Source: Fodinicola acaciae (lineage in GTDB: Bacteria > Actinomycetota > Actinomycetes > Mycobacteriales > HKI-0501). Taken from it: a stretch of 64,000 nt of DNA. The notes beneath the pieces are model-generated. The model was given only the letters and a program-made list of their open reading frames with translations. It made no database searches and had not been told where the DNA came from. This document shows, piece after piece, positions 1-64,000 of the stretch (positions within the stretch are counted from its first letter, which is position 1; every line of letters starts with the position of its first letter). A program made the translations under genes and the position numbers. The DNA lies in the NCBI RefSeq assembly GCF_010993745.1, contig NZ_WOTN01000002.1, positions 1,240,001 through 1,304,000 on the forward strand, given 5' to 3'.

Positions 1-156
1 AGCTCGTCCGACATCGCTCACATCATGCCTGGTCGATGCCGTGCGGATGGTCCGTTTGCGACTGTTTGGTGACCGTTCTCCGCGCCGCGATGTCGACTTC
101 ATGCCAGTGGCGTTGGCTGGTCACCGCGGACCCGCGCGATACGGTACGAATCCGGC

Positions 157-1368
157 GTGTACCTGTCCTCGGTACGTCCGCGCGCCGCCGGCCTCGGCCG
201 CGCGATCGGTCCGAACGTGTGGGCCCTCGGCCTGGTCAGCCTGGTCACGGACGTGTCAGCGGAGATGGTCACCGCGGTCCTGCCCGCGTATCTGGTCATC
301 GGCCTGAGCCTGTCCGTCGCGCAGTACGGCCTTATGGACGGTCTCTACACCGGCGTCACCGCGCTGACCAGGCTGCTCGGTGGCTACACCGCCGACCGCT
401 GGCGCGCGCGGAAGTACATCGCCGGCGCCGGTTACGGACTGTCAGCGGTCGCCAAGCTCGGCCTGCTCGCCGCCGGCGGCTCGGCGCTCGGCATCGGCGC
501 CGCGATCGCCGCCGACCGGATCGGTAAAGGTGTGCGTACGGCCCCGCGCGACGCGCTGATCACCGCGTCCGCCGACCCGGCCGCGCTCGGCCGCGCGTTT
601 GGCCTGCACCGCACGCTCGACAGCGTCGGCGCGTTCATCGGACCGCTGGTCGCGCTCGGCGTGCTGGCCGCGACCGGTCAGGCCTTCGACTCGGTGCTGG
701 TCACCAGCCTGTGCGTCGCTGTGCTCGGCGTGGTGCTGCTCGGTCTGTTCGTACGCGACGACCGCTCGGCCGCCGACCAGCCGGCGGCGCCGCCACGCGA
801 AATGCTCGGCCTGCTGCGCGATCGGCGGTTTCGCCGGCTCACGTATGCGGCCGTGCTGCTCGGCCTGGTCACCGTCGGCGACGGCTTCGTCTATCTGATC
901 GTGCAGCGCTGGCAGGACCTGCCGGTCGTGTGGTTTCCGTTGCTCGCGGTCGGGACCAACATCGCCTTCCTGGTTTTCGCGACACCGCTTGGCATCCTCG
1001 CCGACCGGTTCGGTCGCTGGCGGGTCGTCATCGGCGGCCATGTGGCTTTGCTGGCCGTCTATGGATTGTTGGCCTTCCAACGTGGCGGCTTGGCCGTGGT
1101 GATCGTGATTTTGGCTTTGTACGGCGCGTTTTACGCGGCCGTCGACGGTGTGCTGATGGCCGCGGCTGGTCCGTTGCTGCCGGCGTCGCTGCGTACGACC
1201 GGCTTGGCATTGCTGCAGACCGGACAGGCTCTGGCGTATCTGCTGTCGTCGGTCGCCTTCGGCCTGGTGTGGCAGTTTTCCAGCGCTGGCTTGGCATGCG
1301 CACTCGCGGCGGCAGGCGTACTGGTCGCGCTGCCGCTGGCTGTCTGGTGGTTGCGTACGAGTGAATAA
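157..1368 (+). CDS. MFS transporter
   Basis: Predicted inner-membrane major facilitator superfamily transporter of 403 residues, the usual length for a 12-helix MFS protein. Alternating hydrophobic helices fill the sequence, and the loop after the second helix reads GGYTADRWRARK, a typical MFS motif A (G-x-x-x-D-R-x-x-R-K). A second copy, LADRFGRWR, starts the C-terminal half. The GTG start has no clear ribosome site, so a start slightly downstream is possible. The stop overlaps the next gene's start by 8 bases, implying co-translation with the beta-propeller protein. Substrate cannot be told; export of a small molecule or drug is the usual guess for this type. Confidence 0.88.
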   Translation: MYLSSVRPRAAGLGRAIGPNVWALGLVSLVTDVSAEMVTAVLPAYLVIGLSLSVAQYGLMDGLYTGVTALTRLLGGYTADRWRARKYIAGAGYGLSAVAKLGLLAAGGSALGIGAAIAADRIGKGVRTAPRDALITASADPAALGRAFGLHRTLDSVGAFIGPLVALGVLAATGQAFDSVLVTSLCVAVLGVVLLGLFVRDDRSAADQPAAPPREMLGLLRDRRFRRLTYAAVLLGLVTVGDGFVYLIVQRWQDLPVVWFPLLAVGTNIAFLVFATPLGILADRFGRWRVVIGGHVALLAVYGLLAFQRGGLAVVIVILALYGAFYAAVDGVLMAAAGPLLPASLRTTGLALLQTGQALAYLLSSVAFGLVWQFSSAGLACALAAAGVLVALPLAVWWLRTSE

Positions 1369-2347
1369 GGTCCTGGTTGCCGGTGCGGCCACGGTCGCGC
1401 TCGCCGCGGCTGCCATCGGTTATGCGATCTATGCCGCGTCACGATCCGGCGCGGCCGGCGGCGCGGTTGGAGCCGTGACGCTGCAAACCGGCCCGCGGTT
1501 GGTCTTCCGGTCCACTGTGGACGGTCCGTCGTACGGGCACCTGGCCGAGGCGTCGGCGCCGTACTCCCAGCGTGCCTTCACCGCCGATCGATGCGCGCGG
1601 GTGTATGCCGCCAACGGCACCGGTGTCTGCCTGCGGCCGAGCACCGAGGATGTCGGCGGCTACGAGATCGCCGTGCTGGGGCCAAATGCCGCGGCCCGGC
1701 GGGCCATTCCGATGAACGGCATTCCGAGCAGGGCGAAGGTGTCGGCCAGCGGACGGATGATCTCGTGGACGACCTTCGTCACCGGCGACTCCTACACCGG
1801 CAGCACGCAGTTTTCCACCCGGTCAGGAATCCTGGACACCAAGGCCAACGTTTTGGCCGGCACGCTGGAAACGTTCACGCTAACGGTCGACGGCCGGCCC
1901 TACCAGTCGCCGGACCTCAACTACTGGGGCGTCACGTTCGCCTCGGACGACAACCGGTTCTATGCTACCGCCGCCACCAAAGGCAGACACTATCTGGTCG
2001 AAGGCGACTTCGCCCGGCACACTTTTCGCGCGTTGCGCGAAAACGTCGAGTGTCCGTCGCTGTCACCGGACGGCACACGGCTGGTCTTCAAGAAGCGCGT
2101 GTCGACCGATCCAGCCAAGCCGTGGCGGCTGGCTGTCCTCGACCTCGCGACGATGCGTGAAACTTTGCTGGCAGAGAGCCGAAGTGTCGACGATCAGGCC
2201 GCGTGGCTGGACGATCGTACGGTCATGTATGGCCTGCGCCGCGACAGCCGGCACGCCGACGTGTGGTCGGTGCCGGCCGACGGCAGCGGTCGGCCGCGAG
2301 TGCTCGTCCCGAATGCCGAGTCACCCGCGGCCCTCGGCGCTAGTTGA
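1361..2347 (+). CDS. TolB-like beta-propeller membrane-anchored protein
   Basis: Protein of 328 residues starting at a GTG that overlaps the MFS gene. Residues 5-25 form a hydrophobic segment, an uncleaved anchor or signal peptide, so the rest should be extracytoplasmic. The body has repeated short motifs such as SPDGTRLVF and DDRTVMYGLR, characteristic of TolB/WD40-like propeller blades. No enzyme motif is visible. Translational overlap with the transporter suggests a joint role, perhaps as an extracytoplasmic accessory protein; that is inference. It converges on the phosphoesterase gene, overlapping it by 8 bases. Confidence 0.7.
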   Translation: MNKVLVAGAATVALAAAAIGYAIYAASRSGAAGGAVGAVTLQTGPRLVFRSTVDGPSYGHLAEASAPYSQRAFTADRCARVYAANGTGVCLRPSTEDVGGYEIAVLGPNAAARRAIPMNGIPSRAKVSASGRMISWTTFVTGDSYTGSTQFSTRSGILDTKANVLAGTLETFTLTVDGRPYQSPDLNYWGVTFASDDNRFYATAATKGRHYLVEGDFARHTFRALRENVECPSLSPDGTRLVFKKRVSTDPAKPWRLAVLDLATMRETLLAESRSVDDQAAWLDDRTVMYGLRRDSRHADVWSVPADGSGRPRVLVPNAESPAALGAS

Positions 2348-3227
2348 AAACGTCGGTGATAGCGGTGCGGCTGGCCGCGTTTCCGAGTGCCGGCAGGCCA
2401 TACATGTCTTCGATCGTACGCAGGATCCGATAGTGGTCGACCTGCTCGGAATACGAGCCCACCTTGATGTTGGAGCCGACGAACGAGGTGTAGATCTGGT
2501 TGACCGAGGTGAAGTTGTCCTCGTCGAAGGTGGTGATCAGCAGGCTGTTGTGGGTCTTTGCCCACTGCGCGTACGCATCGAGATGGGTTTTCTGCCAGGT
2601 GTCACCGGTGCCGATCGAGCAGTCGTGCATGTCGTTGCACATGTTGGGGATCACGAAGGACAGCGTCGGCAGTTTCGTGTAATCGCTGGGGAACGAGGAA
2701 AACGGCACGTGCATCGACTGCGTGACGTTGTCGAAGTTGACCCACGGCGCGTGCTTGCGCCGGTAGTCGCTCGACGAGCAGCCGGTGTAGCCGGCGCTGG
2801 GCAGATCCTCGGAATATCCGCGATAGCTCAGGCTCGCCGCGCCGAGCTGCTGAAACAGGTTTCCCTTACCGCGGAAGGTGTTGGGGCAGGTGTCGCCGGT
2901 GACTCCCTGCGTACTGCCGGAAAACAGCGCGATGTAGTTGGGCTGGCTCGGGTGCGTGATGCCAAACGACTGGGTGAACAGCGCGCCCTGGCTGGCCAGG
3001 CTCTTCAGATAAGGTGCCTTCGAGCCGGACGCGATGTCGGGGTAGTTCTTGTTTTCGTGCATGACGATCACGACGTGGTCATAGCGGTGCACGGCGGCCA
3101 GCACCTGGGCGACCGGCTTGCTCGCGCCACCGGCGAGGCCGGTCGCGGCGATCATGCCGGCGGCCGCGACCACGGTGACGGCGGTGACGGCGGCGGCGCG
3201 GAGCACGGTGAGGTGTGGAACGCGCAT
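2340..3227 (-). CDS. Secreted phosphoesterase family protein (acid phosphatase / phospholipase C-like)
   Basis: Exported protein of 295 residues. Residues 8-34 are a hydrophobic signal segment ending in an Ala/Gly-rich stretch. The mature part opens with HVVIVMHENKNY and continues with FGITHPSQPNYIALFSG, which are hallmarks of the PF04185 phosphoesterase family (AcpA, non-specific phospholipase C), including the Glu-Asn pair that binds the catalytic metal. A late FDEDN motif fits a further metal ligand. It probably releases phosphate from extracellular phosphoesters; the exact substrate is unknown. The ATG is preceded by an AGGAG ribosome site, and the gene stands alone. Confidence 0.85.
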   Translation of the reverse strand: MRVPHLTVLRAAAVTAVTVVAAAGMIAATGLAGGASKPVAQVLAAVHRYDHVVIVMHENKNYPDIASGSKAPYLKSLASQGALFTQSFGITHPSQPNYIALFSGSTQGVTGDTCPNTFRGKGNLFQQLGAASLSYRGYSEDLPSAGYTGCSSSDYRRKHAPWVNFDNVTQSMHVPFSSFPSDYTKLPTLSFVIPNMCNDMHDCSIGTGDTWQKTHLDAYAQWAKTHNSLLITTFDEDNFTSVNQIYTSFVGSNIKVGSYSEQVDHYRILRTIEDMYGLPALGNAASRTAITDVFN

Positions 3228-3301
3228 CTCCGACTCCTGAAGAGTTAGACGGATGTGTCCGCGTTTGGTGTACCGCGTACGGCCATGCCGTGTTGGCCGG
3301 T

Positions 3302-4081
3302 CTACGCCAGTGGCGCGGATTGGCAGGCGTCGATGAGCCTGGTGAGCGCGCGTACGACCGCGTCGATGCCGTCGTGCGGCGCCCCACCTGGCTCGGCCAT
3401 GTAGGTGTCGCGGCGAATCTCGATCATCAGCGACGCCACGTTTTGGCTCTGTCGATAGTGCTTGAGCGGCACGTACGCGCCGCTGAACGGCGTGTTCACG
3501 TCGACGTCACCGACCGCCGCGAACGCCTCTGCCGCCGCCTCACGCAGCCATGCCGGTGTGTGGAAGTCGTCCACTCCGAGACAGATCGCCGGGCGGTTGC
3601 TGGTCGCGTGCAGCTCGTACGGCAGCGGCCGGCTCGGATAGGAGTGCACGTCCAGGATGATCGGCCGCTCGTCCACGATGTCGGTCATGGCCTTTGCGTA
3701 CGGCCGATAATGGTGCGCCAGCAGGTCTTCAGTGTGCCGAGGATCGTCGTTGCGCAGTTTTCGCTGGTGTGACGTGCTCAGGTAGACGGCGGCCATGCCG
3801 ACGGCGCGCATTTCCTCGCGCTCGTCAGGAAAACGCTCTGGGTCGACGACAAGACGAGAGAGCGTGTTGACGAAGCTCCATGGCCGTACGCGCGCGTCTT
3901 CGGCCGCACGGCTGGCGATCAGGCCGGTGTGCGAGTCGGTGATGAGGTCCAGCTCCTGGCGTAGTTGGTCGTCGTCCAGCAGGATCCGCTCGCGCGCCTG
4001 CGGTGGTATGTCACGTGACCCATGCGGCACATGCAGGACCACCGGTGATTCGGTGGCACCAGGCTGGATCTCGAAGCTCAT
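3302..4081 (-). CDS. N-formylglutamate amidohydrolase family protein
   Basis: Cytoplasmic hydrolase of 259 residues in the FGase (PF05013) family, which hydrolyses N-formylglutamate or related N-acyl amino acids. The N-terminus reads SPVVLHVPHGSRDIP, the family metal-binding region, followed by the D-x-H-S-Y-P-S-R stretch. The ATG at 4081 overlaps the DUF397 gene stop as ATGA, which decides this start over one ten residues upstream. It is therefore the last gene of an XRE-DUF397-FGase run. No histidine-degradation genes are nearby, so the physiological substrate is uncertain. Confidence 0.82.
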   Translation of the reverse strand: MSFEIQPGATESPVVLHVPHGSRDIPPQARERILLDDDQLRQELDLITDSHTGLIASRAAEDARVRPWSFVNTLSRLVVDPERFPDEREEMRAVGMAAVYLSTSHQRKLRNDDPRHTEDLLAHHYRPYAKAMTDIVDERPIILDVHSYPSRPLPYELHATSNRPAICLGVDDFHTPAWLREAAAEAFAAVGDVDVNTPFSGAYVPLKHYRQSQNVASLMIEIRRDTYMAEPGGAPHDGIDAVVRALTRLIDACQSAPLA

Positions 4082-4272
4082 CCAGCGATCTTCGCGATGA
4101 ACGCGCGCCAACTCGGCGCGTCGACCGTCAACGTCGGCTGGCCGTCAACGCCGTTGGCTTTCGTGTCGCGGATCTCGACAACATCTCCGGCAAACCGGAC
4201 CTCAATGCAGGTTGCGGCTGCGTCGCTGTGACTGCTCTTGAACCATCCGGTGCCTGAAGCACTCAGAGTCAT
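4078..4272 (-). CDS. DUF397 domain protein
   Basis: Small 64-residue protein that is entirely a DUF397 domain: the N-terminal GTGWFKSSHSDAAATCIEVRF and the VEIRDTKA segment are diagnostic. Such proteins are almost confined to actinomycetes and sit next to XRE/DUF5753 regulators, as with Scr2 and Scr1 of Streptomyces, where the pair acts as a toxin-antitoxin-like or developmental regulatory unit. Here both ends overlap neighbours by four bases (ATGA), so it is translationally coupled to the upstream XRE gene and the downstream amidohydrolase. Confidence 0.93.
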   Translation of the reverse strand: MTLSASGTGWFKSSHSDAAATCIEVRFAGDVVEIRDTKANGVDGQPTLTVDAPSWRAFIAKIAG

Positions 4273-5132
4273 GGTCGCAGTTCTTTGAGTCGCACTCTGA
4301 TCAACTCGAGCGAGTCTGCGGTGCTGAGACTCGTTTCCATAGCTTCACCGTACACGAGTGAGGCTCTGTGGATGGCCCGCTCGTCGCTGATGATGCCCCA
4401 AATATATGACATCTCCTGCCAGATAAGGGTGTCGAGTTGAGAGCTTTCGAAGTCAATCAAGTGGAACGTCGAGGCGCCGAAGAGCTCGTGTGTCGTCGCC
4501 GTGAACGGAACGATCCGAACCTCAATGTTGTCCGGGTGATCCTCGATCGTCTTGGCGAGATGCTGGAGTTGCTGATAGCGCACCGCTGGTCCGCCGACTT
4601 GCTGCAGTAGTGTGGCTTCGCTGAAGACAGCGGTAAGTTGTAGAGGGTCAGGTCCGCGCAGCCGTTCCTGGCGTCGCATCCGCACCTCGAGTCGTTGCTG
4701 CGCTTCGATCTTGCGTACGCGGATGCTCTTGGACATGAGGGCGTACGCATATTCCGGCGTCTGGAGAAGTCCTGGGACGAGCAAGCTCTCGTAGGTGCGA
4801 ATGCTTTGTGCGCCGTGTTCAAGGCCGAAATAGCGCAGGACCGATTCGTCAAACAGCGCTGAGTAGTTCATCCACCAGCCACGCCGTTTCGCGACTTCGC
4901 GCAGCTGGCTCAGCTCAGCCTTTTCGTCCTTGTCGAACTCGAGCACGTCGAGCAGTTGGTCGAGCTTGTCAGCGGCCAGGATCTTGCGGTCGTTCTCGAC
5001 CGCCGACCAGTAGTTGCGGGTGAATCGAAGCGCTTTGCAGATGACGTCGACGTCCATGCCGAGTTCGACGCGACGCAGCTTGAGCCGCGAATTGAGCTCC
5101 CAGCTGGCAACCGTCGGCGATTCCGGTGGCAT
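4269..5132 (-). CDS. XRE family regulator with DUF5753 (Scr1 type)
   Basis: DNA-binding protein of 287 residues. An XRE helix-turn-helix lies at about residues 13-70 (LRRVELGMDVDVICKALRF then YWSAVENDRK). The rest is the DUF5753 domain, recognised by YFGLEHGAQSIRTYESLLVPGLLQTPEYA and the C-terminal region with VYGEAMETSLST. Partner of the adjoining DUF397 gene. Its divergent neighbour is the small gene at 5263, and a perfect palindrome lies in the shared promoter region, a plausible operator. The role in signalling or development is inferred from the family. Confidence 0.93.
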   Translation of the reverse strand: MPPESPTVASWELNSRLKLRRVELGMDVDVICKALRFTRNYWSAVENDRKILAADKLDQLLDVLEFDKDEKAELSQLREVAKRRGWWMNYSALFDESVLRYFGLEHGAQSIRTYESLLVPGLLQTPEYAYALMSKSIRVRKIEAQQRLEVRMRRQERLRGPDPLQLTAVFSEATLLQQVGGPAVRYQQLQHLAKTIEDHPDNIEVRIVPFTATTHELFGASTFHLIDFESSQLDTLIWQEMSYIWGIISDERAIHRASLVYGEAMETSLSTADSLELIRVRLKELRP

Positions 5133-5203
5133 GGCGTCCTTCCGTCTGCAACCGAGTCAGCCTAGCTGGTCGTCCGAGTAGTCACGAACGTACCCTCTGC
5201 TAT

Positions 5204-5231
5204 TGACTGGTTACCGTAACCTCGCTATCGT
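5204..5231 (+). promoter_or_regulatory. Sigma-70-like promoter containing a palindrome
   Basis: TTGACT at 5204-5209 and TATCGT at 5226-5231 are separated by 16 bases and look like -35 and -10 elements for the gene starting at 5263. Between them sits a perfect palindrome, GGTTAC-C-GTAACC (5209-5221), well placed for repression by the divergent XRE regulator. Prediction from sequence only. Confidence 0.5.
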
Positions 5232-5262
5232 CCAGTCAGTCGTTCCAGCCTAAGGAGAGATC

Positions 5263-5550
5263 GTGGTCGTCGGGGACGCGAACGAGGAACTGATCGCGCA
5301 TGTGCGCGCCCGGATAGTCGGACTTGGCAGCGCCATCGAGGACGTCGATGCCGAGCAGAAGCTGACCGTGTATCGCGGCTGGCAGTGCGGCATGGACATC
5401 GAGGAACTCGCTGACCTCACGCACACGACCGCCGGCGCCGTCGAGGACGTGATCGACCACTATTCCCGCGACGAGAACGTCCCGGATTTCGCCGAGGACA
5501 ACCGCTTCGACATCTTCCTGTGGCACAACCGCCAGGCGATGGCGAGGTGA
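5263..5550 (+). CDS. Small acidic hypothetical protein with putative helix-turn-helix
   Basis: Protein of 95 residues, strongly acidic, not assigned to a family. The middle (CGMDIEELADLTHTTAGAVEDVI) has the spacing of a helix-turn-helix of sigma region 4 or Sigma70-like type. The GTG start is supported by a strong AAGGAGAG ribosome site a few bases upstream, and by the promoter at 5204-5231. It diverges from the XRE/DUF397 operon. A transcription role is possible but not shown; the acidic composition would also suit a protein-binding antagonist. Confidence 0.65.
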   Translation: MVVGDANEELIAHVRARIVGLGSAIEDVDAEQKLTVYRGWQCGMDIEELADLTHTTAGAVEDVIDHYSRDENVPDFAEDNRFDIFLWHNRQAMAR

Positions 5551-5609
5551 AATGTCCGACTAGCGCTGCGACGTAGCGTTGTTCGCAGGCGGCTGGAAGG
5601 GGCTCGGAC

Positions 5610-6519
5610 ATGCGCGTCGACGTGCACGCTCACCTGTGGAGCGACCAATATCTCGACTTGCTGGACACTTACGGCAGCACCGCGACCGCGGTCAGCCGCG
5701 GCCGCGGTGCCGGACTTGGCGATCACGGGTTGGCCGCGCGGTTTGCGCTGATGGACTCGGTCGGCATTGACACAACTCCTGTCCGCCGGACCGGCGGCGC
5801 CATATTTCAACAATGAAGCGCACGCGGTCGATGCGGCGCGGCGTGGCAATGATGACTACGCGGAGGTGGTTGGCCGGCATTCGGACCGGTTCCGCGCTCT
5901 TGCTTCTCTTCCGTTGCCGCACACCGATGCGAGCGTTGCCGAGCTGACGCGCGCGATCGATGAGTTGGGGATGGCCGGCGCGTCGATCACCACGTCGGTG
6001 CTTGGCCGTACGCTCGCCGATCCGGCGTTTCTGCCGGTCTATGCCGAGCTCGACCGCCGTGGCAGCGTACTTTTCGTTCATCCGGCCGGCGTCGGCGCCG
6101 AGTCGCCACAGATCACCGCCAACATGACCTGGTCGATCGGCGCGCCGGTGGAGGACACGGTGGCGATAGCGCAGCTGATCCTCGCCGGCATTCCCAGCAA
6201 ATATCCAAAAATGCGGATCATCACGGCGCATCTCGGCGGTGCGCTGCCGATGCTGCTGCCGCGGCTCGACCGGCAGAGCGTCGGCGAATCGCCGGATACG
6301 CCGGAAAAGCCGAGCCTGGCCGCTCGGCGGCTGTGGTATGACACGGTCGCGCACGGCCACCAGCCAGCTCTGCGTGCTGCCGCCGAGACCTTCGGCGCCG
6401 ACCGGTTGGTGCTTGGTACGGATTTTCCATACCAGCAAGGCGAGGAGTTCCGCGAGGCGGTGACGTTCGTGGAGCGGGCCGGTCTGACCGAAGTCCTCGA
6501 CAGCGCGGCGTTCGGCTAG
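5610..6519 (+). pseudogene. Amidohydrolase (ACMSD-like, amidohydrolase 2), frameshifted
   Basis: Two adjacent frames together make one metal-dependent amidohydrolase of the ACMSD / amidohydrolase-2 type. The first part (from ATG 5610) has the N-terminal metal motif VDVHAHLW and runs to LMDSVGID. The second frame resumes at about 5770 with QLLSAGPAAPYFNNEAHA and goes to the stop at 6519, including HPAGV, ITAHLGG and the conserved LGTDFPYQ aspartate. The break is in a short AC-rich stretch (about 5769-5776): loss of two bases or gain of one. All visible metal ligands remain, so this is either a recent pseudogene, a sequencing error, or programmed frameshifting. It converges with the M20 gene. 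Confidence 0.8.
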
Positions 6520-7718
6520 GACAGCATTTCGTTGGCATACAAGGCATAGACAGCCGCACATCGACGCATCGCCGCCTCGTCGACATACTCGGACGGTCCG
6601 TGTGACACGTCGAGCCGGCCGGGACCGTAGCCGAAGGCCGGGATGCCAAGCTGGTCATACCAACGGGTTTCCAGGATGCCGGCGCACATCTCGAACCGCG
6701 CCGGCCGTCCTTCGACCTCGGCGATGACCCGGCCAAGAGCCGACGCGGCCGGATGCGTCGCTGCCGTGCCAGCCGCCGGTTGTCGTTGCGTCACCTCGAT
6801 CGCCGCATCGGCCCCGACCTCGGCGGCCGCCTGCTCGATGATGCCGGTGAGCCGCTTGAGCTCGCCGTCGAGGTCTTCTTCGGGGTTGTAGCGGCCATCC
6901 ACGGTGAAGAATGCCGAGCCGGGGACGACGTTGAAGTTCGAGCCGCCGCCTGACCTGCCACCGACCACCAGCATCGAACCGGTGGCATCGTCAGGATCCA
7001 TCGGAAAGTCGGTGTGCCGGCCGGCCATTTCCTCGGCATAGTCGAAAACCGGACGCGCGATGTGCACCAGATGCCGGAACGCGTTGACACCGCGGTCGGC
7101 CTGTCCGACATGTGCTTCCCGTCCGCGTACGTTCACATGCAACGAAAGCGCGCCGCGCGCGGCGTTCCACACGCTGCCGCCGCTGGGCTCGGCGGTCAGC
7201 ATGGCCACCGCCCGCGGGTCGATCATGCCGGCCGCGCGGAGGTGACCGGCGCCGGCGACACTGCCGGTTTCCTCGTCACAGACCAGCTGCAGCACGATCC
7301 GGCCGTCGCCAAGCAGCCCGAGCGCGTCGGCCGCGGCCGCGCCGTAGAGCATGCTGACCACGCCGCCTTTCATGTCCGCACTGCCGCGACCGACGATCCG
7401 GCCGTCGCGGCGTACGGCGGTGAACTGCCGGCGGTCCTGCGCCGGCACCACGTCGAAATGGCCGTGAAAATAGAGAAGTCTGTCGCCGCTGCCGACACCG
7501 CCGCGTACGATGCTCGGCTCTTCCAGCTCCTGATGTGCGGCTATGTCGATGATTTCCGGACCGAGGCCGAGATTTTCCATGGCATCGCGCAGGATCCGCG
7601 CGCACTGCCCGAGCGCGCGGCCGGGAGGGTTCTCGGAGTCGACCGCGATCAGCCGCACCAACAACGCCGCCATCTCGTCGACTCGCTCATCGAGCCATGC
7701 ATTGACCTGGTTTCGCAT
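6516..7718 (-). CDS. M20 family metallopeptidase / ArgE-DapE-type deacylase
   Basis: Cytoplasmic zinc hydrolase of 400 residues, full length for the acetylornithine deacetylase / succinyl-diaminopimelate desuccinylase family. Zinc-site motifs are present: GHFDVVPA (His-x-Asp), GRGSADMKGG (bridging Asp), CDEETGS (catalytic Glu plus zinc Glu) and a C-terminal SHGPSEYVD His. A dimerisation domain lies between. It cleaves an N-acyl or dipeptide amide; the precise substrate is unknown. The gene is divergent from an Lrp regulator 62 bases away, which may respond to an amino acid linked to this reaction. Confidence 0.88.
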   Translation of the reverse strand: MRNQVNAWLDERVDEMAALLVRLIAVDSENPPGRALGQCARILRDAMENLGLGPEIIDIAAHQELEEPSIVRGGVGSGDRLLYFHGHFDVVPAQDRRQFTAVRRDGRIVGRGSADMKGGVVSMLYGAAAADALGLLGDGRIVLQLVCDEETGSVAGAGHLRAAGMIDPRAVAMLTAEPSGGSVWNAARGALSLHVNVRGREAHVGQADRGVNAFRHLVHIARPVFDYAEEMAGRHTDFPMDPDDATGSMLVVGGRSGGGSNFNVVPGSAFFTVDGRYNPEEDLDGELKRLTGIIEQAAAEVGADAAIEVTQRQPAAGTAATHPAASALGRVIAEVEGRPARFEMCAGILETRWYDQLGIPAFGYGPGRLDVSHGPSEYVDEAAMRRCAAVYALYANEMLS

Positions 7719-7780
7719 GCCGTCACTCTACGGCGATTCGCGCGTAATGTGGTTCCCAATAATGACGCTAGAATCGGCTC

Positions 7781-8239
7781 ATGCGCAACAAACCGAGACT
7801 CGACAGCATCGATCGCGCCATTTTGTTTCACCTCCAGCAGGACGGACGGCTCACCAACGTCGAGCTGGCCAAGCGCGTCGGCCTCACTCCGCCGCCGTGC
7901 CTGCGACGCGTCAAGCGGCTGGAGGCCGACGGCGTCATCACCGGCTATCGAGCCCGCATCGATCCGATCGCCGCCGGGCTCGGCCTGGAGGTGATCGTGT
8001 CGATCGAGGTCGGCGTGACCGACCTGCAGACCCTCGATGGTCTGGAGGCCACCATCGCCGGCTACGAGGAGGTGATCGAGCTGCGCAGGCTGTTTGGCAC
8101 GCCGGATTACTTGATGCGCGTGCTGGTCGCCGACCACGCGGCGTACGAGGAGTTCCAGACCAAGAAGATCATCGGAATTCCCGGGGTCGCGCGGGTCATC
8201 TCGCATCTGACCATGAAGAAGATCAAGGTCCACGACTAG
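7781..8239 (+). CDS. Lrp/AsnC family transcriptional regulator
   Basis: Regulator of 152 residues, the standard length. The N-terminal helix-turn-helix reads RLDSIDRAILFHLQQDGRLTNVELAKRVGLTPPPCLRRVKRLE. The C-terminal RAM ligand-binding domain follows, with DYLMRVLVADHAAYEEF and GVARVISHLTMK. Family members sense amino acids and form octamers. It is divergent from the M20 peptidase gene, its most likely target. Two strong hairpins follow it downstream. Confidence 0.92.
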   Translation: MRNKPRLDSIDRAILFHLQQDGRLTNVELAKRVGLTPPPCLRRVKRLEADGVITGYRARIDPIAAGLGLEVIVSIEVGVTDLQTLDGLEATIAGYEEVIELRRLFGTPDYLMRVLVADHAAYEEFQTKKIIGIPGVARVISHLTMKKIKVHD

Positions 8240-8358
8240 TCCGGCGGCCGGTGCGTCCAGTGATTGAAGGTGATCCTCCAGCGGTCGTGTCTTGGTCTGA
8301 AGCGGCTTTGGCCGTGCGCACCGCCTGCTCGGCGAACCGCATTTAGCGCTCCACCGCA

Positions 8359-8391
8359 GCGATGCACGCATGGTGGCCATGCGTGCATCGC
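8359..8391. terminator. 15-bp perfect hairpin downstream of lrp gene
   Basis: Arms GCGATGCACGCATGG (8359-8373) and its exact complement (8377-8391) flank a 3-base loop, a very stable hairpin 120 bases after the Lrp stop. No T-run follows, as is common for actinomycete terminators. It could also act as an mRNA-protecting structure. Confidence 0.55.
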
Positions 8392-8433
8392 GACCAAGAT
8401 CGTCTACTTATGTAAGTTTCCACGCGAACCCAC

Positions 8434-8457
8434 CCCCCACCCGTTCTTGGGTGGGGG
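8434..8457. terminator. GC-rich hairpin between lrp and marR genes
   Basis: CCCCCACCC (8434-8442), loop GTTCTT, GGGTGGGGG (8449-8457). Nine G-C-rich pairs. It is the second structure in the 312-base gap between 8239 and 8552, in which no gene is seen. Confidence 0.45.
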
Positions 8458-8551
8458 CCAGATTGTCACCTGGGTACGACAATTACGCGCCGTAGCAGCT
8501 ATTCGGCGGCGGTCAGCCTTCCAGGCTTGGCGACGTCGTCGAGGCCTTAGA

Positions 8552-9010
8552 ATGGCGTTTGTGAGTGAACCCGAACTGCCGCTGACGCTCTATCTGGTGA
8601 AGCGCCTGGAATTGGTGACCCGCGCGCTGCTGGACGACGCGCTGCGGCCGTTTGGCCTGACCTCGTTGCAATATACCGCGTTGACCGTGCTCGAAAATAC
8701 CGGGCAGTTGTCTTCCGCCCAGCTGGCGCGACGGTCGTTCCTGCGGGCGCAGACGATGCACGAGATGGTGCTGACGCTGGAAAAGCGTGGGCTGATCGGT
8801 CGGCAACCAAAAGACGGCAACCGGCGCATACTGCTCGCCGACCTGACCGATGCGGGCCGCACCCTGCTCGCTGAGTGCGAGCCAGCCGTGCACGAGTTGG
8901 AGCACGCGTTGCTCGCCGACCTCACGCCGCGACAGCGTGAGGTTTTCCGTGACAACCTGCGTAAACGCGTGGCTGTGCTGTCGCAGCTCGCGGAGAGCCG
9001 TCAGCCGTAG
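8552..9010 (+). CDS. MarR family transcriptional regulator
   Basis: Winged-helix regulator of 152 residues. The MarR core includes LTSLQYTALTVLENTG, the recognition region SSAQLARRSFLRAQTMHEMVLTLEKRGLI, and the wing KDGNRRILLADLTDAGR. ATG 8552 is chosen because the frame open further upstream (to 8264) gives a low-complexity extension foreign to the family; GTG 8561 is an alternative. It is convergent with the acyl-CoA ligase gene, overlapping by 10 bases. A perfect palindrome at the ligase promoter is a candidate target. Confidence 0.88.
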   Translation: MAFVSEPELPLTLYLVKRLELVTRALLDDALRPFGLTSLQYTALTVLENTGQLSSAQLARRSFLRAQTMHEMVLTLEKRGLIGRQPKDGNRRILLADLTDAGRTLLAECEPAVHELEHALLADLTPRQREVFRDNLRKRVAVLSQLAESRQP

Positions 9011-10473
9011 ATCTTCCGCAGCTCGGCCTTGCGCACCTTGCCGGAGCCGGTCATCGGCAGCTCGATGGCGAACTCCACCGATTTCGGCACCTTGAAACCG
9101 GCCAGCCGTTCGCGCAGAAACTCAAGCAGCTCCTCGGCGCGTACGGTCGAGTCAGCGACCACGATGGCCTTGCCGACCTCACCCCATTTTTCGTCGGTGA
9201 CTCCGATGACGGCACATGAGCGTACGCCGGGATAGGCGAAGATCTCGTTTTCGACCTCGGCCGGATAGACGTTCTCGCCGCCGGAAATAATCATGTCCTT
9301 CAGCCGGTCGACGACCGTCACGAAGCCATCGTTGTCGATCGTGGCCACGTCGCCGGAGTGAAACCAGCCGTCTCGCAACACCTGCGCGGTCGCGTCTGGT
9401 CGATGCCAATAGCCCGGCATGACGTTTGGTCCTTTGACCACGATTTCGCCGCGTTCTCCAGCGGACACGTCGTCGCCGGCCGGGTCGACGACGCGTACGT
9501 CGGTGAAAAACATTGGCACGCCGGCACTTCCGGCCTTGGCGACGGCGTTTGCCTTGTCCAGCAGAAGAGCGCCCGGCGAAGCCTCCGTCATCCCGTATCC
9601 CTGCAGGAAAGACAGTCCGCGCTCGAGATAGCGGCGGATCGTCTCCAGTGGCACCGGTGCGCCACCGCAAAGCAGCCGGCGTATGCTGGACAGGTCCGCA
9701 GCTGGCCAGTTTTGGTGCGTCGCAACGGCATCGTACATTGTCGGCACGCCAAACATCACCGTCACGCGGTCGTTTTCGATCGCCGACAACACCGCAGCCG
9801 GATCGAAGGTCGACTGCAGGATGACCGTGCCACCTTTGAGCAACGTCGGCAGGCAGACCATGCCGAGCGCGGCGATGTGAAAGAGCGGCGCGTTGATCAG
9901 CGCGCGTTCGTCGCTGTGCACGTCGCTGTCGACCAGGACGTTCATGCAGTTCCAGGCCAGGTTTCCGTGCGTCAGCACGGCACCTTTCGGTCGGCCGGTG
10001 CTGCCGGAGGTGTACATGATCAGGCAGGCATCGTCCAGAGTCACCGGCATGTCCAGCGGCTCAGCCGCGCTTTCCAGGCCGACCCGGTCGTTGTCGATGA
10101 CCGGAATTCTCAGCAGACGACGGCTGCTGGCCACACTCGCGTAGGCTGCAGTGTGCACCAATGCCGTGGCGGCGGAGTCGTCCAGCACGTACTCGATTTC
10201 CGGCTCGGTGAGCCGGAAGTTGATCGGCACGAAGATCGCGCCGAGTTGTCCGCAGGCAAACAGGGTGTCCAGATAGGCGGGGTGGTTGGGTCCGAGATAC
10301 GCGACGCGGTCGCCTTGCCGCACGCCGGCGTCGAACAGGCCGCGCGCCAGTCGGTCGACGCGTTCTCTTAGCGTCGCGTATGTGATATCTGTTTCACCGT
10401 ACCGAATCGCGACCGCCTGCGGCGCCGTCCGAGCGCGCCGCGCCGGCCACGATCCCAGCCCCTGGTTGCGCAT
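9001..10473 (-). CDS. AMP-dependent acyl-CoA synthetase (FadD-type)
   Basis: ANL-superfamily ligase of about 490 residues that activates a carboxylic acid as acyl-adenylate and then forms the CoA thioester. Signature motifs: P-loop MYTSGSTGRPKGAVLTHGN; adenine-binding LQGYGMTEASPG; DGWFHSGDVATIDNDGF; hinge DRLKDMIISGGENVYPAEVE; and the C-terminal catalytic lysine in PMTGSGKVRKAEL. Size suggests a medium- or long-chain fatty or aryl acid. ATG 10473 has an AAAGGTGG ribosome site; a GTG nine bases upstream is an alternative. The ribosome site lies next to a palindromic operator, so expression is probably repressor-controlled. Confidence 0.9.
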   Translation of the reverse strand: MRNQGLGSWPARRARTAPQAVAIRYGETDITYATLRERVDRLARGLFDAGVRQGDRVAYLGPNHPAYLDTLFACGQLGAIFVPINFRLTEPEIEYVLDDSAATALVHTAAYASVASSRRLLRIPVIDNDRVGLESAAEPLDMPVTLDDACLIMYTSGSTGRPKGAVLTHGNLAWNCMNVLVDSDVHSDERALINAPLFHIAALGMVCLPTLLKGGTVILQSTFDPAAVLSAIENDRVTVMFGVPTMYDAVATHQNWPAADLSSIRRLLCGGAPVPLETIRRYLERGLSFLQGYGMTEASPGALLLDKANAVAKAGSAGVPMFFTDVRVVDPAGDDVSAGERGEIVVKGPNVMPGYWHRPDATAQVLRDGWFHSGDVATIDNDGFVTVVDRLKDMIISGGENVYPAEVENEIFAYPGVRSCAVIGVTDEKWGEVGKAIVVADSTVRAEELLEFLRERLAGFKVPKSVEFAIELPMTGSGKVRKAELRKIYG

Positions 10474-10485
10474 CGCCGCCACCTT

Positions 10486-10504
10486 TTATCAGGCACCCTG
10501 ATAA
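10486..10504. promoter_or_regulatory. Palindromic operator before acyl-CoA ligase
   Basis: Perfect inverted repeat TTATCAGG-CAC-CCTGATAA, 8-base arms with a 3-base spacer, 13 bases upstream of the ligase start. The size fits a TetR or MarR dimer. The MarR gene on the far side of the ligase is the nearest candidate binder, but the site is not visible upstream of that gene. Confidence 0.7.
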
Positions 10505-10589
10505 CGCGCGATTCTGGCGCCCACCGCCAACCATGTCAAGCCGCGACCGGTGCCTCGACAACAGTTGCCACTCCACGGCCAACGCCGTC

Positions 10590-11360
10590 GAAAACGCGCC
10601 ACTCACCAAGCGCCACCCGAAACCTGACACTCGCCGAGCGCCGCCAGAAACACGCCACTCGCCGGTCAGAGTCGCAGGAACGGCGGCGCTCGGCGACCGG
10701 CGAAGGAAACGCGCCACTCGGCGAGTGGTGCAGGAAACGCGGCACTCGGCGGGTGCCGGACGAAAGGCGGCACTCGGCGGTCAATGTCGCGGGAAGGGCG
10801 GCGTTCGGCGAGTGCCGGAGGAAACCCGGCGCCCGGCGTGCGCTGCAGGAAGGGCGGCGCTCGGCGAGTGGCGCAGCGGATACGGCGTTCGGCGAGTGTC
10901 GAAGGAAATGCGGCGCTCGGCGGTCAGCGTTGCCGAAATGGCGGCGTTCGGCGACTGGCGTAAGAACTGCGGCGTTCGGTGAGTGGCGGGGGAAGCGCGG
11001 CGCTCGGTGAGTGCTGCGGGAATGGTGGCGTTGGGTGAGTGGCGCGGGGAAGGCGGCGTTCAGTGAGTGCCGCAGCAAATGCGGCGCTCGGTGAGTGCCG
11101 GACGGAGGGCGGCGGTTGGCGGTCAACGTCGCGGGAAGGGCGGCGTTCGGTGAGTGGCGGGGGAAGCGCGGCGCTCGGTGAGTGCTGCGGGAATGGTGGC
11201 GTTGGGTGAGTGGCGCGGGGAAGGCGGCGTTCAGTGAGTGCCTCAACAAACCCGGCACTCGCCGAGCGCCGGAACAAACGCGGCGTTCGGCGAGTGCCGG
11301 ATGAAGGGCGGCGGTCGGCGGTCAACGTCTCAGGAAGGGCGGCGTTCGGTGAGTGGGCGT
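10590..11360. repeat. Degenerate 28-bp tandem repeat array (about 27 units)
   Basis: A non-coding minisatellite. The typical unit is CGGCGTTCGGYGAGTG followed by a purine-rich linker such as CCGGAGGAAACG, 28 bases in all. The best units contain the small palindrome CACTCGSCGAGTG. Five units are 31 bases long and carry GGTCARNGT; the T of that motif lies at 10666, 10781, 10924, 11123 and 11322, spacings of 115, 143, 199 and 199, each a multiple of 28 plus 3. A 102-base block (10970-11071) recurs exactly at 11141-11242. Because 28 is not a multiple of three, open frames across it are not repeat proteins. Function unknown. No gene is seen from 10474 to 11555. Confidence 0.9.
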
Positions 11361-11383
11361 CGCAAATGCGGCAATGCCGACAG

Positions 11384-11472
11384 CGACGCCAACGGCGGGC
11401 AAGGCGACGGCGACGCCAACGGCGGGCAAGGCGACGGCGGCAAGGCGACGCCAACGGCGGGCAAGGCGACGG
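11384..11472. repeat. 27-bp tandem repeat, three perfect copies
   Basis: Three identical 27-base copies (11384-11410, 11411-11437, 11446-11472) beginning CGACGCCAACGGCGGGC, with an 8-base interruption before the third and decayed copies to about 11520. Unrelated in sequence to the 28-bp array it adjoins. The period is a multiple of three, but the frame through it (11238-11561) has no ribosome site or recognisable protein. Confidence 0.85.
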
Positions 11473-11555
11473 CGACGCCAAGGGTCGGTACGGCGACGAG
11501 GCAAGGGTCGGTGCGGCGACCGGGGCCAACATCAAGGCCTGGAAACCGCGGTGTC

Positions 11556-12143
11556 CTATAACCACAGCTGAACAACAGACGCGGCCAGCAACACGGCGAG
11601 GATCACGCTGATCACGCGATGCGCGCGCTCGTTGCTGACCACTCGGTTGATGACACTGCCACCAGCGGCCCATGCCGCGGCCGCGAGCAGGACGACGATC
11701 ATCATGGTGGCGACGACGAGTACGCTGCCAACCGCCACCGGTAGGCCGGCCGGCCGAAATGCGCTTATCCCCGCCAGCACGAAAATCCACGCCTTCGCGT
11801 TGACGCACTGGAACGCGACCGCTCGGCCGACACCGAGTGGCTTGGCGATTTCGGCGCGCCGCATGGCATCGCTGACCGCGATCCGATACGCGAGATAGAG
11901 CAGATAGAGAGATCCGGCCAGCTTCAACGCAAACGCCACCGCCGGTACGGTCGTGACGAAGACGCCGACGCCGGCGGCGACGGTCACCGCCATCGCGCCG
12001 ATCCCCAACGGCGTGCCGACGATGTGTGCGACCGTACGCCCTAAGCCAAACCGCAGGCCGGAGGCCCACAGCAGGATGTTGTTGGGGCCGGGGCTGCCGG
12101 AGCTCACCAGTGAGAAAACCGCGAGAGCGGTCAGTTCGTCCAT
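11556..12143 (-). CDS. LysE/RhtB family amino-acid exporter
   Basis: Integral membrane protein of about 195 residues with six hydrophobic helices, the usual LysE/RhtB size. The first helix ends in SSGSPGPNNILLWASGLRFG, the conserved P-G-P-N motif of the family, and NAKAWIFVLAGISAF matches the conserved second-half N-P/A-K segment. Members export basic or neutral amino acids or homoserine lactones. ATG 12143 is preferred to GTG 12152. The gene diverges from an AraC regulator, which probably controls it. Its 3' end touches the repeat region. Confidence 0.9.
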   Translation of the reverse strand: MDELTALAVFSLVSSGSPGPNNILLWASGLRFGLGRTVAHIVGTPLGIGAMAVTVAAGVGVFVTTVPAVAFALKLAGSLYLLYLAYRIAVSDAMRRAEIAKPLGVGRAVAFQCVNAKAWIFVLAGISAFRPAGLPVAVGSVLVVATMMIVVLLAAAAWAAGGSVINRVVSNERAHRVISVILAVLLAASVVQLWL

Positions 12144-12210
12144 CGACGGCACCGTACGTCCGGATGCACGGATTCGGCTTGTACGTTCTTTGCATCCTTA
12201 TAGTCGACGA

Positions 12211-13017
12211 ATGGACCAGGTGCGTGCGTGGAGGCCCGCGGTGCCAGGCGTGGTCGAGGTGTTCCACGCCCGGTTCGCCACCTACGCCTATCCGGCGCAC
12301 GCGCATCGCACGTGGACGGTTTTTCTGGTGGACGACGGCGTCATCCGCTATGACCTGGACCGGCATCCGCACGGCTCGGACGCCACCGTGGTCAGTGTCC
12401 TGCCGCCGCATGTCATCCACGACGGCCGGCCGGCGACCAGCGGCGGTTTCCGGAAAAGAGTGCTGTATGTCGACGACTCCGTGCTCGGCGAGCACCTGGT
12501 CGGTCCGGCCGTCGACCATCCGGTGGTGACCGACCGGCTGTTGCGCGACCGGCTTTCCGTCGCACACCAGGTGCTCGACCGCGGTGACGCGCTCGAAGCC
12601 GAAAGCCGGCTCGCCTTCGTTTTCGAGCGCCTGCGCCGTCATCTGCGCGACCGGCCATCGCATGCGCCAGCAACCGGCAGCGAGCTGGCCGAGCAACTGC
12701 GCGCACTGCTCGATGACAACGTGACCGGTTCGCTGACGCTGGCCGCCGCCGGTCGCCGCCTAGGTGCGCATCCGGCGCATCTTGTCCGCAGTTTCACGCG
12801 TACGTACGGGATCGCGCCACATGCGTACGTTCTCAGCCGGCGCGTCGAGCTGGCACGCCGCCGGCTCCTCGACGGCGAGCCGCTCGCCGAGGTCGCCGTC
12901 GGTGTCGGATTCTATGACCAGGCGCATTTTACCCGGCATTTCAAGCGATACGCCGGCATCACGCCGGGCCGTTTCGTCACCAGTTCCCGGTTTCCGGCCC
13001 CATCGCGCCATAGGTGA
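12211..13017 (+). CDS. AraC family transcriptional regulator
   Basis: Regulator of 268 residues: an N-terminal cupin sensor domain (YPAHAHRTWTVFLVDDGVIRYDLD, PHVIHDGRP) and a C-terminal double helix-turn-helix (LTLAAAGRRLGAHPAHLVRSFTRTYGIAPHAYVLSRRVELARRRLLDGEPLAEVAVGVGFYDQAHFTRHFKRYAGITPGRF, about residues 170-255). ATG 12211 gives the normal family length; the frame stays open upstream without family similarity. Divergent from the LysE exporter 67 bases away, a classic sensor-exporter arrangement. It overlaps the convergent RibD-like gene by 41 bases. Confidence 0.92.
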   Translation: MDQVRAWRPAVPGVVEVFHARFATYAYPAHAHRTWTVFLVDDGVIRYDLDRHPHGSDATVVSVLPPHVIHDGRPATSGGFRKRVLYVDDSVLGEHLVGPAVDHPVVTDRLLRDRLSVAHQVLDRGDALEAESRLAFVFERLRRHLRDRPSHAPATGSELAEQLRALLDDNVTGSLTLAAAGRRLGAHPAHLVRSFTRTYGIAPHAYVLSRRVELARRRLLDGEPLAEVAVGVGFYDQAHFTRHFKRYAGITPGRFVTSSRFPAPSRHR

Positions 13018-13597
13018 GCTCGCCGGCTCGAGTGTACGTCGCGGCGACGACACCGGTTTTCGAGGTGGTCGCCTCGACCAGTCGCAGGCCGGCCGGGACC
13101 GTGCCATTGCCGAAAAGTCGTTTGCCAGAGCCGACGAGCACCGGAAAGACATAGAGCCGGAATTCGTCGACGAGGTCGAGCAGCGTCTGGATCATCGCGC
13201 CACTGCCATGCACCTGGATGTCGCCGCCGTCACTGGACTTCAGCCGCTCGACCGCGGTGTGAACATCGCCGGTGAGCAGCGTCGAATTCTGCCACGACAC
13301 CGAGCTGAGCGTGCGCGAGGCGACATATTTCCGCACTCCGTTCATCTTCGCACCAATCGGATCGTCGGCCGCCGCCAACGGCCAGGTCGCCGCGAAGATG
13401 TCGTACGTGCGGCGGCCGACGAGCAGTGCGCTGGCGCTGTTGGCAAACTCACCAACGTCCTTGATGTGCTGCTCGTCAATGTGCGGCACGGCCCAGCCGC
13501 CGTGCCGGAATCCGCCGTCGCGGTCCTCGTCGCTGCCACCCGGCCCCTGGACTACGCCGTCCAGGGACAGAAAAGCCATCACTGTCAGCTTGCGCAT
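12977..13597 (-). CDS. RibD C-terminal / dihydrofolate reductase-like protein
   Basis: Protein of 206 residues of the RibD-C (bacterial bifunctional deaminase-reductase C-terminal) family. It opens with MRKLTVMAFLSLDGVVQGPGG, the diagnostic start, and has ALLVGRRTYDIFAATWP, GDIQVHGSGAMIQTLL and LYVFPVLVGSGKRLF, which form the NADPH-binding fold. Cytoplasmic; substrate unknown, since these stand-alone proteins are not riboflavin enzymes in general. ATG 13597 follows a GAGGAG ribosome site, which rules out the longer frame beginning near 14032. Confidence 0.9.
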   Translation of the reverse strand: MRKLTVMAFLSLDGVVQGPGGSDEDRDGGFRHGGWAVPHIDEQHIKDVGEFANSASALLVGRRTYDIFAATWPLAAADDPIGAKMNGVRKYVASRTLSSVSWQNSTLLTGDVHTAVERLKSSDGGDIQVHGSGAMIQTLLDLVDEFRLYVFPVLVGSGKRLFGNGTVPAGLRLVEATTSKTGVVAATYTRAGELTYGAMGPETGNW

Positions 13598-13743
13598 GTC
13601 ACTCCTCGGTTCGTACGGTCCGTTCACCAACCCGACACGCGGCGTCGGCCGAAAATCGACACACCTGGTGCGCTGGCCGCTAGCGGCCGATCCGGAGCTT
13701 TCGCAATGGCCGTGACTCCGCCTCTTTCCGGACGTACGGTGAG

Positions 13744-14733
13744 GTGGTGGCTGATGCGAACTGGGTTGTGGGGATTGTCGGGGCCGGCGGCATAGCGCAG
13801 GCACACATTCCGGCCTGGCAGGCCGAAGGTGCGCAGGTGGTGCTCTATTCGCCGTACGACGGCGTGGAGCGGATCGCCGAGAAAGTCGGCGCGCGGGCCG
13901 TACACAGTTATGAGGAGCTGCTGGAGACGGTCGACGGTGTGGACATCTGTTCGCCGACTCCGACCCATCGTGACTACGTGCTGGCGGCCGCGGCGGCGGG
14001 TCGGCATGTGTTGTGTGAGAAGCCGTTGGCATTGGAGCCGGCCGACGCGCTCGAGATGATCGAGGCGTGTGAGGCCGCCGGCGTGCAGCTCTATCCGGCG
14101 CACGTCGTACGGTTTTTCCCCGAATACGCGCTGATGCGGCAACGCGTCGCGGCCGGCGACATCGGTCGGCCGGCGATTCTGCGGTTTTCCCGGACCGGCC
14201 GGTTTCCCGGCTGGAGCCCGTGGTTTGGCCAGGACGAGCTGTCCGGCGGGCTGGTGACCGACCAGATGATCCACGACCTGGACATCGCCCGCTGGGTCGC
14301 CGGACCGGTGGATCGCGTTTACGCGGTGGAAAACTCCGGTGGCTCGGTGCGCATGGCGATGGTCACGCTGACGCACGGAAGCGGAGCGTTGAGCCATGTG
14401 CACGGTGTGTGGGGACTGCCGGAGACGAAGTTTCGGACGTCCTTTGAGGTTTCCGGCGACAAAGGCATCCTGCGCTACGACAGCGCCGCCGACCAGACGC
14501 TGCGGGTCGAGCTCGGCGGCGGGTCTGGTGGCGGTGAGGCCTGGCCGTCGGTGGTGACCACGATGACGCCGTATCACCTGGAAATTGCCGCGTTTTACGC
14601 GGCCTTCCGCGGCGGCCCGGTGCCGCGCGTGTCGGCCAGGGACGGCTTGGTCGCGGTGGAGTTGGCCGCGGCGGCGCGCGAGTCGATGCGGTCCGGCAGC
14701 GCGGTGGATTTCGTCGAAGGGGGAGCGAAATGA
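13744..14733 (+). CDS. Gfo/Idh/MocA family oxidoreductase (first of pair)
   Basis: NAD(P)-dependent sugar or cyclitol dehydrogenase of 329 residues. The Rossmann motif VGIVGAGGIAQAHIPAW is at residues 9-25, and the conserved CEKPLALEPADALEM carries the family lysine (E-K-P). The C-terminal domain includes FGQDELSGGLVTDQMIHDLDIARWVAG with the D-x-x-x-H-D-L-D catalytic segment. A tandem GTG makes the start ambiguous by three bases. It overlaps the second dehydrogenase by ATGA, so both are translated together; the pair probably carries out successive or joint oxidations on one sugar. Confidence 0.9.
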   Translation: MVADANWVVGIVGAGGIAQAHIPAWQAEGAQVVLYSPYDGVERIAEKVGARAVHSYEELLETVDGVDICSPTPTHRDYVLAAAAAGRHVLCEKPLALEPADALEMIEACEAAGVQLYPAHVVRFFPEYALMRQRVAAGDIGRPAILRFSRTGRFPGWSPWFGQDELSGGLVTDQMIHDLDIARWVAGPVDRVYAVENSGGSVRMAMVTLTHGSGALSHVHGVWGLPETKFRTSFEVSGDKGILRYDSAADQTLRVELGGGSGGGEAWPSVVTTMTPYHLEIAAFYAAFRGGPVPRVSARDGLVAVELAAAARESMRSGSAVDFVEGGAK

Positions 14734-15704
14734 AGGTCGGCGTGCTGTCGCTGGCACACATCCACGCGCCAGGATACGTAAAACTTCTCGCCGCCAGGCC
14801 GGATGTCACGCTCGCGATCGCTGATCCCGGCGGTGCGGAGATGGCCGAGAGCGCCGGCGCGGAATTCCACTCCACGTACGAGTCGCTGCTGGCCGCCAAG
14901 CCGGACGCTGTCGTTGTCTGCGCGGAAAACACGCGCCACCGCGCGCTGGTCGAGCTGGCCGCCGCGGCAGGTGCGCATGTTCTTTGCGAGAAACCGTTGG
15001 CGACCAGCACCGCCGACGCGGTCGCCATGATCGATGCCTGCGAAAAGGCCGGCGTGGCCCTGATGACCGCGTTTCCGGTCCGGTTTTCGCCGGCGTTCCA
15101 GTCCGTCCGCAACTTGGTCAGTTCCGGCAGCCTCGGCGACGTGATTGCCGCCGTCGGCACGAACAACGGCAAGCTGCCACCGGACGAATACGGCTGGTTC
15201 ACCGAGCCGGAGCTTTCCGGCGGCGGCGCGATGATCGACCACATCGTGCACGTCGCGGACTTGCTGGAGGCATTGTTTTCGGCCCGGCCGGCGACGGTTT
15301 ACGCGCAGTCCAACCGGATCACGTACGCACACCAGGCTCGCGTCGAGACAGGCGGCATTGTCACCGTGCAATATGACAACGGCCTGAAAGCGACGATCGA
15401 CTGCAGCTGGAACCGGCCTCCGGCGTTTCCGACCTGGGGTGGTCTCACGCTTGAGCTGGTCGGCACCGCCGGCATTGTCGACGTGGATCCGTTCGCGCAG
15501 GCGGTGACCGGTTTTGCCGACGGCGCCGTGCATTACGCGTGGGGTGACGACCTCGACGCGTTGATGCTGGAGGAATTCCTGTCGGCCACCGCGGCCGGCC
15601 GCGCGCCACAACCCGGTGGAGCCGCCAGCCTGCGTACGGTGCAGATCGTCGAGGCCGCCTATCTTTCGGCGCGTACGAACGAACCGGTGACCATCGCCTC
15701 CTGA
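14730..15704 (+). CDS. Gfo/Idh/MocA family oxidoreductase (second of pair)
   Basis: Paralogous dehydrogenase of 324 residues. The N-terminus (MKVGVLSLAHIHAPGYVKLLA) has a modified nucleotide loop lacking the usual G-x-G-x-x-G, so cofactor binding may differ or be weaker. HVLCEKPLATSTADAVAM retains the catalytic lysine, and GGGAMIDHIVHVADLLEAL has the His/Asp catalytic region. Coupled by ATGA to the preceding gene, and one base before the DUF3626 gene. The loss of the canonical glycine motif in one member of the pair is worth noting. Confidence 0.87.
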   Translation: MKVGVLSLAHIHAPGYVKLLAARPDVTLAIADPGGAEMAESAGAEFHSTYESLLAAKPDAVVVCAENTRHRALVELAAAAGAHVLCEKPLATSTADAVAMIDACEKAGVALMTAFPVRFSPAFQSVRNLVSSGSLGDVIAAVGTNNGKLPPDEYGWFTEPELSGGGAMIDHIVHVADLLEALFSARPATVYAQSNRITYAHQARVETGGIVTVQYDNGLKATIDCSWNRPPAFPTWGGLTLELVGTAGIVDVDPFAQAVTGFADGAVHYAWGDDLDALMLEEFLSATAAGRAPQPGGAASLRTVQIVEAAYLSARTNEPVTIAS

Positions 15705-15705
15705 C

Positions 15706-16509
15706 ATGGACGCATTCGAGCGAGCGCTGCGTCACGTGGCGTCGTTGTCGACCGGAAAGCCGATCGACAGCCGCCTGCGCGTGACGCTGAACTTTCATCC
15801 CGACCGGCTGACGTTGGCGAAGCTGGCCGCCGACGGCGTTTATCGGTCACAGTTCGTCACCGGTACGAGCAACGGCGGCCTGACCGCGTATCCCGGCGGC
15901 GACCGGTGGCGCTGGGAGAGCCGGATTTTCGGTGGTGCGTACGATTCGGCCGCGCCGGACGAGCGGCCGGTCTACGGCGCGCTCAACTTCCGGCACAAGG
16001 CCGCCGGCGCCGCGCCACGTTTCGGATCGGCGCATCTGCGGCTGACCGAGGATGTCCTGAGCCGCGCGACCTTCTGCTATCCGGACAGCGTGCTTGAGCC
16101 GACGAGTTTCGGTGTGGCCGCAAAAATGGCGCTCATCGAGCTGGCCGCCGCGGACACTCAGGACGACCTCGACGACTACATCGAGGCGCAGGTGCACGGC
16201 GAGGTGCGTCTGGACCGCGATGTCGAGGCGCTGGTCCTCGATCCGTGTTATCGCGGCACCGCGGTGGAAACCGTCGACCTGCCGTGTGCGGTCGAGTGGC
16301 ACGCCGGTTTCCGCCTCACCGTCGACGAGCTGCGGTCACATCCGGACTATCGTGGACCGGAGATCGTCGCGCTCGGCGCGAAAATCGCCGTGGATGGCGT
16401 GCTTGATCCGCGCATCATCGGGGCTGCGCTGCACACCGGCCGCTATGATCCGCAGCAGATCAAGAAAGTCTGGCATTACGTGGCACGTTTCGGTCCGCCG
16501 GCTCAATAG
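15706..16509 (+). CDS. DUF3626 domain protein
   Basis: Protein of 267 residues matching DUF3626 by its VTLNFHPDR start region, SQFVTGTSNGGLTAYPGGDR, RPVYGALNFRHKAAGAAPRFGSAHLRL and ARATFCYPDS-like segments. The function of the family is not established to my knowledge. The order R then S-T/N-G then a late acidic residue is loosely reminiscent of ADP-ribosyltransferase folds, but I cannot prove this here. One base separates it from the dehydrogenase pair, so it is part of that operon. It overlaps the convergent GntR gene by 7 bases. Confidence 0.75.
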   Translation: MDAFERALRHVASLSTGKPIDSRLRVTLNFHPDRLTLAKLAADGVYRSQFVTGTSNGGLTAYPGGDRWRWESRIFGGAYDSAAPDERPVYGALNFRHKAAGAAPRFGSAHLRLTEDVLSRATFCYPDSVLEPTSFGVAAKMALIELAAADTQDDLDDYIEAQVHGEVRLDRDVEALVLDPCYRGTAVETVDLPCAVEWHAGFRLTVDELRSHPDYRGPEIVALGAKIAVDGVLDPRIIGAALHTGRYDPQQIKKVWHYVARFGPPAQ

Positions 16510-17240
16510 CCGCGCGCTCGCTCGGCAGCGTCGGCGGTGGTCTCGATCAGCTTGCGCATGGCGCGAAAAGCCGCTGTCTCGCGGCGCGCACGTACGGCCA
16601 CCAACACGGCACGGTGCAGCGGCAGCGTTTCCTGCACGCTGGTGGAGGGATGGGACAGCACCTGCAGCGAATGCCGCAGGCCGGTCTCCAGCAGCCGGCC
16701 GAGCTGCTCGATCAGCTGGTTTCCGCTGGACTGCAGCAAGGTGAGATGAAAGGCGAGGTCGGCGCGGACGAACTCGTCCTCGCTGGCCGGCAGGTCGTCG
16801 GCGTGCTCGGCCATGCCATCGTACGCTGTCTGCAGCGTCAACAACTGCTCCTCGGTCGCGCGCGCCGCGGCGAAAGCGGCGGCCCCCGGCTCGACGACCA
16901 GCCGGAGCTCCAGCAGGTGCGCCAAAAAGGTCGCGTCACCGGCACGGCTGTGCCAGTCGATCACCTCGCGGTCCATCAGGTTCCACTCGCCGCGCGGCAA
17001 CACCCGCGTGCCGAGCCGCGGCCGCGGCTCGACGAGTCCTTTTGCGGCCAATGCCTTCACCGCCTCGCGTACGCCGCCGCGGCTCACCTCGAGGGTGGCG
17101 GCCAGCTCCGCCTCGTTGGGCAGCTGGCTGCCGCCGGGCAGCTCGCCGGACACGATGCGCAGGCCGAGCCACTCCACCACCTGGCCATGCATCGTGCGGT
17201 GCCGGCCGAGCGGGCTGGCGTGGGTTCGCGCACGCGTCAC
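16503..17240 (-). CDS. GntR family regulator, FadR subfamily (FCD domain)
   Basis: Regulator of 245 residues. The N-terminal winged helix is VVEWLGLRIVSGELPGGSQLPNEAELAATLEVSRGGVREAVKALAAKGLVEPRPRLGTRVLP (about residues 20-85). The C-terminal all-helical FCD ligand domain has RLVVEPGAAAFAAARAT and ADLAFHLTLLQSSGN, with the Asp/His metal residues. It diverges from a sugar ABC importer, and two copies of GAATCAT-CGA-ATGATTM lie in between, so it probably represses the importer and itself. GTG 17240 is used; an internal ATG at 17192 would cut into the first helix. Confidence 0.92.
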   Translation of the reverse strand: MTRARTHASPLGRHRTMHGQVVEWLGLRIVSGELPGGSQLPNEAELAATLEVSRGGVREAVKALAAKGLVEPRPRLGTRVLPRGEWNLMDREVIDWHSRAGDATFLAHLLELRLVVEPGAAAFAAARATEEQLLTLQTAYDGMAEHADDLPASEDEFVRADLAFHLTLLQSSGNQLIEQLGRLLETGLRHSLQVLSHPSTSVQETLPLHRAVLVAVRARRETAAFRAMRKLIETTADAAERARGY

Positions 17241-17244
17241 CGAG

Positions 17245-17261
17245 GAATCATCGAATGATTA
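17245..17261. promoter_or_regulatory. GntR-type operator, proximal to regulator
   Basis: GAATCAT-CGA-ATGATTA, nearly perfect inverted repeat with 7-base arms and a 3-base spacer, 5 bases before the GntR start. Binding here would block its own translation start or promoter. Confidence 0.7.
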
Positions 17262-17345
17262 ATCGATTATGTCAAACACTGAAAACCGGGTGTTTCGCGG
17301 CAGAAGGGACGCACTTCCGCTGAGTGAGGTCTTGACGTCATGAGC

Positions 17346-17362
17346 GAATCATCGAATGATTC
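17346..17362. promoter_or_regulatory. GntR-type operator, proximal to ABC importer
   Basis: GAATCAT-CGA-ATGATTC, perfect palindrome matching the site at 17245-17261 in 16 of 17 positions, 101 bases (close to ten helical turns) away. It lies about 80 bases before the importer binding-protein gene. Confidence 0.72.
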
Positions 17363-17428
17363 ACGCACCTGCTCGGGGTCGCGTCCCCGAGGCTCGGACC
17401 CTCTCGGCAGACGGGACACGTGTCAGCG

Positions 17429-18550
17429 ATGAGTGACAACCGCGGAGCCAGGCCAGCCGACCAACAGTCTCGGCGTACGGTGTTGAAGGCCTTCGGCGCC
17501 GGTGGCGCGGCGGCGGCCGCGATGACGTTTTTGCAGGCCTGCACCGGTGCGCAGGGTGCCTCCGGCGGATCCGGATCCGGTGCGGCCGGTGCCTTTCCGT
17601 CGACGCCGAAGTGGCGTTTCGTCTTCGTCAACCACGTCACCACCAATTCGTTCTTCGTGCCGACCCGCAGCGGCCTGGCCGACGCCGCGTCGCTGCTCGG
17701 CCTGCCGACTCCACAGTGGACCGGCTCGCAGACCGGCAACGTCTCGGAGATGGCCAACGCGTTCGAGACCGCGATCAACAGCAACGCCGACGGCATCGCG
17801 GTCGCGCTGACCGACAGCAACGCCTTCGTCGACCCGACCAAGAAGGCGCTGGCCAAAGGCATTCCGGTCATCGCGTACAACGCCTCGGCGGCCAACAACT
17901 TCCCACTCACCTACGTCGGCCAGGACCTCTACCAGTCCGGTTTCCTGATGGGACAACGGATCGCCACCACGGTGAAGTCCGGCAAGATCCTGGTCGGCAT
18001 TTCGCAGCCGGGCGGCAACAACGTGCAGCCGCGGCTGGATGGCATCGTCGCGGCGCTCAAGACGGCGGCGCCGGCGGTGAAGGTGCAGTCGGTCAACACC
18101 GGCGCCGAGCAGGCCGCCGAGCTCAACGCGATCACCGCGGCGTACACCGGAAACCCGGACGCCAAAGGCATCTACGCGGTCGACGCCGGCAGTACGGCCT
18201 CGATCGCGCAGCTGATCAAATCGCGCAACCTGCAGGGAAAGGTGCACGCCGGCGGCTATGACCTGCTGCAGGACACGCTGACCGGAGTCAGCACCGGGGC
18301 CTTGGACTTCACCATCGACCAGTCGGCCTATCTGCAGGGTTTCCTGCCGGTGCTGTATCTCTATCTCTACCGGCTGTCCGGCACGCTGGTGACACCGCCG
18401 TTCACCGACACCGGCCTGACCTTCGTCACCAAGGAAAACGTCGCGCCGTACCTGTCGGCCAACAGCCGTTTCGAAGGCGGCGCCAACAACAAGCTGATCG
18501 CGATGCCCAAGTCGATCCCGCTGCCGCCGCCGAGCACGGTGGGGCACTAG
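17429..18550 (+). CDS. Sugar ABC transporter substrate-binding lipoprotein (Peripla_BP_4)
   Basis: Exported binding protein of about 373 residues. The N-terminus has a twin arginine (SRRTVLKAFGAGG), a hydrophobic stretch and the lipobox-like FLQAC, so it should be a Tat- or Sec-exported lipoprotein. The mature region resembles ribose/xylose-type binding proteins (ETAINSNADGIAVALTDSN, ALAKGIPVIAYNA, LPLTYVGQDLYQSG, NAITAAYTGNPDAKGIYAVD). ATG 17429 is preferred; GTG 17420 is in frame. The stop overlaps the permease start by one base. Ligand unknown, but the operon beside two sugar dehydrogenases suggests a cyclitol or monosaccharide. Confidence 0.9.
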   Translation: MSDNRGARPADQQSRRTVLKAFGAGGAAAAAMTFLQACTGAQGASGGSGSGAAGAFPSTPKWRFVFVNHVTTNSFFVPTRSGLADAASLLGLPTPQWTGSQTGNVSEMANAFETAINSNADGIAVALTDSNAFVDPTKKALAKGIPVIAYNASAANNFPLTYVGQDLYQSGFLMGQRIATTVKSGKILVGISQPGGNNVQPRLDGIVAALKTAAPAVKVQSVNTGAEQAAELNAITAAYTGNPDAKGIYAVDAGSTASIAQLIKSRNLQGKVHAGGYDLLQDTLTGVSTGALDFTIDQSAYLQGFLPVLYLYLYRLSGTLVTPPFTDTGLTFVTKENVAPYLSANSRFEGGANNKLIAMPKSIPLPPPSTVGH

Positions 18551-19514
18551 TGGCGTTGCTGGCCGGAGCCGTACGCGTCAAGGAGCTCAGCATTCTGCTG
18601 GTCACCATCGCGTGCGGCATCTATTTCACCGTCACCAACCCGGCCTTCACCTCGGCCGGCAACTATCAGACGATCGCGCAGTACGTGGCGCCGTGGGCCA
18701 TCATCGCGGCCGGCGAGGTCATGCTGCTGATCTGCGGCGAGATCGACCTGTCGGCCGGTTTCGTGTTCACGCTCTCGCCGTTTGTGTTGATTCTGTTCTA
18801 CAACAACGGTCTTCCGCTGATCGCCGCGTTGATCGGCGCGTTGGTGATCTGCGCGCTGGTCGGTGTGGTCAACGGTCTCATCCGTACGGTTTTCGGCCTG
18901 CCGTCGTTCATCGTCACGCTCGGCATGGCGTTTTTGCTGCAGGGCCTGGCGTTGATCATCTCCAACGGCGCGCCGGTGCCGGCGCCGACGGACAGCTGGG
19001 TCGTCACGGTCTTCGGCGGCGCGCCGTGGACGGAGCTGTTCTGGGCCCTGGCGATCGTCGTGGTCATGCAGATCGTGTTGACGGCGAGCAGATTCGGCGT
19101 CTACACGCAGGCCACCGGCGGAAATCCGATCGGCGCTGCCGAGTCGGGCATCCGGGTCAACCGGATCAAGGTGATCAACTTCGCGCTGACGTCCACGTTT
19201 GCCGGCCTCGGCGGCATCCTGGAAGGCATGCGCGTGCATTCCTTCGACCCGACCAACGGCGGCTTCAACTACATGTTTTTCGCCATCGCCTCGGCGGTCA
19301 TCGGTGGCACGGCACTGCTCGGTGGTTCTGGTACGGTTGTTGGCGCACTTTTCGGCGCTCTGCTCCTCGGCATCGTCTACGACGGCTTCAACCTCATCGG
19401 CGTCAGCGCCAACGCCTTCAACGTCGTGCTGGGAATCGCGATCCTGGTCGCCATGTTTCTCAACGTTTATCTGTCGTATCTGCGAAAACGCGCCAGCACC
19501 GTACGGAGCGCGTC

Positions 19515-19518
<4 letters not shown>
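18550..19518 (+). CDS. Sugar ABC transporter permease (RbsC/BPD_transp_2 type)
   Basis: Integral membrane protein of 322 residues with about nine or ten hydrophobic helices. AGEVMLLICGEIDLSAGFVFTLSPF is the RbsC-family motif, TLGMAFLLQGLALII and GVYTQATGGNPIGAAESGIRVNRIKVINFALTSTFAGLGG are the conserved later segments containing the EAA-like loop that contacts the ATPase. GTG start overlaps the upstream stop by one base, and the stop overlaps the ATPase gene by ATGA. Forms the transmembrane homodimer of the importer. Confidence 0.93.
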
Positions 19519-20255
<737 letters not shown>

Positions 20256-20310
20256 CGATCGTGTCCGGATCTGGCCGGTGTGCGGTCAGCGGCCGCCGTA
20301 TATCTGACGC

Positions 20311-20928
20311 ATGACAACGCAACCGGACCTGTTCGGCGTCGGCGACACCCTGGCGATCGACGAGACTTTCGCGACCGCACACCGGATCGAGCTCGATGCG
20401 ACCTCGTGGGTCGAGCACGTCCCCGGCTGGCTGACCGGCAACGAGGTGCTGCTCGAGCGGCTCATCGCGACGGCCGAGTGGGAGCAACGCGAGCGGCGGA
20501 TCGTCGACCGGATGATGGTCGAGCCGCGGCTCACCGCCGAATACCCCGACGTGCGGCAAGCGCCGGAGCCGATGCTGCACACCATCACGGCGGTGCTTTC
20601 CGAGCATTACGGTGTGCCGTACGACGGCCTGTGGATCAACTACTACCGCGACCACCGCGACAGCACCGGCTGGCACGGCGACTGGGCCACCTGCAAACGC
20701 CGCGAATGCGTCGTGCCGGTCCTCAGCCTCGGCGCCACCCGGCGTTTCCTTGTCAAGCCGCGCAAGGGCGGCCGCAGTGTGGTGCTGACGCCGGCCGGCG
20801 GCGATCTGGTGGTGATGGGCGGCCGCTGCCAGCGCGACTGGCGGCACTGCGTGCCGAAGCAACAGACGGTCGCGGGGGCGCGGATCAGCGTCAACTTCTC
20901 CAGCAGGTTTCAGGCGGCCGGTGATTGA
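20311..20928 (+). CDS. AlkB-like 2-oxoglutarate/Fe(II) dioxygenase
   Basis: Protein of 205 residues in the AlkB family, which repairs alkylated nucleic-acid bases by oxidative demethylation. The iron ligands are visible as H122 and D124 in GWHGDWA and H179 in WRHCVPK, and R191 in ARISVNF matches the 2-oxoglutarate-binding arginine. LWINYYRDHRDSTGWHGD is the conserved lid-core transition. A closer match is to the human ALKBH2/3-like actinomycete group than to E. coli AlkB, judged by motif layout only. Monocistronic; no adaptive-response gene beside it. Confidence 0.9.
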   Translation: MTTQPDLFGVGDTLAIDETFATAHRIELDATSWVEHVPGWLTGNEVLLERLIATAEWEQRERRIVDRMMVEPRLTAEYPDVRQAPEPMLHTITAVLSEHYGVPYDGLWINYYRDHRDSTGWHGDWATCKRRECVVPVLSLGATRRFLVKPRKGGRSVVLTPAGGDLVVMGGRCQRDWRHCVPKQQTVAGARISVNFSSRFQAAGD

Positions 20929-20985
20929 CCGTACGGCCGGAACAGGGCACCGTGTATCCGGACAAACGATAACGGAAGGCGCGCC

Positions 20986-21519
20986 ATGTTCAAGACCCTC
21001 GCGTCGTCGCTGCTCTGGCGCGGCATCCTCGCCATCGTCATCGGCCTGGTCTCGATCGTCTGGCCGGGGATCACCGTCGGCGCGTTCGTGATCCTGTTCG
21101 CCGTCTATTGCATCCTGCTCGCGGTCATCGACGCGGCGCGCGGTTTCGCCAGCCATCGCGCCGGCTCGGTCGCTTGGTATCTGCTGCTCGCGGTCCTGTC
21201 GCTGCTCGCCGGCGTGATCGCGATCTTCCTGCCCGGCGTCACCGCGCTCGTCCTGACGCTGTGGATCGCCGCCTGGGCGGTCATCACCGGCATCGTGCAG
21301 GTCGCGATGGCCTTCGTACGCGGAGAGACCGCCGGCGAGCGCGCGTTGTGGGCGGTGACCGGCCTGATCTCGCTGGTCTTCGGCATCGTGATCGCCGTCC
21401 ATCCGGGCAACGGAGCGGTCGCGCTGGCCACCGTCTTCGGCTTCTTCGCACTCATCTATGGCATCGGTGACGTGGTCATGTCGGTGCAGGTCCGCGGCCT
21501 CGGCAAAGAGCGTTCGTAA
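20986..21519 (+). CDS. HdeD-like (DUF308) membrane protein
   Basis: Membrane protein of 177 residues with six hydrophobic helices in three similar pairs, the DUF308/HdeD pattern: repeated LLWRGILAIVIGLVSIVWPGITV and VLSLLAGVIAIFLPGVTALVL, then ISLVFGIVIAVHPGNGAVAL. The conserved W/L-P-G turn in each pair is diagnostic. In E. coli HdeD relates to acid resistance; the role in actinomycetes is unknown. ATG follows a GGAAGG site. A REP-like hairpin begins 5 bases after the stop and may terminate its transcript. Confidence 0.88.
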   Translation: MFKTLASSLLWRGILAIVIGLVSIVWPGITVGAFVILFAVYCILLAVIDAARGFASHRAGSVAWYLLLAVLSLLAGVIAIFLPGVTALVLTLWIAAWAVITGIVQVAMAFVRGETAGERALWAVTGLISLVFGIVIAVHPGNGAVALATVFGFFALIYGIGDVVMSVQVRGLGKERS

Positions 21520-21524
21520 CCGGT

Positions 21525-21565
21525 GGGACCGCCAGGCGTGGCAGCGCCACGTCGGCGGTTTCGCC
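21525..21565 (-). repeat. REP-like hairpin, copy 1
   Basis: On the minus strand, nested arms ACCGCC...GGCGGT and CGTGGC...GCCACG enclose a 3-base loop. The 41-base element matches 39 of 41 positions of the element at 53269-53309 on the plus strand. It directly follows the HdeD-like gene and probably also works as a terminator. Confidence 0.8.
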
Positions 21566-21599
21566 GGGTTTCATGTTTGTTGCGTTGGGGGTGGTTGCT

Positions 21600-22105
21600 C
21601 CGTCCCGATTGGTGCGTTGGGCGGGTGGTGGTTTTCGCCTGCGCGGAGGGGCGACCTCAAGGAGAGGGGCGCGCGGGGTTTCGCTGTTGGTTCTGTTGGG
21701 TGCCGCGGTGCGGTTCTCGAGGTGGGTGGACCAGGAGTGTGGCTGGGGCGCCAGCGGTGCCGTGGCGTCCCGGCGGGTGGCGAGAAGGTCCAACATGTGG
21801 AACCCGAAGGCGTGTGGAGCGCTAAATGTCTGTCTTGCGAGGTTCAGTGATGATGTGAATGTCGAGTCACTTGCGCTGGACGCACGTAACGGGCCCTCAC
21901 GCCATCACGGCCGCCGGATGCTGTGGCGGGTGTGACTATTGAGGCTGGTAATGCTGTTGTGACTGCCGGCTGGCGATAAATGTCCGGTTTGATGTCTTGT
22001 TAAGGTGACTGAGCAAGCCCAGAGAACCCAGCCCCAGCACGAAACCGCCGCCCGCACCCCTATGTACACGATGGCGTCCCGCGCCCCCTCCCTGAGGTCG
22101 CGCCA
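21600..22105. repeat. Dispersed intergenic repeat, copy A
   Basis: This gene-free stretch (21520-22203) shares blocks with 31199-31730, 47150-47592 and 55460-55620. At 21726 it has the block starting GTGGACCAGGAGTGTGGC, then TGGCGAGAAGGTCCA, GAGCGCTAAATGTC, GTGAATGTCGAGT and, near 22011, GAGCAAGCCCAGAGAACCCAGC. A segment at about 21610-21680 is the reverse complement of the tail block of copies B and C. No ribosome site precedes the frames that run through it, and they are not conserved between copies. Confidence 0.82.
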
Positions 22106-22203
22106 GGCGGCGTTTGGGCTCGGCTATCGCCGCATGAATAGCCCTGTTAGTACTAGCATTCGGTTACCTCAAACAACGTTGAAAAACGACGCTCGATAGA
22201 TAG

Positions 22204-24942
22204 GTGGCCGTTGTGACCGCCGAACTGCGTATCCGGATCCTCGGGCCGTGGGACATCCAGGTGGACCACCGACAGGTGTCGATCCCGCGCGGCCAACTGC
22301 GCATTTTCCTCGCGTCCCTGCTGCTCTCGGCGCACGAGCCGGTGCCAGTGGCGACCCTCGTCGAACGCGGCTGGCCGGAGCGCGCGCCGCAGCGGGCCAG
22401 CGCGACCCTGCACACGTACGCGACCCGGCTGCGCAAGCTGCTCGGCCACGACCTGATCCAGACCGCTCGCGGCAACGGCTATCTGCTGCGCGTGCCGTCG
22501 GACGTCGTCGACCTGCATCAGTTTCGCGACCTGCTGTCGGCGGCGCACAGCGCGCCGTCGCCGGACGAGGAGCTGGACTGCCTGCACCACGCGTTGTCGC
22601 TCTGGCGTGGCAAGCCCTTCGGCGACGAGGCGTCGACCTGGCTGGACCGCGAGGTGGTGCCGCGGCTGATCGAGGAGTGGTTCACCGCGACCGAGCGGCG
22701 GATCGACCTGGAGCTGAGCCTCGGCCGGCCGGCGCAGCTGGTGCCGGAGCTGTGGGATCTCACCGAGCGTTACCCGACCCGTGAGTCGCTGTGGGTACGC
22801 CTGATCACCGCGCTGCACCAGGCCGGCCGCCGCGCGGACGCGTTGCACGCGTACCAGAAAGTACGCGCGATCCTGCACGACGAGCTCGGCATCGACCCGA
22901 GCGACGAGCTGGCGCAGCTGCAGCGCGCGGTGTTGCTGGATACGAACGGCGGCGCGTCGACCGCCTTCACCGCGAGCCGGCCGCGCCAGCTGCCGCACGA
23001 CATCCCGCACGTGGTCGGCCGCGACGCCGAGGTGGCGCTGCTGGACGCGGCGGTGGTCGACGGGCGTACGGCCATCGTCGCGATCGACGGTGCTCCTGGC
23101 ACCGGCAAGACGACGCTGGCGGTGCACTGGGCGCACCGGGTGGCCGAGCGCTATCCGGACGTACAACTGCACCTCAACCTGCGCGGATACGGTCCGGGCG
23201 AGCCGGTCGAGCCGAAGGCCGCGATCGAGACGCTGCTGCGCGCGCTCGGTGTCACGCACGAGAAGATTCCCAACGAGGTCGAGGAGCGCGCGGCGTTGCT
23301 GCGTACGACGCTGGCCGGCCGCCGCGCGCTGATCCTGCTCGACAACGCGCGCAACGCGAGCCAGGTGCGGCCGCTGCTGCCGTCCACCGACAGCCTGGTC
23401 GTCGTGACCAGCCGCAACCAGCTGCGCGGCTTGGCCGTACTCAACGGCGCACACCGCATCACGCTCGACCGGCTGGCCGACGCGCCGGCGCTGGAGGTGC
23501 TGGCCACCGCGATCGGCGCCGAGCGGGTCGAGGCGGAGCCGGCGGCGGCCGCCGAGCTGGTGGCGCTGTGTGACCGGCTGCCGCTCGCGCTGGCGATCGT
23601 CGCCGAGCGTGCGCACCGCAGCGAGCGGCTGGCCGACGTCGTACGCGCGTTGACCGACGAGGCCGCGAGGCTCGACGAGCTCGGCACCGGCGAGGACGAT
23701 CCGCAGACCGACCTGCGAGCGGCGCTGTCCTGGTCGTACCAGGCGCTGTCGCCGGCCGCCGCGTCGATGCTGCGCCACCTCGGCCGGCATCCGGCCGGCG
23801 ACATCGCGTTGGAAACGGCCGCCGCCCTGGCCGGCCTTCCGGTGCCGCGCGCGAAGGACGCGCTGGACCGGCTGCTGGCCGCGCACCTGGTCGAGCAGCG
23901 CCGGCCGGACCGTTACGAGGTGCACGACCTCATCCGTCTGTACGCCGCTGACCAGGGCGAACGGCATGAGACCGGCGCCGAGCGGGACGCCGCGATCGGC
24001 CGCGTACTCGACTGGTATCTGCACGCCGCGGTGAGCGCCGACAAGTGCTATCGGCCGCTGCGCCGCCGCGACTTCGTCCACCCGTACGAGCCGCAGACGC
24101 CGCCGCCGCGCTTCGACGGCCTGCCGGAGGCCGCTGCCTGGCTGGAGACCGAGTACGACAACCTGCGTACGGTCATCACCTGGGCCGCGACGCACGGCTG
24201 GGTCGGCCACGCGTGGCGCACCGCGGTCGCCATGGCCAGCTATTTCGAGTCGCGGCTGCCGTGGCGCGACGCGACCGACGCGCTGCGGACGGCGTACGAA
24301 GGTGCGTCGGCGGCGGGGGACGTGATCGGCCAGGCGTACACGCTGAACTCGATCGGCTGTACGCACCTCGACATGCACGACATCGTGGTCGCGAAGTCAC
24401 ATTTCGAGCGCGCGTTGGCTCGTTTCGTGGCTGAAGGCGACCTCGGCGGCGAGGCGATGGTGCGCGGCAACCTCGCGCTCGCGCTCGCCGAGAAGGGTGA
24501 CCGCGAGCAGGCACTGGCACACTGCAGGCGCGCGTTGGAACTGTGCGAACAGCGCGGCTATCGGCGTGGTGTCGGCATGAACCTCGACAACCTCGGCATC
24601 GCGTACTCGCTGACCGGCGACCACGACCGAGCGATCGAATGCCTGATGCGCGCCAGACAGATGTTCCGGGAGCTCAACGACCGTGTGGAGCTGGCGTGGG
24701 TCGCGCAGCACATGGGTCAGGCGTATGCGCGCGTTGGCGAGCGGCGCGCCGCGGTCGCCGCGTTCTGCGAGGCGATCCGCGGCTTCCGGCAGGACGGCAA
24801 CCGGCGGTTCGAGGTGTTGACGCTGGTCGAGCTCGGCCGGCTGCTGGAGCACTGCGGCCACGAGAAGATGGGCCGCGGGATCCTCGACGCGATGGCCACG
24901 TACGCCGATCTCACCGCCGACCGCGACCTACTCGCCAGCTAG
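22204..24942 (+). CDS. AfsR/SARP-type regulator with NB-ARC and TPR domains
   Basis: Large regulator of 912 residues. An OmpR-like winged helix (about 5-95, RIRILGPWDIQVDHRQVSIPRGQLRIFLASLLL, then TYATRLRKLLG) is followed by a bacterial transcriptional activation domain (about 100-245). Next comes an NB-ARC ATPase with Walker A DGAPGTGKTTLA near residue 295 and LILLDNARNASQVRPLLPS. A C-terminal TPR region begins near 700 (HLDMHDIVVAKSHFERAL, then ALAHCRRALELCEQRGY). Family members activate secondary metabolism or development. No biosynthetic cluster adjoins it here. Start GTG 22204 or 22213. It overlaps the convergent polymerase gene by 15 bases. Confidence 0.93.
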   Translation: MAVVTAELRIRILGPWDIQVDHRQVSIPRGQLRIFLASLLLSAHEPVPVATLVERGWPERAPQRASATLHTYATRLRKLLGHDLIQTARGNGYLLRVPSDVVDLHQFRDLLSAAHSAPSPDEELDCLHHALSLWRGKPFGDEASTWLDREVVPRLIEEWFTATERRIDLELSLGRPAQLVPELWDLTERYPTRESLWVRLITALHQAGRRADALHAYQKVRAILHDELGIDPSDELAQLQRAVLLDTNGGASTAFTASRPRQLPHDIPHVVGRDAEVALLDAAVVDGRTAIVAIDGAPGTGKTTLAVHWAHRVAERYPDVQLHLNLRGYGPGEPVEPKAAIETLLRALGVTHEKIPNEVEERAALLRTTLAGRRALILLDNARNASQVRPLLPSTDSLVVVTSRNQLRGLAVLNGAHRITLDRLADAPALEVLATAIGAERVEAEPAAAAELVALCDRLPLALAIVAERAHRSERLADVVRALTDEAARLDELGTGEDDPQTDLRAALSWSYQALSPAAASMLRHLGRHPAGDIALETAAALAGLPVPRAKDALDRLLAAHLVEQRRPDRYEVHDLIRLYAADQGERHETGAERDAAIGRVLDWYLHAAVSADKCYRPLRRRDFVHPYEPQTPPPRFDGLPEAAAWLETEYDNLRTVITWAATHGWVGHAWRTAVAMASYFESRLPWRDATDALRTAYEGASAAGDVIGQAYTLNSIGCTHLDMHDIVVAKSHFERALARFVAEGDLGGEAMVRGNLALALAEKGDREQALAHCRRALELCEQRGYRRGVGMNLDNLGIAYSLTGDHDRAIECLMRARQMFRELNDRVELAWVAQHMGQAYARVGERRAAVAAFCEAIRGFRQDGNRRFEVLTLVELGRLLEHCGHEKMGRGILDAMATYADLTADRDLLAS

Positions 24943-25878
24943 CCTTTTCCTCCGTTTTCCCTCGTGCATCGCGACAACCCGCGCGACCGGGATGGTGTGA
25001 CCCTCGGCGACCAGGTCCGCGGGAAGCGTCTGCGGAGCCGGCATCCGCTCGGACCACAGGTCGCGGCCGTCCAGCAGCGCCGGCGCGTTGTGGATGGTGA
25101 AGTCGGCCGGCGAGACCTTGTCCAGGTCGTCCCAGTCGACCGGGAACGACACCGGCAGGCCCGGCCGGATCCGCGGACTGTACGTCGCCGCCACCGTCGC
25201 GCCGCCGGCGCGCGTCGAGTCGAGGAAGACCTTTCCTTCGCGCTCGTCCTTGATGTAAGCGGTGGTGGCGATCGCCGGGTCGATCCGTTCGGCGCGTACG
25301 GCCAACGCGCGCGTCGCCGCGGCGATGTCCTCAGCCGACTGCTCCGGCGCCAACGGCACGAAGATGTGCAGGCCCTTGGCGCCACTGGTCTTGACCACGC
25401 CCGACAGCCCGGCGTCGGCGAGCGCCTGCCGCACGAGTTTCGCCGCCGCCACAGCCATTCCGAACGCTTCCGCCTGTGGCGGATCCAGGTCCATGACCAT
25501 GAATTCCCAGTGGCCGTCGCGGACCAGCGGCACGTGATATTCGATCGCGCGCTGGTTGGCAAACCACAGCAGCGTCCTGCGGTCGTCGCACAGCGCGTAC
25601 GAGACCTGACGTTTTGACGCCTCGGCCCAGATTTTCACCGTACGTACGAAATCCGGGGTGTATTTCGGCACGTTCTTCTGCATGAACGCCGGCTGGCCCG
25701 GCCGGATCCGCAGCACCGACAGCGGCCGTCCGGCCAGCCGCGGCAGGATCTGGTCGCGTACCGCGTCCAGATAGTCGACCAGGTCCCGTTTGGTGGCGTT
25801 GGCGCCGTCGAACAGCGACTGGTCGAGGTTGGTCAGCGAGACGCCGTCGCGCTGCTCGTCCTCGGTCTTCTTGCTCAT
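24928..25878 (-). CDS. LigD-type primase-polymerase domain protein
   Basis: Stand-alone archaeo-eukaryotic primase-like polymerase of 316 residues. Conserved features: SVLRIRPGQPAFMQKNVPKYTPDFVRT, metal-binding MVMDLDPP, GVVKTSGAKGLHIFVPL with the catalytic His, and FLDSTRAGGATVAATYSPRIRPGLPVSFPVDWDDL. In LigD this module adds nucleotides or ribonucleotides at DNA breaks. No ligase or nuclease domain is fused and no Ku gene is in the window, so it resembles the free PolDom enzymes of mycobacteria. ATG 25878 overlaps the preceding small gene by ATGA, which rejects the longer frame. Confidence 0.92.
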   Translation of the reverse strand: MSKKTEDEQRDGVSLTNLDQSLFDGANATKRDLVDYLDAVRDQILPRLAGRPLSVLRIRPGQPAFMQKNVPKYTPDFVRTVKIWAEASKRQVSYALCDDRRTLLWFANQRAIEYHVPLVRDGHWEFMVMDLDPPQAEAFGMAVAAAKLVRQALADAGLSGVVKTSGAKGLHIFVPLAPEQSAEDIAAATRALAVRAERIDPAIATTAYIKDEREGKVFLDSTRAGGATVAATYSPRIRPGLPVSFPVDWDDLDKVSPADFTIHNAPALLDGRDLWSERMPAPQTLPADLVAEGHTIPVARVVAMHEGKRRKRLAGE

Positions 25879-26063
25879 CGTTTCTTCGCTGCCCAGTCGA
25901 ACATGAAGCACAGCAGCCAGACCAGGCCGGCCACCACGAACACCACGTTGGTGAGGTTGCGCAGGATGCCGCCGGTGTTGGAGTAGGCCAGCAGAAACGC
26001 GGCGACCAACGCGACCAGCGCCACCTGGCCGGAGGTGCGGCGCCACTTCCGTACGACGTTCAC
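25875..26063 (-). CDS. Small membrane protein upstream of primase-polymerase
   Basis: Protein of 62 residues with a basic N-terminus and two hydrophobic helices (VALVALVAAFLLAYS and NVVFVVAGLVWLLCFMFDW). No family recognised. Its stop overlaps the start of the LigD-type polymerase gene by ATGA, implying co-translation, though a functional link is not obvious. Confidence 0.6.
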   Translation of the reverse strand: MNVVRKWRRTSGQVALVALVAAFLLAYSNTGGILRNLTNVVFVVAGLVWLLCFMFDWAAKKR

Positions 26064-26149
26064 TCTGCGGTGTCCTCCAGCTCGCGGTTGCTGGGTCCAG
26101 CCTGCCAGATCCGGAGCGTACGTGGGGAAGGCGCGCGCTGAGTGTGCCG

Positions 26150-27052
26150 TCAGCGCAGCGCTCCGGCCGTCATGCCGGCGGCGATGCGGCGCTGGAACAG
26201 GACGTAGACCACCAGCACCGGGATCATCGAGATCACCAGGCCGGCGAACAGGCCGCTGAAGTCACTGCGATAGCCGCGGCTGACCGTCAGGTTGGCCAGA
26301 CCCTGCGCGATCACGTACTTGCTGGGGTCGGTGGTGAGCACCAGCGGCAGCAGATACTGGTTCCACATGCCGAGGAAGTTGAAGATGCCGATGCTGATCA
26401 GGCCGGGTTTGGCCAGTGGCAACATGATCCGGAAGAAGGCACCCCAGTGCGTGCAGCCGTCCAGGAGCGCCGCCTCGACCAGAGACGCCGGCTGCGTACG
26501 GAAAAACGCGCAGAGGAAGAAAATCGAGAAGGACATCGACTGCGTCGCGTAGACCAGGATCAGGCCCTGGTAGGTGTTGAGCAGGCCGAGGTTCTTGACC
26601 ACGAAGAACAGCGGCACCAGGGCGAGGAAGACCGGAAACAGCATGCCGCCGACGAAGGTGTAGTAGACGATCCGGTTGCCGGGAAACTGAAAACGCGCCA
26701 GGACGTACGCGACCATCGACGACAGCAACAGCGTGAGGATGACGCCGCCGGCCACCACGATGACGCTGTTGAGGAAGTACGAGCCGATCTCGGCCTGGTT
26801 CCACGCGCGTACGAAGTTGTCGAAGCGCCACCGGCTCGGCAGCGTCCACGGACTGGTGAAGATCTCCGGGTCGGACTTGAAGGCGCTGACCACGCTCCAC
26901 AGCAGCGGCACCGTGACCATCACCGCCCAGACGATCAGAAATCCGTGCGAAGCCAGCGAAAAACCGCGTCCGGCGATGTCGGCGCGTTCGGTCGTACGCG
27001 GCTGCGCCGGCGGTTTGCGGGTCACCGGCCGGTCCTCGCGCAGAGTCGTCAT
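26150..27052 (-). CDS. ngcG: Carbohydrate ABC transporter permease, NgcG/MalG type
   Basis: Inner-membrane permease of 300 residues with six hydrophobic helices after a basic cytoplasmic N-terminus. The EAA loop is EAALLDGCTHWGAFFRIMLPLAKPG, which contacts the ATPase. Ten bases downstream of the sister permease gene, so they are co-transcribed. Identification as NgcG rests on the NgcE-like binding protein encoded divergently. No ATPase gene is present; such importers usually share the MsiK ATPase encoded elsewhere. Confidence 0.87.
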   Translation of the reverse strand: MTTLREDRPVTRKPPAQPRTTERADIAGRGFSLASHGFLIVWAVMVTVPLLWSVVSAFKSDPEIFTSPWTLPSRWRFDNFVRAWNQAEIGSYFLNSVIVVAGGVILTLLLSSMVAYVLARFQFPGNRIVYYTFVGGMLFPVFLALVPLFFVVKNLGLLNTYQGLILVYATQSMSFSIFFLCAFFRTQPASLVEAALLDGCTHWGAFFRIMLPLAKPGLISIGIFNFLGMWNQYLLPLVLTTDPSKYVIAQGLANLTVSRGYRSDFSGLFAGLVISMIPVLVVYVLFQRRIAAGMTAGALR

Positions 27053-27062
27053 GGCTGTCCTT

Positions 27063-27989
27063 TTAGTATTCGACCCGCTCGCGGCGGGAAAGCCGGAAGG
27101 CGACGATGGTCAGGACCAGGGTGAGCGCGAACATCGTCACGCCGATGGCCGACGCATAGCCAAACTTGCTGTAGGTGAAGGCGTTGTCGAACAGATACAA
27201 CGCGACCACGTTGGTGGCGTTGTCGGGGCCGCCGGGGCCGACCGTCAGGATCTGCACCAGAGCGAAGGTGTCCAGCGCACCGATCACCAGGTGCACGATC
27301 GCCACCTGCATGGCGTCCCAGATCAGCGGCAGCGTCAGATGCCAGAAGGTCTGCAGCCGGTTGGCGCCGTCCAGCAGCCCCGACTCGTACAGCTCACGCG
27401 GCACGGATCCCATCGCGGCGGTGAAAAGGACGACGTAGAAGCCGACGCTGCCCCACACCGACACGCCGAGCACCGCGGCCAGCGCGGTCTTGTCGTCGCC
27501 GAGCCAGACCTGCCGGAAGGCGTCCAGCCCGATCAGCGACAGGAATCCGTTCAGCAGCCCGTTTTTCGGCTCGTACACAAACTGCCAGAGCACCGCGATC
27601 ACGGTCACCGACAGCACGCACGGAAAGAAGTAGACGACCTGGTAGAACTTGCCGCCGGCGATGCCGCGTACGCCGGCCTTTCGCGGCCCGGTGCCACCGC
27701 TGCCGCCGAAGTTGATCATCGACGAGAAAAACAGCGCCAGCACGATCACGATGATCGGGATCGAAATCAGCAGGAACAGGTTGTTCTTCAGGGCGATCCA
27801 GAAGATCGGGTCCTGGAACAGTCGGACGAAGTTGGCCAGGCCGACGAAAGACGCGTTCGCGCTGAACCCCTGCCAGTCGGTCAGCGCGATGTAGAACGCC
27901 TGCAGATACGGCGAGATCACGAACACCAGATAGAGCACGAACGGCAGCAGCAGGAAGCTCAGGATGAACCGGTATTTGCCGTAGCGCAT
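27063..27989 (-). CDS. ngcF: Carbohydrate ABC transporter permease, NgcF/MalF type
   Basis: Permease of 308 residues with six helices. The EAA motif is ESGLLDGANRLQTFWHLTLPLIWD, and the end (GGPDNATNVVALYLFDNAFTYSKFGYASAIG) is typical of actinomycete oligosaccharide permeases. ATG 27989 follows GGAAGGAAG; the frame open beyond it to 28235 has no membrane-protein character. Partner of the NgcG-like permease. DasR-like half-sites and a palindrome lie upstream at 28081-28162. Confidence 0.87.
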   Translation of the reverse strand: MRYGKYRFILSFLLLPFVLYLVFVISPYLQAFYIALTDWQGFSANASFVGLANFVRLFQDPIFWIALKNNLFLLISIPIIVIVLALFFSSMINFGGSGGTGPRKAGVRGIAGGKFYQVVYFFPCVLSVTVIAVLWQFVYEPKNGLLNGFLSLIGLDAFRQVWLGDDKTALAAVLGVSVWGSVGFYVVLFTAAMGSVPRELYESGLLDGANRLQTFWHLTLPLIWDAMQVAIVHLVIGALDTFALVQILTVGPGGPDNATNVVALYLFDNAFTYSKFGYASAIGVTMFALTLVLTIVAFRLSRRERVEY

Positions 27990-28080
27990 CCGACCACTTC
28001 CTTCCGAACGTTCCTTCCGAACGATTGAGCGCATCAAAAGCCCTCGGCGGGTAGTGCCGCCACCAGACCCGGACATCCGA

Positions 28081-28090
28081 CTAGACCAGT
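28081..28090. promoter_or_regulatory. dre-like half-site upstream of permeases
   Basis: CTAGACCAGT, one complete arm of the GntR/HutC-family DasR consensus ACTGGTCTAGACCAGT; with flanking bases 12 of 16 positions match. It is 92 bases before the NgcF-like start, in the gap after GH172. Confidence 0.5.
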
Positions 28091-28149
28091 GATCTGCAAG
28101 CCTGGCCGACCGGCAGGCGTACGTCCAGCCGAAACAGCGGCGCGCGGGT

Positions 28150-28162
28150 AGACCGGTGGTCT
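28150..28162. promoter_or_regulatory. Palindrome AGACC-GGT-GGTCT
   Basis: Perfect 5-base-arm palindrome immediately after the GH172 stop, related to the TGGTCTAGACCA core in its outer arms (reversed order). It may be a weak operator or part of a terminator. Confidence 0.35.
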
Positions 28163-28165
28163 CAT

Positions 28166-29254
28166 TCAGTCGATCTCCAGGCCGGCCAGGCCAGGCAGCG
28201 GTGGATGCGGTGCGTGCGGCTCGGTCTGATACCACCAGGCGGTCGAGGCGATGTCGTCCTTCAGCGGCAGATAGCGCGGCTCACCGTTCCACTCCGGCCG
28301 CCAGCCGAGCGCCTGGATGGTCACCTCGATGCTCTCGGTGAACCGGATCGGGTCCGGCACGTGCCAGCGATACAGGCCGAAACGCTGTTGGTTGCGCATG
28401 AAACCGTCCGGCACGATGACCTGCGGCATGCCGAGGTAGGGGCCGGTGAACGCGCCGTAGGTGTTCTCCGGATGGACGAAGCCCCACGCGCCGCCGAAGT
28501 AGTCCTCCGTACCGGTGCCGCAGATCGTCGGCCATTGCTCGCCGTCGAGATGGAACTTCATCTCGCCTTCGCCCCACCAGCCGCGGCTGTGCGCCTCCCA
28601 GGCCAGGTAGGTGCCGACGTAATGGCCGCGACCGCGTACGCCGTCGAGCAGGGTGTGTAGCGCGCCGTCGACCGGGTCGCTGCGCCGCCATTGTGCGTGC
28701 AGATACGCGCAATCGTCCGGCACCTCGGTCAGCGCGTACGTGATCTGGTAGAAAAACCCGCGCGCCGGCTCCGGAGCGATGTTCTCCACGGTGATCCGTG
28801 CGTGCCGGCGAAACGGCATCTCCCAGTAGGAGTTGAAGCCGCCGGTGGGGTTTACCGCTACAGGGATTGACGTTACGCTGGCGTGTTCGCCCCAGCCGTT
28901 GCAGAAGAAGTCGCCGAGCGGCACCTCGATCGACGGGTTTTCCTCGCCGTCCCAGTGGAACCGCAGGATCAGGCTGCGCCAGAACTTCCGGTCCATGGTG
29001 ATCCAGATGTGCTGGATCGCACCGGGTCCGTCGATGTCGGCCAGCGTACGGACCGACTCGGCCGGGATGTCGACGCACGGCGAGATCTTCCAGCCACGGC
29101 CGAGGTCGCGGCCGGCCACCGCGCCGTTGCCCTCGGTCGCCATGCCGCCGGCGCCGGGTCTGCCGTCCGGGTTTTCCGCGCTGATCGACCGGGTACGCGC
29201 GTCGGACAGCCGGGACAGGTTGCCCAGGTGGACGCCAAGGCCGCTGAATGTCAT
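28166..29254 (-). CDS. GH172 (DUF2961) glycoside hydrolase
   Basis: Cytoplasmic-looking protein of 362 residues, no signal peptide, in the DUF2961 family now classed as GH172. Known members cleave alpha-fructofuranosides, difructose anhydride or arabinofuranosides. Hallmarks: RSISAENPDGRPGAGG near the N-terminus, IQHIWITMD, and WWGEGEMKFHLDGEQWPTICGTGTEDYFGGAWGF. Two Glu residues there (in GEG and in GTGTED) are 21 positions apart, the spacing I recall for the catalytic pair of the bifidobacterial enzyme. ATG 29254 has a GGGAG ribosome site at correct spacing. It precedes the permease genes, implying that the imported sugar is cleaved inside the cell. Confidence 0.88.
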   Translation of the reverse strand: MTFSGLGVHLGNLSRLSDARTRSISAENPDGRPGAGGMATEGNGAVAGRDLGRGWKISPCVDIPAESVRTLADIDGPGAIQHIWITMDRKFWRSLILRFHWDGEENPSIEVPLGDFFCNGWGEHASVTSIPVAVNPTGGFNSYWEMPFRRHARITVENIAPEPARGFFYQITYALTEVPDDCAYLHAQWRRSDPVDGALHTLLDGVRGRGHYVGTYLAWEAHSRGWWGEGEMKFHLDGEQWPTICGTGTEDYFGGAWGFVHPENTYGAFTGPYLGMPQVIVPDGFMRNQQRFGLYRWHVPDPIRFTESIEVTIQALGWRPEWNGEPRYLPLKDDIASTAWWYQTEPHAPHPPLPGLAGLEID

Positions 29255-29326
29255 GCACATCTCCCGCGAATCGTGGTCGGCTCGCGGCCAGTGAATCACG
29301 GCAAACCGCGGTCGTTGGCGATTGTG

Positions 29327-29336
29327 CTAGACCAGT
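29327..29336. promoter_or_regulatory. dre-like operator half-site in divergent promoter
   Basis: CTAGACCAGT with flanks that match the DasR consensus ACTGGTCTAGACCAGT at 13 of 16 positions. It lies 73 bases before the GH172 start. Confidence 0.55.
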
Positions 29337-29399
29337 GCGTCGATGTGCTTACGTTGAATGAGCTGTTCGTGCGCTCGGCCTGCGACGATGGTTGGCCTA

Positions 29400-29409
29400 A
29401 CTGGTCTAG
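29400..29409. promoter_or_regulatory. dre-like half-site near ngcE
   Basis: ACTGGTCTAG, the left arm of the same consensus in the opposite orientation to 29327-29336. The two half-sites face each other across 63 bases, between GH172 and the binding-protein gene. Confidence 0.5.
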
Positions 29410-29503
29410 CGGTGCGTTGACGGCTTTGGGTGCGCTCGGGCCGGCCGCTCGTATGCTGTCGCGATGTCGCGCGGGGTACTCTCCTGACTGGAAGGTCGTG
29501 AAA

Positions 29504-30928
29504 ATGAAGGTGTACGACGTCGGAGGGGTCACCGTCGATCGCCGCACTTTGCTGCGGTTGTTGACGATGGCCGGTGCCGGTGCGACCCTCGCCGGCTGTG
29601 CGCTCGGCGGTGGTGGCGGCGGCAACAAGCAGGCCGCCGCCGGTGAGAAGACCAGCCAGAACCCACTCGGCGTACCAGCCGACGCGCCGCTGGAATGGTT
29701 CGATTTCGACGGTGGTTATGGCACCGCGTGGCGTAACGTGCCCAAGAGCACCTACCATGGCCGTTTCCCCAAGGCCGCGCTGAACTTCCACGGATCGCAG
29801 AATCTGCAGCAGGTGCTGCAGCCGCGCTTCGTCCAGGGCACGCCGCCGGACCTGTGCGGCACCAACACGCTGGACGTCGGCGCGCTGGTCAGCCAGAACC
29901 AGCTGACCGAGCTTTCGCCGCTGATGAGCGCGCCGGCGTACGACACGCCAGGAAAGACCGTGCTGCAGAGTCTGTTGCCGTCGGCTTCTGGTTTTGGGCT
30001 GTATGATGGAAAACGCTTCGGTCAGTCGTTTATTTACGGCGTCACCGGCATCTGGTACAGCAAAACGCTGTTCGACCAGCACGGCTGGACGTATCCGAAG
30101 ACCTGGGACGAGATGATCTCGCTGTGCGGCAAAATCAAGGCCGCCGGCATCGCGCCGTGGACTTTCCAGGGAAAATATCCCGGCTATATTGGCAATGTCA
30201 TCATCGTGATGGCGCAGAAGGTGTCCGGCAACAAGCTGATGGTCGACGTCGACAACCTGGTGCCGAACATCTGGCGCGACCCCGGCATGATCGCCGGCGC
30301 GACCGCTGTGCAGGAGCTCATCTCCAAGAAACTCATCCTGGAAGGCTCGGCCGGCCTCACGCACACGCAGTCGCAGACATACTGGGCGCAGCGCAAGGCC
30401 GCGTTCATCCCCTGTGGCTCCTGGCTGGAAAACGAACTCGGCGCGATCGCGCCGAAGGACCTCGGCATGACCGTGGCTCCGACGCCGAGCCTGTCCGCCA
30501 GCGACAAACTGCCGTTCGAGACCATCCAGGTCAACGCCGGCACCGACTACATCGTGCCGGCGCAGGCGAAAAACCCGCTCGGTGCGATGGAGCTGCTGCG
30601 TATCATGCTGTCGAAGAAGGTCGCGACATATTTTTCCCAGCAAACCAAGGAACAGGTCGTCGTCGCCGAGTATGCTGACAACCTCAACCTGTCGAGCGCC
30701 TTCAAATCGCGTACCGATGTGCTGAACAAGGCCGGCACCAACATCCTGCGGTCCTTCCGCTATACCGAGTGGTATCCAAAAATGGCGAAGGACATCGACA
30801 ACGCCACGGCCTCACTGATGAACGGTGAGCTGACGCCCGACGCATGGAGCAAGCGGTGCCAGGCGGCGGCGGACGCGACCGCCAAGGACAGCAGCGTCAA
30901 GAAATACAGGCGGGACCCGTCGTCCTAG
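29504..30928 (+). CDS. ngcE: NgcE-like N-acetylglucosamine/chitobiose-type sugar-binding lipoprotein
   Basis: Exported substrate-binding protein of 474 residues. The N-terminus has VDRRTLLRLLTMAGAGATLAGC, a twin-arginine plus lipobox. The mature part follows the NgcE family closely: LQPRFVQGTPPDLCGTNTLDVGALV, GVTGIWYSKTLFDQHGWTYPKTWDEM, IAPWTFQGKYPGY and FIPCGSWLENEL. NgcE binds GlcNAc and chitobiose in Streptomyces. Here the gene is divergent from GH172 and the permeases rather than leading them, so the ligand may differ. ATG 29504 has a GGAAGG site; a longer upstream frame lacks any signal. A hairpin terminator follows. Confidence 0.88.
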   Translation: MKVYDVGGVTVDRRTLLRLLTMAGAGATLAGCALGGGGGGNKQAAAGEKTSQNPLGVPADAPLEWFDFDGGYGTAWRNVPKSTYHGRFPKAALNFHGSQNLQQVLQPRFVQGTPPDLCGTNTLDVGALVSQNQLTELSPLMSAPAYDTPGKTVLQSLLPSASGFGLYDGKRFGQSFIYGVTGIWYSKTLFDQHGWTYPKTWDEMISLCGKIKAAGIAPWTFQGKYPGYIGNVIIVMAQKVSGNKLMVDVDNLVPNIWRDPGMIAGATAVQELISKKLILEGSAGLTHTQSQTYWAQRKAAFIPCGSWLENELGAIAPKDLGMTVAPTPSLSASDKLPFETIQVNAGTDYIVPAQAKNPLGAMELLRIMLSKKVATYFSQQTKEQVVVAEYADNLNLSSAFKSRTDVLNKAGTNILRSFRYTEWYPKMAKDIDNATASLMNGELTPDAWSKRCQAAADATAKDSSVKKYRRDPSS

Positions 30929-31002
30929 GGTTCAGGCCGCCTCACCTGCATTGTCGGCCACATGAGCCACACCAGCACCATTCCGGCCATCGCTGGATGT
31001 TC

Positions 31003-31047
31003 GCAAGGCCCCCTTACGTGCGCCAGACGCACGCAAGGGGGCCTTGC
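31003..31047 (+). terminator. Strong hairpin after ngcE-like gene
   Basis: Arms of 20 bases (31003-31022 and 31028-31047) with one mismatch and a 5-base loop; the outer part is GCAAGGCCCCCTT paired with AAGGGGGCCTTGC. It is 75 bases after the stop codon at 30928. No T-run. Probably the transcript end. Confidence 0.75.
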
Positions 31048-31198
31048 TACCAAATCACAAACCGGCAACGCGAACATTTAGCGCTATAGCAAAAATCGTC
31101 GGCATTCACACCGACGGGTTGCTCCCAAAACGCGACCTGGCAAGCCTGCAGTCACCTCACCACCGCACCAACTTAGATGTCCCGCATTTCGTACGTGG

Positions 31199-31730
31199 TG
31201 TGGACCAGGAGTGTGGCTGGGGCGCCGGAGGTGCCGTGGCGTCCCGCTCTGTGGCGAGAAGGTCCATTATGTGGGACGCGAAGGCACATGGAGCGCTAAA
31301 TGTCCGGCTTGAGAGGTTCGTAGATGGCATGAATGTCGAGTTACTTGCGGTGGACGCAAGAAACAAGGCTTTCACGCCGCCGCGATCATCAGAGGCTGTG
31401 ACCGGTGTGACTGCTGAGGCTGACAATGCTGGTGTGACTGCTGGGCTGTACCAAATGTTCGTTTTGATGTCTTGCTTAACAAGTATTACGCAGCCGAGCC
31501 GCCTCACCTGCATTGCCAGCCACAGTAGCCACATCAGCACCCCGGACGCTGTGATGGCGTCCAGACCGACGGGTTGCTTCCCATACGTGACCGAGCAAGC
31601 CCAGAAAACCCAGCCCCGCCCACAACCGCCGCCCGCATCCCCCATGCACACCGATTGGCATCCACGCGGCCCCTCCCTTGAGGTCGCCCTCCGCGCAGGA
31701 GCGCCCGCCGCGCAGGCGAAAAACCCACCG
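31199..31730. repeat. Dispersed intergenic repeat, copy B
   Basis: The most complete copy, inside the 1-kb gene-free gap 30929-31948. It has all blocks: GTGGACCAGGAGTGTGGC, TGGCGAGAAGGTCCA, GAGCGCTAAATGTCC, AATGTCGAGTTACTTGCG, GACGCAAGAAACAAGG, TTTTGATGTCTTG, AACAAGTATTACGCAG and a tail beginning GAGCAAGCCCAGAAAACCC and ending GCGCAGGCGAAAAAC. The inverse of GCGCTAAATGTTCG also occurs at 31068-31080. Frames crossing it on the minus strand (31157-31831) are judged spurious. Confidence 0.88.
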
Positions 31731-31948
31731 CCCACCCAACGCAACAACCAAGAGACGCAACCACCTCCCAAACGCAACAAGCGGAAAACGTAACCACTTC
31801 CCCCATGCAACAAGCAGAAAGCCCCAATCACCTCACCACCGCACCAACCGGAAACCCAATCACCTCATCAATTCACTAACCCACTCTCAGTCACAACATT
31901 GGAGCCACGGCACCCCGCGTATCCACGCAAGGTGCCGCACCCACACTC

Positions 31949-33148
31949 TCACCCGCACGTACTCCTCGCTGCCAGCCCCGCAAACCTCTGCCCTATCCAC
32001 AACAAGGAATTCGGAATAGTCGAAAACAGGTTCACGACGTGCTCGGGCACCGGGTAGTCCTGATACTGCACCGTCGCACCTTTCGCGCACCAGCTCCGGT
32101 ATGTCGCAATGTTGTACTCGGGCCGGATCAGCTCATCCAACGGCGACTGCTGGAAAAGCACCGGCGCCTTCGGCGCGGCTGTTCCGGTGCTGTTGTCGCG
32201 GAAAAGCGGCTGCGTACGCGGATCGTTCACGATGTCGACATCCGTGTACGTCGACACCTTCTGAAAGGCGTTGGAGGCGACCAGTTCCACCAGGCACTGC
32301 TTGCCGATCCGCGATTCGAGCTGCTTCCCCTTGTCGTTGAACAGCGGATTCACCTCGGGATACTGCCGGGCCTGCCCAACCAGCGCGCCGAGGACGAAAC
32401 CGGAGGCGAAGCCGCCGTCGGTGCCCTGCAGGGTTTTCTTGAGGTCGCCGGGAAAATCGCCGACGGCCCAGCCTTTGACGTTGAGCTCGGGCGCGTACGA
32501 CCCTTCCAGCTCGGCGGCCCAGGCGCTGGCCTGACCGCCACCGGAATATCCCCAGCCGGCGACCGGTGTGCCGGCGCCGAGGCCGGCCTCTGGCAGGCTC
32601 AGCGCGGCGCGGATGCCGTCGAGGGTGGCGTGGCCGGCCATCGGGCCGACCGTGAACATCATTCTGGGGCCTTCGAAATCGGTGATCACCGCGGCCCAGC
32701 CGTAGGACAGTGGCGTCCAGATGCCGGTGGAGTCCAGCTCGGTGCTGGTGCGCAGTTGGTATGACGGATTGCACGAAGTGCCGAGGCTGTCGATGGCGAC
32801 CTGATACGACAGCAGCGGCCGCCGGCCGGGATACGGCGTCAGTGGCACGACGACGGTGCTGACCGTGGCGGTCGGCGCGCCGATGCCGTCGTTGGTGCGG
32901 ACCAGCACCTGATAGACGCGCGCCGGCACCGGGATGCCGTACGTGCTCGCCTGCACCTCGCGTTTGCGCAGGATGGCGCCGGGCGCGCTGTTCTGGTAAC
33001 CGGCCGGTGGCTGATAGAACGGGTCCTGGTCCGGTGGCAGGACCGCCGCCGACGCAGGTGCTGTGCTGGCTAACGTGGCTCCGATCGTGAGCAGGCTCAG
33101 CGTTGTGGCGAGCACGAGAGCAAACGCGCGCCACCGGCGTCCGGACAT
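31949..33148 (-). CDS. Secreted lipase (LIP family)
   Basis: Exported alpha/beta-hydrolase of 399 residues. A signal peptide covers residues 1-34 (ALVLATTLSLLTIGATLASTAPASA). The mature protein starts DQDPFYQPP and has the LIP-family (PF03583) nucleophile elbow GWGYSGGG, the Asp region FQQSPLDELIRPEYN and the His region YPVPEHV. This family hydrolyses triacylglycerols or other esters outside the cell. ATG 33148 has a GGGAGG site. Divergent from a TetR regulator with two palindromes between them, which implies regulation by that repressor. Confidence 0.88.
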   Translation of the reverse strand: MSGRRWRAFALVLATTLSLLTIGATLASTAPASAAVLPPDQDPFYQPPAGYQNSAPGAILRKREVQASTYGIPVPARVYQVLVRTNDGIGAPTATVSTVVVPLTPYPGRRPLLSYQVAIDSLGTSCNPSYQLRTSTELDSTGIWTPLSYGWAAVITDFEGPRMMFTVGPMAGHATLDGIRAALSLPEAGLGAGTPVAGWGYSGGGQASAWAAELEGSYAPELNVKGWAVGDFPGDLKKTLQGTDGGFASGFVLGALVGQARQYPEVNPLFNDKGKQLESRIGKQCLVELVASNAFQKVSTYTDVDIVNDPRTQPLFRDNSTGTAAPKAPVLFQQSPLDELIRPEYNIATYRSWCAKGATVQYQDYPVPEHVVNLFSTIPNSLLWIGQRFAGLAARSTCG

Positions 33149-33174
33149 GGGACCTCCCGGGAAGGAGCGGTAGA

Positions 33175-33192
33175 GTAATACATCTGTATTAC
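33175..33192. promoter_or_regulatory. TetR-type operator 1
   Basis: GTAATACA-TC-TGTATTAC, perfect inverted repeat with 8-base arms, 27 bases before the lipase start. Very AT-rich compared with its surroundings, consistent with an overlapping promoter. Confidence 0.7.
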
Positions 33193-33199
33193 TATTGAG

Positions 33200-33215
33200 T
33201 GATACAGGAGTATCA
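33200..33215. promoter_or_regulatory. TetR-type operator 2
   Basis: TGATAC-AGGA-GTATCA, perfect 6-base-arm palindrome related to the site at 33175-33192 and 22 bases before the TetR gene. Two sites allow joint control of the divergent pair. Confidence 0.65.
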
Positions 33216-33237
33216 ATCACGGTTCGGGGATGTGTCA

Positions 33238-33876
33238 ATGGCCGGTCGCGTACGAGGTGCTCAGCAGGAACGCAGTCGGGAGCGTCGCGAGGCGCTGTTG
33301 CGTGCCGCGATCGAGCTGATCGCCGAGGGTGGCACGCGGTCGGTGACGCACCGCGCGGTGTCGGCGCGCGCAGGCCTGCCGCCGGCCTCCGCCGGCTATT
33401 ACTTCACCACCAGCCAGGAGCTCATCGAGCAGGCCTTGCGGTTTCACGTGCGAGAATGGTCGGCCTCGCTGTCCGCGGTCATCGATGGCGCGGCCAAGAG
33501 CGCCACGTCCGTCCGGCAGTTTGGCGAGCGGCTGGTACGCGCGTTGATCGCCGGCGAGCAGGGCGTGAGCGTCGCCGTCTACGAGGTTTATCTGGAAGCG
33601 GCGCGAAATCCGGCGCTGCGCGAGGTCGTCCAGGAGTCGATGGCGGCCTTCGAGGAGGTCGCCGCCGGCCACCTGAGCCGGCTCGGTGCGCGCGATCCGC
33701 GTGGCGCGGCCAAGTCCTTCGTCGCGATCGTGGACGGTTTTGCCTTGCACCGGCTGGCGAATCCACTGCCGCACGAGGAGCACGTCGAGGCGCTGCTGGT
33801 GACGATGTCCGGCATGCTGCTGGCGCACCGCCTCGATCGCGACGAGCTCTTTCGCCGCATCGACGAGGTCAGGTGA
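33238..33876 (+). CDS. TetR family transcriptional regulator
   Basis: Regulator of 212 residues. The N-terminal helix-turn-helix is RREALLRAAIELIAEGGTRSVTHRAVSARAGLPPASAGYYFTTSQELIEQAL (about 12-63), a TetR_N with GYYFTTSQEL in place of the usual YYHFxSKEEL. The rest is a helical ligand and dimer domain. ATG 33238 is used; an in-frame start at 33199 would run through the second palindrome. Probably represses itself and the divergent lipase. Convergent overlap of 8 bases with the LacI gene. Confidence 0.9.
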   Translation: MAGRVRGAQQERSRERREALLRAAIELIAEGGTRSVTHRAVSARAGLPPASAGYYFTTSQELIEQALRFHVREWSASLSAVIDGAAKSATSVRQFGERLVRALIAGEQGVSVAVYEVYLEAARNPALREVVQESMAAFEEVAAGHLSRLGARDPRGAAKSFVAIVDGFALHRLANPLPHEEHVEALLVTMSGMLLAHRLDRDELFRRIDEVR

Positions 33877-34858
33877 TGATCTCGGTCGGGATCACGACGC
33901 GGCGCGGCGGCATGTCATGGTCGGCGTCGGCGCGGCCGAGCCGGTCCATCAACAGCTCGGCCGCGCGCCGGCCGATCTCGTCGGCGTCGTAGCCGACGAC
34001 GGTGACCGGCAGCAGGTCGGCGAGCTCGAAGTCGTCGAAGCCGGCGACCGCCGGACCGCCGTCGAAGGCGCCGGTGCGCAGATGGATCGCGCGCAACGCG
34101 CCGAGCGTGTTTCGGTTGTTGGCGCAGAAAAACGCCGTCGGCGGATCGTCGAGTGCCAGCAGCTCCGCGGCCGCTGCCTCGGCCTCGGCAGTCTCGCGCT
34201 GACCACGGCGTACGAGCCGGTCGTCCAGCCCGACACCGGATTCCTCCAGTGCCACACAAAAACCGCGAAACCGCTCCGCGCCGGTGTAGACCGCCGGGGG
34301 ATTGCCGAGAAAAGCGATCCGCCGGTGGCCCGCGGCGGCCAGTTTCGCGGTGGCCGCTCGCGCACCGCCGAAGTCGTCGACGAGTACGCAGTCGGTGCTG
34401 ATGCCGATCGGCGGTCGCGCGGCCAGCACGACCGGCACGCCACCGAGCGCCTCCGCGGTGAGATGCGAATGATCCGAACCCGCCGGCACGACGATCACGC
34501 CATCGACCTGGCGACCGACCAGGTCGGCGATCATCTCGCGCTCAGAGCGTGGATCCTCACCGGTGTTTCCCAGCACCACACGCAAACTGTGGCGCGCGGC
34601 GACCGCCTCGACCCCGAGCGCCAGCCGCGAATAGAACGGGTTGCCCAGGTTGGTGACCACCAGGCCGAGCAGTCCGGTCGAGCCGCCGACGCGCAGGTTT
34701 CTGGCCAGCTCGTTGCGCCGATATCCGAGCTTCTGCGCGGCTTCCCGGACGCGCGTACGCGTCTCCGCGCTGACTTTGGCGTCGCCGCGCATCACGCGCG
34801 ACACGGTCATCGGGCTCACGCCGGCCAGCGCGGCCACGTCACGGATCGTCGTCGGCAT
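33869..34858 (-). CDS. LacI family regulator of mannoside locus
   Basis: Regulator of 329 residues. LacI helix-turn-helix and hinge: TTIRDVAALAGVSPMTVSRVMRGDAKVSAETRTRVREAAQKLGYRRNELARNLRVG. The ligand domain is of periplasmic-binding type (GLLGLVVTNLGNPFYSRLALGVE, QVDGVIVVPAG, RIAFLGNPPAVYTGAERFRGF). ATG 34858 shares one base with the stop of the ROK kinase gene, so the three genes PMI, ROK and LacI form one leftward operon, with the regulator made last. It probably controls the divergent importer too. A sugar or sugar phosphate of mannose metabolism is the likely inducer. Confidence 0.92.
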   Translation of the reverse strand: MPTTIRDVAALAGVSPMTVSRVMRGDAKVSAETRTRVREAAQKLGYRRNELARNLRVGGSTGLLGLVVTNLGNPFYSRLALGVEAVAARHSLRVVLGNTGEDPRSEREMIADLVGRQVDGVIVVPAGSDHSHLTAEALGGVPVVLAARPPIGISTDCVLVDDFGGARAATAKLAAAGHRRIAFLGNPPAVYTGAERFRGFCVALEESGVGLDDRLVRRGQRETAEAEAAAAELLALDDPPTAFFCANNRNTLGALRAIHLRTGAFDGGPAVAGFDDFELADLLPVTVVGYDADEIGRRAAELLMDRLGRADADHDMPPRRVVIPTEIIT

Positions 34859-35694
34859 CAGCGCGCCGCCCATGCCGCCGCGCCGAGCAGGGCGGCATCC
34901 GGATTGTTGGCCGCCACGCTCGGAACGCCGAAGGCCAGCAACGGCCCGATCACGTCCCACGAGCCGGTCATCGCCCCGCCGACCACCGCGATCTCCGCGC
35001 CAAACCGGGAAAACCACGGCGCCAACGTGTCGCTCAGCAAGCCGAATGCGGATTCCAGCACGTCACGGGCCGCTTGCTCGCCGTCGCGCGCACGGCCGGC
35101 GATCACGTCGACGTCCACGTTTTGCGCGTACGCGGCCATGATCGCGCGCCGCGACACGAAATCCTCGATCGGCCGTCCGCGCGCGGTCAGCCGATACGCG
35201 TAACCGTCCGGCGGCACGGTCGGTCCACTGTGGACGGCCACACCGTCGGCGAGAAACGCAGAGCCGACGCCGGTGCCGAGCGTCAGGCCGACGACCCGCC
35301 GGTGCCCGTGCGCCGCGCCGGCCAGCCACTCGCCGCGGCCGAACGCCACCGCGTCGTTGCCAAACTCGATCCACTGTGGACTCGGCACGATCCGTTTTCG
35401 CAGCTCGGTGCGAAAATCCCAGCCGTCGAGCCGGTCGAACTTGCCGACGCCGGTGTAACGCGCGATGCCGTCCGCGTAGTCGAACGGACCCGGCAGCGCG
35501 ACACCCCAGACCGCGTCGATCGGGGCCTCGACGGCGTTGGCGCACGCCGCGATCGTGTCGAGGATCTCGTCCGCCTCGCCGTCGGCGGCCAGCGGCCGCT
35601 TGTCGCGCGCGACGATCTGGCGCGCGTCGACCAATGCGGCGGTCACGTGCGTGCCGCCGATCTCCAGCACCGGAACCACTGTCACGGAACCCAT
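34858..35694 (-). CDS. ROK family sugar kinase
   Basis: Kinase-like protein of 278 residues in the ROK group, which phosphorylates hexoses such as mannose or glucose at C6. Visible: N-terminal phosphate loop VLEIGGTHVTAAL, VWGVALPGPFDYADGIARYTGVGKF, GNDAVAFGRGEW with the catalytic Asp, and GLTLGTGVGSAFL. The usual ROK zinc motif (C-x-C-G-x-x-G-C) after GTGVG is absent, an oddity. ATG 35694 or GTG 35685 (GTGA overlap with the isomerase stop) are both possible. Sits between isomerase and LacI, suggesting a mannokinase that feeds the isomerase. Confidence 0.82.
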   Translation of the reverse strand: MGSVTVVPVLEIGGTHVTAALVDARQIVARDKRPLAADGEADEILDTIAACANAVEAPIDAVWGVALPGPFDYADGIARYTGVGKFDRLDGWDFRTELRKRIVPSPQWIEFGNDAVAFGRGEWLAGAAHGHRRVVGLTLGTGVGSAFLADGVAVHSGPTVPPDGYAYRLTARGRPIEDFVSRRAIMAAYAQNVDVDVIAGRARDGEQAARDVLESAFGLLSDTLAPWFSRFGAEIAVVGGAMTGSWDVIGPLLAFGVPSVAANNPDAALLGAAAWAAR

Positions 35695-37355
35695 GCTTTC
35701 ACTACGTGCACCGGTTCGTCGCCAATGACCCGCACTTCGTACGGTCCGACCGCCGCTGGCACCACCAGCGTCTCGGCTCGCGCGAGCCGGTGCGTACGGG
35801 TGGCCGTCTCGATGACGACGGCGGCACCGGCGGTCACGTTGAGCACGTGGAAATGGCCGGCGGTGTCCTGCTTCGCGGCGTGACTCGGCGCGATTTCCAG
35901 TCGCCGCACCTCGTAGAACATCTCGTCGAGCGCGCCGACGACCAGCTCGCTCCACCCGTCGCCGCCGGCGACCTGGCGCGGCCGCTGCACCAGCTCTTCG
36001 CCGACGCGCCGGCCGATCCGCTCGGTCTCCAGGTTGGCGAAGCCGTGCTCGTACGGCAGCGGCCGCGGCTTTCCGTCCAGACCGAGCCGCAGCCAGTCAT
36101 AGAACCGCAGCGAGTAAAGGTAAGGCGTGGCGCTGATTTCCAGCACGACGTTGCCGGCGCCGCTGGCGTGCGGCGTGCCGGCCGGGATCATGAACAGTTG
36201 GCCCGGCTCGGCCGGGAAGGTCTGGACGTGCTCGGTCACCTCCACCGGCTCGGCGCGGGTGACCGCTCTTTCCACCTGTTTGCGGAAAACCTCGGTGTCC
36301 ACATCGGACCGCAGGCCGAGGAAGACCCGCGATCCCTCGCTGCCGTGCACCAGATAGTAGGTCTCGTGTTGCGTGTACGGCCAGCCGAAGACCTCGCGCA
36401 TGTAGCGCTCTTTCGGATGACAGTGCAACGACAGGTTGTCGCCGCCGTCGGTGTCCAGATAGTCGAAGCGGATCGGAAAGGACGTGCCGAAATCCGGTCG
36501 CGCGGCTCCCATCACCTCGTCCGGATGCAGCACGACCAGCAGCTGGAACGGCACCTCGACCTGCGCGGTCGCGGAGTTTCCGAGCAGGATGCCGCTTTCC
36601 GGCGCGATCAGCTCATAGCCGAGCGCGGTGTTGGTGGCATCGGGCGAAAAACCGAGCTCGCGCTGAGCCCAGTGACCACCCCACGGCGTGCTGTTGAAAT
36701 ACGGCCGGGTACGCACCGGTGATGTTGCCAGCACGGCAAGGCTTTCCCGCAGCGCGTCGCCGCTGATCGACCGCATGCCTTCCTGCAGGTCGATCCACCT
36801 GTCGATCCGCGGCGCGATCGCGTCGCGGTGCGCGTCCAGGATCGGCCAGTCCACGAAGAAAAGCCGGCGCAGCGTCGCGTTTTCGGTGCCGAGGTTGACG
36901 CCACGGCCAGCCGCGATGTCGGCTTCGGCGTAGCGCTTGGGGATGTCGGCGTACCAGAGCAGGTCGGTGGCGGCGAGCGCGGCGCCGGGGCCGCAGACGA
37001 TGCGTACGTCGGTGCCGGCCGGCGGCGCCAGCGGCTCGCGGAACAGGTCGGCGAGGCCGGCCGCCGGCAGCTTGGCGAAGTGTGGATCGCCGGTCAGCGG
37101 ATCGCTCTCCGTGCGCGCGACGATCGTGTGCCACGGCGCGTACGCCTCGCGAGTGTCCAGGACTGTCACGTCGCGGTCGACGAAAGTGCTGGTCAGAGTG
37201 GTTATCACGGCATCCCACGGCAGGTTGGCCGGGCCGTCCAGCGCGAGCGTGAACGGCGTTGCCGGAAGGCTCGCGACCGCCGCCGGCCAGCCGTCGACCA
37301 CGCTGCCGCCGGCCACCGGATAGCGCGGCTCGCGGTCGTACCAGATCGCATCCAT
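35682..37355 (-). CDS. manA: Class I mannose-6-phosphate isomerase-like protein, N-terminally extended
   Basis: Protein of 557 residues, against about 320-400 for ordinary ManA. The cupin region starts near residue 235 (TRPYFNSTPWGGHWAQ) and has zinc motifs NLSLHCHPKERYMREVFGWPYTQHETYYLVHG and PAGTPHASGAGNVVLEIS. It should interconvert mannose-6-phosphate and fructose-6-phosphate. The first 200 residues resemble a nucleotide-kinase fold (PFTLALDGPANLPWDAVITTL) but lack a Walker A, so that domain is probably not a working kinase. First gene of the leftward operon; a LacI-like site lies 9 bases before its ATG. Confidence 0.85.
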   Translation of the reverse strand: MDAIWYDREPRYPVAGGSVVDGWPAAVASLPATPFTLALDGPANLPWDAVITTLTSTFVDRDVTVLDTREAYAPWHTIVARTESDPLTGDPHFAKLPAAGLADLFREPLAPPAGTDVRIVCGPGAALAATDLLWYADIPKRYAEADIAAGRGVNLGTENATLRRLFFVDWPILDAHRDAIAPRIDRWIDLQEGMRSISGDALRESLAVLATSPVRTRPYFNSTPWGGHWAQRELGFSPDATNTALGYELIAPESGILLGNSATAQVEVPFQLLVVLHPDEVMGAARPDFGTSFPIRFDYLDTDGGDNLSLHCHPKERYMREVFGWPYTQHETYYLVHGSEGSRVFLGLRSDVDTEVFRKQVERAVTRAEPVEVTEHVQTFPAEPGQLFMIPAGTPHASGAGNVVLEISATPYLYSLRFYDWLRLGLDGKPRPLPYEHGFANLETERIGRRVGEELVQRPRQVAGGDGWSELVVGALDEMFYEVRRLEIAPSHAAKQDTAGHFHVLNVTAGAAVVIETATRTHRLARAETLVVPAAVGPYEVRVIGDEPVHVVKAWVP

Positions 37356-37363
37356 GAGTGCAT

Positions 37364-37375
37364 GTTAACGATAAC
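37364..37375. promoter_or_regulatory. LacI-like operator in mannoside divergent promoter
   Basis: GTTAACGATAAC, palindromic at 10 of 12 positions with the central CG usual for LacI-family sites. A related GTTAAC core occurs at 37472-37477, 9 bases before the binding-protein gene. The two flank the divergent promoter of isomerase and importer. Confidence 0.5.
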
Positions 37376-37485
37376 TGCCGCAGCATGGCGATGCAGTTGC
37401 TCAAATCACCACCGAGTGGACGGAAAATCAGGAAAGAACGGTCAAGGGGTTGTGGCGGCGTCGATGGTGACGTTAACTTGCGCTC

Positions 37486-38751
37486 ATGACCACACGCCGG
37501 AGCGTGCTAGGAGCCGGCCTCGCGCTGTCTGGGACCGCACTGGCGACCGCGGGTTGCGGCGTCGGGTCCGTGACACCGCCGGGGACGGTCAGCATCTACA
37601 CCGACAATCCCGGTTGGAACGCCAGCCTGCAGGCCGGTGGTGCGGTGCTGCGGCGCCGGACCGGTGTCGGGCTGACTCCGCAGGAGTTACCCAGCACGAC
37701 CTCGTTCCAGCAGGTCATCAAGGCGTCCCTGCGGACGAGGAAAACGCCTGACCTGATCAAGTGGTGGTCCGGCTATCGGTTGGAGGACCTGGCGCGTACG
37801 GGCGGCGCCACCGACCTGACCGACATCTGGTCCGCGGCCGAGAAAAACGGCTGGGTCCGGCCGACCCTGCGGCCGGCTTTCACCTCCGGCGGCCGGATCT
37901 ACGGCCTGCCGATGAACCTCGCGTTCTGGGTTGTCTTCTACAACCCCAAGATGTTCGCCAAGCATGGTGTCGGCGTGCCGAAGACGTGGGCCGAGCTGGA
38001 GGCGGCGGCCGCGCTGTTCGCCTCTCGTAAGATCACGCCGTTTTTCGGCACCACGGCCGGACGCTGGCCGGCGTTCATCTGGTTTCAGGAGATCGTGTCC
38101 AAACTGGACCCCGATTTCTACGAGCGGCTGATGAGCGGCAGGGCGCGCTACACCGATCCGACCGCCGTACGCGCGATGCGGCTGTGGAAGTCGCTGCTGG
38201 ACCGGAAGTGGTTCACCCCGCTGGACACCTCGGACAGCGACGCGGCTTCCCTGCTGAAGCAGGAAAAACTCGCGATGCTGCCGTTTGGCACCTTCATCAA
38301 CACCAACTTTGCCAAGAACGGCATGAAACCCGGCGTCGACGTGCAGGCGTTCGTGCTGCCGACGGTCGATCCGCAGACGCCGCGGTCCGTCATTTTCGAG
38401 GCGTCCGCGCTGATGTTGCCGCGCAAGGCGCCGCGCCGCGAGGCCGCGTTGCGGCTGATGCGGCAGTGGTTGGCGCCGGAGGCGCAGACGGCTTTCACGT
38501 ACGGGCTGCAGGACGGGTCGCCGGATCCGTTGGTGAAACCGCCGAACCCATTGGTTGCCGGCCTGTTGGAGCAGACCAGGAACGTCCGGCTGCTGAACAG
38601 GTTCTGGGAGTCCAGTCCGCCGGCGCTGGTGGAGAGCGCCGTCGACGACCTCGGCAGTTTCCTGCTCGATCCCTCGAGCTATCCCACGGTGCTGCAAAAC
38701 CTGCAGGACAAGGCGGACGCCGAATGGGCCGTCTGGAGGAACGACTCATGA
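37486..38751 (+). CDS. Extracellular sugar-binding lipoprotein (family 1)
   Basis: Binding protein of 421 residues. The N-terminus TTRRSVLGAGLALSGTALATAGCG has twin arginines and a lipobox Cys. Family-1 features: STTSFQQVIKASLRTRKTPDLIKWWSGY, NLAFWVVFYNPKMFAKHGVGVPKTWAEL and KQEKLAMLPFGTFINTNFAKNGM. The first gene of the rightward transporter-mannosidase operon, overlapping the first permease by ATGA. Ligand inferred from context as a mannoside or mannan fragment. No good ribosome site before ATG 37486, so it may be leaderless or weakly translated. Confidence 0.88.
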   Translation: MTTRRSVLGAGLALSGTALATAGCGVGSVTPPGTVSIYTDNPGWNASLQAGGAVLRRRTGVGLTPQELPSTTSFQQVIKASLRTRKTPDLIKWWSGYRLEDLARTGGATDLTDIWSAAEKNGWVRPTLRPAFTSGGRIYGLPMNLAFWVVFYNPKMFAKHGVGVPKTWAELEAAAALFASRKITPFFGTTAGRWPAFIWFQEIVSKLDPDFYERLMSGRARYTDPTAVRAMRLWKSLLDRKWFTPLDTSDSDAASLLKQEKLAMLPFGTFINTNFAKNGMKPGVDVQAFVLPTVDPQTPRSVIFEASALMLPRKAPRREAALRLMRQWLAPEAQTAFTYGLQDGSPDPLVKPPNPLVAGLLEQTRNVRLLNRFWESSPPALVESAVDDLGSFLLDPSSYPTVLQNLQDKADAEWAVWRNDS

Positions 38752-39683
38752 CCCAGACAATCGCGCGACCGGACCGGCTCACCAGCCGGCCACGGATCGT
38801 ACGGCCACGCAGCAGCACGCAACCGGTCGGCCGCGCCGCGTCGATCCCCTTCCTGGCGCCGGCGGTCATCTTCGTCGGCGTGCTGCTCGTCTATCCGTTC
38901 CTGGCCAGCGTGTGGTCGAGCCTGTTCGACGACAACGGATTCACCCAGCGGTTCGTCGGCCTGGACAACTTCGGCAAGCTCGTCGCCGACCCGATTTTGG
39001 CGCGGTCACTGCTCAACACGCTGATGTGGGTCGTCGGCACGCTGGTGCTGCCGGTGGTGCTGGGCCTCGCGATCGCGGTCGCGTCCAACTCGCTGTCGCG
39101 GCGCTGGGGTGCCTTCGTACGCGGCGCGATCGTGTTGCCGTACGCGATCTCCGGCTCCGCGACGGCCGCTCTTTGGCATTTCCTGTTGGAAAGTCACGGC
39201 GCGGTCAACCAGGTCCTGAACACGGTCGGTCTCGGCGGCCTGACCACCAGCTGGCTGTTGAACTGGCCGCAGAACACGCTGTCGATGATTGTCGCGAGCA
39301 CCTGGCAGGCGACCGGCTTCAGCGTGATCCTGTTTCTGGTTGGCCTGCAGTCGATCCCGCGGGACACCGTGGAGGCGGCGTCGATCGACGGCGCCGGCGG
39401 CTGGCGGATGTTTGCCAGCATCATCTTTCCGCAGCTGCGGCCGGTCACCGTCGTCGTGGTCGGCATGGCGTTGGTGAACAGCCTGAAATCCTTCGACATC
39501 ATCTGGGTGCTGACCCAGGGCGGTCCGGCGCGTACGTCCGAGACGCTCGCGTTGACCATGTATCGCGAGACTTTCCTGCTGTTCCACGTCGGATACGGCT
39601 CGGCCGTGGCGGTGCTGCTCACCGTCATCGTCATCGCCGCCGCGTGGCTCTATCTGCGTACGCAGCTGCCGCGAGTGAGGTGA
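38748..39683 (+). CDS. Sugar ABC transporter permease (MalF type)
   Basis: Permease of 311 residues with six helices after a 30-residue basic cytoplasmic tail. EAA loop: EAASIDGAGGWRMFASIIFPQLRPV. The segment FDIIWVLTQGGPARTSETLALTMYRETFL is characteristic of carbohydrate permeases. ATG 38748 is set by the ATGA overlap with the binding-protein gene. Six bases separate its stop from the next ATG. Confidence 0.92.
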   Translation: MTQTIARPDRLTSRPRIVRPRSSTQPVGRAASIPFLAPAVIFVGVLLVYPFLASVWSSLFDDNGFTQRFVGLDNFGKLVADPILARSLLNTLMWVVGTLVLPVVLGLAIAVASNSLSRRWGAFVRGAIVLPYAISGSATAALWHFLLESHGAVNQVLNTVGLGGLTTSWLLNWPQNTLSMIVASTWQATGFSVILFLVGLQSIPRDTVEAASIDGAGGWRMFASIIFPQLRPVTVVVVGMALVNSLKSFDIIWVLTQGGPARTSETLALTMYRETFLLFHVGYGSAVAVLLTVIVIAAAWLYLRTQLPRVR

Positions 39684-39688
39684 TCGGC

Positions 39689-40501
39689 ATGGGTCGCGTG
39701 TTTCGCAACGTGTTTCTCGGCATCTGTGTGGTGCTGTGGATCGCACCGCTGTGGCTGCTGGTGGTGAACACGATCGCACCGGCCGACACCTACGCGGAGG
39801 ATTCGCCGCAGTGGTGGCCGGACGGCTTCGGCCTGCTGGGAAACCTGGCCAGGGCCTGGACCGAGGCGGGGATCGGTGCCGGATTCGCAAACAGCGTTCT
39901 CTATGCCGTCGTGTGCTCCGCCGTCGCCGTGCTGATCGCGACGATGGCCGGCTTCGCGGTCGTGGTGTTGCCGGTGCGCCGGCCGGTGTTGTGGTTCTGG
40001 TTCATCTATTCCGGCACGCTCTTCCCGCTGCAGATGTTTCTCGCGCCGCTGTTCGGCATGTACGCCGAGTCCGACCTCTACGACACGCAGCTCGGCCTCG
40101 GCCTGGTCTATGTGGCGCTAGCCATCCCGTTCGCGTTTTTCGTCGTACGCAACCAGTTGACGACCATCCCGGCCGAGCTGACCGAGGCGGCGCAGCTCGA
40201 CGGCGCGAGCTGGTGGCGCATTTTCGGCAGCATCCACCTGCCGCTGATGCGTACGGCCATGCTGGCCGCCTTCGCCTTCCAGTTCACCTGGGTCTGGAAC
40301 GACCTGCTTTTCGGCATCACGCTGGCACGCAGCCCGCAGGTGACGCCGGTGATGGCCGCGCTGGCCAGCCTGTCCGGCAACTACGGCAGCGTGCCGACAC
40401 CGGTCATCCTGACCGGTGCGCTTATCGTGTCCATTCCGACCATCGCCATCTTCCTCGGATTCCAGCGAGCCTTCGCTCGCGGAATCGGCGCCTCTCTCTA
40501 G
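39689..40501 (+). CDS. Sugar ABC transporter permease (MalG type)
   Basis: Permease of 270 residues, six helices, partner of the preceding gene. EAA loop: EAAQLDGASWWRIFGSIHLPLMRTA; C-terminus FQRAFARGIGASL is typical. The importer lacks its own ATPase, so a shared MsiK-like ATPase is expected. ATG 39689 follows a GTGAGG site. The stop is 7 bases before the alpha-mannosidase ATG. Confidence 0.92.
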   Translation: MGRVFRNVFLGICVVLWIAPLWLLVVNTIAPADTYAEDSPQWWPDGFGLLGNLARAWTEAGIGAGFANSVLYAVVCSAVAVLIATMAGFAVVVLPVRRPVLWFWFIYSGTLFPLQMFLAPLFGMYAESDLYDTQLGLGLVYVALAIPFAFFVVRNQLTTIPAELTEAAQLDGASWWRIFGSIHLPLMRTAMLAAFAFQFTWVWNDLLFGITLARSPQVTPVMAALASLSGNYGSVPTPVILTGALIVSIPTIAIFLGFQRAFARGIGASL

Positions 40502-40508
40502 GAGACTG

Positions 40509-43500
40509 ATGACCACCCGTTCGCTGGTCCGCGCGTCCGTCTGGGACGCCGACCGGGTCCGCACCAGCCTGCGCGACTCCACGGTCGCCGCCGAAGCCGT
40601 TGTCGGCGGCCGGAAAGTCCGCGCGTACGTCGAGCCTTTGCTCAAGGACGACGGAAACGGCGGCCTGCTGCAGTCGATCCGGCTGGACGCCCAGGTTTCC
40701 CGGGTGGACGTACGCACCGAGAGCGGGCAGGCGGTCGCAGCCTCGGTGATCGACGGACCGGCGGGCGTACGCGTGCTGGTGCCGGCCGTCGACGCTGCCC
40801 AGCGGCTGTCGTTCGCATTCCCGGAGCTCGGCGGCGAGTCCGTCTGCGTGACCGTGACACCGCAGCGGCAGTGGACGATCCACCTGATCCATCATTCGCA
40901 TCTGGACATCGGTTACACCGATCCGCAAGGCACCGTGCTGCATGAGCACCAATCTTTTCTCGACTCGTGCCTGGATCTGGCCAGGAGCACCGACGACTGG
41001 CCGGACGACGCACGGTTTCGTTGGTGTGTCGAGGCTCTCTGGTCGCTGCGCCAGTGGACGACCGCGCGGCCGGCGGCGCAGGTGGAGGAGTTTTTCGAGC
41101 GCGTACGGCAAGGCCGCATCGAGCTGACCGCGATGCCGTTCAACCTGCACACCGAGACCTGCTCCACCGACGAGCTGCACGAGCTGCTGCGGCTTTCTCG
41201 TGAGGTGGCCGACAAACACGGCATACGGTTTTCCTCCGCGATGCAGACCGACGTGCCAGGAGCCGTCGTCGGACTGCCGGACGTGTTGGCCAGCAACGGC
41301 ATCCGATATCTGTCGGTCGCGCACAACTGGGCCGGCCGGTCGGTGCCACATCTGGTCGGCGGCGACCGGCTGCCGCGGCTGTTCCGGTGGCGTACGCCGG
41401 CCGGCTCGAGCGTTTTGGTGTGGGTGACCGACACCCCGCACGGACTGGCCTACATGGAAGGTCCGATGCTCGGTTTCGACACCAACTACCAGCTGGTCGA
41501 CGACCTGCTGCCGGCCTATCTCACGTCGCTGGCCAGCAAGCCCTATCCGTACGAAGGCGGGGTTTTCGGCTGGCCGCTGGCCTCCGCGCCGAGCGAGCGC
41601 GAGCCGTATCCGTGGGACATCCTGCACCTGCGCATCCAGGGACATTTCGCCGACAACGCGCCACCGCGGCGGATCATCGCCGAGACGGTCAGGCAGTGGA
41701 ACCAGACCTGGGCCTATCCGCGGCTGCGGCTCTCGCGTAACGAGGATTTCTTCGTGGACGCGGAAAATCGGCTGGGCGAGGCGATCCAGACCTTCACCGG
41801 CGACTGGTCGGACTGGTGGGTCGACGGCGTCGGCTCCGGCGCGCGACCGCTTGCTTTGACGCGGCGCGCGCAGGCCACCGTCGCCGACGCCCAGACGGTT
41901 GGGGCGCTGGCCACTGTGTACGGCGCCGCCGGCGTTGAAGACGCCAGGGACATCTACGAAAACATGTCACTGTTCGACGAACACACCTGGGGTGCCTCGG
42001 ATCCGTGGACCGACGGCGAGGAAGGTGGCGACTCGGGCGAAAAACAGTGGCACTGGAAGTATTCGAAGGCGCTGGCGGCACACGACGACGCGCTGGCGTT
42101 GCTCGACCGCGCTGGCGCGCGCCTTGGCAGCCGGTTGCCGTCCGACTCCGACGCGCTGCTGTCCTATTGGGTCGTGAACACGTGTTCCTGGCAGCGCACC
42201 GAGATCGTACGCGCGTTCCTGCCGGAATCCGTTGCCGCACTGGACGCGCCGGTGCGGGTGCGAGACGGACGCAGCGGTGCCATCCTGCCGCATGACGAGC
42301 AACCACAGACCAACCCCAACCACCGCGACGCCGGCCGGTTTCTGCTCGTACGCGTCGACGACGTGCCGTCAGTCGGCGCCGTACGGCTGGACGTCCTCGC
42401 CGCTGACGAGCAGCCGGAACCGGCTTCGGCGGTGGCCGGCACGGTCATGGAAAACGAGTTTCTGCGTGTGGAGGTCGATCTGGCCACCGCCGCGGTGTCG
42501 TCCATTGTGGACAAGGCGACCGGCCGCGAATGGGTCGACCGGGATTCTTTGGTCGGTTTCAACGCCTACGTCTATGACCGCTATGCGTCGACCGGTGGAT
42601 TCAACCATCTTTCCAGCCGTACGGAGGCGGACGAGGCGCTGAACCTGCTCGGTGAGCGCGGCGTCGCCGAGCATGCCGCGCTGGTGTCGCACACGTCCAG
42701 TGCCACCGGCTCGGAGCTGGTGATCCAGTCGACGGCGCCGGGTACGCGACGGTTGTCGACGACTTTCCGGCTGCCGGCGGGAATCGCCCGGCTGGACATC
42801 GAAAACCGGATCGCCAAGAACGCCACAATGGTCAAGGAAAGCGCGTATTTCGCCTTTCCGTTCGCCGCGTCCGATCCGGTCCTGCGGGCCGAGGCGACCG
42901 GCGGCGTGACCGGCACCGGCCTGCCGGTCGTGCCGGGATCGGCGCACCACATGCGAGCCGTTCGGCGCTGGGTCACCGTACGATCCGGTGACGCGACCGC
43001 CGCCTGGGCCACGCAGGACGCTCCGTTGCTGCAGGTCGGCAACATCGCGCTGCCGTACGCGCCGTTTCCGCCGACGTTGCCGGCGGACCAGCCGGCCACG
43101 CTCTATTCCTGGGTCCACAACAACCTGTGGGACACCAACTTTCCGTCGCAGCAGGCCTTCGACATGGTGTTCCGCTACAGCGTCGCGGTCGGCGGCCAGG
43201 TGCGCGGTCACCACGTGTCGGCGGCCGGCAGCCGGCCGCTGCACGCCGTACGCGCCGCCGGTCCGGCCAGCGCGGCGGCCGACTTCTCGCTGGTCGGCAT
43301 CGACGACACGCGCGTCCGGCTGGTCGGCCTGACCATACCGTCGGACGGTCGTGTGCTGCTGCGCCTGCAGTCCTTCGCGGAGGAGCCGACCACCGTCGCG
43401 GTGACCCTCGGGTTCGGTGTTCGCGCAGCGTACGAGGCAAGTTACCTGGGCGCCAGCGGCGCGCCGATCGAGGCGAGCGACGGTCGCCTGTCGGTGTCGC

Positions 43501-43547
43501 TGCCGCCACTGTCCACCTCGGCGATCCTCGCCGAACTGTCCGATTAG
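40509..43547 (+). CDS. GH38 alpha-mannosidase
   Basis: Cytoplasmic glycosidase of 1012 residues. The catalytic domain has the zinc motif HHSHLDIGYTD (near residue 130), RFRWCVEALWSLRQW, the probable nucleophile Asp in AMQTDVPGAVVGLPD, and GRSVPHLVGGDRLPRLFRW. An alpha-mannosidase middle domain and beta-rich C-terminal domain follow. It should release alpha-linked mannose from imported oligosaccharides or glycosides, retaining configuration. No signal peptide, fitting intracellular action. ATG 40509 follows GGAG at 40501. Last gene of the importer operon. Confidence 0.9.
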   Translation: MTTRSLVRASVWDADRVRTSLRDSTVAAEAVVGGRKVRAYVEPLLKDDGNGGLLQSIRLDAQVSRVDVRTESGQAVAASVIDGPAGVRVLVPAVDAAQRLSFAFPELGGESVCVTVTPQRQWTIHLIHHSHLDIGYTDPQGTVLHEHQSFLDSCLDLARSTDDWPDDARFRWCVEALWSLRQWTTARPAAQVEEFFERVRQGRIELTAMPFNLHTETCSTDELHELLRLSREVADKHGIRFSSAMQTDVPGAVVGLPDVLASNGIRYLSVAHNWAGRSVPHLVGGDRLPRLFRWRTPAGSSVLVWVTDTPHGLAYMEGPMLGFDTNYQLVDDLLPAYLTSLASKPYPYEGGVFGWPLASAPSEREPYPWDILHLRIQGHFADNAPPRRIIAETVRQWNQTWAYPRLRLSRNEDFFVDAENRLGEAIQTFTGDWSDWWVDGVGSGARPLALTRRAQATVADAQTVGALATVYGAAGVEDARDIYENMSLFDEHTWGASDPWTDGEEGGDSGEKQWHWKYSKALAAHDDALALLDRAGARLGSRLPSDSDALLSYWVVNTCSWQRTEIVRAFLPESVAALDAPVRVRDGRSGAILPHDEQPQTNPNHRDAGRFLLVRVDDVPSVGAVRLDVLAADEQPEPASAVAGTVMENEFLRVEVDLATAAVSSIVDKATGREWVDRDSLVGFNAYVYDRYASTGGFNHLSSRTEADEALNLLGERGVAEHAALVSHTSSATGSELVIQSTAPGTRRLSTTFRLPAGIARLDIENRIAKNATMVKESAYFAFPFAASDPVLRAEATGGVTGTGLPVVPGSAHHMRAVRRWVTVRSGDATAAWATQDAPLLQVGNIALPYAPFPPTLPADQPATLYSWVHNNLWDTNFPSQQAFDMVFRYSVAVGGQVRGHHVSAAGSRPLHAVRAAGPASAAADFSLVGIDDTRVRLVGLTIPSDGRVLLRLQSFAEEPTTVAVTLGFGVRAAYEASYLGASGAPIEASDGRLSVSLPPLSTSAILAELSD

Positions 43548-43633
43548 CCGATTGTTTTTGCCGTCTTTCACCCCGACGACACTTAAGGCAGAGTAAAGTC
43601 GGAGCCCCCGGGCAGGGGAAGACGGAGTCACGC

Positions 43634-46411
43634 GTGAGCGGGGACCACAACCGCGAGCTGTTCTTTCGCGTACTGGGACCGTTGTCGATCGACGTGCGAG
43701 GAGTCGCGCGAGCCCCTGGCGGCGCGCAGCGGCGGGCCGTGCTGGCGCTGCTCCTGTTGGAGCGCGGCCGGTCGGTGTCGGTGGACCGGATCATGTTCGA
43801 GCTGTGGGGTGACCGGGTGCCGGCATCCGCGAAAACGCAGCTCCACGGCCATGTGTCGACGCTGCGGCGGCTGCTCGCCGGCGGCATCGTCACGACCGCC
43901 AACGGATATCTGTTGGACGGCGGCGAAGTCGACGCGGAGCTGTTCGCGGCCGGCGTCGCGCAGGGGCGGGCGCTGCTGGCGGCCGGCGACGCGGCGCAGG
44001 CGGCGGCGGCGTTACGCGCGGCGCTGGATCACTGGCACGGCCCGGCATATGCCGACGTGACGGCCGAAAGCGTACGCGCCGCGGCGACCCGGCTGGAGGA
44101 GTCGCGGCTGCTGGCGCTGCAGGACCGGATCGACGCCGAGCTGATCCTCGGCCGGCACGCCGAGCTGGTCGGTGAGCTGTCCGAGCTGGTCGCGGCCGAG
44201 CCGCTGCGCGAACGGCTGCGCGGATCGCTGATGACCGCGCTCTATCGTTCTGGCCGGCGGGCCGACGCGCTCGCGGCTTATCTGGCCTGGCGTACGGTGT
44301 CGATCGAGGAATACGGCTGCGAACCAAGTTCGCAACTGCGGGCGCTGCACGAGGCGATGTTGCGCGACGAGGTGGAGCAGCCGGCGCGACGGCAGTCGTT
44401 CGAGCGGATTTTGGCGCCGGCGCAGCTGCCGGTGGCACCTGGCTCGTACGTCGGGCGTACGGAGGCGCTGGCCGAGCTCGACCGGCACCTGCACGAGGTG
44501 GCCGGCCGTGGTCCGTCGCTGGTCGCGATCGTCGGTCCGGCCGGACTCGGCAAGACCGCGCTGGCCACGCGCTGGGCTCACCAGATCGCGGCGCGTTTCC
44601 CGGACGGCCAGCTTTACCTTGATCTGCACGGATATTCGCCGTCGCCGGCGGTGTCGCGGTGGCAGGCGCTGGCCAGCCTGCTGCGTTCGCTCGGCGCCAC
44701 GCCGGACCAGATTCCACCGTACGAGGAGGAAGCAGCCAACCTCTATCGCACTTTCCTTGCCAACCGGAAGGTTCTGGTCTTCCTGGACAACGCCGCCAGT
44801 GCGACGCAGGTGCGGCCGCTGCTGCCGGCCGGCACCGGCAGCATGGCGCTGATCACCAGCCGCGACCGGTTGACCGGCCTGGTCGTCGAACACGGTGCGC
44901 ACCGGCTCGCGCTGGACCGGTTGGCACCAGCGGAGTCCAGGCGGCTGATCGGCGCCGTACTCGGTGACCGCGCCGCCGCCGAGCCACATGCCGTCGACCG
45001 GCTGTGCGAGCTGTGCGATCACTGGCCGCTCGCTTTGCGTATCGCGGCGGCGAATCTGCACGACAATCCCTACAGCACGATCTCCGGTTTCAACGAGCAG
45101 GTGAGCGCGGGCCCGCTGCGGACGCTGCAGCTGACCGGCGACGAACATGCCGGCGTGAAGCTGGCCTTCGACCTGTCATATCGCGCGTGCCGCGTCCGCG
45201 AGCAACGCACTTTCCGTTTGATGGGTGCGATTCCTGGCACCGACATCGCGCTGCCGGCCATCGCCGCGCTGACCGGCACCGACGAGGAGGCCGCGCGGCA
45301 GTCGGTCGAGCTGTTGGTTTCCGCGCACCTGGTGGAAAGATGCGGTCCGGACCGCTATCGGATGCACGACCTGATCCGCACGTATGCGCAGGACTGCGCC
45401 AATGCCGAGGAAACTCAGGAAAATCGCGCGGCGGCGGTGGAGCGGCTGCTCACCTGGTATGTGCGGACGGCCAACGCGGTCGACCGGCTGATCATGCCGC
45501 GCCGGCCGCGGCCGCACCTGACCGGCGCCGATCCGGCTCGGCCACCGGTGGTCTTCGGCTGTGTCACCGACGCCGTACGGTGGCACGAGGCGGAGCGCGC
45601 CAACCTGTTGGCCGGCGTACGCGAGGCAGAGCGGCTCGGGCTGTGGGAAGTCGTCTGGCGGTTGCCGATCGCCAGCATTGCCTTCTATTACCGCAACAAC
45701 CACGCGGCCGAACTCAACGAGATGGCGCACATCGGCCTGGCCGCGGCCAACCGGATCGGTGACCGGCTGGCCAGAGCCAGCTCGCTCACCGCGCTCGGGC
45801 TTTCCTACAGCGACTTGAGAAACTATGGCAGGTCCATCGGCTGCCTGCGGCTGGCGCTGCGACTTTGGCCGCAGATCGGCGATCCGTGGGCCGAGGAGAT
45901 CGCGCTCACCGGCCTGGCCGTCGCGCTGCGCAAGGCCGGCCGGCCGGCGCAGTCGATCCCGTACTTCCACCAGGCCATCGCGGTCGCCGACCAGATCGAC
46001 GACTCCTGGGGGAAAGGCATCGCGCTGCACAACCTCGGCGAGGCCTATCGCAACCTCCGGCTCTATCCGGAAGCCTTCGAATATTACGAAAAGTCGATCA
46101 GGGTGCGGCGTGAGCTGAACGAGGCGCACGGTGAGGCGTGGGTCCTGCACGACCTCGGACAGGCCCATCTGGATCTCGGCCGGCTGCGTGACGCCGAGCG
46201 ATGTTTCCGCCGCGCGCTGCGATTGCGGCGCGCGGTCGGTGATCGTCATGGCGAGGCAACGACGCGCTATGCGCTCGGTGAGCTCGCGTACGCACGTGAC
46301 GAGCCGGACACCGGCAGCGATCACTGGCAGGCGGCGGCCGGCCTGTTCCGGCTGGTGGACCCGGTCCGTGCCGCCGAGGTGGAGGCCGCGCTGCTGACCG
46401 CGTGTCGCTGA
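43634..46411 (+). CDS. AfsR/SARP-type regulator with NB-ARC and TPR domains (second)
   Basis: Regulator of 925 residues with the same layout as the protein encoded at 22204. OmpR-like DNA-binding domain (about 10-95, FRVLGPLSIDVRGV, then LHGHVSTLRRLL), BTAD (100-245), NB-ARC with Walker A GPAGLGKTALATRWAH near 300 and VLVFLDNAASATQVRPLLP, and C-terminal TPRs (AEAYRNLRLYPEAFEYYEKSIRVRREL, AHLDLGRLRDAERCFRRAL). ATP and TPR-bound signals probably tune it. GTG 43634 has an ACGGAG site and rejects the longer frame from 43127. A hairpin and a methyltransferase gene follow. Confidence 0.93.
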   Translation: MSGDHNRELFFRVLGPLSIDVRGVARAPGGAQRRAVLALLLLERGRSVSVDRIMFELWGDRVPASAKTQLHGHVSTLRRLLAGGIVTTANGYLLDGGEVDAELFAAGVAQGRALLAAGDAAQAAAALRAALDHWHGPAYADVTAESVRAAATRLEESRLLALQDRIDAELILGRHAELVGELSELVAAEPLRERLRGSLMTALYRSGRRADALAAYLAWRTVSIEEYGCEPSSQLRALHEAMLRDEVEQPARRQSFERILAPAQLPVAPGSYVGRTEALAELDRHLHEVAGRGPSLVAIVGPAGLGKTALATRWAHQIAARFPDGQLYLDLHGYSPSPAVSRWQALASLLRSLGATPDQIPPYEEEAANLYRTFLANRKVLVFLDNAASATQVRPLLPAGTGSMALITSRDRLTGLVVEHGAHRLALDRLAPAESRRLIGAVLGDRAAAEPHAVDRLCELCDHWPLALRIAAANLHDNPYSTISGFNEQVSAGPLRTLQLTGDEHAGVKLAFDLSYRACRVREQRTFRLMGAIPGTDIALPAIAALTGTDEEAARQSVELLVSAHLVERCGPDRYRMHDLIRTYAQDCANAEETQENRAAAVERLLTWYVRTANAVDRLIMPRRPRPHLTGADPARPPVVFGCVTDAVRWHEAERANLLAGVREAERLGLWEVVWRLPIASIAFYYRNNHAAELNEMAHIGLAAANRIGDRLARASSLTALGLSYSDLRNYGRSIGCLRLALRLWPQIGDPWAEEIALTGLAVALRKAGRPAQSIPYFHQAIAVADQIDDSWGKGIALHNLGEAYRNLRLYPEAFEYYEKSIRVRRELNEAHGEAWVLHDLGQAHLDLGRLRDAERCFRRALRLRRAVGDRHGEATTRYALGELAYARDEPDTGSDHWQAAAGLFRLVDPVRAAEVEAALLTACR

Positions 46412-46418
46412 CGCGGAT

Positions 46419-46453
46419 CTGTTGAGCCTCGAGTAATCGTTGAGGCCCAACAG
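46419..46453 (+). promoter_or_regulatory. Hairpin between AfsR-like gene and methyltransferase
   Basis: CTGTTGAGCCTC (46419-46430) pairs with GAGGCCCAACAG (46442-46453) with one mismatch and an 11-base loop. It starts 8 bases after the regulator stop and ends just before the methyltransferase ribosome site (ACGGAG), so it may attenuate or separate expression of the two genes. Confidence 0.5.
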
Positions 46454-46466
46454 AAACGGAGAGCCT

Positions 46467-47102
46467 GTGTCCTTCCTCGAGACGACCCGCATCGCGTACG
46501 ACACCGTTGCCGAGAGCTATGCTGAGTTCATCGAGGACGACCTGCCCAACCGGCCGGTCGAGCGCTCGGTGCTCGGCCTGTTCGCCGAGGTCGCCGGTGG
46601 TGGGCCGGTCGTCGAGGTCGGCTGCGGACAGGGCCGCGTCGCCGCGCATCTGGACGCGCTCGGAGTCGACGCCGCCGGCATCGACCTGTCGCCGGAGATG
46701 ATCGCGCAGGCCAGGAAACGCTATCCTGGCCTACGATTCGAGGTCGGCACGATGACCGCGCTCGACCTGCCGGACGCCGGCCTGGCCGGCCTGGTCGCGT
46801 GGTATTCGATCATTCACGTGCCACCGGCGCTGCATCCGGATCTTTTCCTGGAATTCCGCCGGGTGTTGCGGCCAGGTGGTTTCCTGTTGCTCGCCTTCCA
46901 CGTCGGTGACGAGACGCGCCACGTCACCGCGGCATACGGCCACGACAATCTCTCGTACGACGCCCACCGCCTGCCACCGGAGCGGGTCGCCGACCAGTTG
47001 GTGGAGGCCGGTTTCGCGATGGTCGCGCAAACCATCCGCCAGCCGATCGGCTGGGAACCGATGCCACAGGCATTCCTGCTCGCCACTCTCGGCACCGACT
47101 AA
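46467..47102 (+). CDS. Class I SAM-dependent methyltransferase
   Basis: Methyltransferase of 211 residues. Motif I VVEVGCGQGRVAAHLDALG (about 53-71), then GIDLSPEMIAQARKRYPGLRF, motif IV-like LAGLVAWYSIIHVPP and post-motif RRVLRPGGFLLLAFHVG. Uses S-adenosylmethionine; the acceptor is unknown. GTG 46467 is preferred over an upstream TTG because of the ACGGAG site and family alignment start (SFLETTRIAYDTVAESYAEF). Follows the AfsR-like regulator in the same direction and may be one of its targets or co-transcribed. Confidence 0.88.
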   Translation: MSFLETTRIAYDTVAESYAEFIEDDLPNRPVERSVLGLFAEVAGGGPVVEVGCGQGRVAAHLDALGVDAAGIDLSPEMIAQARKRYPGLRFEVGTMTALDLPDAGLAGLVAWYSIIHVPPALHPDLFLEFRRVLRPGGFLLLAFHVGDETRHVTAAYGHDNLSYDAHRLPPERVADQLVEAGFAMVAQTIRQPIGWEPMPQAFLLATLGTD

Positions 47103-47149
47103 TTTTTGGACGATTTCGTCGCTTGCCGCGACGGCGCCTTGGCCGATGA

Positions 47150-47592
47150 CGTCCCGGTAAGTGGCGAGAAGGTCCGCCATATGGGAATCCATAGCACCTG
47201 TAACGCTAAATGTCCGGCTGGGAGGTCGCAAATGGTGTGAATGTCGAGTTACTTGCGCTGGACGCAAGAAACAAGGCTTTCACGCCGCCACGATCACTGG
47301 AGGCTGTGACGGGTGTGACTACTGAGGCCGACAACGCAGTTGTGACTGCTGTGCTGCAGCAAATGTCCGTTTTGATGTCTTGTTAAACAAGTATTACGCA
47401 GTCAGCCGCTACAGCACGATCGTTTGGCGTCCATCCCGACAGGTTGCTTCCAAAACATGACCGAGCAAGCCCGGAAAACCCAGCCCCGCACGCAACCCCC
47501 GCCCGCACCTCCATGCACACCGATTGGCATCCACGCGCCCCCTCCCTTGAGGTCGCCCTCCGCGCAGGAGCGCCCGCCGCGCAGGCGAAAAA
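47150..47592. repeat. Dispersed intergenic repeat, copy C
   Basis: Occupies most of the gene-free gap 47103-47712. It carries TGGCGAGAAGGTCCG, AACGCTAAATGTCCGG, AATGTCGAGTTACTTGCG, GACGCAAGAAACAAGG, AACAAGTATTACGCAG and a tail that is nearly identical to copy B (GAGCAAGCCC to GCGCAGGCGAAAAAC). The first GTGGACCAGG block is missing. Confidence 0.87.
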
Positions 47593-47670
47593 CCAACCAC
47601 CCCCTGACGCAACAATCAAGAGACGCAATCAACAGAAACCCAACCACCTCACCAAAAAGCGGACCACACA

Positions 47671-47708
47671 GCGAAAGACGGCTGGAGACCCCTCCAGCCG
47701 TCTTTCGC
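47671..47708 (-). terminator. Intrinsic terminator of ABC exporter operon
   Basis: Perfect 17-base arms (GCGAAAGACGGCTGGAG and complement, 47671-47687 and 47692-47708) with a 4-base loop, 5 bases beyond the stop of the ABC gene ending at 47713. The strongest terminator-like structure in the window. Confidence 0.85.
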
Positions 47709-47712
47709 CTTA

Positions 47713-49689
47713 TTACTCGACTTCCGCAACAGCCTGCGCAAACTGAGCCGCATAAAGCCGCGCGTACGCTCCGTCGGCGGCGAGAAGTTCCTCGTGGCTG
47801 CCTTGCTCGACGATGCTGCCGTGTTCCATCACGAGGATCACGTCGGCGTCGCGGATGGTGGACAGCCGGTGCGCGATGACGAAGCTGGTACGGCCCTTCC
47901 GCAGCGAGTTCATCGCCCGCTGGATCAACACCTCGGTGCGGGTGTCGACCGAGCTGGTCGCCTCGTCCAGGATGAGAATCGCCGGTGAGGCAAGGAAGGC
48001 GCGTGCGACGGTGATCAGCTGTTTCTCGCCGGCGCTGACGCTGGTGCCTTCCTCGTCGATGATCGTCTCGTAGCCGTCTGGCAGCGTACGCACAAACCGG
48101 TCGACATGTGTCGCGCGTGCCGCCGCCACGATTTCCTCGCGGGTGGCTGAAGCGCAGCCGTACGCGATGTTTTCGGCGATGGTGCCACCGAAAAGCCATG
48201 CGTCCTGCAGCACCATGCCGGTCTTGGCGCGCAGATCCTCGCGTGTCATCGTGGCGATGTCGACGCCGTCGAGGGTGATCCGGCCGCCGGTGATCTCGTA
48301 GAACCGCATCAGCAGGTTGACCAGCGTGGTCTTGCCGGCACCGGTCGGTCCGACGATGGCGACCGTGCTGCCCGGCTCGACGACCAGCGACAGGTCCTCG
48401 ATGAGCGGTGTGTCCTCCTGGTAACGGAAGGACACGTGCTCGAACGCGACGCGGCCGTGGGTTTTGCCCATCTCCACTGGCGTAACCGGATCCGGGTCCT
48501 GTTCTTCGGCGTCCAGCAAGGCGAAAACCCGCTCGGCAGAGGCGACGCCGGACTGCATCAGGTTGGCCATGCTGGCGACCTGCGTGATCGGCTGGGTGAA
48601 CTGGCGCGAATACTGGATGAACGCCTGTACGTCGCCGAGCGACAGCGCGCCTGAGGCGACCCGCAGCGCGCCGACGACCGCCACCAACACGTAGTTGATG
48701 TTGCCGATGAACATCATCGCCGGCTGGATCAGTCCGGAGATGAACTGCGCGCGGAAGCTGGCGTTGAACAGGGTTTCGTTGTGCTTGGCGAAAGTCTCCG
48801 CCGACTCCTGCTGCCGGCCGAAGACCTTGACCAGCGAGTGGCCGGTGTACATCTCCTCGATGTGCGCGTTCAGCCGGCCGGTCGTGCCCCACTGTTTGAT
48901 GAACTGCGGCTGCGCGCGCTTGCCGATCCGTGCCGCCACGAAGATCGAGATCGGTACGGTCACCACCGCGATCACCGCCAGCAGCGGGGAAATGATGAGC
49001 ATCAGGATGAGTACGCCGACGATCGTCAACAACGAGGTGACGACCTGGCTCAGCACCTGCTGCAGCGACTGCTGGAGATTGTCGATGTCGTTGGTGACGC
49101 GGCTGAGCACCTCACCGCGCGGCTGCTGGTCGAAATACCGCAGCGGCAGCCGGGCGAACTTGTGCTCCACCTGCTCGCGCAGATCGAAAACCGCGTGCTG
49201 GACGACGGTGGTTGTCAGCCGCCCCTGGAAAACGCCGAGCACGGCGGCGACGACGTACAGCAGTGTGGCGAAAAGCAGCACCTGGCCCACCGCGCCGAAG
49301 TCGATGCCGTGGCCCGGCACGAAGTTCACCGAGCCGAGCAGGTCGGCGAGCTGACCCTGGCCGCGCTGGCGCAGACCGGCGATCGCCTGTGCCTTGGTCA
49401 CGCCGGCCGGATATTGGCTGCCGACGACGCCGGCGAAGATCAGGTCGGTCGCGGCGCCGAGGATTTTCGGTCCTACGGTGGTCAACGCGACGCTGATCAC
49501 GCCGAGCGCGAGTACGACGCCGACGAGCAGACGCTGTGGCTTCAGCAGTTTCAGCAGCCGCCGGCCGGATCCCTTGAAATCCAACGCCTTCTCGGTCGAC
49601 ATGCCGCTCATGAAGCGGCCGGGGCCAGGTGTCGGCGCCGGACCGGGTCCGCGTTTGGGTACGGCTCTCTCGCCCTGGATGGTGGTCAT
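47713..49689 (-). CDS. ABC exporter subunit, canonical ATPase (heterodimer partner B)
   Basis: Half-transporter of 658 residues: about 55 residues of Pro/Gly-rich cytoplasmic tail, six-helix exporter domain (to about 400), then an ATPase domain with Walker [20 protein letters not shown], Walker [13 protein letters not shown] with the catalytic Glu and switch H in IAHRLS. Its signature is atypical, SVSAGEKQ instead of LSGGQ. Paired with the next gene it forms a TM287/288- or BmrCD-like heterodimer. ATGA overlap with the upstream gene. Multidrug or lipid efflux is likely. Confidence 0.92.
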
Positions 49690-51419
49690 GCCGCCTCCTG
49701 CTCGGTGAGCTGGGAGAGCACGATCTCCCGGTACGTCTCGTTGGTTTCCATGAGCTCGTGGTGCGTGCCGGCGCCGACCACTTTTCCGTCGTCCAGGACC
49801 AGGATCCGGTCTGCCGTACGGATCGTGCTGACGCGCTGCGCGACGATCACCACCGTCGCTTCGGCGGTTTCACGCGCCAACGCGGCACGCAACGCCGCGT
49901 CGGTCGCGTAATCCAAAGCGGAGAACGAGTCGTCGAACAGATAGATCTCCGGCCGGCTGATGAGCGTACGCGCGATGGCCAACCGCTGCCGCTGTCCGCC
50001 GGAGACATTCGTGCCGCCCTGCGCGATCGGCGACTCGATGCCGTCCGGCATCTGCTCGACGAAAGACTTGGCCTGCGCCACTTCCAGCGCGTGCCAGATC
50101 TCCTCCTCGGTCGCGTCCGGCTTGCCATAGCGCAGGTTGGAGGCGACCGTCCCGGTGAACAGATATGGCTTCTGTGGCACGAAACCGACCGTCCGGGACA
50201 ACACCGCCGGATCCAGGTGGCGTACGTCGATGCCGTCCACCAACACGTGGCCGCCGGTGGCGTCGTACAACCGGGGGACGAGGTTGAGCAACGTCGTCTT
50301 GCCGCTGCCGGTGCTGCCGATCACCGCGGTCACCTCACCGGGTCGCGCCAGCAGGTTGACACCGCGCAGCACCGGCTTTTCCGCGCCGGGGAAGCAAAAC
50401 TCGACCTCGCGCAGCTCGAGCTGACCGTGCGTCGGCACCGCCGAGACCGGCTCGTCCGGCGGATGCACGCTGCTCTCGGTGTCGAGCACCTCGGTGATCC
50501 GCTCGGCGCACACCTCGGCGCGCGGCACCAGCATGAACATGAAGGTCGCCATCATCACCGACATCAGGATCTGCAGCAGATACGACAGAAACGCGGTCAG
50601 CTCGCCGACCTGCAGCTGGCCAGAGGCGATCAGGTGGCCACCGAACCAGAGCACCGCCACGCTGGACAGGTTCATCACCAGCATGACGGTCGGGAACATC
50701 AGCGCCATCAGCCGGCCGGCGCCCAGCGACACGTCGAAAAGGTCGGTGTTGGCGGTGCCGAAGCGCTCACGCTCGCGGGTGTCGCGGACGAACGCGCGGA
50801 TGACGCGGATGCCGGCGATCTGCTCGCGCAGCACTCGGTTGATGCTGTCGATGCGTTCCTGCATCCTGCGGAACAGCGGCCGCATCCGCGAGATGATCCA
50901 GGCCAGCGCGGCCGCCAGGATCGGCACGATGACAACCAACAACGACGACAGCTGTACGTTTTGGTAGAGCGCCATGATGATGCCGCCGATGCACATGATC
51001 GGCGCGGACGCCATCAGCACGAAGGTCATCAGTGCCAGCATCTGCACCTGCTGGACGTCGTTGGTGGTGCGCGTGATCAGCGACGGCGTGCCGAAGTTTC
51101 CGACCTCTCGCGCGGAAAACGACTGTACGCGGTGGAAGATGCCGGCGCGGATGTCGCGGCCGAGCGCCATCGCCGTACGCGCGCCGAAGAACACCGCGCC
51201 GATCGAGCAGGCGATCTGCACCAGCGAGACGGCGAGCATCACCGCGCCGATCCGCAGGATGTAGCCCATGTCGCCCTTGACGACACCGTTGTCGATGATG
51301 TCGGCGTTCAGGGTCGGAAGGTAAAGTCCGGCCAAAGTCTGGACCAGTTGAAAGAGGGCCACCAGCGCCAAAGGAGCGCGGTATGGCCGCAGAAAGTCGC
51401 GCAACAGTCGTATCAGCAC
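49686..51419 (-). CDS. ABC exporter subunit, degenerate ATPase (heterodimer partner A)
   Basis: Half-transporter of 577 residues: six-helix exporter domain (to about 320) and ATPase with Walker [20 protein letters not shown], signature [14 protein letters not shown] and Walker [13 protein letters not shown]. The catalytic Glu after Walker B is Asp, and the switch position reads VAQRVS with Gln instead of His, so this side's ATP site is degenerate. Complements the canonical site of its partner. GTG 51419 has only a weak ribosome site. First gene of the two-gene operon. Confidence 0.92.
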
Positions 51420-51555
51420 GGGACGAGCTCTCTCATTCTAGGACTCCTTACCGGCCGGCTAGGTAGTCGACCGAGTCCATCATGACATCCGCCGCAACAG
51501 ATTTGCCGCCACCCTGGTTCGGCTGGTGGAGAAATCGCGGCGGTATGTTGCTGGC

Positions 51556-52011
51556 ATGGACGAAGCGCCCGTGGAGATCTACACCGACGGCGCCTGTCGC
51601 GGCAATCCGGGACCGGGCGGCTGGGGTGTGGTGCTGCGCTACGGCGCCGTCGAGAAGGAGCTGTTCGGCGGGGACGTCGGCCCCACGACCAACAACCGGA
51701 TGGAGCTGACCGCACCGATCGAGGCGCTTGGCGCGCTGAAGCGGCGCTCGCGGGTCGAGCTCTACACCGACAGCACGTACGTCCGCACCGGCATCATGGA
51801 ATGGGTGCCGAAGTGGAAGGCCAACGGCTGGCAGACCAGCGCCAGGAAGCCGGTCAAGAACGTCGACCTGTGGCGCGCGCTCGACGAGGCGGTCAAGCGG
51901 CACGACGTACGGTGGCACTGGGTCAAGGGCCACGCCGGCCATCCGGAGAACGAGCGCGCCGACCAGCTGGCCAACCGCGGCCTCGATGAGGCACTCGCCG
52001 CCGCGCGATAG
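51556..52011 (+). CDS. rnhA: Ribonuclease HI
   Basis: Ribonuclease H of 151 residues, the length of E. coli RnhA. The four acidic active-site residues are visible: [40 protein letters not shown] and NERADQLA, plus the [13 protein letters not shown] loop with the catalytic His. It degrades RNA in RNA-DNA hybrids such as R-loops and primers. ATG 51556 is chosen by family alignment; the frame is open ten codons upstream. Confidence 0.95.
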
Positions 52012-52169
52012 GGCAGTCACTCTCGGTCACCGTTCGGTGAACCGATGCGCCTTCGCAAACCGGAAACGGTAATCTGGTGGATCAGCGCCATCCGCGGCTG
52101 GCCTGCGTTTCCGTCCCGCGGAACGCGCTGGCGAGCGTCCCCAGCGACCTCCGAGAGGGGGAACGAGCG

Positions 52170-52340
52170 GTGAATCAGCGCAAGCGCCGGCCGGCGTATC
52201 CCTCCCGGCGCGGTGGTCCGCTGATGACCCTCGCGCTGCTGGTGATCTTCGTCGGCATGGCGGTGATGGTGATACGCCAGCTGCCATCCACCACCTTCGA
52301 GTCCGTCTGGGACTGGTTCCGCTCCATCACTGGAGGATGA
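52170..52340 (+). CDS. Small single-pass membrane protein
   Basis: Protein of 56 residues: basic N-terminus (NQRKRRPAYPSRRGG), one helix (LMTLALLVIFVGMAVMVI) and a short extracellular tail. GTG 52170 has a GAGGGGG site. No family recognised. Similar small basic-helix proteins are frequent in actinomycetes. Ends inside the convergent membrane-protein gene by 14 bases. Confidence 0.5.
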   Translation: MNQRKRRPAYPSRRGGPLMTLALLVIFVGMAVMVIRQLPSTTFESVWDWFRSITGG

Positions 52341-53088
52341 GGACGAAGACCGCCGCGGCGACGGCATAGCAGCCGATCCCCAGCCAGACGATCTGCACGC
52401 GCCGCCGCTCCGGCAGCTTGGTGAAGGTCAGCAACCACGCCACAGCCGGCAGCACCAGCACCGCGTGCATGGTGACCGCGTGCTCGGGCTTGAGCCAGCC
52501 GCCGGTCGCGTACGCCGCCTGCTGCTGGCCCTGGAACACCAGGATCAGCCCTTTGGCGATCATCGCCGCACCGATCAGCAGCGCCGCGTTGAGGGTGAGC
52601 AGGCCGGTGCGTACGGCCAGCCGCATGCTCGGCGCGGTCTGCGCCGCCATCCGGAACGCCAGCACGGTCAGGCTCGCGATGACCACCACGATCAGGCCAC
52701 CGCCGAAGGCGAGCGTACGCGCCACGACCCCGTCGAACGGCGTCTCCAGGTTGTAATGCGACGGCACGCCGCGCCAGGCCTGCGTCGTGACCAGCGCGAC
52801 CTCGGTGACGCAGGCGAGTGAGAACGCGCCGATCAGCAGCGTACGGACCCGCGGACCCATCCGGATGTAGGTCGCGACCCAGGCGACGGTGATCAGCGTG
52901 AGACCGAAGGACAGGCCGAAAGTCGTCGGCTTGCGGAATGACAGCGGTCCGTCCCAGCTGCCGCCGGTGGCGAGCAGATAGGCGAGGTGGACGAGGCCGG
53001 AGGCGATCAGCGCGACGCCGATCGCGTACGCGACGCGGTCGACGGTGGCCGACCGGTCCCATTGTTTCTGCAGCGCCATCGTGGTCAT
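52327..53088 (-). CDS. Integral membrane protein, seven helices, unknown function
   Basis: Protein of 253 residues with about seven hydrophobic helices (AYAIGVALIASGLVHLAYLL, FGLSFGLTLITVAWVATYI, LIGAFSLACVTEVALVTT, LAFGGGLIVVVIASLTVLAF, LTLNAALLIGAAMIAKGLILVF, AVLVLPAVAWLLTF, VWLGIGCYAVAAAVFVLIL). The segment RKPTTFGLSFGLTL is a pattern I have seen in uncharacterised actinomycete membrane proteins. No catalytic motif. Monocistronic. Confidence 0.78.
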   Translation of the reverse strand: MTTMALQKQWDRSATVDRVAYAIGVALIASGLVHLAYLLATGGSWDGPLSFRKPTTFGLSFGLTLITVAWVATYIRMGPRVRTLLIGAFSLACVTEVALVTTQAWRGVPSHYNLETPFDGVVARTLAFGGGLIVVVIASLTVLAFRMAAQTAPSMRLAVRTGLLTLNAALLIGAAMIAKGLILVFQGQQQAAYATGGWLKPEHAVTMHAVLVLPAVAWLLTFTKLPERRRVQIVWLGIGCYAVAAAVFVLILQ

Positions 53089-53140
53089 GCCGACGAGTAT
53101 CGGGGCTGGTCCGCGCCCTGTCGTGAGGTCGCCGCCGTAT

Positions 53141-53170
53141 CCCGCCGTACGCAGCTGGACGTACGGCGGG
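53141..53170. terminator. 11-bp perfect hairpin
   Basis: CCCGCCGTACG and its complement CGTACGGCGGG flank an 8-base loop. It lies 53 bases upstream of the membrane-protein gene start on the minus strand, so it may be a 5' leader structure or an insulating terminator for the amidase transcript. Confidence 0.4.
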
Positions 53171-53235
53171 ACTTGGCTTGAGTTTCAACCTCTGGGTTGG
53201 TGACTGGTTCCGCGCCACTGGACGCCCGATGGCTG

Positions 53236-53309
53236 GCAGGCTCTCACGCCTGCGTGACTGCTGGGCATGGCGAAACCGCCCACGTGGCGCTGCCACGCCG
53301 GGCGGTCCC
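53236..53309 (+). repeat. Partial dispersed repeat with REP-like hairpin, copy 2
   Basis: GGCTCTCACGCCTGCGTGACTGCTGG matches the end of copy D at 55540-55566, and 53269-53309 is the 41-base hairpin element also found inverted at 21525-21565 (39 of 41 identical). Lies 68 bases past the amidase stop. No gene is seen in 53089-53376. Confidence 0.75.
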
Positions 53310-53376
53310 GGCGCACCGCCAGATGACGTTTGGTCTCGACTCTCATCCACGTGGGAGTTCGAAACAGACCCAGCGG

Positions 53377-55011
53377 TCAGGCGGACTGCGCGGCGACTTG
53401 TTCCGGCGTCAGCCGTCGTACGGTGCCGCGGTCGGTCGGCTTCGCGCCGGCGGCCTTGGCGACCCGGCGGTGCAGGTCGCCGGAAGCGGCGGCCGCCGGT
53501 GGATCGGCCGGCCGTTGCGTGTGCCAGTCGGTGAGCGACTGATAGGCCGCCGCGATCTCCAGCAGCCGGTCCTCCTCGTATGGCCGGCCGCCGACGATCG
53601 TGCCGACCGGCACCTTCGGATGCGCGCCGACGGCGTGGAAACCGATCGGCAGGCCAAGCTCGGGCAGCCCGACCGCGTCGAACGGATTGGGACTGGTCTG
53701 CAGGACGACGTCGCAGTGCGCCATCACGCCGTCGAGGATCTCGCGCAGCAGCCGGTTTTTCGCGCGCTGGCCGGTGATCCACTCGTCGCCGGACAGCAAC
53801 AACCCCTGCAGCCAGGAAATCGAGGAGACACCGAGCAGCGTCGGATCCTGTTGCAGGAAGGGCAACATCTGCTCGGCGCGCTCACTGAGGCGTACGTTGT
53901 TGAACACGCCGGTCAGCAGGCTCCAGTCGTCCGGATAGCCGACATCGACCAGCCGCGCGCCGGGAATCGCCGCCATGGTGGTCAGAAATGCTTTGCGCAG
54001 AGCCAGAATGTCGGCCGGCGTGGAGCTGGCCAGATAGTCCGGCGGCACGCCGATGCGCGTCGGACGGCGCATGACGACGCGGTTTGTCCCGTCGCGGCGG
54101 GGAAGTGCGGCGCCGATCAGGTCGGCGACCGGCGGCAGTCCGAGCGTACGCACGTCGTTGCGGTCAGGCCCGGCCATGATCGACAGCATGATCGCGGCGT
54201 CGAGCGCGTCGCGCGCGAGCGGACCGGAATGGTCGCGCGTGTACGAAAGTGGGATGACGCCATAGATCGACGTACGACCCATCGTCGGCTTGAGACCGGT
54301 GAGATTTTGTGCCATCGAAGGGTTCACGATGCTGCCGCCGGTCTGCGTACCGATGGACGAGGTCGCCATCCGGCCGGCCACCGCGCAGCCGGGACCGGTC
54401 GACGAGCCGCCCGGATCGACCGTCACATCGGTCGGTGTCCACGCGTTCACCGTCGTGATCGTGCCGTTTGGCGTCGTCGCGCGGGTCGTCGCCAGCGGAC
54501 CCATCTGGCCTTTGCCGAGCACGATGCCGCCGGCGGCGGTGAGCCTCGCGACCGAGGTCGCGTCGTACGGCGGGACGAAGCTGGCGAAAACAAACGAGTT
54601 GGCCGTCGTGGTCACACCGGCCGTGTAGTAGTTGTCCTTGATGCACAACGGGATGCCGCCGAGCGGTCCGGTGCGCCGCTGGTCCTGCCGGCGCGCCGCC
54701 TCCAGCGCGGCCTCGCTCGGGATCGCGTTGTAAGCCTGATAAGTCGGCTCATACCGGGAAATCCGCTCGAGGTAGGCCTCGGTGAGCCCGGTGGCGGTGA
54801 GTTTTCCTCGGCGCATCAACGTGACCGCCTCGGCGATGGTGACCTCGGTCGGGTCCGCGGCCGCCTCCGTACGCACCGGCACGTCCGGGATCGTCCGCCG
54901 CCGCGGCGCCGCTTCGGCTGCGACATCGACGAAACTCGCCGCCGCGACGCCGGCCGTGACCGCGGCCGTACGCGCCAGGAAGACGCGCCGGTTGACCTCG
55001 CGCTGGCTCAT
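53377..55011 (-). CDS. Tat-exported amidase (amidase signature family)
   Basis: Hydrolase of 544 residues. Twin-arginine signal NRRVFLARTAAVTAGVAAAS is followed by the amidase signature domain: the catalytic Lys in IPLCIKDNYYTAG, cis-Ser and nucleophile Ser in DPGGSSTGPGCAVAGRMATSSIGTQTGGSIVNPS. The usual GSSSGS reads GSSTGP here, but both active serines remain. It hydrolyses an amide or peptide-like bond outside the membrane. ATG 55011 overlaps the upstream small gene by ATGA. Resembles AtzF- and GatA-like enzymes only in core fold; the substrate is unknown. Confidence 0.88.
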   Translation of the reverse strand: MSQREVNRRVFLARTAAVTAGVAAASFVDVAAEAAPRRRTIPDVPVRTEAAADPTEVTIAEAVTLMRRGKLTATGLTEAYLERISRYEPTYQAYNAIPSEAALEAARRQDQRRTGPLGGIPLCIKDNYYTAGVTTTANSFVFASFVPPYDATSVARLTAAGGIVLGKGQMGPLATTRATTPNGTITTVNAWTPTDVTVDPGGSSTGPGCAVAGRMATSSIGTQTGGSIVNPSMAQNLTGLKPTMGRTSIYGVIPLSYTRDHSGPLARDALDAAIMLSIMAGPDRNDVRTLGLPPVADLIGAALPRRDGTNRVVMRRPTRIGVPPDYLASSTPADILALRKAFLTTMAAIPGARLVDVGYPDDWSLLTGVFNNVRLSERAEQMLPFLQQDPTLLGVSSISWLQGLLLSGDEWITGQRAKNRLLREILDGVMAHCDVVLQTSPNPFDAVGLPELGLPIGFHAVGAHPKVPVGTIVGGRPYEEDRLLEIAAAYQSLTDWHTQRPADPPAAAASGDLHRRVAKAAGAKPTDRGTVRRLTPEQVAAQSA

Positions 55012-55289
55012 GCCGTCCACGCCTCACTGATCGACGGATACTCCAGCGGTGGCGCCAGCATCTGGCTGAGCATCGGATCCGGCGCCGGTGGCCGCCACCG
55101 GTTGATCGCCGCGGGGTTGGACAGGATGAACGACCGCAGCGCGGCGAGCACCTGTTCCTGTGTCGGCGCACCGGAAACCGGGTCCGGCGCGGTGGGGAAC
55201 GACGCGAGGTCGATCCCGGAGATGACCAGTTTGGCCGTGATGTAGGCATTGAGCTGGTCGGTGCTCAGGTCGGCTGGACCAACTGTCAC
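55008..55289 (-). CDS. Small hypothetical protein coupled to Tat amidase
   Basis: Protein of 93 residues, no signal peptide, not recognised. It is Pro- and Ala-rich in its second half (NRWRPPAPDPMLSQMLAPPLEYP) with an N-terminal helical part (DLSTDQLNAYITAKLVISGIDLASF). GTG 55289 has a strong GAGGAG site. Its stop overlaps the amidase ATG, so the two are made in step. It lacks cysteines. It could be a partner carried through Tat with the amidase, or a chaperone for it; both are inference. Confidence 0.6.
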   Translation of the reverse strand: MTVGPADLSTDQLNAYITAKLVISGIDLASFPTAPDPVSGAPTQEQVLAALRSFILSNPAAINRWRPPAPDPMLSQMLAPPLEYPSISEAWTA

Positions 55290-55459
55290 CGCAACACTCC
55301 TCTACGTCGAGTTTGTCCGCGTACCACGGAAAGCAGCAGTTTCCGCTTTGTCGGGCGCGATGTCGAGGGTGACGGCGAGCTGACAGCCGGAGACTGTCAG
55401 ATTTCCCTTGCTGATGCGCTTCGGGCGAGCAGTCGTCTGTGCCCGCGGAGAGTCCCGAT

Positions 55460-55620
55460 GCGTGTAACGCTAAATGCCTGCCTTGTCAGGCTTAGCGGAG
55501 GCGTGAATGTCGAGTTACTGGCGCTAGATACACGAAACGAGGCCTTCACGCCTGCGTGACCGCCGGCCCCTGTGGTAGGTGTGACTGCCGAGGCCAGTAA
55601 TGCCGTTGTGACCGCTCGCC
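55460..55620. repeat. Dispersed intergenic repeat, copy D
   Basis: Shorter and more diverged copy in the 386-base gap 55290-55675. It keeps GTAACGCTAAATG, GTGAATGTCGAGTTACT, GAGGCCTTCACGCC, GGTGTGACTGC and GTTGTGACCGC in the same order as the other copies, but lacks the tail block. Confidence 0.8.
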
Positions 55621-55675
55621 GGGCCGGGCTCAGTTGAGGCGCCCGCGGCTGCAATACTCCGCCTACGATCGGGGC

Positions 55676-55954
55676 ATGTGTCGAAACATCACCACCTTGC
55701 GTGGCCTGGAGCCGGCCGCGACCACTGAGGAGATCGAGGCGGCGGCGCGCCAGTACGTCCGCAAGGTCAGCGGCGTACAGAGTGTCACCGACCAGACGCG
55801 TGACGCCTTCGAGGAGGCGGTGGCCGCCGTCGCCGCGGCCACCACGCAACTCCTGGAGGTGCTGCCAGCGCGCCGCAATCCGCCGACGACCGTGCCGCCG
55901 TTGCGCCGGCCGGAGGTCCAGGCCAGGATCGCCGCGCGCGCCGCGAAGAGCTAA
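55676..55954 (+). CDS. DUF2277 domain protein
   Basis: Protein of 92 residues, all DUF2277: the start MCRNITTLRGLEPAATTEEIEAAARQYVRKVSG and the ending PPTTVPPLRRPE are diagnostic. The family is widespread in actinobacteria and its function is unknown. ATG 55676 gives the exact family start; the frame is open upstream to 55634 in the repeat. Overlaps the convergent CGNR gene by 4 bases. Confidence 0.92.
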   Translation: MCRNITTLRGLEPAATTEEIEAAARQYVRKVSGVQSVTDQTRDAFEEAVAAVAAATTQLLEVLPARRNPPTTVPPLRRPEVQARIAARAAKS

Positions 55955-56493
55955 CCGCGTTTTCGAGCGCGATAGGCGGCGACGTTCGCGCGGTTGCCGC
56001 AGTTGCCGGTGTCGCAGTAGCGGCGGGATTTGTTGCGGGACATGTCGATCAGTACGGCATCGCAGTCGTCGGACGCGCAGTGCCGCAGCCGGTCCAACTC
56101 CTGGAAGCGGATGAGATCGGCGAACGCGAGCGCGTCCTCGGCGGCGATCCGGCGGTCGAGCGGCGCGTCCTCGTCGGTCGCGTGTACGTGCCACTGGCCT
56201 TCGGTGTGCCTGACCAGCCGAGGAAGAGCGCGCGCGTCGCGCCACAGGTCGTTCAGGATCTCGGCCGCCGCCAGGTCGTCGGCGGCCTCCCAGAGTGCGC
56301 GAAACCGGCCGCGTATGCGCCGTATCGCCTGCAGCTCGCGATCGGTGCGGGCCCAGTGCGCGCGTGGCCGGTGGCGGGCCAGGAACTCGCCGAGCTCGGT
56401 CAGATCGGTGAGCCGATCGACACCGTTCAACCTGGTGTTGACCAGCGCGGTCGCCTCTGTCAGAGCCGTACGCGTGTCATGACTGAAATCCAT
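55951..56493 (-). CDS. CGNR zinc-finger / ABATE domain protein
   Basis: Protein of 180 residues, probably a transcription factor. An N-terminal ABATE domain is followed by a C-terminal zinc finger, LRHCASDDCDAVLIDMSRNKSRRYCDTGNCGNRANVAAYRARK, with four Cys and the family-naming C-G-N-R. Divergent from the EamA transporter gene. The sequence GTCATGAC occurs both in its start region (56476-56483) and just before the transporter ATG (56546-56553), which may be operator sites. Confidence 0.93.
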   Translation of the reverse strand: MDFSHDTRTALTEATALVNTRLNGVDRLTDLTELGEFLARHRPRAHWARTDRELQAIRRIRGRFRALWEAADDLAAAEILNDLWRDARALPRLVRHTEGQWHVHATDEDAPLDRRIAAEDALAFADLIRFQELDRLRHCASDDCDAVLIDMSRNKSRRYCDTGNCGNRANVAAYRARKRG

Positions 56494-56564
56494 CTTGACT
56501 CCTGAGCATCGCCTGCCGTACTGTCACGAGCGTAACAGCCGGACGGTCATGACAGGAGCCGATC

Positions 56565-57695
56565 ATGAACCGAGCGACCCTCGCGGTGTTGGCCGGCGCG
56601 ATCCTGATCGCGTCGTCGGCCGTGCTGATCCGGCTGTCCGACGCGTCGCCGACGGCGGCGGCGCTGTTTCGTTGCCTGTTCGCCATTCCGCCGCTGGCGT
56701 TGATCGCCTTCCTGACCGGTGGTCCGAAGCTGCCGGCCAGCCAGCGATGGATAGCGCGCTGTGCCGGCCTGATCCTGGCGGCGACACTGGTCCTCACCGC
56801 ATACACGATCGAGGCGGTCGGCGCTGGCCTGGCGACCGTGCTCGACAACCTGCAGGTCGTCATCGTCGGCCTGATCGCCTGGCGGTTTCTCCGCGAGCGT
56901 CCGGGGACGGGCTTGTTCGTCGCGATTCCGGTCATGGTCGCTGGCGCGACACTCGTCGCCGGGGTGGTCGGCGGCGGCGCGTACGGGGACCAGCCGGTGC
57001 TCGGCGTCTTCCTCGGCCTGGCCACCTCGGCGCTCTACGCCGTTTTCCTGCTGGTGCTGCGAAAAACAAGCACTGGAGGCAATCCGGTGCGGCCGCTGTT
57101 CGATGTCACGATTGGCGCGGCCGCCGGCTCCGCCGTGCTGGCCGCGGTGCTGCCCGGCTTCCATCTCGGTCCGCGGCCGGTGGTGTCGCTGGCCTGGCTG
57201 GCGGCGCTGGCACTGGTCTCGCAGGTGGTCGGCTGGCTGTTGATCACCGGCGCGATGCCGCGGGTGCCGGCCGCGCTGACCAGCGCGTTGCTGCTGCTCC
57301 AGCCGGCCGGCGCGGTCGTGCTGGCGGCAGTGGCCTTCGGCGAGAACCCGTCCGGCTGGCAGCTGGCCGGCGTGGTGCTCATCCTCGCCGGAGTGCTGGT
57401 GTCACTTGCCGAGGTTGGCCAGCACGGCACGAAGCTCGTCGCGCGCGCGATCGGTGCTCCACATCGCGACCGTACGCGCGTCATCCATCGCTCGGGTCGC
57501 GGCGATCCGCTCCAGGGCCGGCCGCCGCAACTGGTCCTTGCTGAAGGCGTAGACGTCGGCGGGGACGCTGGCGAGCTGCCTGGCCTGCCGGACGGCCGCC
57601 GGCAGCAGCTCGTCGGCCGAAACCAGGCCGTCGACCAGGTCGATCGGCACCGCTTCGGCGGCCTGCAGCCGGCCGGCGACGAGCACCATCCGTGA
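56565..57695 (+). CDS. EamA/DMT family transporter with antisense-encoded C-terminal tail
   Basis: Membrane transporter of 376 residues. The first 285 residues hold ten helices in two EamA repeats (AGAILIASSAVLIRLSDASPTAAALFRCLFAIPPL, VGWLLITGAMPRVPAALTSALLLLQPAGAVVLA, ending VVLILAGVLVSLAEVG). Family members end near this point. Here the frame stays open for about 90 more codons that run antisense through the enoyl-CoA hydratase gene (overlap 57402-57695), giving an Arg/Gly/Gln-rich tail. Exports a metabolite such as an amino acid; substrate unknown. The CGNR gene is the likely regulator. Confidence 0.85.
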   Translation: MNRATLAVLAGAILIASSAVLIRLSDASPTAAALFRCLFAIPPLALIAFLTGGPKLPASQRWIARCAGLILAATLVLTAYTIEAVGAGLATVLDNLQVVIVGLIAWRFLRERPGTGLFVAIPVMVAGATLVAGVVGGGAYGDQPVLGVFLGLATSALYAVFLLVLRKTSTGGNPVRPLFDVTIGAAAGSAVLAAVLPGFHLGPRPVVSLAWLAALALVSQVVGWLLITGAMPRVPAALTSALLLLQPAGAVVLAAVAFGENPSGWQLAGVVLILAGVLVSLAEVGQHGTKLVARAIGAPHRDRTRVIHRSGRGDPLQGRPPQLVLAEGVDVGGDAGELPGLPDGRRQQLVGRNQAVDQVDRHRFGGLQPAGDEHHP

Positions 57696-58133
57696 GGCCA
57701 CCGGTCCGACCACGTGCCGCATGATCTCCAGCGGCACCGGCGGAAACGGCAGGCCGACGGCCAGCTCGGTGAGTCCGATGGTGCCGCTGGACATCAGCCG
57801 GACATCGCAGGCGGCGGCGAGCACACAGCCGCCGGCGAGCGCGTGGCCGTTGATGGCCGCGACAACCGGCTTCGGATACGTGAAAAGCGCGTAGAGCGCG
57901 TCGCTGAGCGCCGGCAGGAACTCCGCGACGTAGGCCGGACCGCCGTCGACGATCCGCTTCAGGTCGACACCGGCGGAGAAGCACCTGCCGGCGCCGGTGA
58001 TGACCACGGCCGGCGCCTCGACGGCGGCCAGCGCGTTCGGCAGCGCGGTGAGGACCTCCAGGTCGAGCACGTTCACCGGTCCGCGCGCCAGGGTCAGGAC
58101 ACCGACGCCATCCTGCTCAGAAGTCTCGATCAC
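57402..58133 (-). CDS. Enoyl-CoA hydratase/isomerase family protein
   Basis: Crotonase-fold protein of 243 residues. Oxyanion-hole segments are GAGRCFSAGVDLKRI and INGHALAGGCVLAAACDVRLMSS, and ELAVGLPFPPVPLEIMR is in the active-site region. The two catalytic Glu of true hydratases are not both clear (only Glu in LTELAVGLPF), so it may be an isomerase or thioesterase-like member. GTG 58133 overlaps the upstream NmrA-type gene by GTGA. The gene's end is embedded in the antisense tail of the EamA gene. Confidence 0.87.
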   Translation of the reverse strand: MIETSEQDGVGVLTLARGPVNVLDLEVLTALPNALAAVEAPAVVITGAGRCFSAGVDLKRIVDGGPAYVAEFLPALSDALYALFTYPKPVVAAINGHALAGGCVLAAACDVRLMSSGTIGLTELAVGLPFPPVPLEIMRHVVGPVASRMVLVAGRLQAAEAVPIDLVDGLVSADELLPAAVRQARQLASVPADVYAFSKDQLRRPALERIAATRAMDDARTVAMWSTDRARDELRAVLANLGK

Positions 58134-59044
58134 CCGGCCATTATCGCGGTGGTGATGTCCCGCACGTACGTCGCGTAGGAGCGCGGCATCCGGCCGAGCA
58201 GACCAGTGGTGCAGGCGAGCGCGTCGTCGGACGTGGCGAGACCGTGGCGTCGCAGCACCCGAAACGTGCTGATCCAGTCGTCCAGCTTCGGGCCGGACAG
58301 CCGCCGCCGATAGACGGCCTCCCAGCCACGGTCGTGGCCGCCGTAGCGCACCGGCCGGTCCAGCGCCTGCGACCAGTGCCGTGCGCAGTCCACGCCGCTG
58401 AGCGAGGCGGGTCCGACGACCGGGTACGCGCCGGCCGGAAAACGCGGCCGAAGCAGTGCGTCGGCGGCGATGTCCGCGACATCGCGCAGGTCGACCCGGT
58501 TGACCCCGGCGGCGGCCAGCGGCTCGGGAAACACGCCACCGAGGATGTCCTCCAGGAAGACCTCGTCGTTCTGCATGAAGTTGCTGACCGCGAGCACCAC
58601 CGGCCGGGTCGTCGAGTTGGCCATCAGCTCACCGACTCGCAGTTTGCCGCGATAGCGCGGAAGCGCGAGCGAAAACGCCGTTCGCTTCAGCAGTCGCATC
58701 AGGTCGTGCCGGCCGGTCAGGTGCACACCGGCGAAGACTATCCGGATGCCGCCGGCCTCACACGCGCGTACGAACGTGCTGGCCAGCCGGATCTCCTCCG
58801 GATCGTGCGGCGACACGTAGAACGCCGCGCCGACGCCGAGCAGGGCTTCCTGCAGTCCATCGACGAAGCGCAGGTCGCCGATGTGCCGCTGCACCGACGA
58901 CGGCAGCTCGGCGACCTTCGCCGGATCCCTGACCAGGACGCGTACGGTCGCTCGGCGCGCCAACAACGCCTTCACGACCGCACGACCGACGCTGCCGGTC
59001 GCGCCGACGACCAGGACCGGCTCTCTCCGTGTCACCTCCATCAT
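58130..59044 (-). CDS. NAD(P)-binding NmrA-like oxidoreductase
   Basis: Rossmann-fold protein of 304 residues. The dinucleotide motif VLVVGATGSVGRAVVKALLARRATVRVLVRDPAK lies at residues 9-43, followed by HIGDLRFVDGLQEALLGVGAAFYVSP, the usual NmrA/SDR-a5 pattern. It lacks a clear Y-x-x-x-K, so it may sense or reduce quinones or act as a redox regulator. ATG 59044 (or 59041) follows a GGAAGG site. It leads an operon with the hydratase-like gene. Confidence 0.85.
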   Translation of the reverse strand: MMEVTRREPVLVVGATGSVGRAVVKALLARRATVRVLVRDPAKVAELPSSVQRHIGDLRFVDGLQEALLGVGAAFYVSPHDPEEIRLASTFVRACEAGGIRIVFAGVHLTGRHDLMRLLKRTAFSLALPRYRGKLRVGELMANSTTRPVVLAVSNFMQNDEVFLEDILGGVFPEPLAAAGVNRVDLRDVADIAADALLRPRFPAGAYPVVGPASLSGVDCARHWSQALDRPVRYGGHDRGWEAVYRRRLSGPKLDDWISTFRVLRRHGLATSDDALACTTGLLGRMPRSYATYVRDITTAIMAG

Positions 59045-59227
59045 GCTTCCTTCCTAGCGCGTGGCGCCGCCGCGGGACATCCGTGAACGTTGCCCGGTTG
59101 GCCGGCCGGCCACATCGAGACAGATAACTTGACCGTGGAAAAGAACGACGCGTACGGTCTGCGCCGAATCCTATTTCCTGTTTCAGAGACCATTCTCATA
59201 TGGGAACGGTTTTCGGGGGAGGCGTGG

Positions 59228-61051
59228 ATGTTCCGGCTGCTTGTCGTTTTCCTTCTGATCTTGGGTTTCGCGACTCCCGCGCAGGCCGCGGAGTCGTCAT
59301 GGACCGTTACCGGTGTCGCTCCCGGCAGTCCCCGCGCGGTCTTACGACTCGATGGCGCGGCGCTCTCGCTCGCGGTGTTTCGCGGCAACCAAACGGTTCT
59401 CGCGCCGAGTCCGCTCGGAATCGTGACCACCGGCGGAGATCCCGACCTGCGGTTCGTCCGGCGCAGCGACCGGGTCGTGGTCGAGCATTACCGGATGACG
59501 ACCGGCAAGTCGTCGGTGCGTACGGTGATCATGCGCGAGGCACGTTTTTCGTTCACAGGCATGAATCTGGTCGTACGTGTTTCCCGAGACGGCGTCGCGT
59601 ATCGTTACGAACTGCCGGCAGGGGCCGGAAACGTGACCGGCGAGAAGTCGGCGTTCACGATTCCGAACGACGGCTCGGCCTGGCTCGCCGCCTATCGCAA
59701 GGACAACGAAAACGCATATCTGCCGACCACGGCGGCTGGCGCGGCGACCGGTGAGTTCGGCCAACCGGCGCTGTTCAAGGTCGGGCCGACCTATCTGCTG
59801 CTCGCCGAGTCGGACGTCGACGGTCGCTATTCGGTCGCTCGGCTCGTTCATCAGACCGGCGAGCTGACCTACCGAGTCAAGCTGTGGGACGACGTCGTTT
59901 CGGTCGACGGCGCGCTGGCGACGCCGTGGCGGACGATGATCGTCGGCGATCTTTCCACCGTCACCACGTCGACGCTGACCGACGACCTGGCGCCGCCGGC
60001 GAAGATCGCCGACACGTCGTGGATTCACGCGGGTCCGGTGCTGTGGACGTGGCTGGCCGGTGGCCGCGGCGCCGGTCAGAGCCTGGAGAAACAGGAGGCG
60101 TACGTCGACTACGCGGCGGCGCGCCACTGGCCGTACGAGATGGTCGACGCCGGTTGGTACTACCTGCCCGACCATTGGGAAACACCCGACCCCAACTGGA
60201 AAACCGACAGCTGGATGCCCAAACTCGTGCAATACGGCAGACAACGCGGCGTGCAGATCCTCGTGTGGATTCATTTCCGCGAGCTGGACACGCCGGAGGA
60301 GCGCGCCCAGTGGCTGCCGACGCTGGCCGCCTGGGGGATCAAGGGTCTGAAGATCGACTTCATGGACTCCGAGGCGCAGGAGCGGCTGCGCTGGTATGAC
60401 CAGGTGCTGCCGGAGTTGGCCGCCAACCATCTCATGGTGTTGTTCCACGGATCGACGGTGCCGCATGGCATCCAGCGCACCTGGCCCAACGTGATGAGCA
60501 TGGAAGGCGTACACGGTCAGGAAAAGAAGGACGTCACCACGTCCCTGCTGACCACTTTGCCGTTCACTCGCAACGTCATCGGCTCGATGGACTACACACC
60601 GGAGGCGTTCCATCGAGACGTACGGCCGACGACCGACGCGCACGAGCTGGCGCTGTCGGTGCTCTTCGAGTCGGGTTTTCAGGACTATGCCGGCACACCT
60701 GAGTCCTACGACGCGCGGCCGGAGGCACGACGGTTCCTCGAACAGGTGCCGGCGGCGTGGGACGAGACGCGGTTGCTGGCCGGCGATCCGGGTCAGGACG
60801 TGGTGATGGCGCGCCGCTCCGGCGACCGCTGGTTCATCGGCGGCGGATTCTCCGGCGCCGCGCGTACGGTCTCCGTGCCACTGCGGCTCGGTGCCGGCCT
60901 CTATCTGGTCGACCTGGTGCGCGATGGCCTGGTGCGCGAGCGGCACGTCATGTGGTCCGGCCAAACGTTGACCGTACCGGTGGAAAAAGACGGCGGGTTC
61001 GCGGCCATCGCCTGCCGGTGGCGTCCCGGACTGACCAGCTGCGATCGTTAG
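59228..61051 (+). CDS. Secreted GH97 glycoside hydrolase
   Basis: Exported alpha-glycosidase of 607 residues. Signal peptide MFRLLVVFLLILGFATPAQA. An N-terminal beta-sandwich (25-260) precedes the TIM barrel with WTWLAGGRGAGQSLEKQEAYVDYAAARHWPYEMVDAGWYY, LKIDFMDSEAQ and LPFTRNVIGSMDYTPEAF, all GH97 marks. The Asp in KIDFMD is the position of the nucleophile in retaining GH97 alpha-galactosidases, so an alpha-galactosidase is more likely than a SusB-type glucosidase. ATG 59228 after GGGGAGG is chosen because it begins the signal peptide. Followed at 13 bases by a GH95-like gene. Confidence 0.9.
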   Translation: MFRLLVVFLLILGFATPAQAAESSWTVTGVAPGSPRAVLRLDGAALSLAVFRGNQTVLAPSPLGIVTTGGDPDLRFVRRSDRVVVEHYRMTTGKSSVRTVIMREARFSFTGMNLVVRVSRDGVAYRYELPAGAGNVTGEKSAFTIPNDGSAWLAAYRKDNENAYLPTTAAGAATGEFGQPALFKVGPTYLLLAESDVDGRYSVARLVHQTGELTYRVKLWDDVVSVDGALATPWRTMIVGDLSTVTTSTLTDDLAPPAKIADTSWIHAGPVLWTWLAGGRGAGQSLEKQEAYVDYAAARHWPYEMVDAGWYYLPDHWETPDPNWKTDSWMPKLVQYGRQRGVQILVWIHFRELDTPEERAQWLPTLAAWGIKGLKIDFMDSEAQERLRWYDQVLPELAANHLMVLFHGSTVPHGIQRTWPNVMSMEGVHGQEKKDVTTSLLTTLPFTRNVIGSMDYTPEAFHRDVRPTTDAHELALSVLFESGFQDYAGTPESYDARPEARRFLEQVPAAWDETRLLAGDPGQDVVMARRSGDRWFIGGGFSGAARTVSVPLRLGAGLYLVDLVRDGLVRERHVMWSGQTLTVPVEKDGGFAAIACRWRPGLTSCDR

Positions 61052-61064
61052 GAGTCGGGCAGAC

Positions 61065-63308
61065 ATGCGACGCAGGACCGTGCTCGGAGCCGCGCTCAGC
61101 GCACCGCTGCTGTCTTTCGGCTCCACCGCTGACATCGACTGGGAGTCGTTTCTCGGCACCTGCGATCTGCGCTGGCGCCGGATGCCGAAGACCTGGTATG
61201 AGGGACCGTTTCTTGGCAACGGATTCCTTGGCTCCGGCATTTACGCCCAGCCCGGCGCGAACGCGATCCGGTTCAACGTGCAGCACAGCCAGGTGCAGGA
61301 CCACCGTCCGGAGTTCGGCTCGCTTTTCGGCCTGGCGCGGCTGCCGATCGGCTATTTCACCTTGGAACCGGTCGGCGCGATCACCTCGATCGACTGGCGG
61401 CTGGACCTGTGGAACGCCGAGCTGCGCGGCACGATCGTCACGGCCGCCGGCAGCATCTCGCTGCGTGCGATCGTCCACAGTGGACGGTCGGTGCTCAGCA
61501 TCCGGACGCAGGCAACGGCCGGCGAGCGGGACTTCCGCTGGACGTTCCACCCGTTGGAAGCCGTGAGTCCGCGCGCCGATCCGGTTTTCGGGAAACCGCC
61601 GCCGGCCGGCTATCTGCCCAATCCGGCGCCGGTCCTGTCCTCCAGCGGCGACTGTTCGCTGGCCACGCAACCGCTGCTGGCCGGTGGTGAACATGCGACG
61701 GCGTGGCGGGAAAACATCAGCGGCAGCGTGCGTACGTTGACGGCGGCGGTCGCCTGGTCGCATCCGGACCGTACCGCCACCTGGCAGGCATTGCGGGCCG
61801 TACGATCCGCGAGCCTTCCGTTCGACGTGTTGGCGCTGGACCATCGGCGTTGGTGGCGTGCGTACTATCGGCGCAGTTTCCTGTCCATTCCGGACCAGCG
61901 GCTGCAGAGTTTCTATTGGATCCAGCTCTACAAGGTCGCCTCGGCGGCACGCCGCGAGGCACCGGTGATGGCCACCAGCGGGCCGTGGCTGGAGCCGACG
62001 CCGTGGCCGGCGACCTGGTGGAACCTGAACGTACAGTTGGAATACTGGCTGATCCACGGGTCCAACCACCTGGAGCTGGACGCCGTGACGTACGCGCTGC
62101 ATCGCTATGCCGACAGGCTGTCCTCGCAGCTCGCCGCGCCATATCGGGCCGATTCGGCCGGGATTCCCCGGACGACGGACATGACGCTGCTGAACGGCGC
62201 CGGCTCGGGCACGAGCGGTTTCGCGGTCGGCATTCCCGGCCAGGATCCGCCGACGCCGGAGGTCGGCAACCTGACCTGGGCGCTGCACAACGTGTGGCTG
62301 TCCTATCGACACACGATGGACGCGTCCATCCTGCACCGGGTCGTCGTTCCGTTGCTGCGCAAGGCAGTCAACTACTACCTGCATTTCCTTTCGCCGGATC
62401 CGGACGGATTCTTGCACCTGCCGGCGACCTTCTCGCCCGAATACGGTGTCGACGCTCCGGACTGCAACTATGACCTCTCGTTGATCCGATGGGGATGCCA
62501 GACGCTCCTGGAGTCTGCCGCCGACGACCCACTGGCGCAGCGCTGGCGTGAGGTGCTGGCGAAGCTGGCGCCGTATCCGGTCGACGCCAACGGATTCATG
62601 ATCGGAGCCGGTGTGCCTTTTGCCAAGTCGCATCGGCATTATTCGCACATGCTCTCGGTCTATCCGCTTTATCTGGTGAACTGGGAACAGCCGTCACAAC
62701 GTACGCTCATCGAGACGTCGTTGAACCACTGGATTTCCTTCACCGGCGCCCTGCAGGGCTACTCCTACACCGGAGCCGCCTCGATTTCCGCGCAGATGCT
62801 GCGAGGTGACGTGGCCGCCGGTTACCTGGGCGATCTGTTGCGGTTGTTCGTACAGCCGAACACGATGTACAAGGAGTCGGGGCCGGTGATCGAGACGCCG
62901 TTGTCCGCGGCGCAGTCGATCCACGACATGATCTGCCAGAGCTGGGGCGGCGTGGTACGGGTTTTTCCGGCCGTGCCGGCGAGTTGGCCGGACATCGCGG
63001 TGCGCGACTTCCGCACGCAAGGCGCGTTTCTGCTTAGTGCCGTGCGCAGCGGCGGCGTCACGCGTTGGGTCCGGTTGCACAGCGAAGCAGGTGCGCCATG
63101 TGTCGTACGGCCAGGAATCGCGGGACCGCTGACCGTACGCGACGACGCCGGTCGCGAACTCCGTTCGCATGATCTTGGAAACGGCACGCTGGCCATCGAC
63201 CTTCGTCGCGGCCAGGACGCGTACATCTGTCGCGCCGGCGACCGGCCGGATTTCCGTGTCACGCCGGTGACTCCGAGTGGTTCGTCGCAACCGTGGGGAC
63301 TGCCATAG
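61065..63308 (+). CDS. Exported GH95-like glycoside hydrolase
   Basis: Protein of 747 residues in the GH95 / six-hairpin superfamily. The N-terminus RRRTVLGAALSAPLLSFGS is a short Tat-like signal. WYEGPFLGNGFLGSGIYAQPGANAIRFNVQHSQVQDHR matches the N-terminal super-beta-sandwich start of GH95, followed by an alpha/alpha barrel (WNLNVQLEYWLIHGSNHLELDA, FSPEYGVDAPDCNYDLSLIRWGCQTL). Known GH95 enzymes are alpha-L-fucosidases or alpha-L-galactosidases. The general acid Glu cannot be placed with certainty. Co-transcribed with GH97, suggesting joint breakdown of a galactose- or fucose-containing polysaccharide. Confidence 0.75.
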   Translation: MRRRTVLGAALSAPLLSFGSTADIDWESFLGTCDLRWRRMPKTWYEGPFLGNGFLGSGIYAQPGANAIRFNVQHSQVQDHRPEFGSLFGLARLPIGYFTLEPVGAITSIDWRLDLWNAELRGTIVTAAGSISLRAIVHSGRSVLSIRTQATAGERDFRWTFHPLEAVSPRADPVFGKPPPAGYLPNPAPVLSSSGDCSLATQPLLAGGEHATAWRENISGSVRTLTAAVAWSHPDRTATWQALRAVRSASLPFDVLALDHRRWWRAYYRRSFLSIPDQRLQSFYWIQLYKVASAARREAPVMATSGPWLEPTPWPATWWNLNVQLEYWLIHGSNHLELDAVTYALHRYADRLSSQLAAPYRADSAGIPRTTDMTLLNGAGSGTSGFAVGIPGQDPPTPEVGNLTWALHNVWLSYRHTMDASILHRVVVPLLRKAVNYYLHFLSPDPDGFLHLPATFSPEYGVDAPDCNYDLSLIRWGCQTLLESAADDPLAQRWREVLAKLAPYPVDANGFMIGAGVPFAKSHRHYSHMLSVYPLYLVNWEQPSQRTLIETSLNHWISFTGALQGYSYTGAASISAQMLRGDVAAGYLGDLLRLFVQPNTMYKESGPVIETPLSAAQSIHDMICQSWGGVVRVFPAVPASWPDIAVRDFRTQGAFLLSAVRSGGVTRWVRLHSEAGAPCVVRPGIAGPLTVRDDAGRELRSHDLGNGTLAIDLRRGQDAYICRAGDRPDFRVTPVTPSGSSQPWGLP

Positions 63309-63428
63309 CATACTTTCGTATGACGTCGGTCGATGCCCGCGACGTAGGTGCGGATCGCGCTGGCGTACGACGACGAGGCGGTGTCTGTCGCTCTACCGTT
63401 GGCCTAACGCCAAGGTGAGGAGACAGAC

Positions 63429-64000
63429 ATGCGCAACGGCTTGCTGCTGCTCGCGGTCGTCGGGGTCGGCGCGAGCCTGGTGAGCGCGTGCGGTGTCGTG
63501 CCGCAGTCGGTGGCTCGCGACGCGGCCACGCTTACGTCGCAGGTGAGGACCGTACGGTTGGACAACAAGGCCGGTGACGTGACGGTCCGCGGAGCCAGCG
63601 GTGTCCGGCAGGTGAGCGTCGAGCGGGTCGTCCACTTTGTCGGCAGCAAACCAGGTCTGCCGAGCCTGCGCGTCAACAATGGCATCCTGCAGTTGGACGG
63701 CTGCCCCGCGCCCCGATGCGACATCGACTATGTCGTCACGGTGCCGACCGGCACGACAGTCGAAGGAAAACTGACCGCCGGCGACATCACGCTGTCGACA
63801 CTTGCCAAGGTCAGCGTCGAGTCGACCTTCGGCGACATCAACGCGGACGGCATTTCCGGCGACGTACGCGTCCAAAGCCAGAACGGCACGGTCAACGTCG
63901 CGCTGGCCAAGCCGGCCAACGTACAGGCGACGCTCGTCAACGGCGACGTGACCGTCAGTGTCCCGGCCGGCCGCTATCGCGTCGACGCCCAAACCACCCG
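63429..64000 (+). CDS. Lipoprotein with DUF4097-like repeats (partial)
   Basis: Incomplete at the window edge: 190 residues are visible. The signal MRNGLLLLAVVGVGASLVSACG has a lipobox Cys. The mature part has short beta repeats such as VRLDNKAGDVTVRGASGV, VEGKLTAGDITLSTLAKVSVESTFGDINADGISGDVRV and VNGDVTVSVPAGRYRV, the right-handed beta-helix pattern of DUF4097 adhesin-like proteins. Starts after a GAGGAG site. An inverted repeat CATAC-TTTC-GTATG lies at 63309-63322 between it and the GH95 gene. Confidence 0.78.
   Translation, partial: MRNGLLLLAVVGVGASLVSACGVVPQSVARDAATLTSQVRTVRLDNKAGDVTVRGASGVRQVSVERVVHFVGSKPGLPSLRVNNGILQLDGCPAPRCDIDYVVTVPTGTTVEGKLTAGDITLSTLAKVSVESTFGDINADGISGDVRVQSQNGTVNVALAKPANVQATLVNGDVTVSVPAGRYRVDAQTT

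Follow-up and report, generated by a model that had tools for sequence, protein, structure and literature searches.

The window, a stretch of 64,000 nucleotides (C2:1240001–1304000 of a genome of 8,860,993 bases in 4 contigs), contains two copies of a 41-bp hairpin, and the question is what kind of element they represent. The original prediction placed the copies at 21525–21565 and 53269–53309, in opposite orientations, each just past the 3′ end of a gene and beside a dispersed repeat, and proposed a REP or MITE-type unit or a mobile terminator. The two copies were indeed identical at 39/41 positions (41-nt arms, 95% complementary), and both nested stems were present. Each copy was located downstream of a gene stop (TAA at 21519 and TGA at 53377), the first starting 5 bases past the TAA of gene 20986–21519(+) and the hairpin of the second sitting 67 bases beyond the TGA of gene 53377–55020(−). 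The plus-strand fold of 21520–21570 reached −42.7 kcal/mol (shuffle mean −22.4, z −7.5, equaled by 0 of 200 shuffles). The other three strand and copy combinations folded less stably, the weakest being the plus strand of 53264–53314 (z −1.57, matched by 21 of 200 shuffles). A comparison with Rfam returned nothing at E ≤ 0.1 for 21000–22300. From the evidence below, the hairpin is very probably the central stem-loop (H1) of a non-autonomous MITE family of the IS5 type, whose matching IS5 would since have decayed in this genome.

The search of the own genome with a 71-bp query yielded at least 20 copies of the core at E ≤ 1.9e-6 (40 of 131 candidates scored; next E 0.006), including the 53269 copy at E 7.4e-12, so the hairpin is not limited to two copies. 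Seventeen of the 20 cores occupy the center of palindromic two-ended units, which measure 161–176 bp for the full MITE; one of these units (C1:2257813) has a clipped left end. The remaining three cores, namely both window copies and locus L006, are truncated or interrupted. From 160 bases on each side of the 20 copies, the typical 176-bp palindrome reads GGGTCTGTTTCGAAGTCCCACG-TGGATGAGAG...core...GGCTATCGCC-GCGTGGGACTTCGAAACAGACCC, bordered by CTA on the left and TAG on the right. When the whole unit served as the query, at least 66 pieces of the genome matched it at E ≤ 0.001, with 40 of the 175 candidates scored. The end of this unit, type A, had 65 matches in the genome with up to 3 mismatches, and a second end, type B (GGCCTGTCTCCATATTCCG), had 42, while neither control (reversed for type A) gave any.

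We extracted 45 two-ended elements of 60–176 bp, all too short for a transposase gene; this set leaves out three further type-B pairs and all single-ended pieces. The two ends were of matched type in 43 elements (27 A/A, 15 B/B, and 1 C/C), and the two mixed cases were C1:2441113 (B on the left, A on the right) and C2:1358756, a weaker call. H1 formed the center of 17 elements and a second core, H2, that of six, and 22 had neither; the shorter elements have the appearance of internally deleted forms with both ends retained. With the ends of types A, B, and C as drawn, TA directly adjoined both sides in 28 of the 45 elements, and the other 17 had an offset or degraded TA on one or both sides. 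The family thus shows the features of MITEs: short length, terminal inverted repeats, TA target duplication, and many dispersed copies. Two further loci (L064, C3:1627444, and L080, C2:1306460) are palindromes of ~22–35 bp made of two type-A end pieces beside TA and represent minimal derivatives.

Among 60 relatives, the MITE body was present in one genome of the same genus (G001) and absent from the other 59. G001 carries the same body and H1 core but a fourth end, type D (CTAGTACTACAGGGCTACTCATG), which had 16 matches there and one weak match (3 mismatches) in the own genome. The body had no match in plasmids and phages, and the type-A end with TA (≤1 mismatch) was found in the own genome only among 396 genomes of the phylum, a set that does not include G001. 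No paper on this MITE family was seen in the open-access literature that was searched. Judged from these searches, the family is so far known from this genus only, probably Fodinicola. What was at first an isolated hairpin can thereby be described as a family of MITEs, in an actinobacterial genus that has received little study.

When placed against the family, the window copies comprise the following features:

21517..21519, plus strand: TAA stop codon of gene 20986–21519, immediately ahead of copy 1
21525..21566, plus strand: H1 core hairpin of a MITE with a surviving type-D end, left arm gone (genome search, fold, and alignment)
21567..22100, no strand: dispersed-repeat block separating core and right arm in the copy-1 MITE (limits from alignment)
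22101..22156, plus strand: right arm of the copy-1 MITE, with its type-D end (…GCCCTGTTAGTACTAG; alignment, last bases by eye)
53264..53309, minus strand: H1 core of copy 2, arm beyond the core gone (genome search and alignment)
53310..53371, minus strand: left arm of copy 2 with its type-A end at 53350–53371 (end and unit searches, alignment)
53377..53379, minus strand: TGA stop codon of gene 53377–55020, the type-A end of copy 2 being 5 bases away

Both copies are therefore damaged relics, and the copy at 53264–53371 is half of a type-A element. In copy 1, ~534 bp of the dispersed family separates the H1 core from the type-D right arm, of which 22101–22147 aligns with the type-D elements of the sister genome G001. 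The proposed link to the dispersed repeat accordingly stands for copy 1, where the block is inside the element; for copy 2, no adjoining block was seen among the 20 largest repeat families, the nearest listed block being at 55463–55616. At L006 (C1:2457578), a block of the same dispersed family follows the H1 core at the same position as in copy 1. At these two loci, the link arose either by insertion of the block into the MITE or by recombination between them. The junction, GGTTTCG(C/T)C of the core followed by GGGTTTCATG of the dispersed family, is identical at window 21566/21567 and at L006, which are MITEs of different end type; a target preference, microhomology, or a shared ancestor may account for this. 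When the dispersed block was used as a query, its matches in G001 were confined to the MITE arm.

The REP part of the original prediction was not supported, whereas its MITE part held, through the terminal inverted repeats and the TA target. According to PMC3733652, in the part available, REP membership is defined by a stand-alone palindrome of 20–40 bp, and the REP or GTAG and CGTC repeats described there share with the present hairpin a small palindrome and an extragenic location at gene 3′ ends. A stand-alone REP-type hairpin, moved by a REP-associated tyrosine transposase (RAYT) and combined with other repeats by accident, would explain the size and shape of the 41-bp hairpin, its position at gene 3′ ends, and the unequal folding of its strands. 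Unlike REPs as that source presents them, however, the hairpin belongs to a larger element bounded by terminal inverted repeats, and not one of the 20 cores occurs on its own. Inspection of the hairpin foot by eye revealed neither GTAG nor CGTC as an unpaired tag, CGTC occurring only within the paired arm. Moreover, the 22 coreless elements have the same ends, and therefore the ends, not the hairpin, define the mobile unit. We consider a REP origin highly improbable.

The MITE reading calls for a transposase that recognizes the ends. The pattern TAGGGYCTGTTTCGAAGTCC (exact type-A end plus TA) was found at 8 loci of 5 species in other actinobacterial genome contigs: Streptomyces sp. WMMB 322 (four loci), Streptosporangium violaceochromogenes, Actinomadura rupiterrae, Sphaerisporangium album, and Actinomadura barringtoniae. 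For S. album and A. barringtoniae, a matching partner end, inverted and followed by TAG, lies ~1.0 kb away, and the two ends enclose an IS5 transposase; the A. barringtoniae protein matched NF033580 (IS5, E 5e-73), PF13340, and PF01609. These IS5 elements (NF033580; DUF4096 and DDE_Tnp_1) have the exact end TAGGGCCTGTTTCGAAGTCC and the TA/CTAG flanks in common with the MITE, and differ from it in their length of ~1.0 kb, their transposase gene, and an interior without visible similarity to the MITE body. In A. rupiterrae, an ORF resembling an IS5 transposase by eye adjoins the end. No good partner end was found at loci L183 and L185, and L182 is at the edge of its stretch. Two of the WMMB 322 loci (L180 and L181) are MITE-like, with type-A-like ends and no room for a transposase; they are also miniature because their two ends are only 228 and 80 bp apart.

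With the A. barringtoniae transposase as a query, 17 matches were obtained in the own genome. A broken IS5 gene (C2:2060148–2060683) has a downstream, A-like end, GACTTGAAACAGGCCC-TA. At C2:795006–795140, a 45-aa tail 76% identical to the A. barringtoniae protein is followed by CGACTTTGAAACAGACCC-TAG, an end matching type A in 16 of its outer 17 bases (two differences over 18). Four better-preserved IS5 copies end in GGGCGTGTTTCCAAACCC, which is related to, but different from, type A. The own genome yielded no intact IS bounded by ends of type A or type B. The end shared with an autonomous IS is thus type A, exact elsewhere and nearly matched in the own remnants, and no source was identified for types B, C, and D. 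The single type-A ends L061 and L062 had no transposase adjoining the end; the other single type-A ends were examined for a partner end within their stretch only.

Other transposase genes were also considered. DDE_Tnp_4 (PF13359) had no match in the own genome. IS630-type DDE_3 genes (three in the own genome and five in G001) were rejected as the source, as a scan of those loci revealed no TA-flanked inverted ends. At L169 (C2:215885–218971), TA-flanked inverted ends (GGGCGTGTCTCCAAAAGA and GGGCGTGTCTCTAAATTC) lie 768 bp apart around IS5 transposase fragments, and 12 of their first 13 bases agree with end type B. Near-identical IS5 copies of the own genome (L155, L157, and L159) differ in the number of a 12-bp unit (CAGGGGGCTCTA, reverse TGTAGAGCCCCC) inside the transposase gene.

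The location at gene 3′ ends was analyzed with genes called by a codon model trained on the window and with the empty sites of all 45 elements reconstructed by a script. The target TA was that of a stop codon in 17 of the 45 cases, a further nine lay within 10 bp of a stop, 17 were intergenic, and two were in genes. A 3′-end bias is therefore present, with 26 of the 45 insertions at or within 10 bp of a stop codon. For comparison, the 890 TA sites of the window comprised 697 inside genes, 171 intergenic, and 22 on stops, and its 22 CTAG sites comprised 13 intergenic, seven on stops, and two inside genes. The stop excess over CTAG was not significant (26/45 vs. 7/22, p 0.07; 17/45 vs. 7/22, p 0.79). 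The bias is thus largely explained by the choice of CTAG-type targets together with the loss of harmful insertions. Four of the 45 MITEs (C1:900283, C2:555383, C2:1305757, and C3:1517116) and a single end (C2:1111173) share one adjoining sequence, TA(G/A)CCTCGATCTTT, apparently a further repeat serving as a landing site.

The counts at stops and the very stable folds could also be taken to mean that the element was retained by the host as a 3′-end structure, either a mobile transcription terminator, as originally suggested, or an mRNA stabilizer. The strands fold unequally, yet orientation to the stop-adjacent gene was random (nine sense, 11 antisense, and six having a stop on either side). 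In none of the 20 copies was the core followed by four consecutive T; an intrinsic terminator was therefore rejected, as the GC hairpin has no T run and the sense orientation is not preferred. The location, moreover, is near that of the CTAG sites, and the changes specific to single copies, given below, favor pairing on neither strand. Retention for a host function is improbable on these grounds.

In the proposed history of the MITE, an IS5 transposase acting in trans would have bound the element at its ends and integrated it at TA, with a preference for CTAG. An insertion into TAG or TAA would leave TA/G, again a stop codon, because the element starts with G, and such a copy would be harmless and persist. 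The partner IS5 would then have decayed in this genome, which is the simplest reading, and the window copies would have been left as broken relics, one with a dispersed-repeat block inside. A collection of such elements at stop codons can be explained in this way without invoking function.

The pairing of the palindrome differs between its two strands. The strand that carries GATGAGAG on the 5′ side forms a more stable RNA fold than its complement in every one of the 45 elements, although the 45 elements are not 45 independent events because the copies are related. For a strand-neutral test, each of 53 elements (the 45 and eight of type D) was aligned with its own reverse complement. An A.C pair on one strand is a G.U pair on the other, so equal numbers are expected if there is no strand effect; these counts were relied on because structure-based pair counts favor the folded strand by construction. 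The imperfect pairs comprised 354 G.U, 63 A.C, and 216 others, and G.U exceeded A.C in 50 of the 53 elements, was lower in two, and tied in one. In the consensus sequences, G.U to A.C was 13:0 for type D (p 0.0002), 11:1 for H1 (p 0.006), 8:2 for H2 (p 0.11), and 5:2 for the coreless elements (p 0.45), four tests that are not independent, as many positions are common to several sets. By our reading, the lone A.C pair of the H1 consensus falls where the long arm has no true counterpart. Copy-specific departures from a Watson–Crick majority were 5:2, 12:14, 3:2, and 15:9 (35:27 in total), and none of the four was significant. The fixed bias and the unbiased later changes together indicate an old bias that was already a property of the source elements.

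Selection for folding as a single strand, in the simplest case a transcript, could account for the bias, as could C to T change affecting just one strand of the source. As a mutational effect, it would have arisen through C to T changes that the forward strand of the source accumulated while exposed in single-stranded form (e.g., as non-template strand). A forward-strand change of C to T (or of A to G) can produce each forward G.U, and the absence of bias in the copy-specific changes fits as well; however, compensated pairs are not expected from C to T on one strand alone, and such states were observed at D pairs 40–116 and 42–114 (C-G, T.G, and T-A) and at H1 pair 68–103 (G.T, A-T, and G-C). 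We regard the mutational origin as a real, if tentative, possibility. As for selection, it is conceivable, although doubtful, that selection made source copies fold in single-stranded form with one polarity, in the simplest case as transcribed RNA, that resident copies drift, and that body and center were retained while the two ends were swapped jointly (types A, B, C, and D), so that the structured unit could change transposase. If so, the spread of the MITE would have relied on a folded RNA or single-stranded DNA intermediate besides its ends. Setting the fixed bias of the source lineage against the unbiased change of resident copies offers a means of telling selection on the mobile lineage apart from benefit to the host. 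The MITE-like L180 and L181 of Streptomyces have a different body and no one-strand bias (5 vs. 7 and 2 vs. 1 G.U pairs).

The element is a new IS5-type MITE family whose spread is ordinary; what is unusual is that matched ends were swapped around a conserved body and that an old one-strand pairing bias is present. Correia/NEMIS, RUP, and ERIC elements, as the available part of PMC2229807 describes them, resemble it in their length below 200 bp, terminal TA, inverted ends, target duplication, and transcripts with long stems, and the comparison of this plan also draws on portions of the review PMC10969869. They are unrelated to it in sequence as far as seen, and they differ from it in that the present family has several interchangeable end types on one body. 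The partner type is also different, IS5 here and IS630-Spn1 for RUP (PMC2229807, same part). RNase III cuts at Correia elements, and ERIC insertions at gene 3′ ends have effects, according to the accessible text of PMC2229807 and PMC10969869; therefore, folded MITE RNAs can act in those systems, while the present case is read from sequence. The TIMEs of PMC4133298, as far as that source was available, are miniature inverted-repeat elements that make mosaics, as here, and are Tn3-derived by its title, hence of another transposase family than IS5.

The dispersed family found in copy 1 occurs in the window at 21567–22100, 31200–31763, 47147–47656, and 55463–55616, and in at least 40 places in the own genome (40 of 311 candidates scored, a search that missed window copies known from the repeat listing). 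Several of its copies are edged by tandem units of ~33 bp, such as AACGCAACAAACAGAAAACCC... At 10548–11500, a tandem-like array spaced at 28 bp is also present (its units including CAGGAAGGGCGGCGCTCGGCGAGTGG), followed by a 27-bp array.
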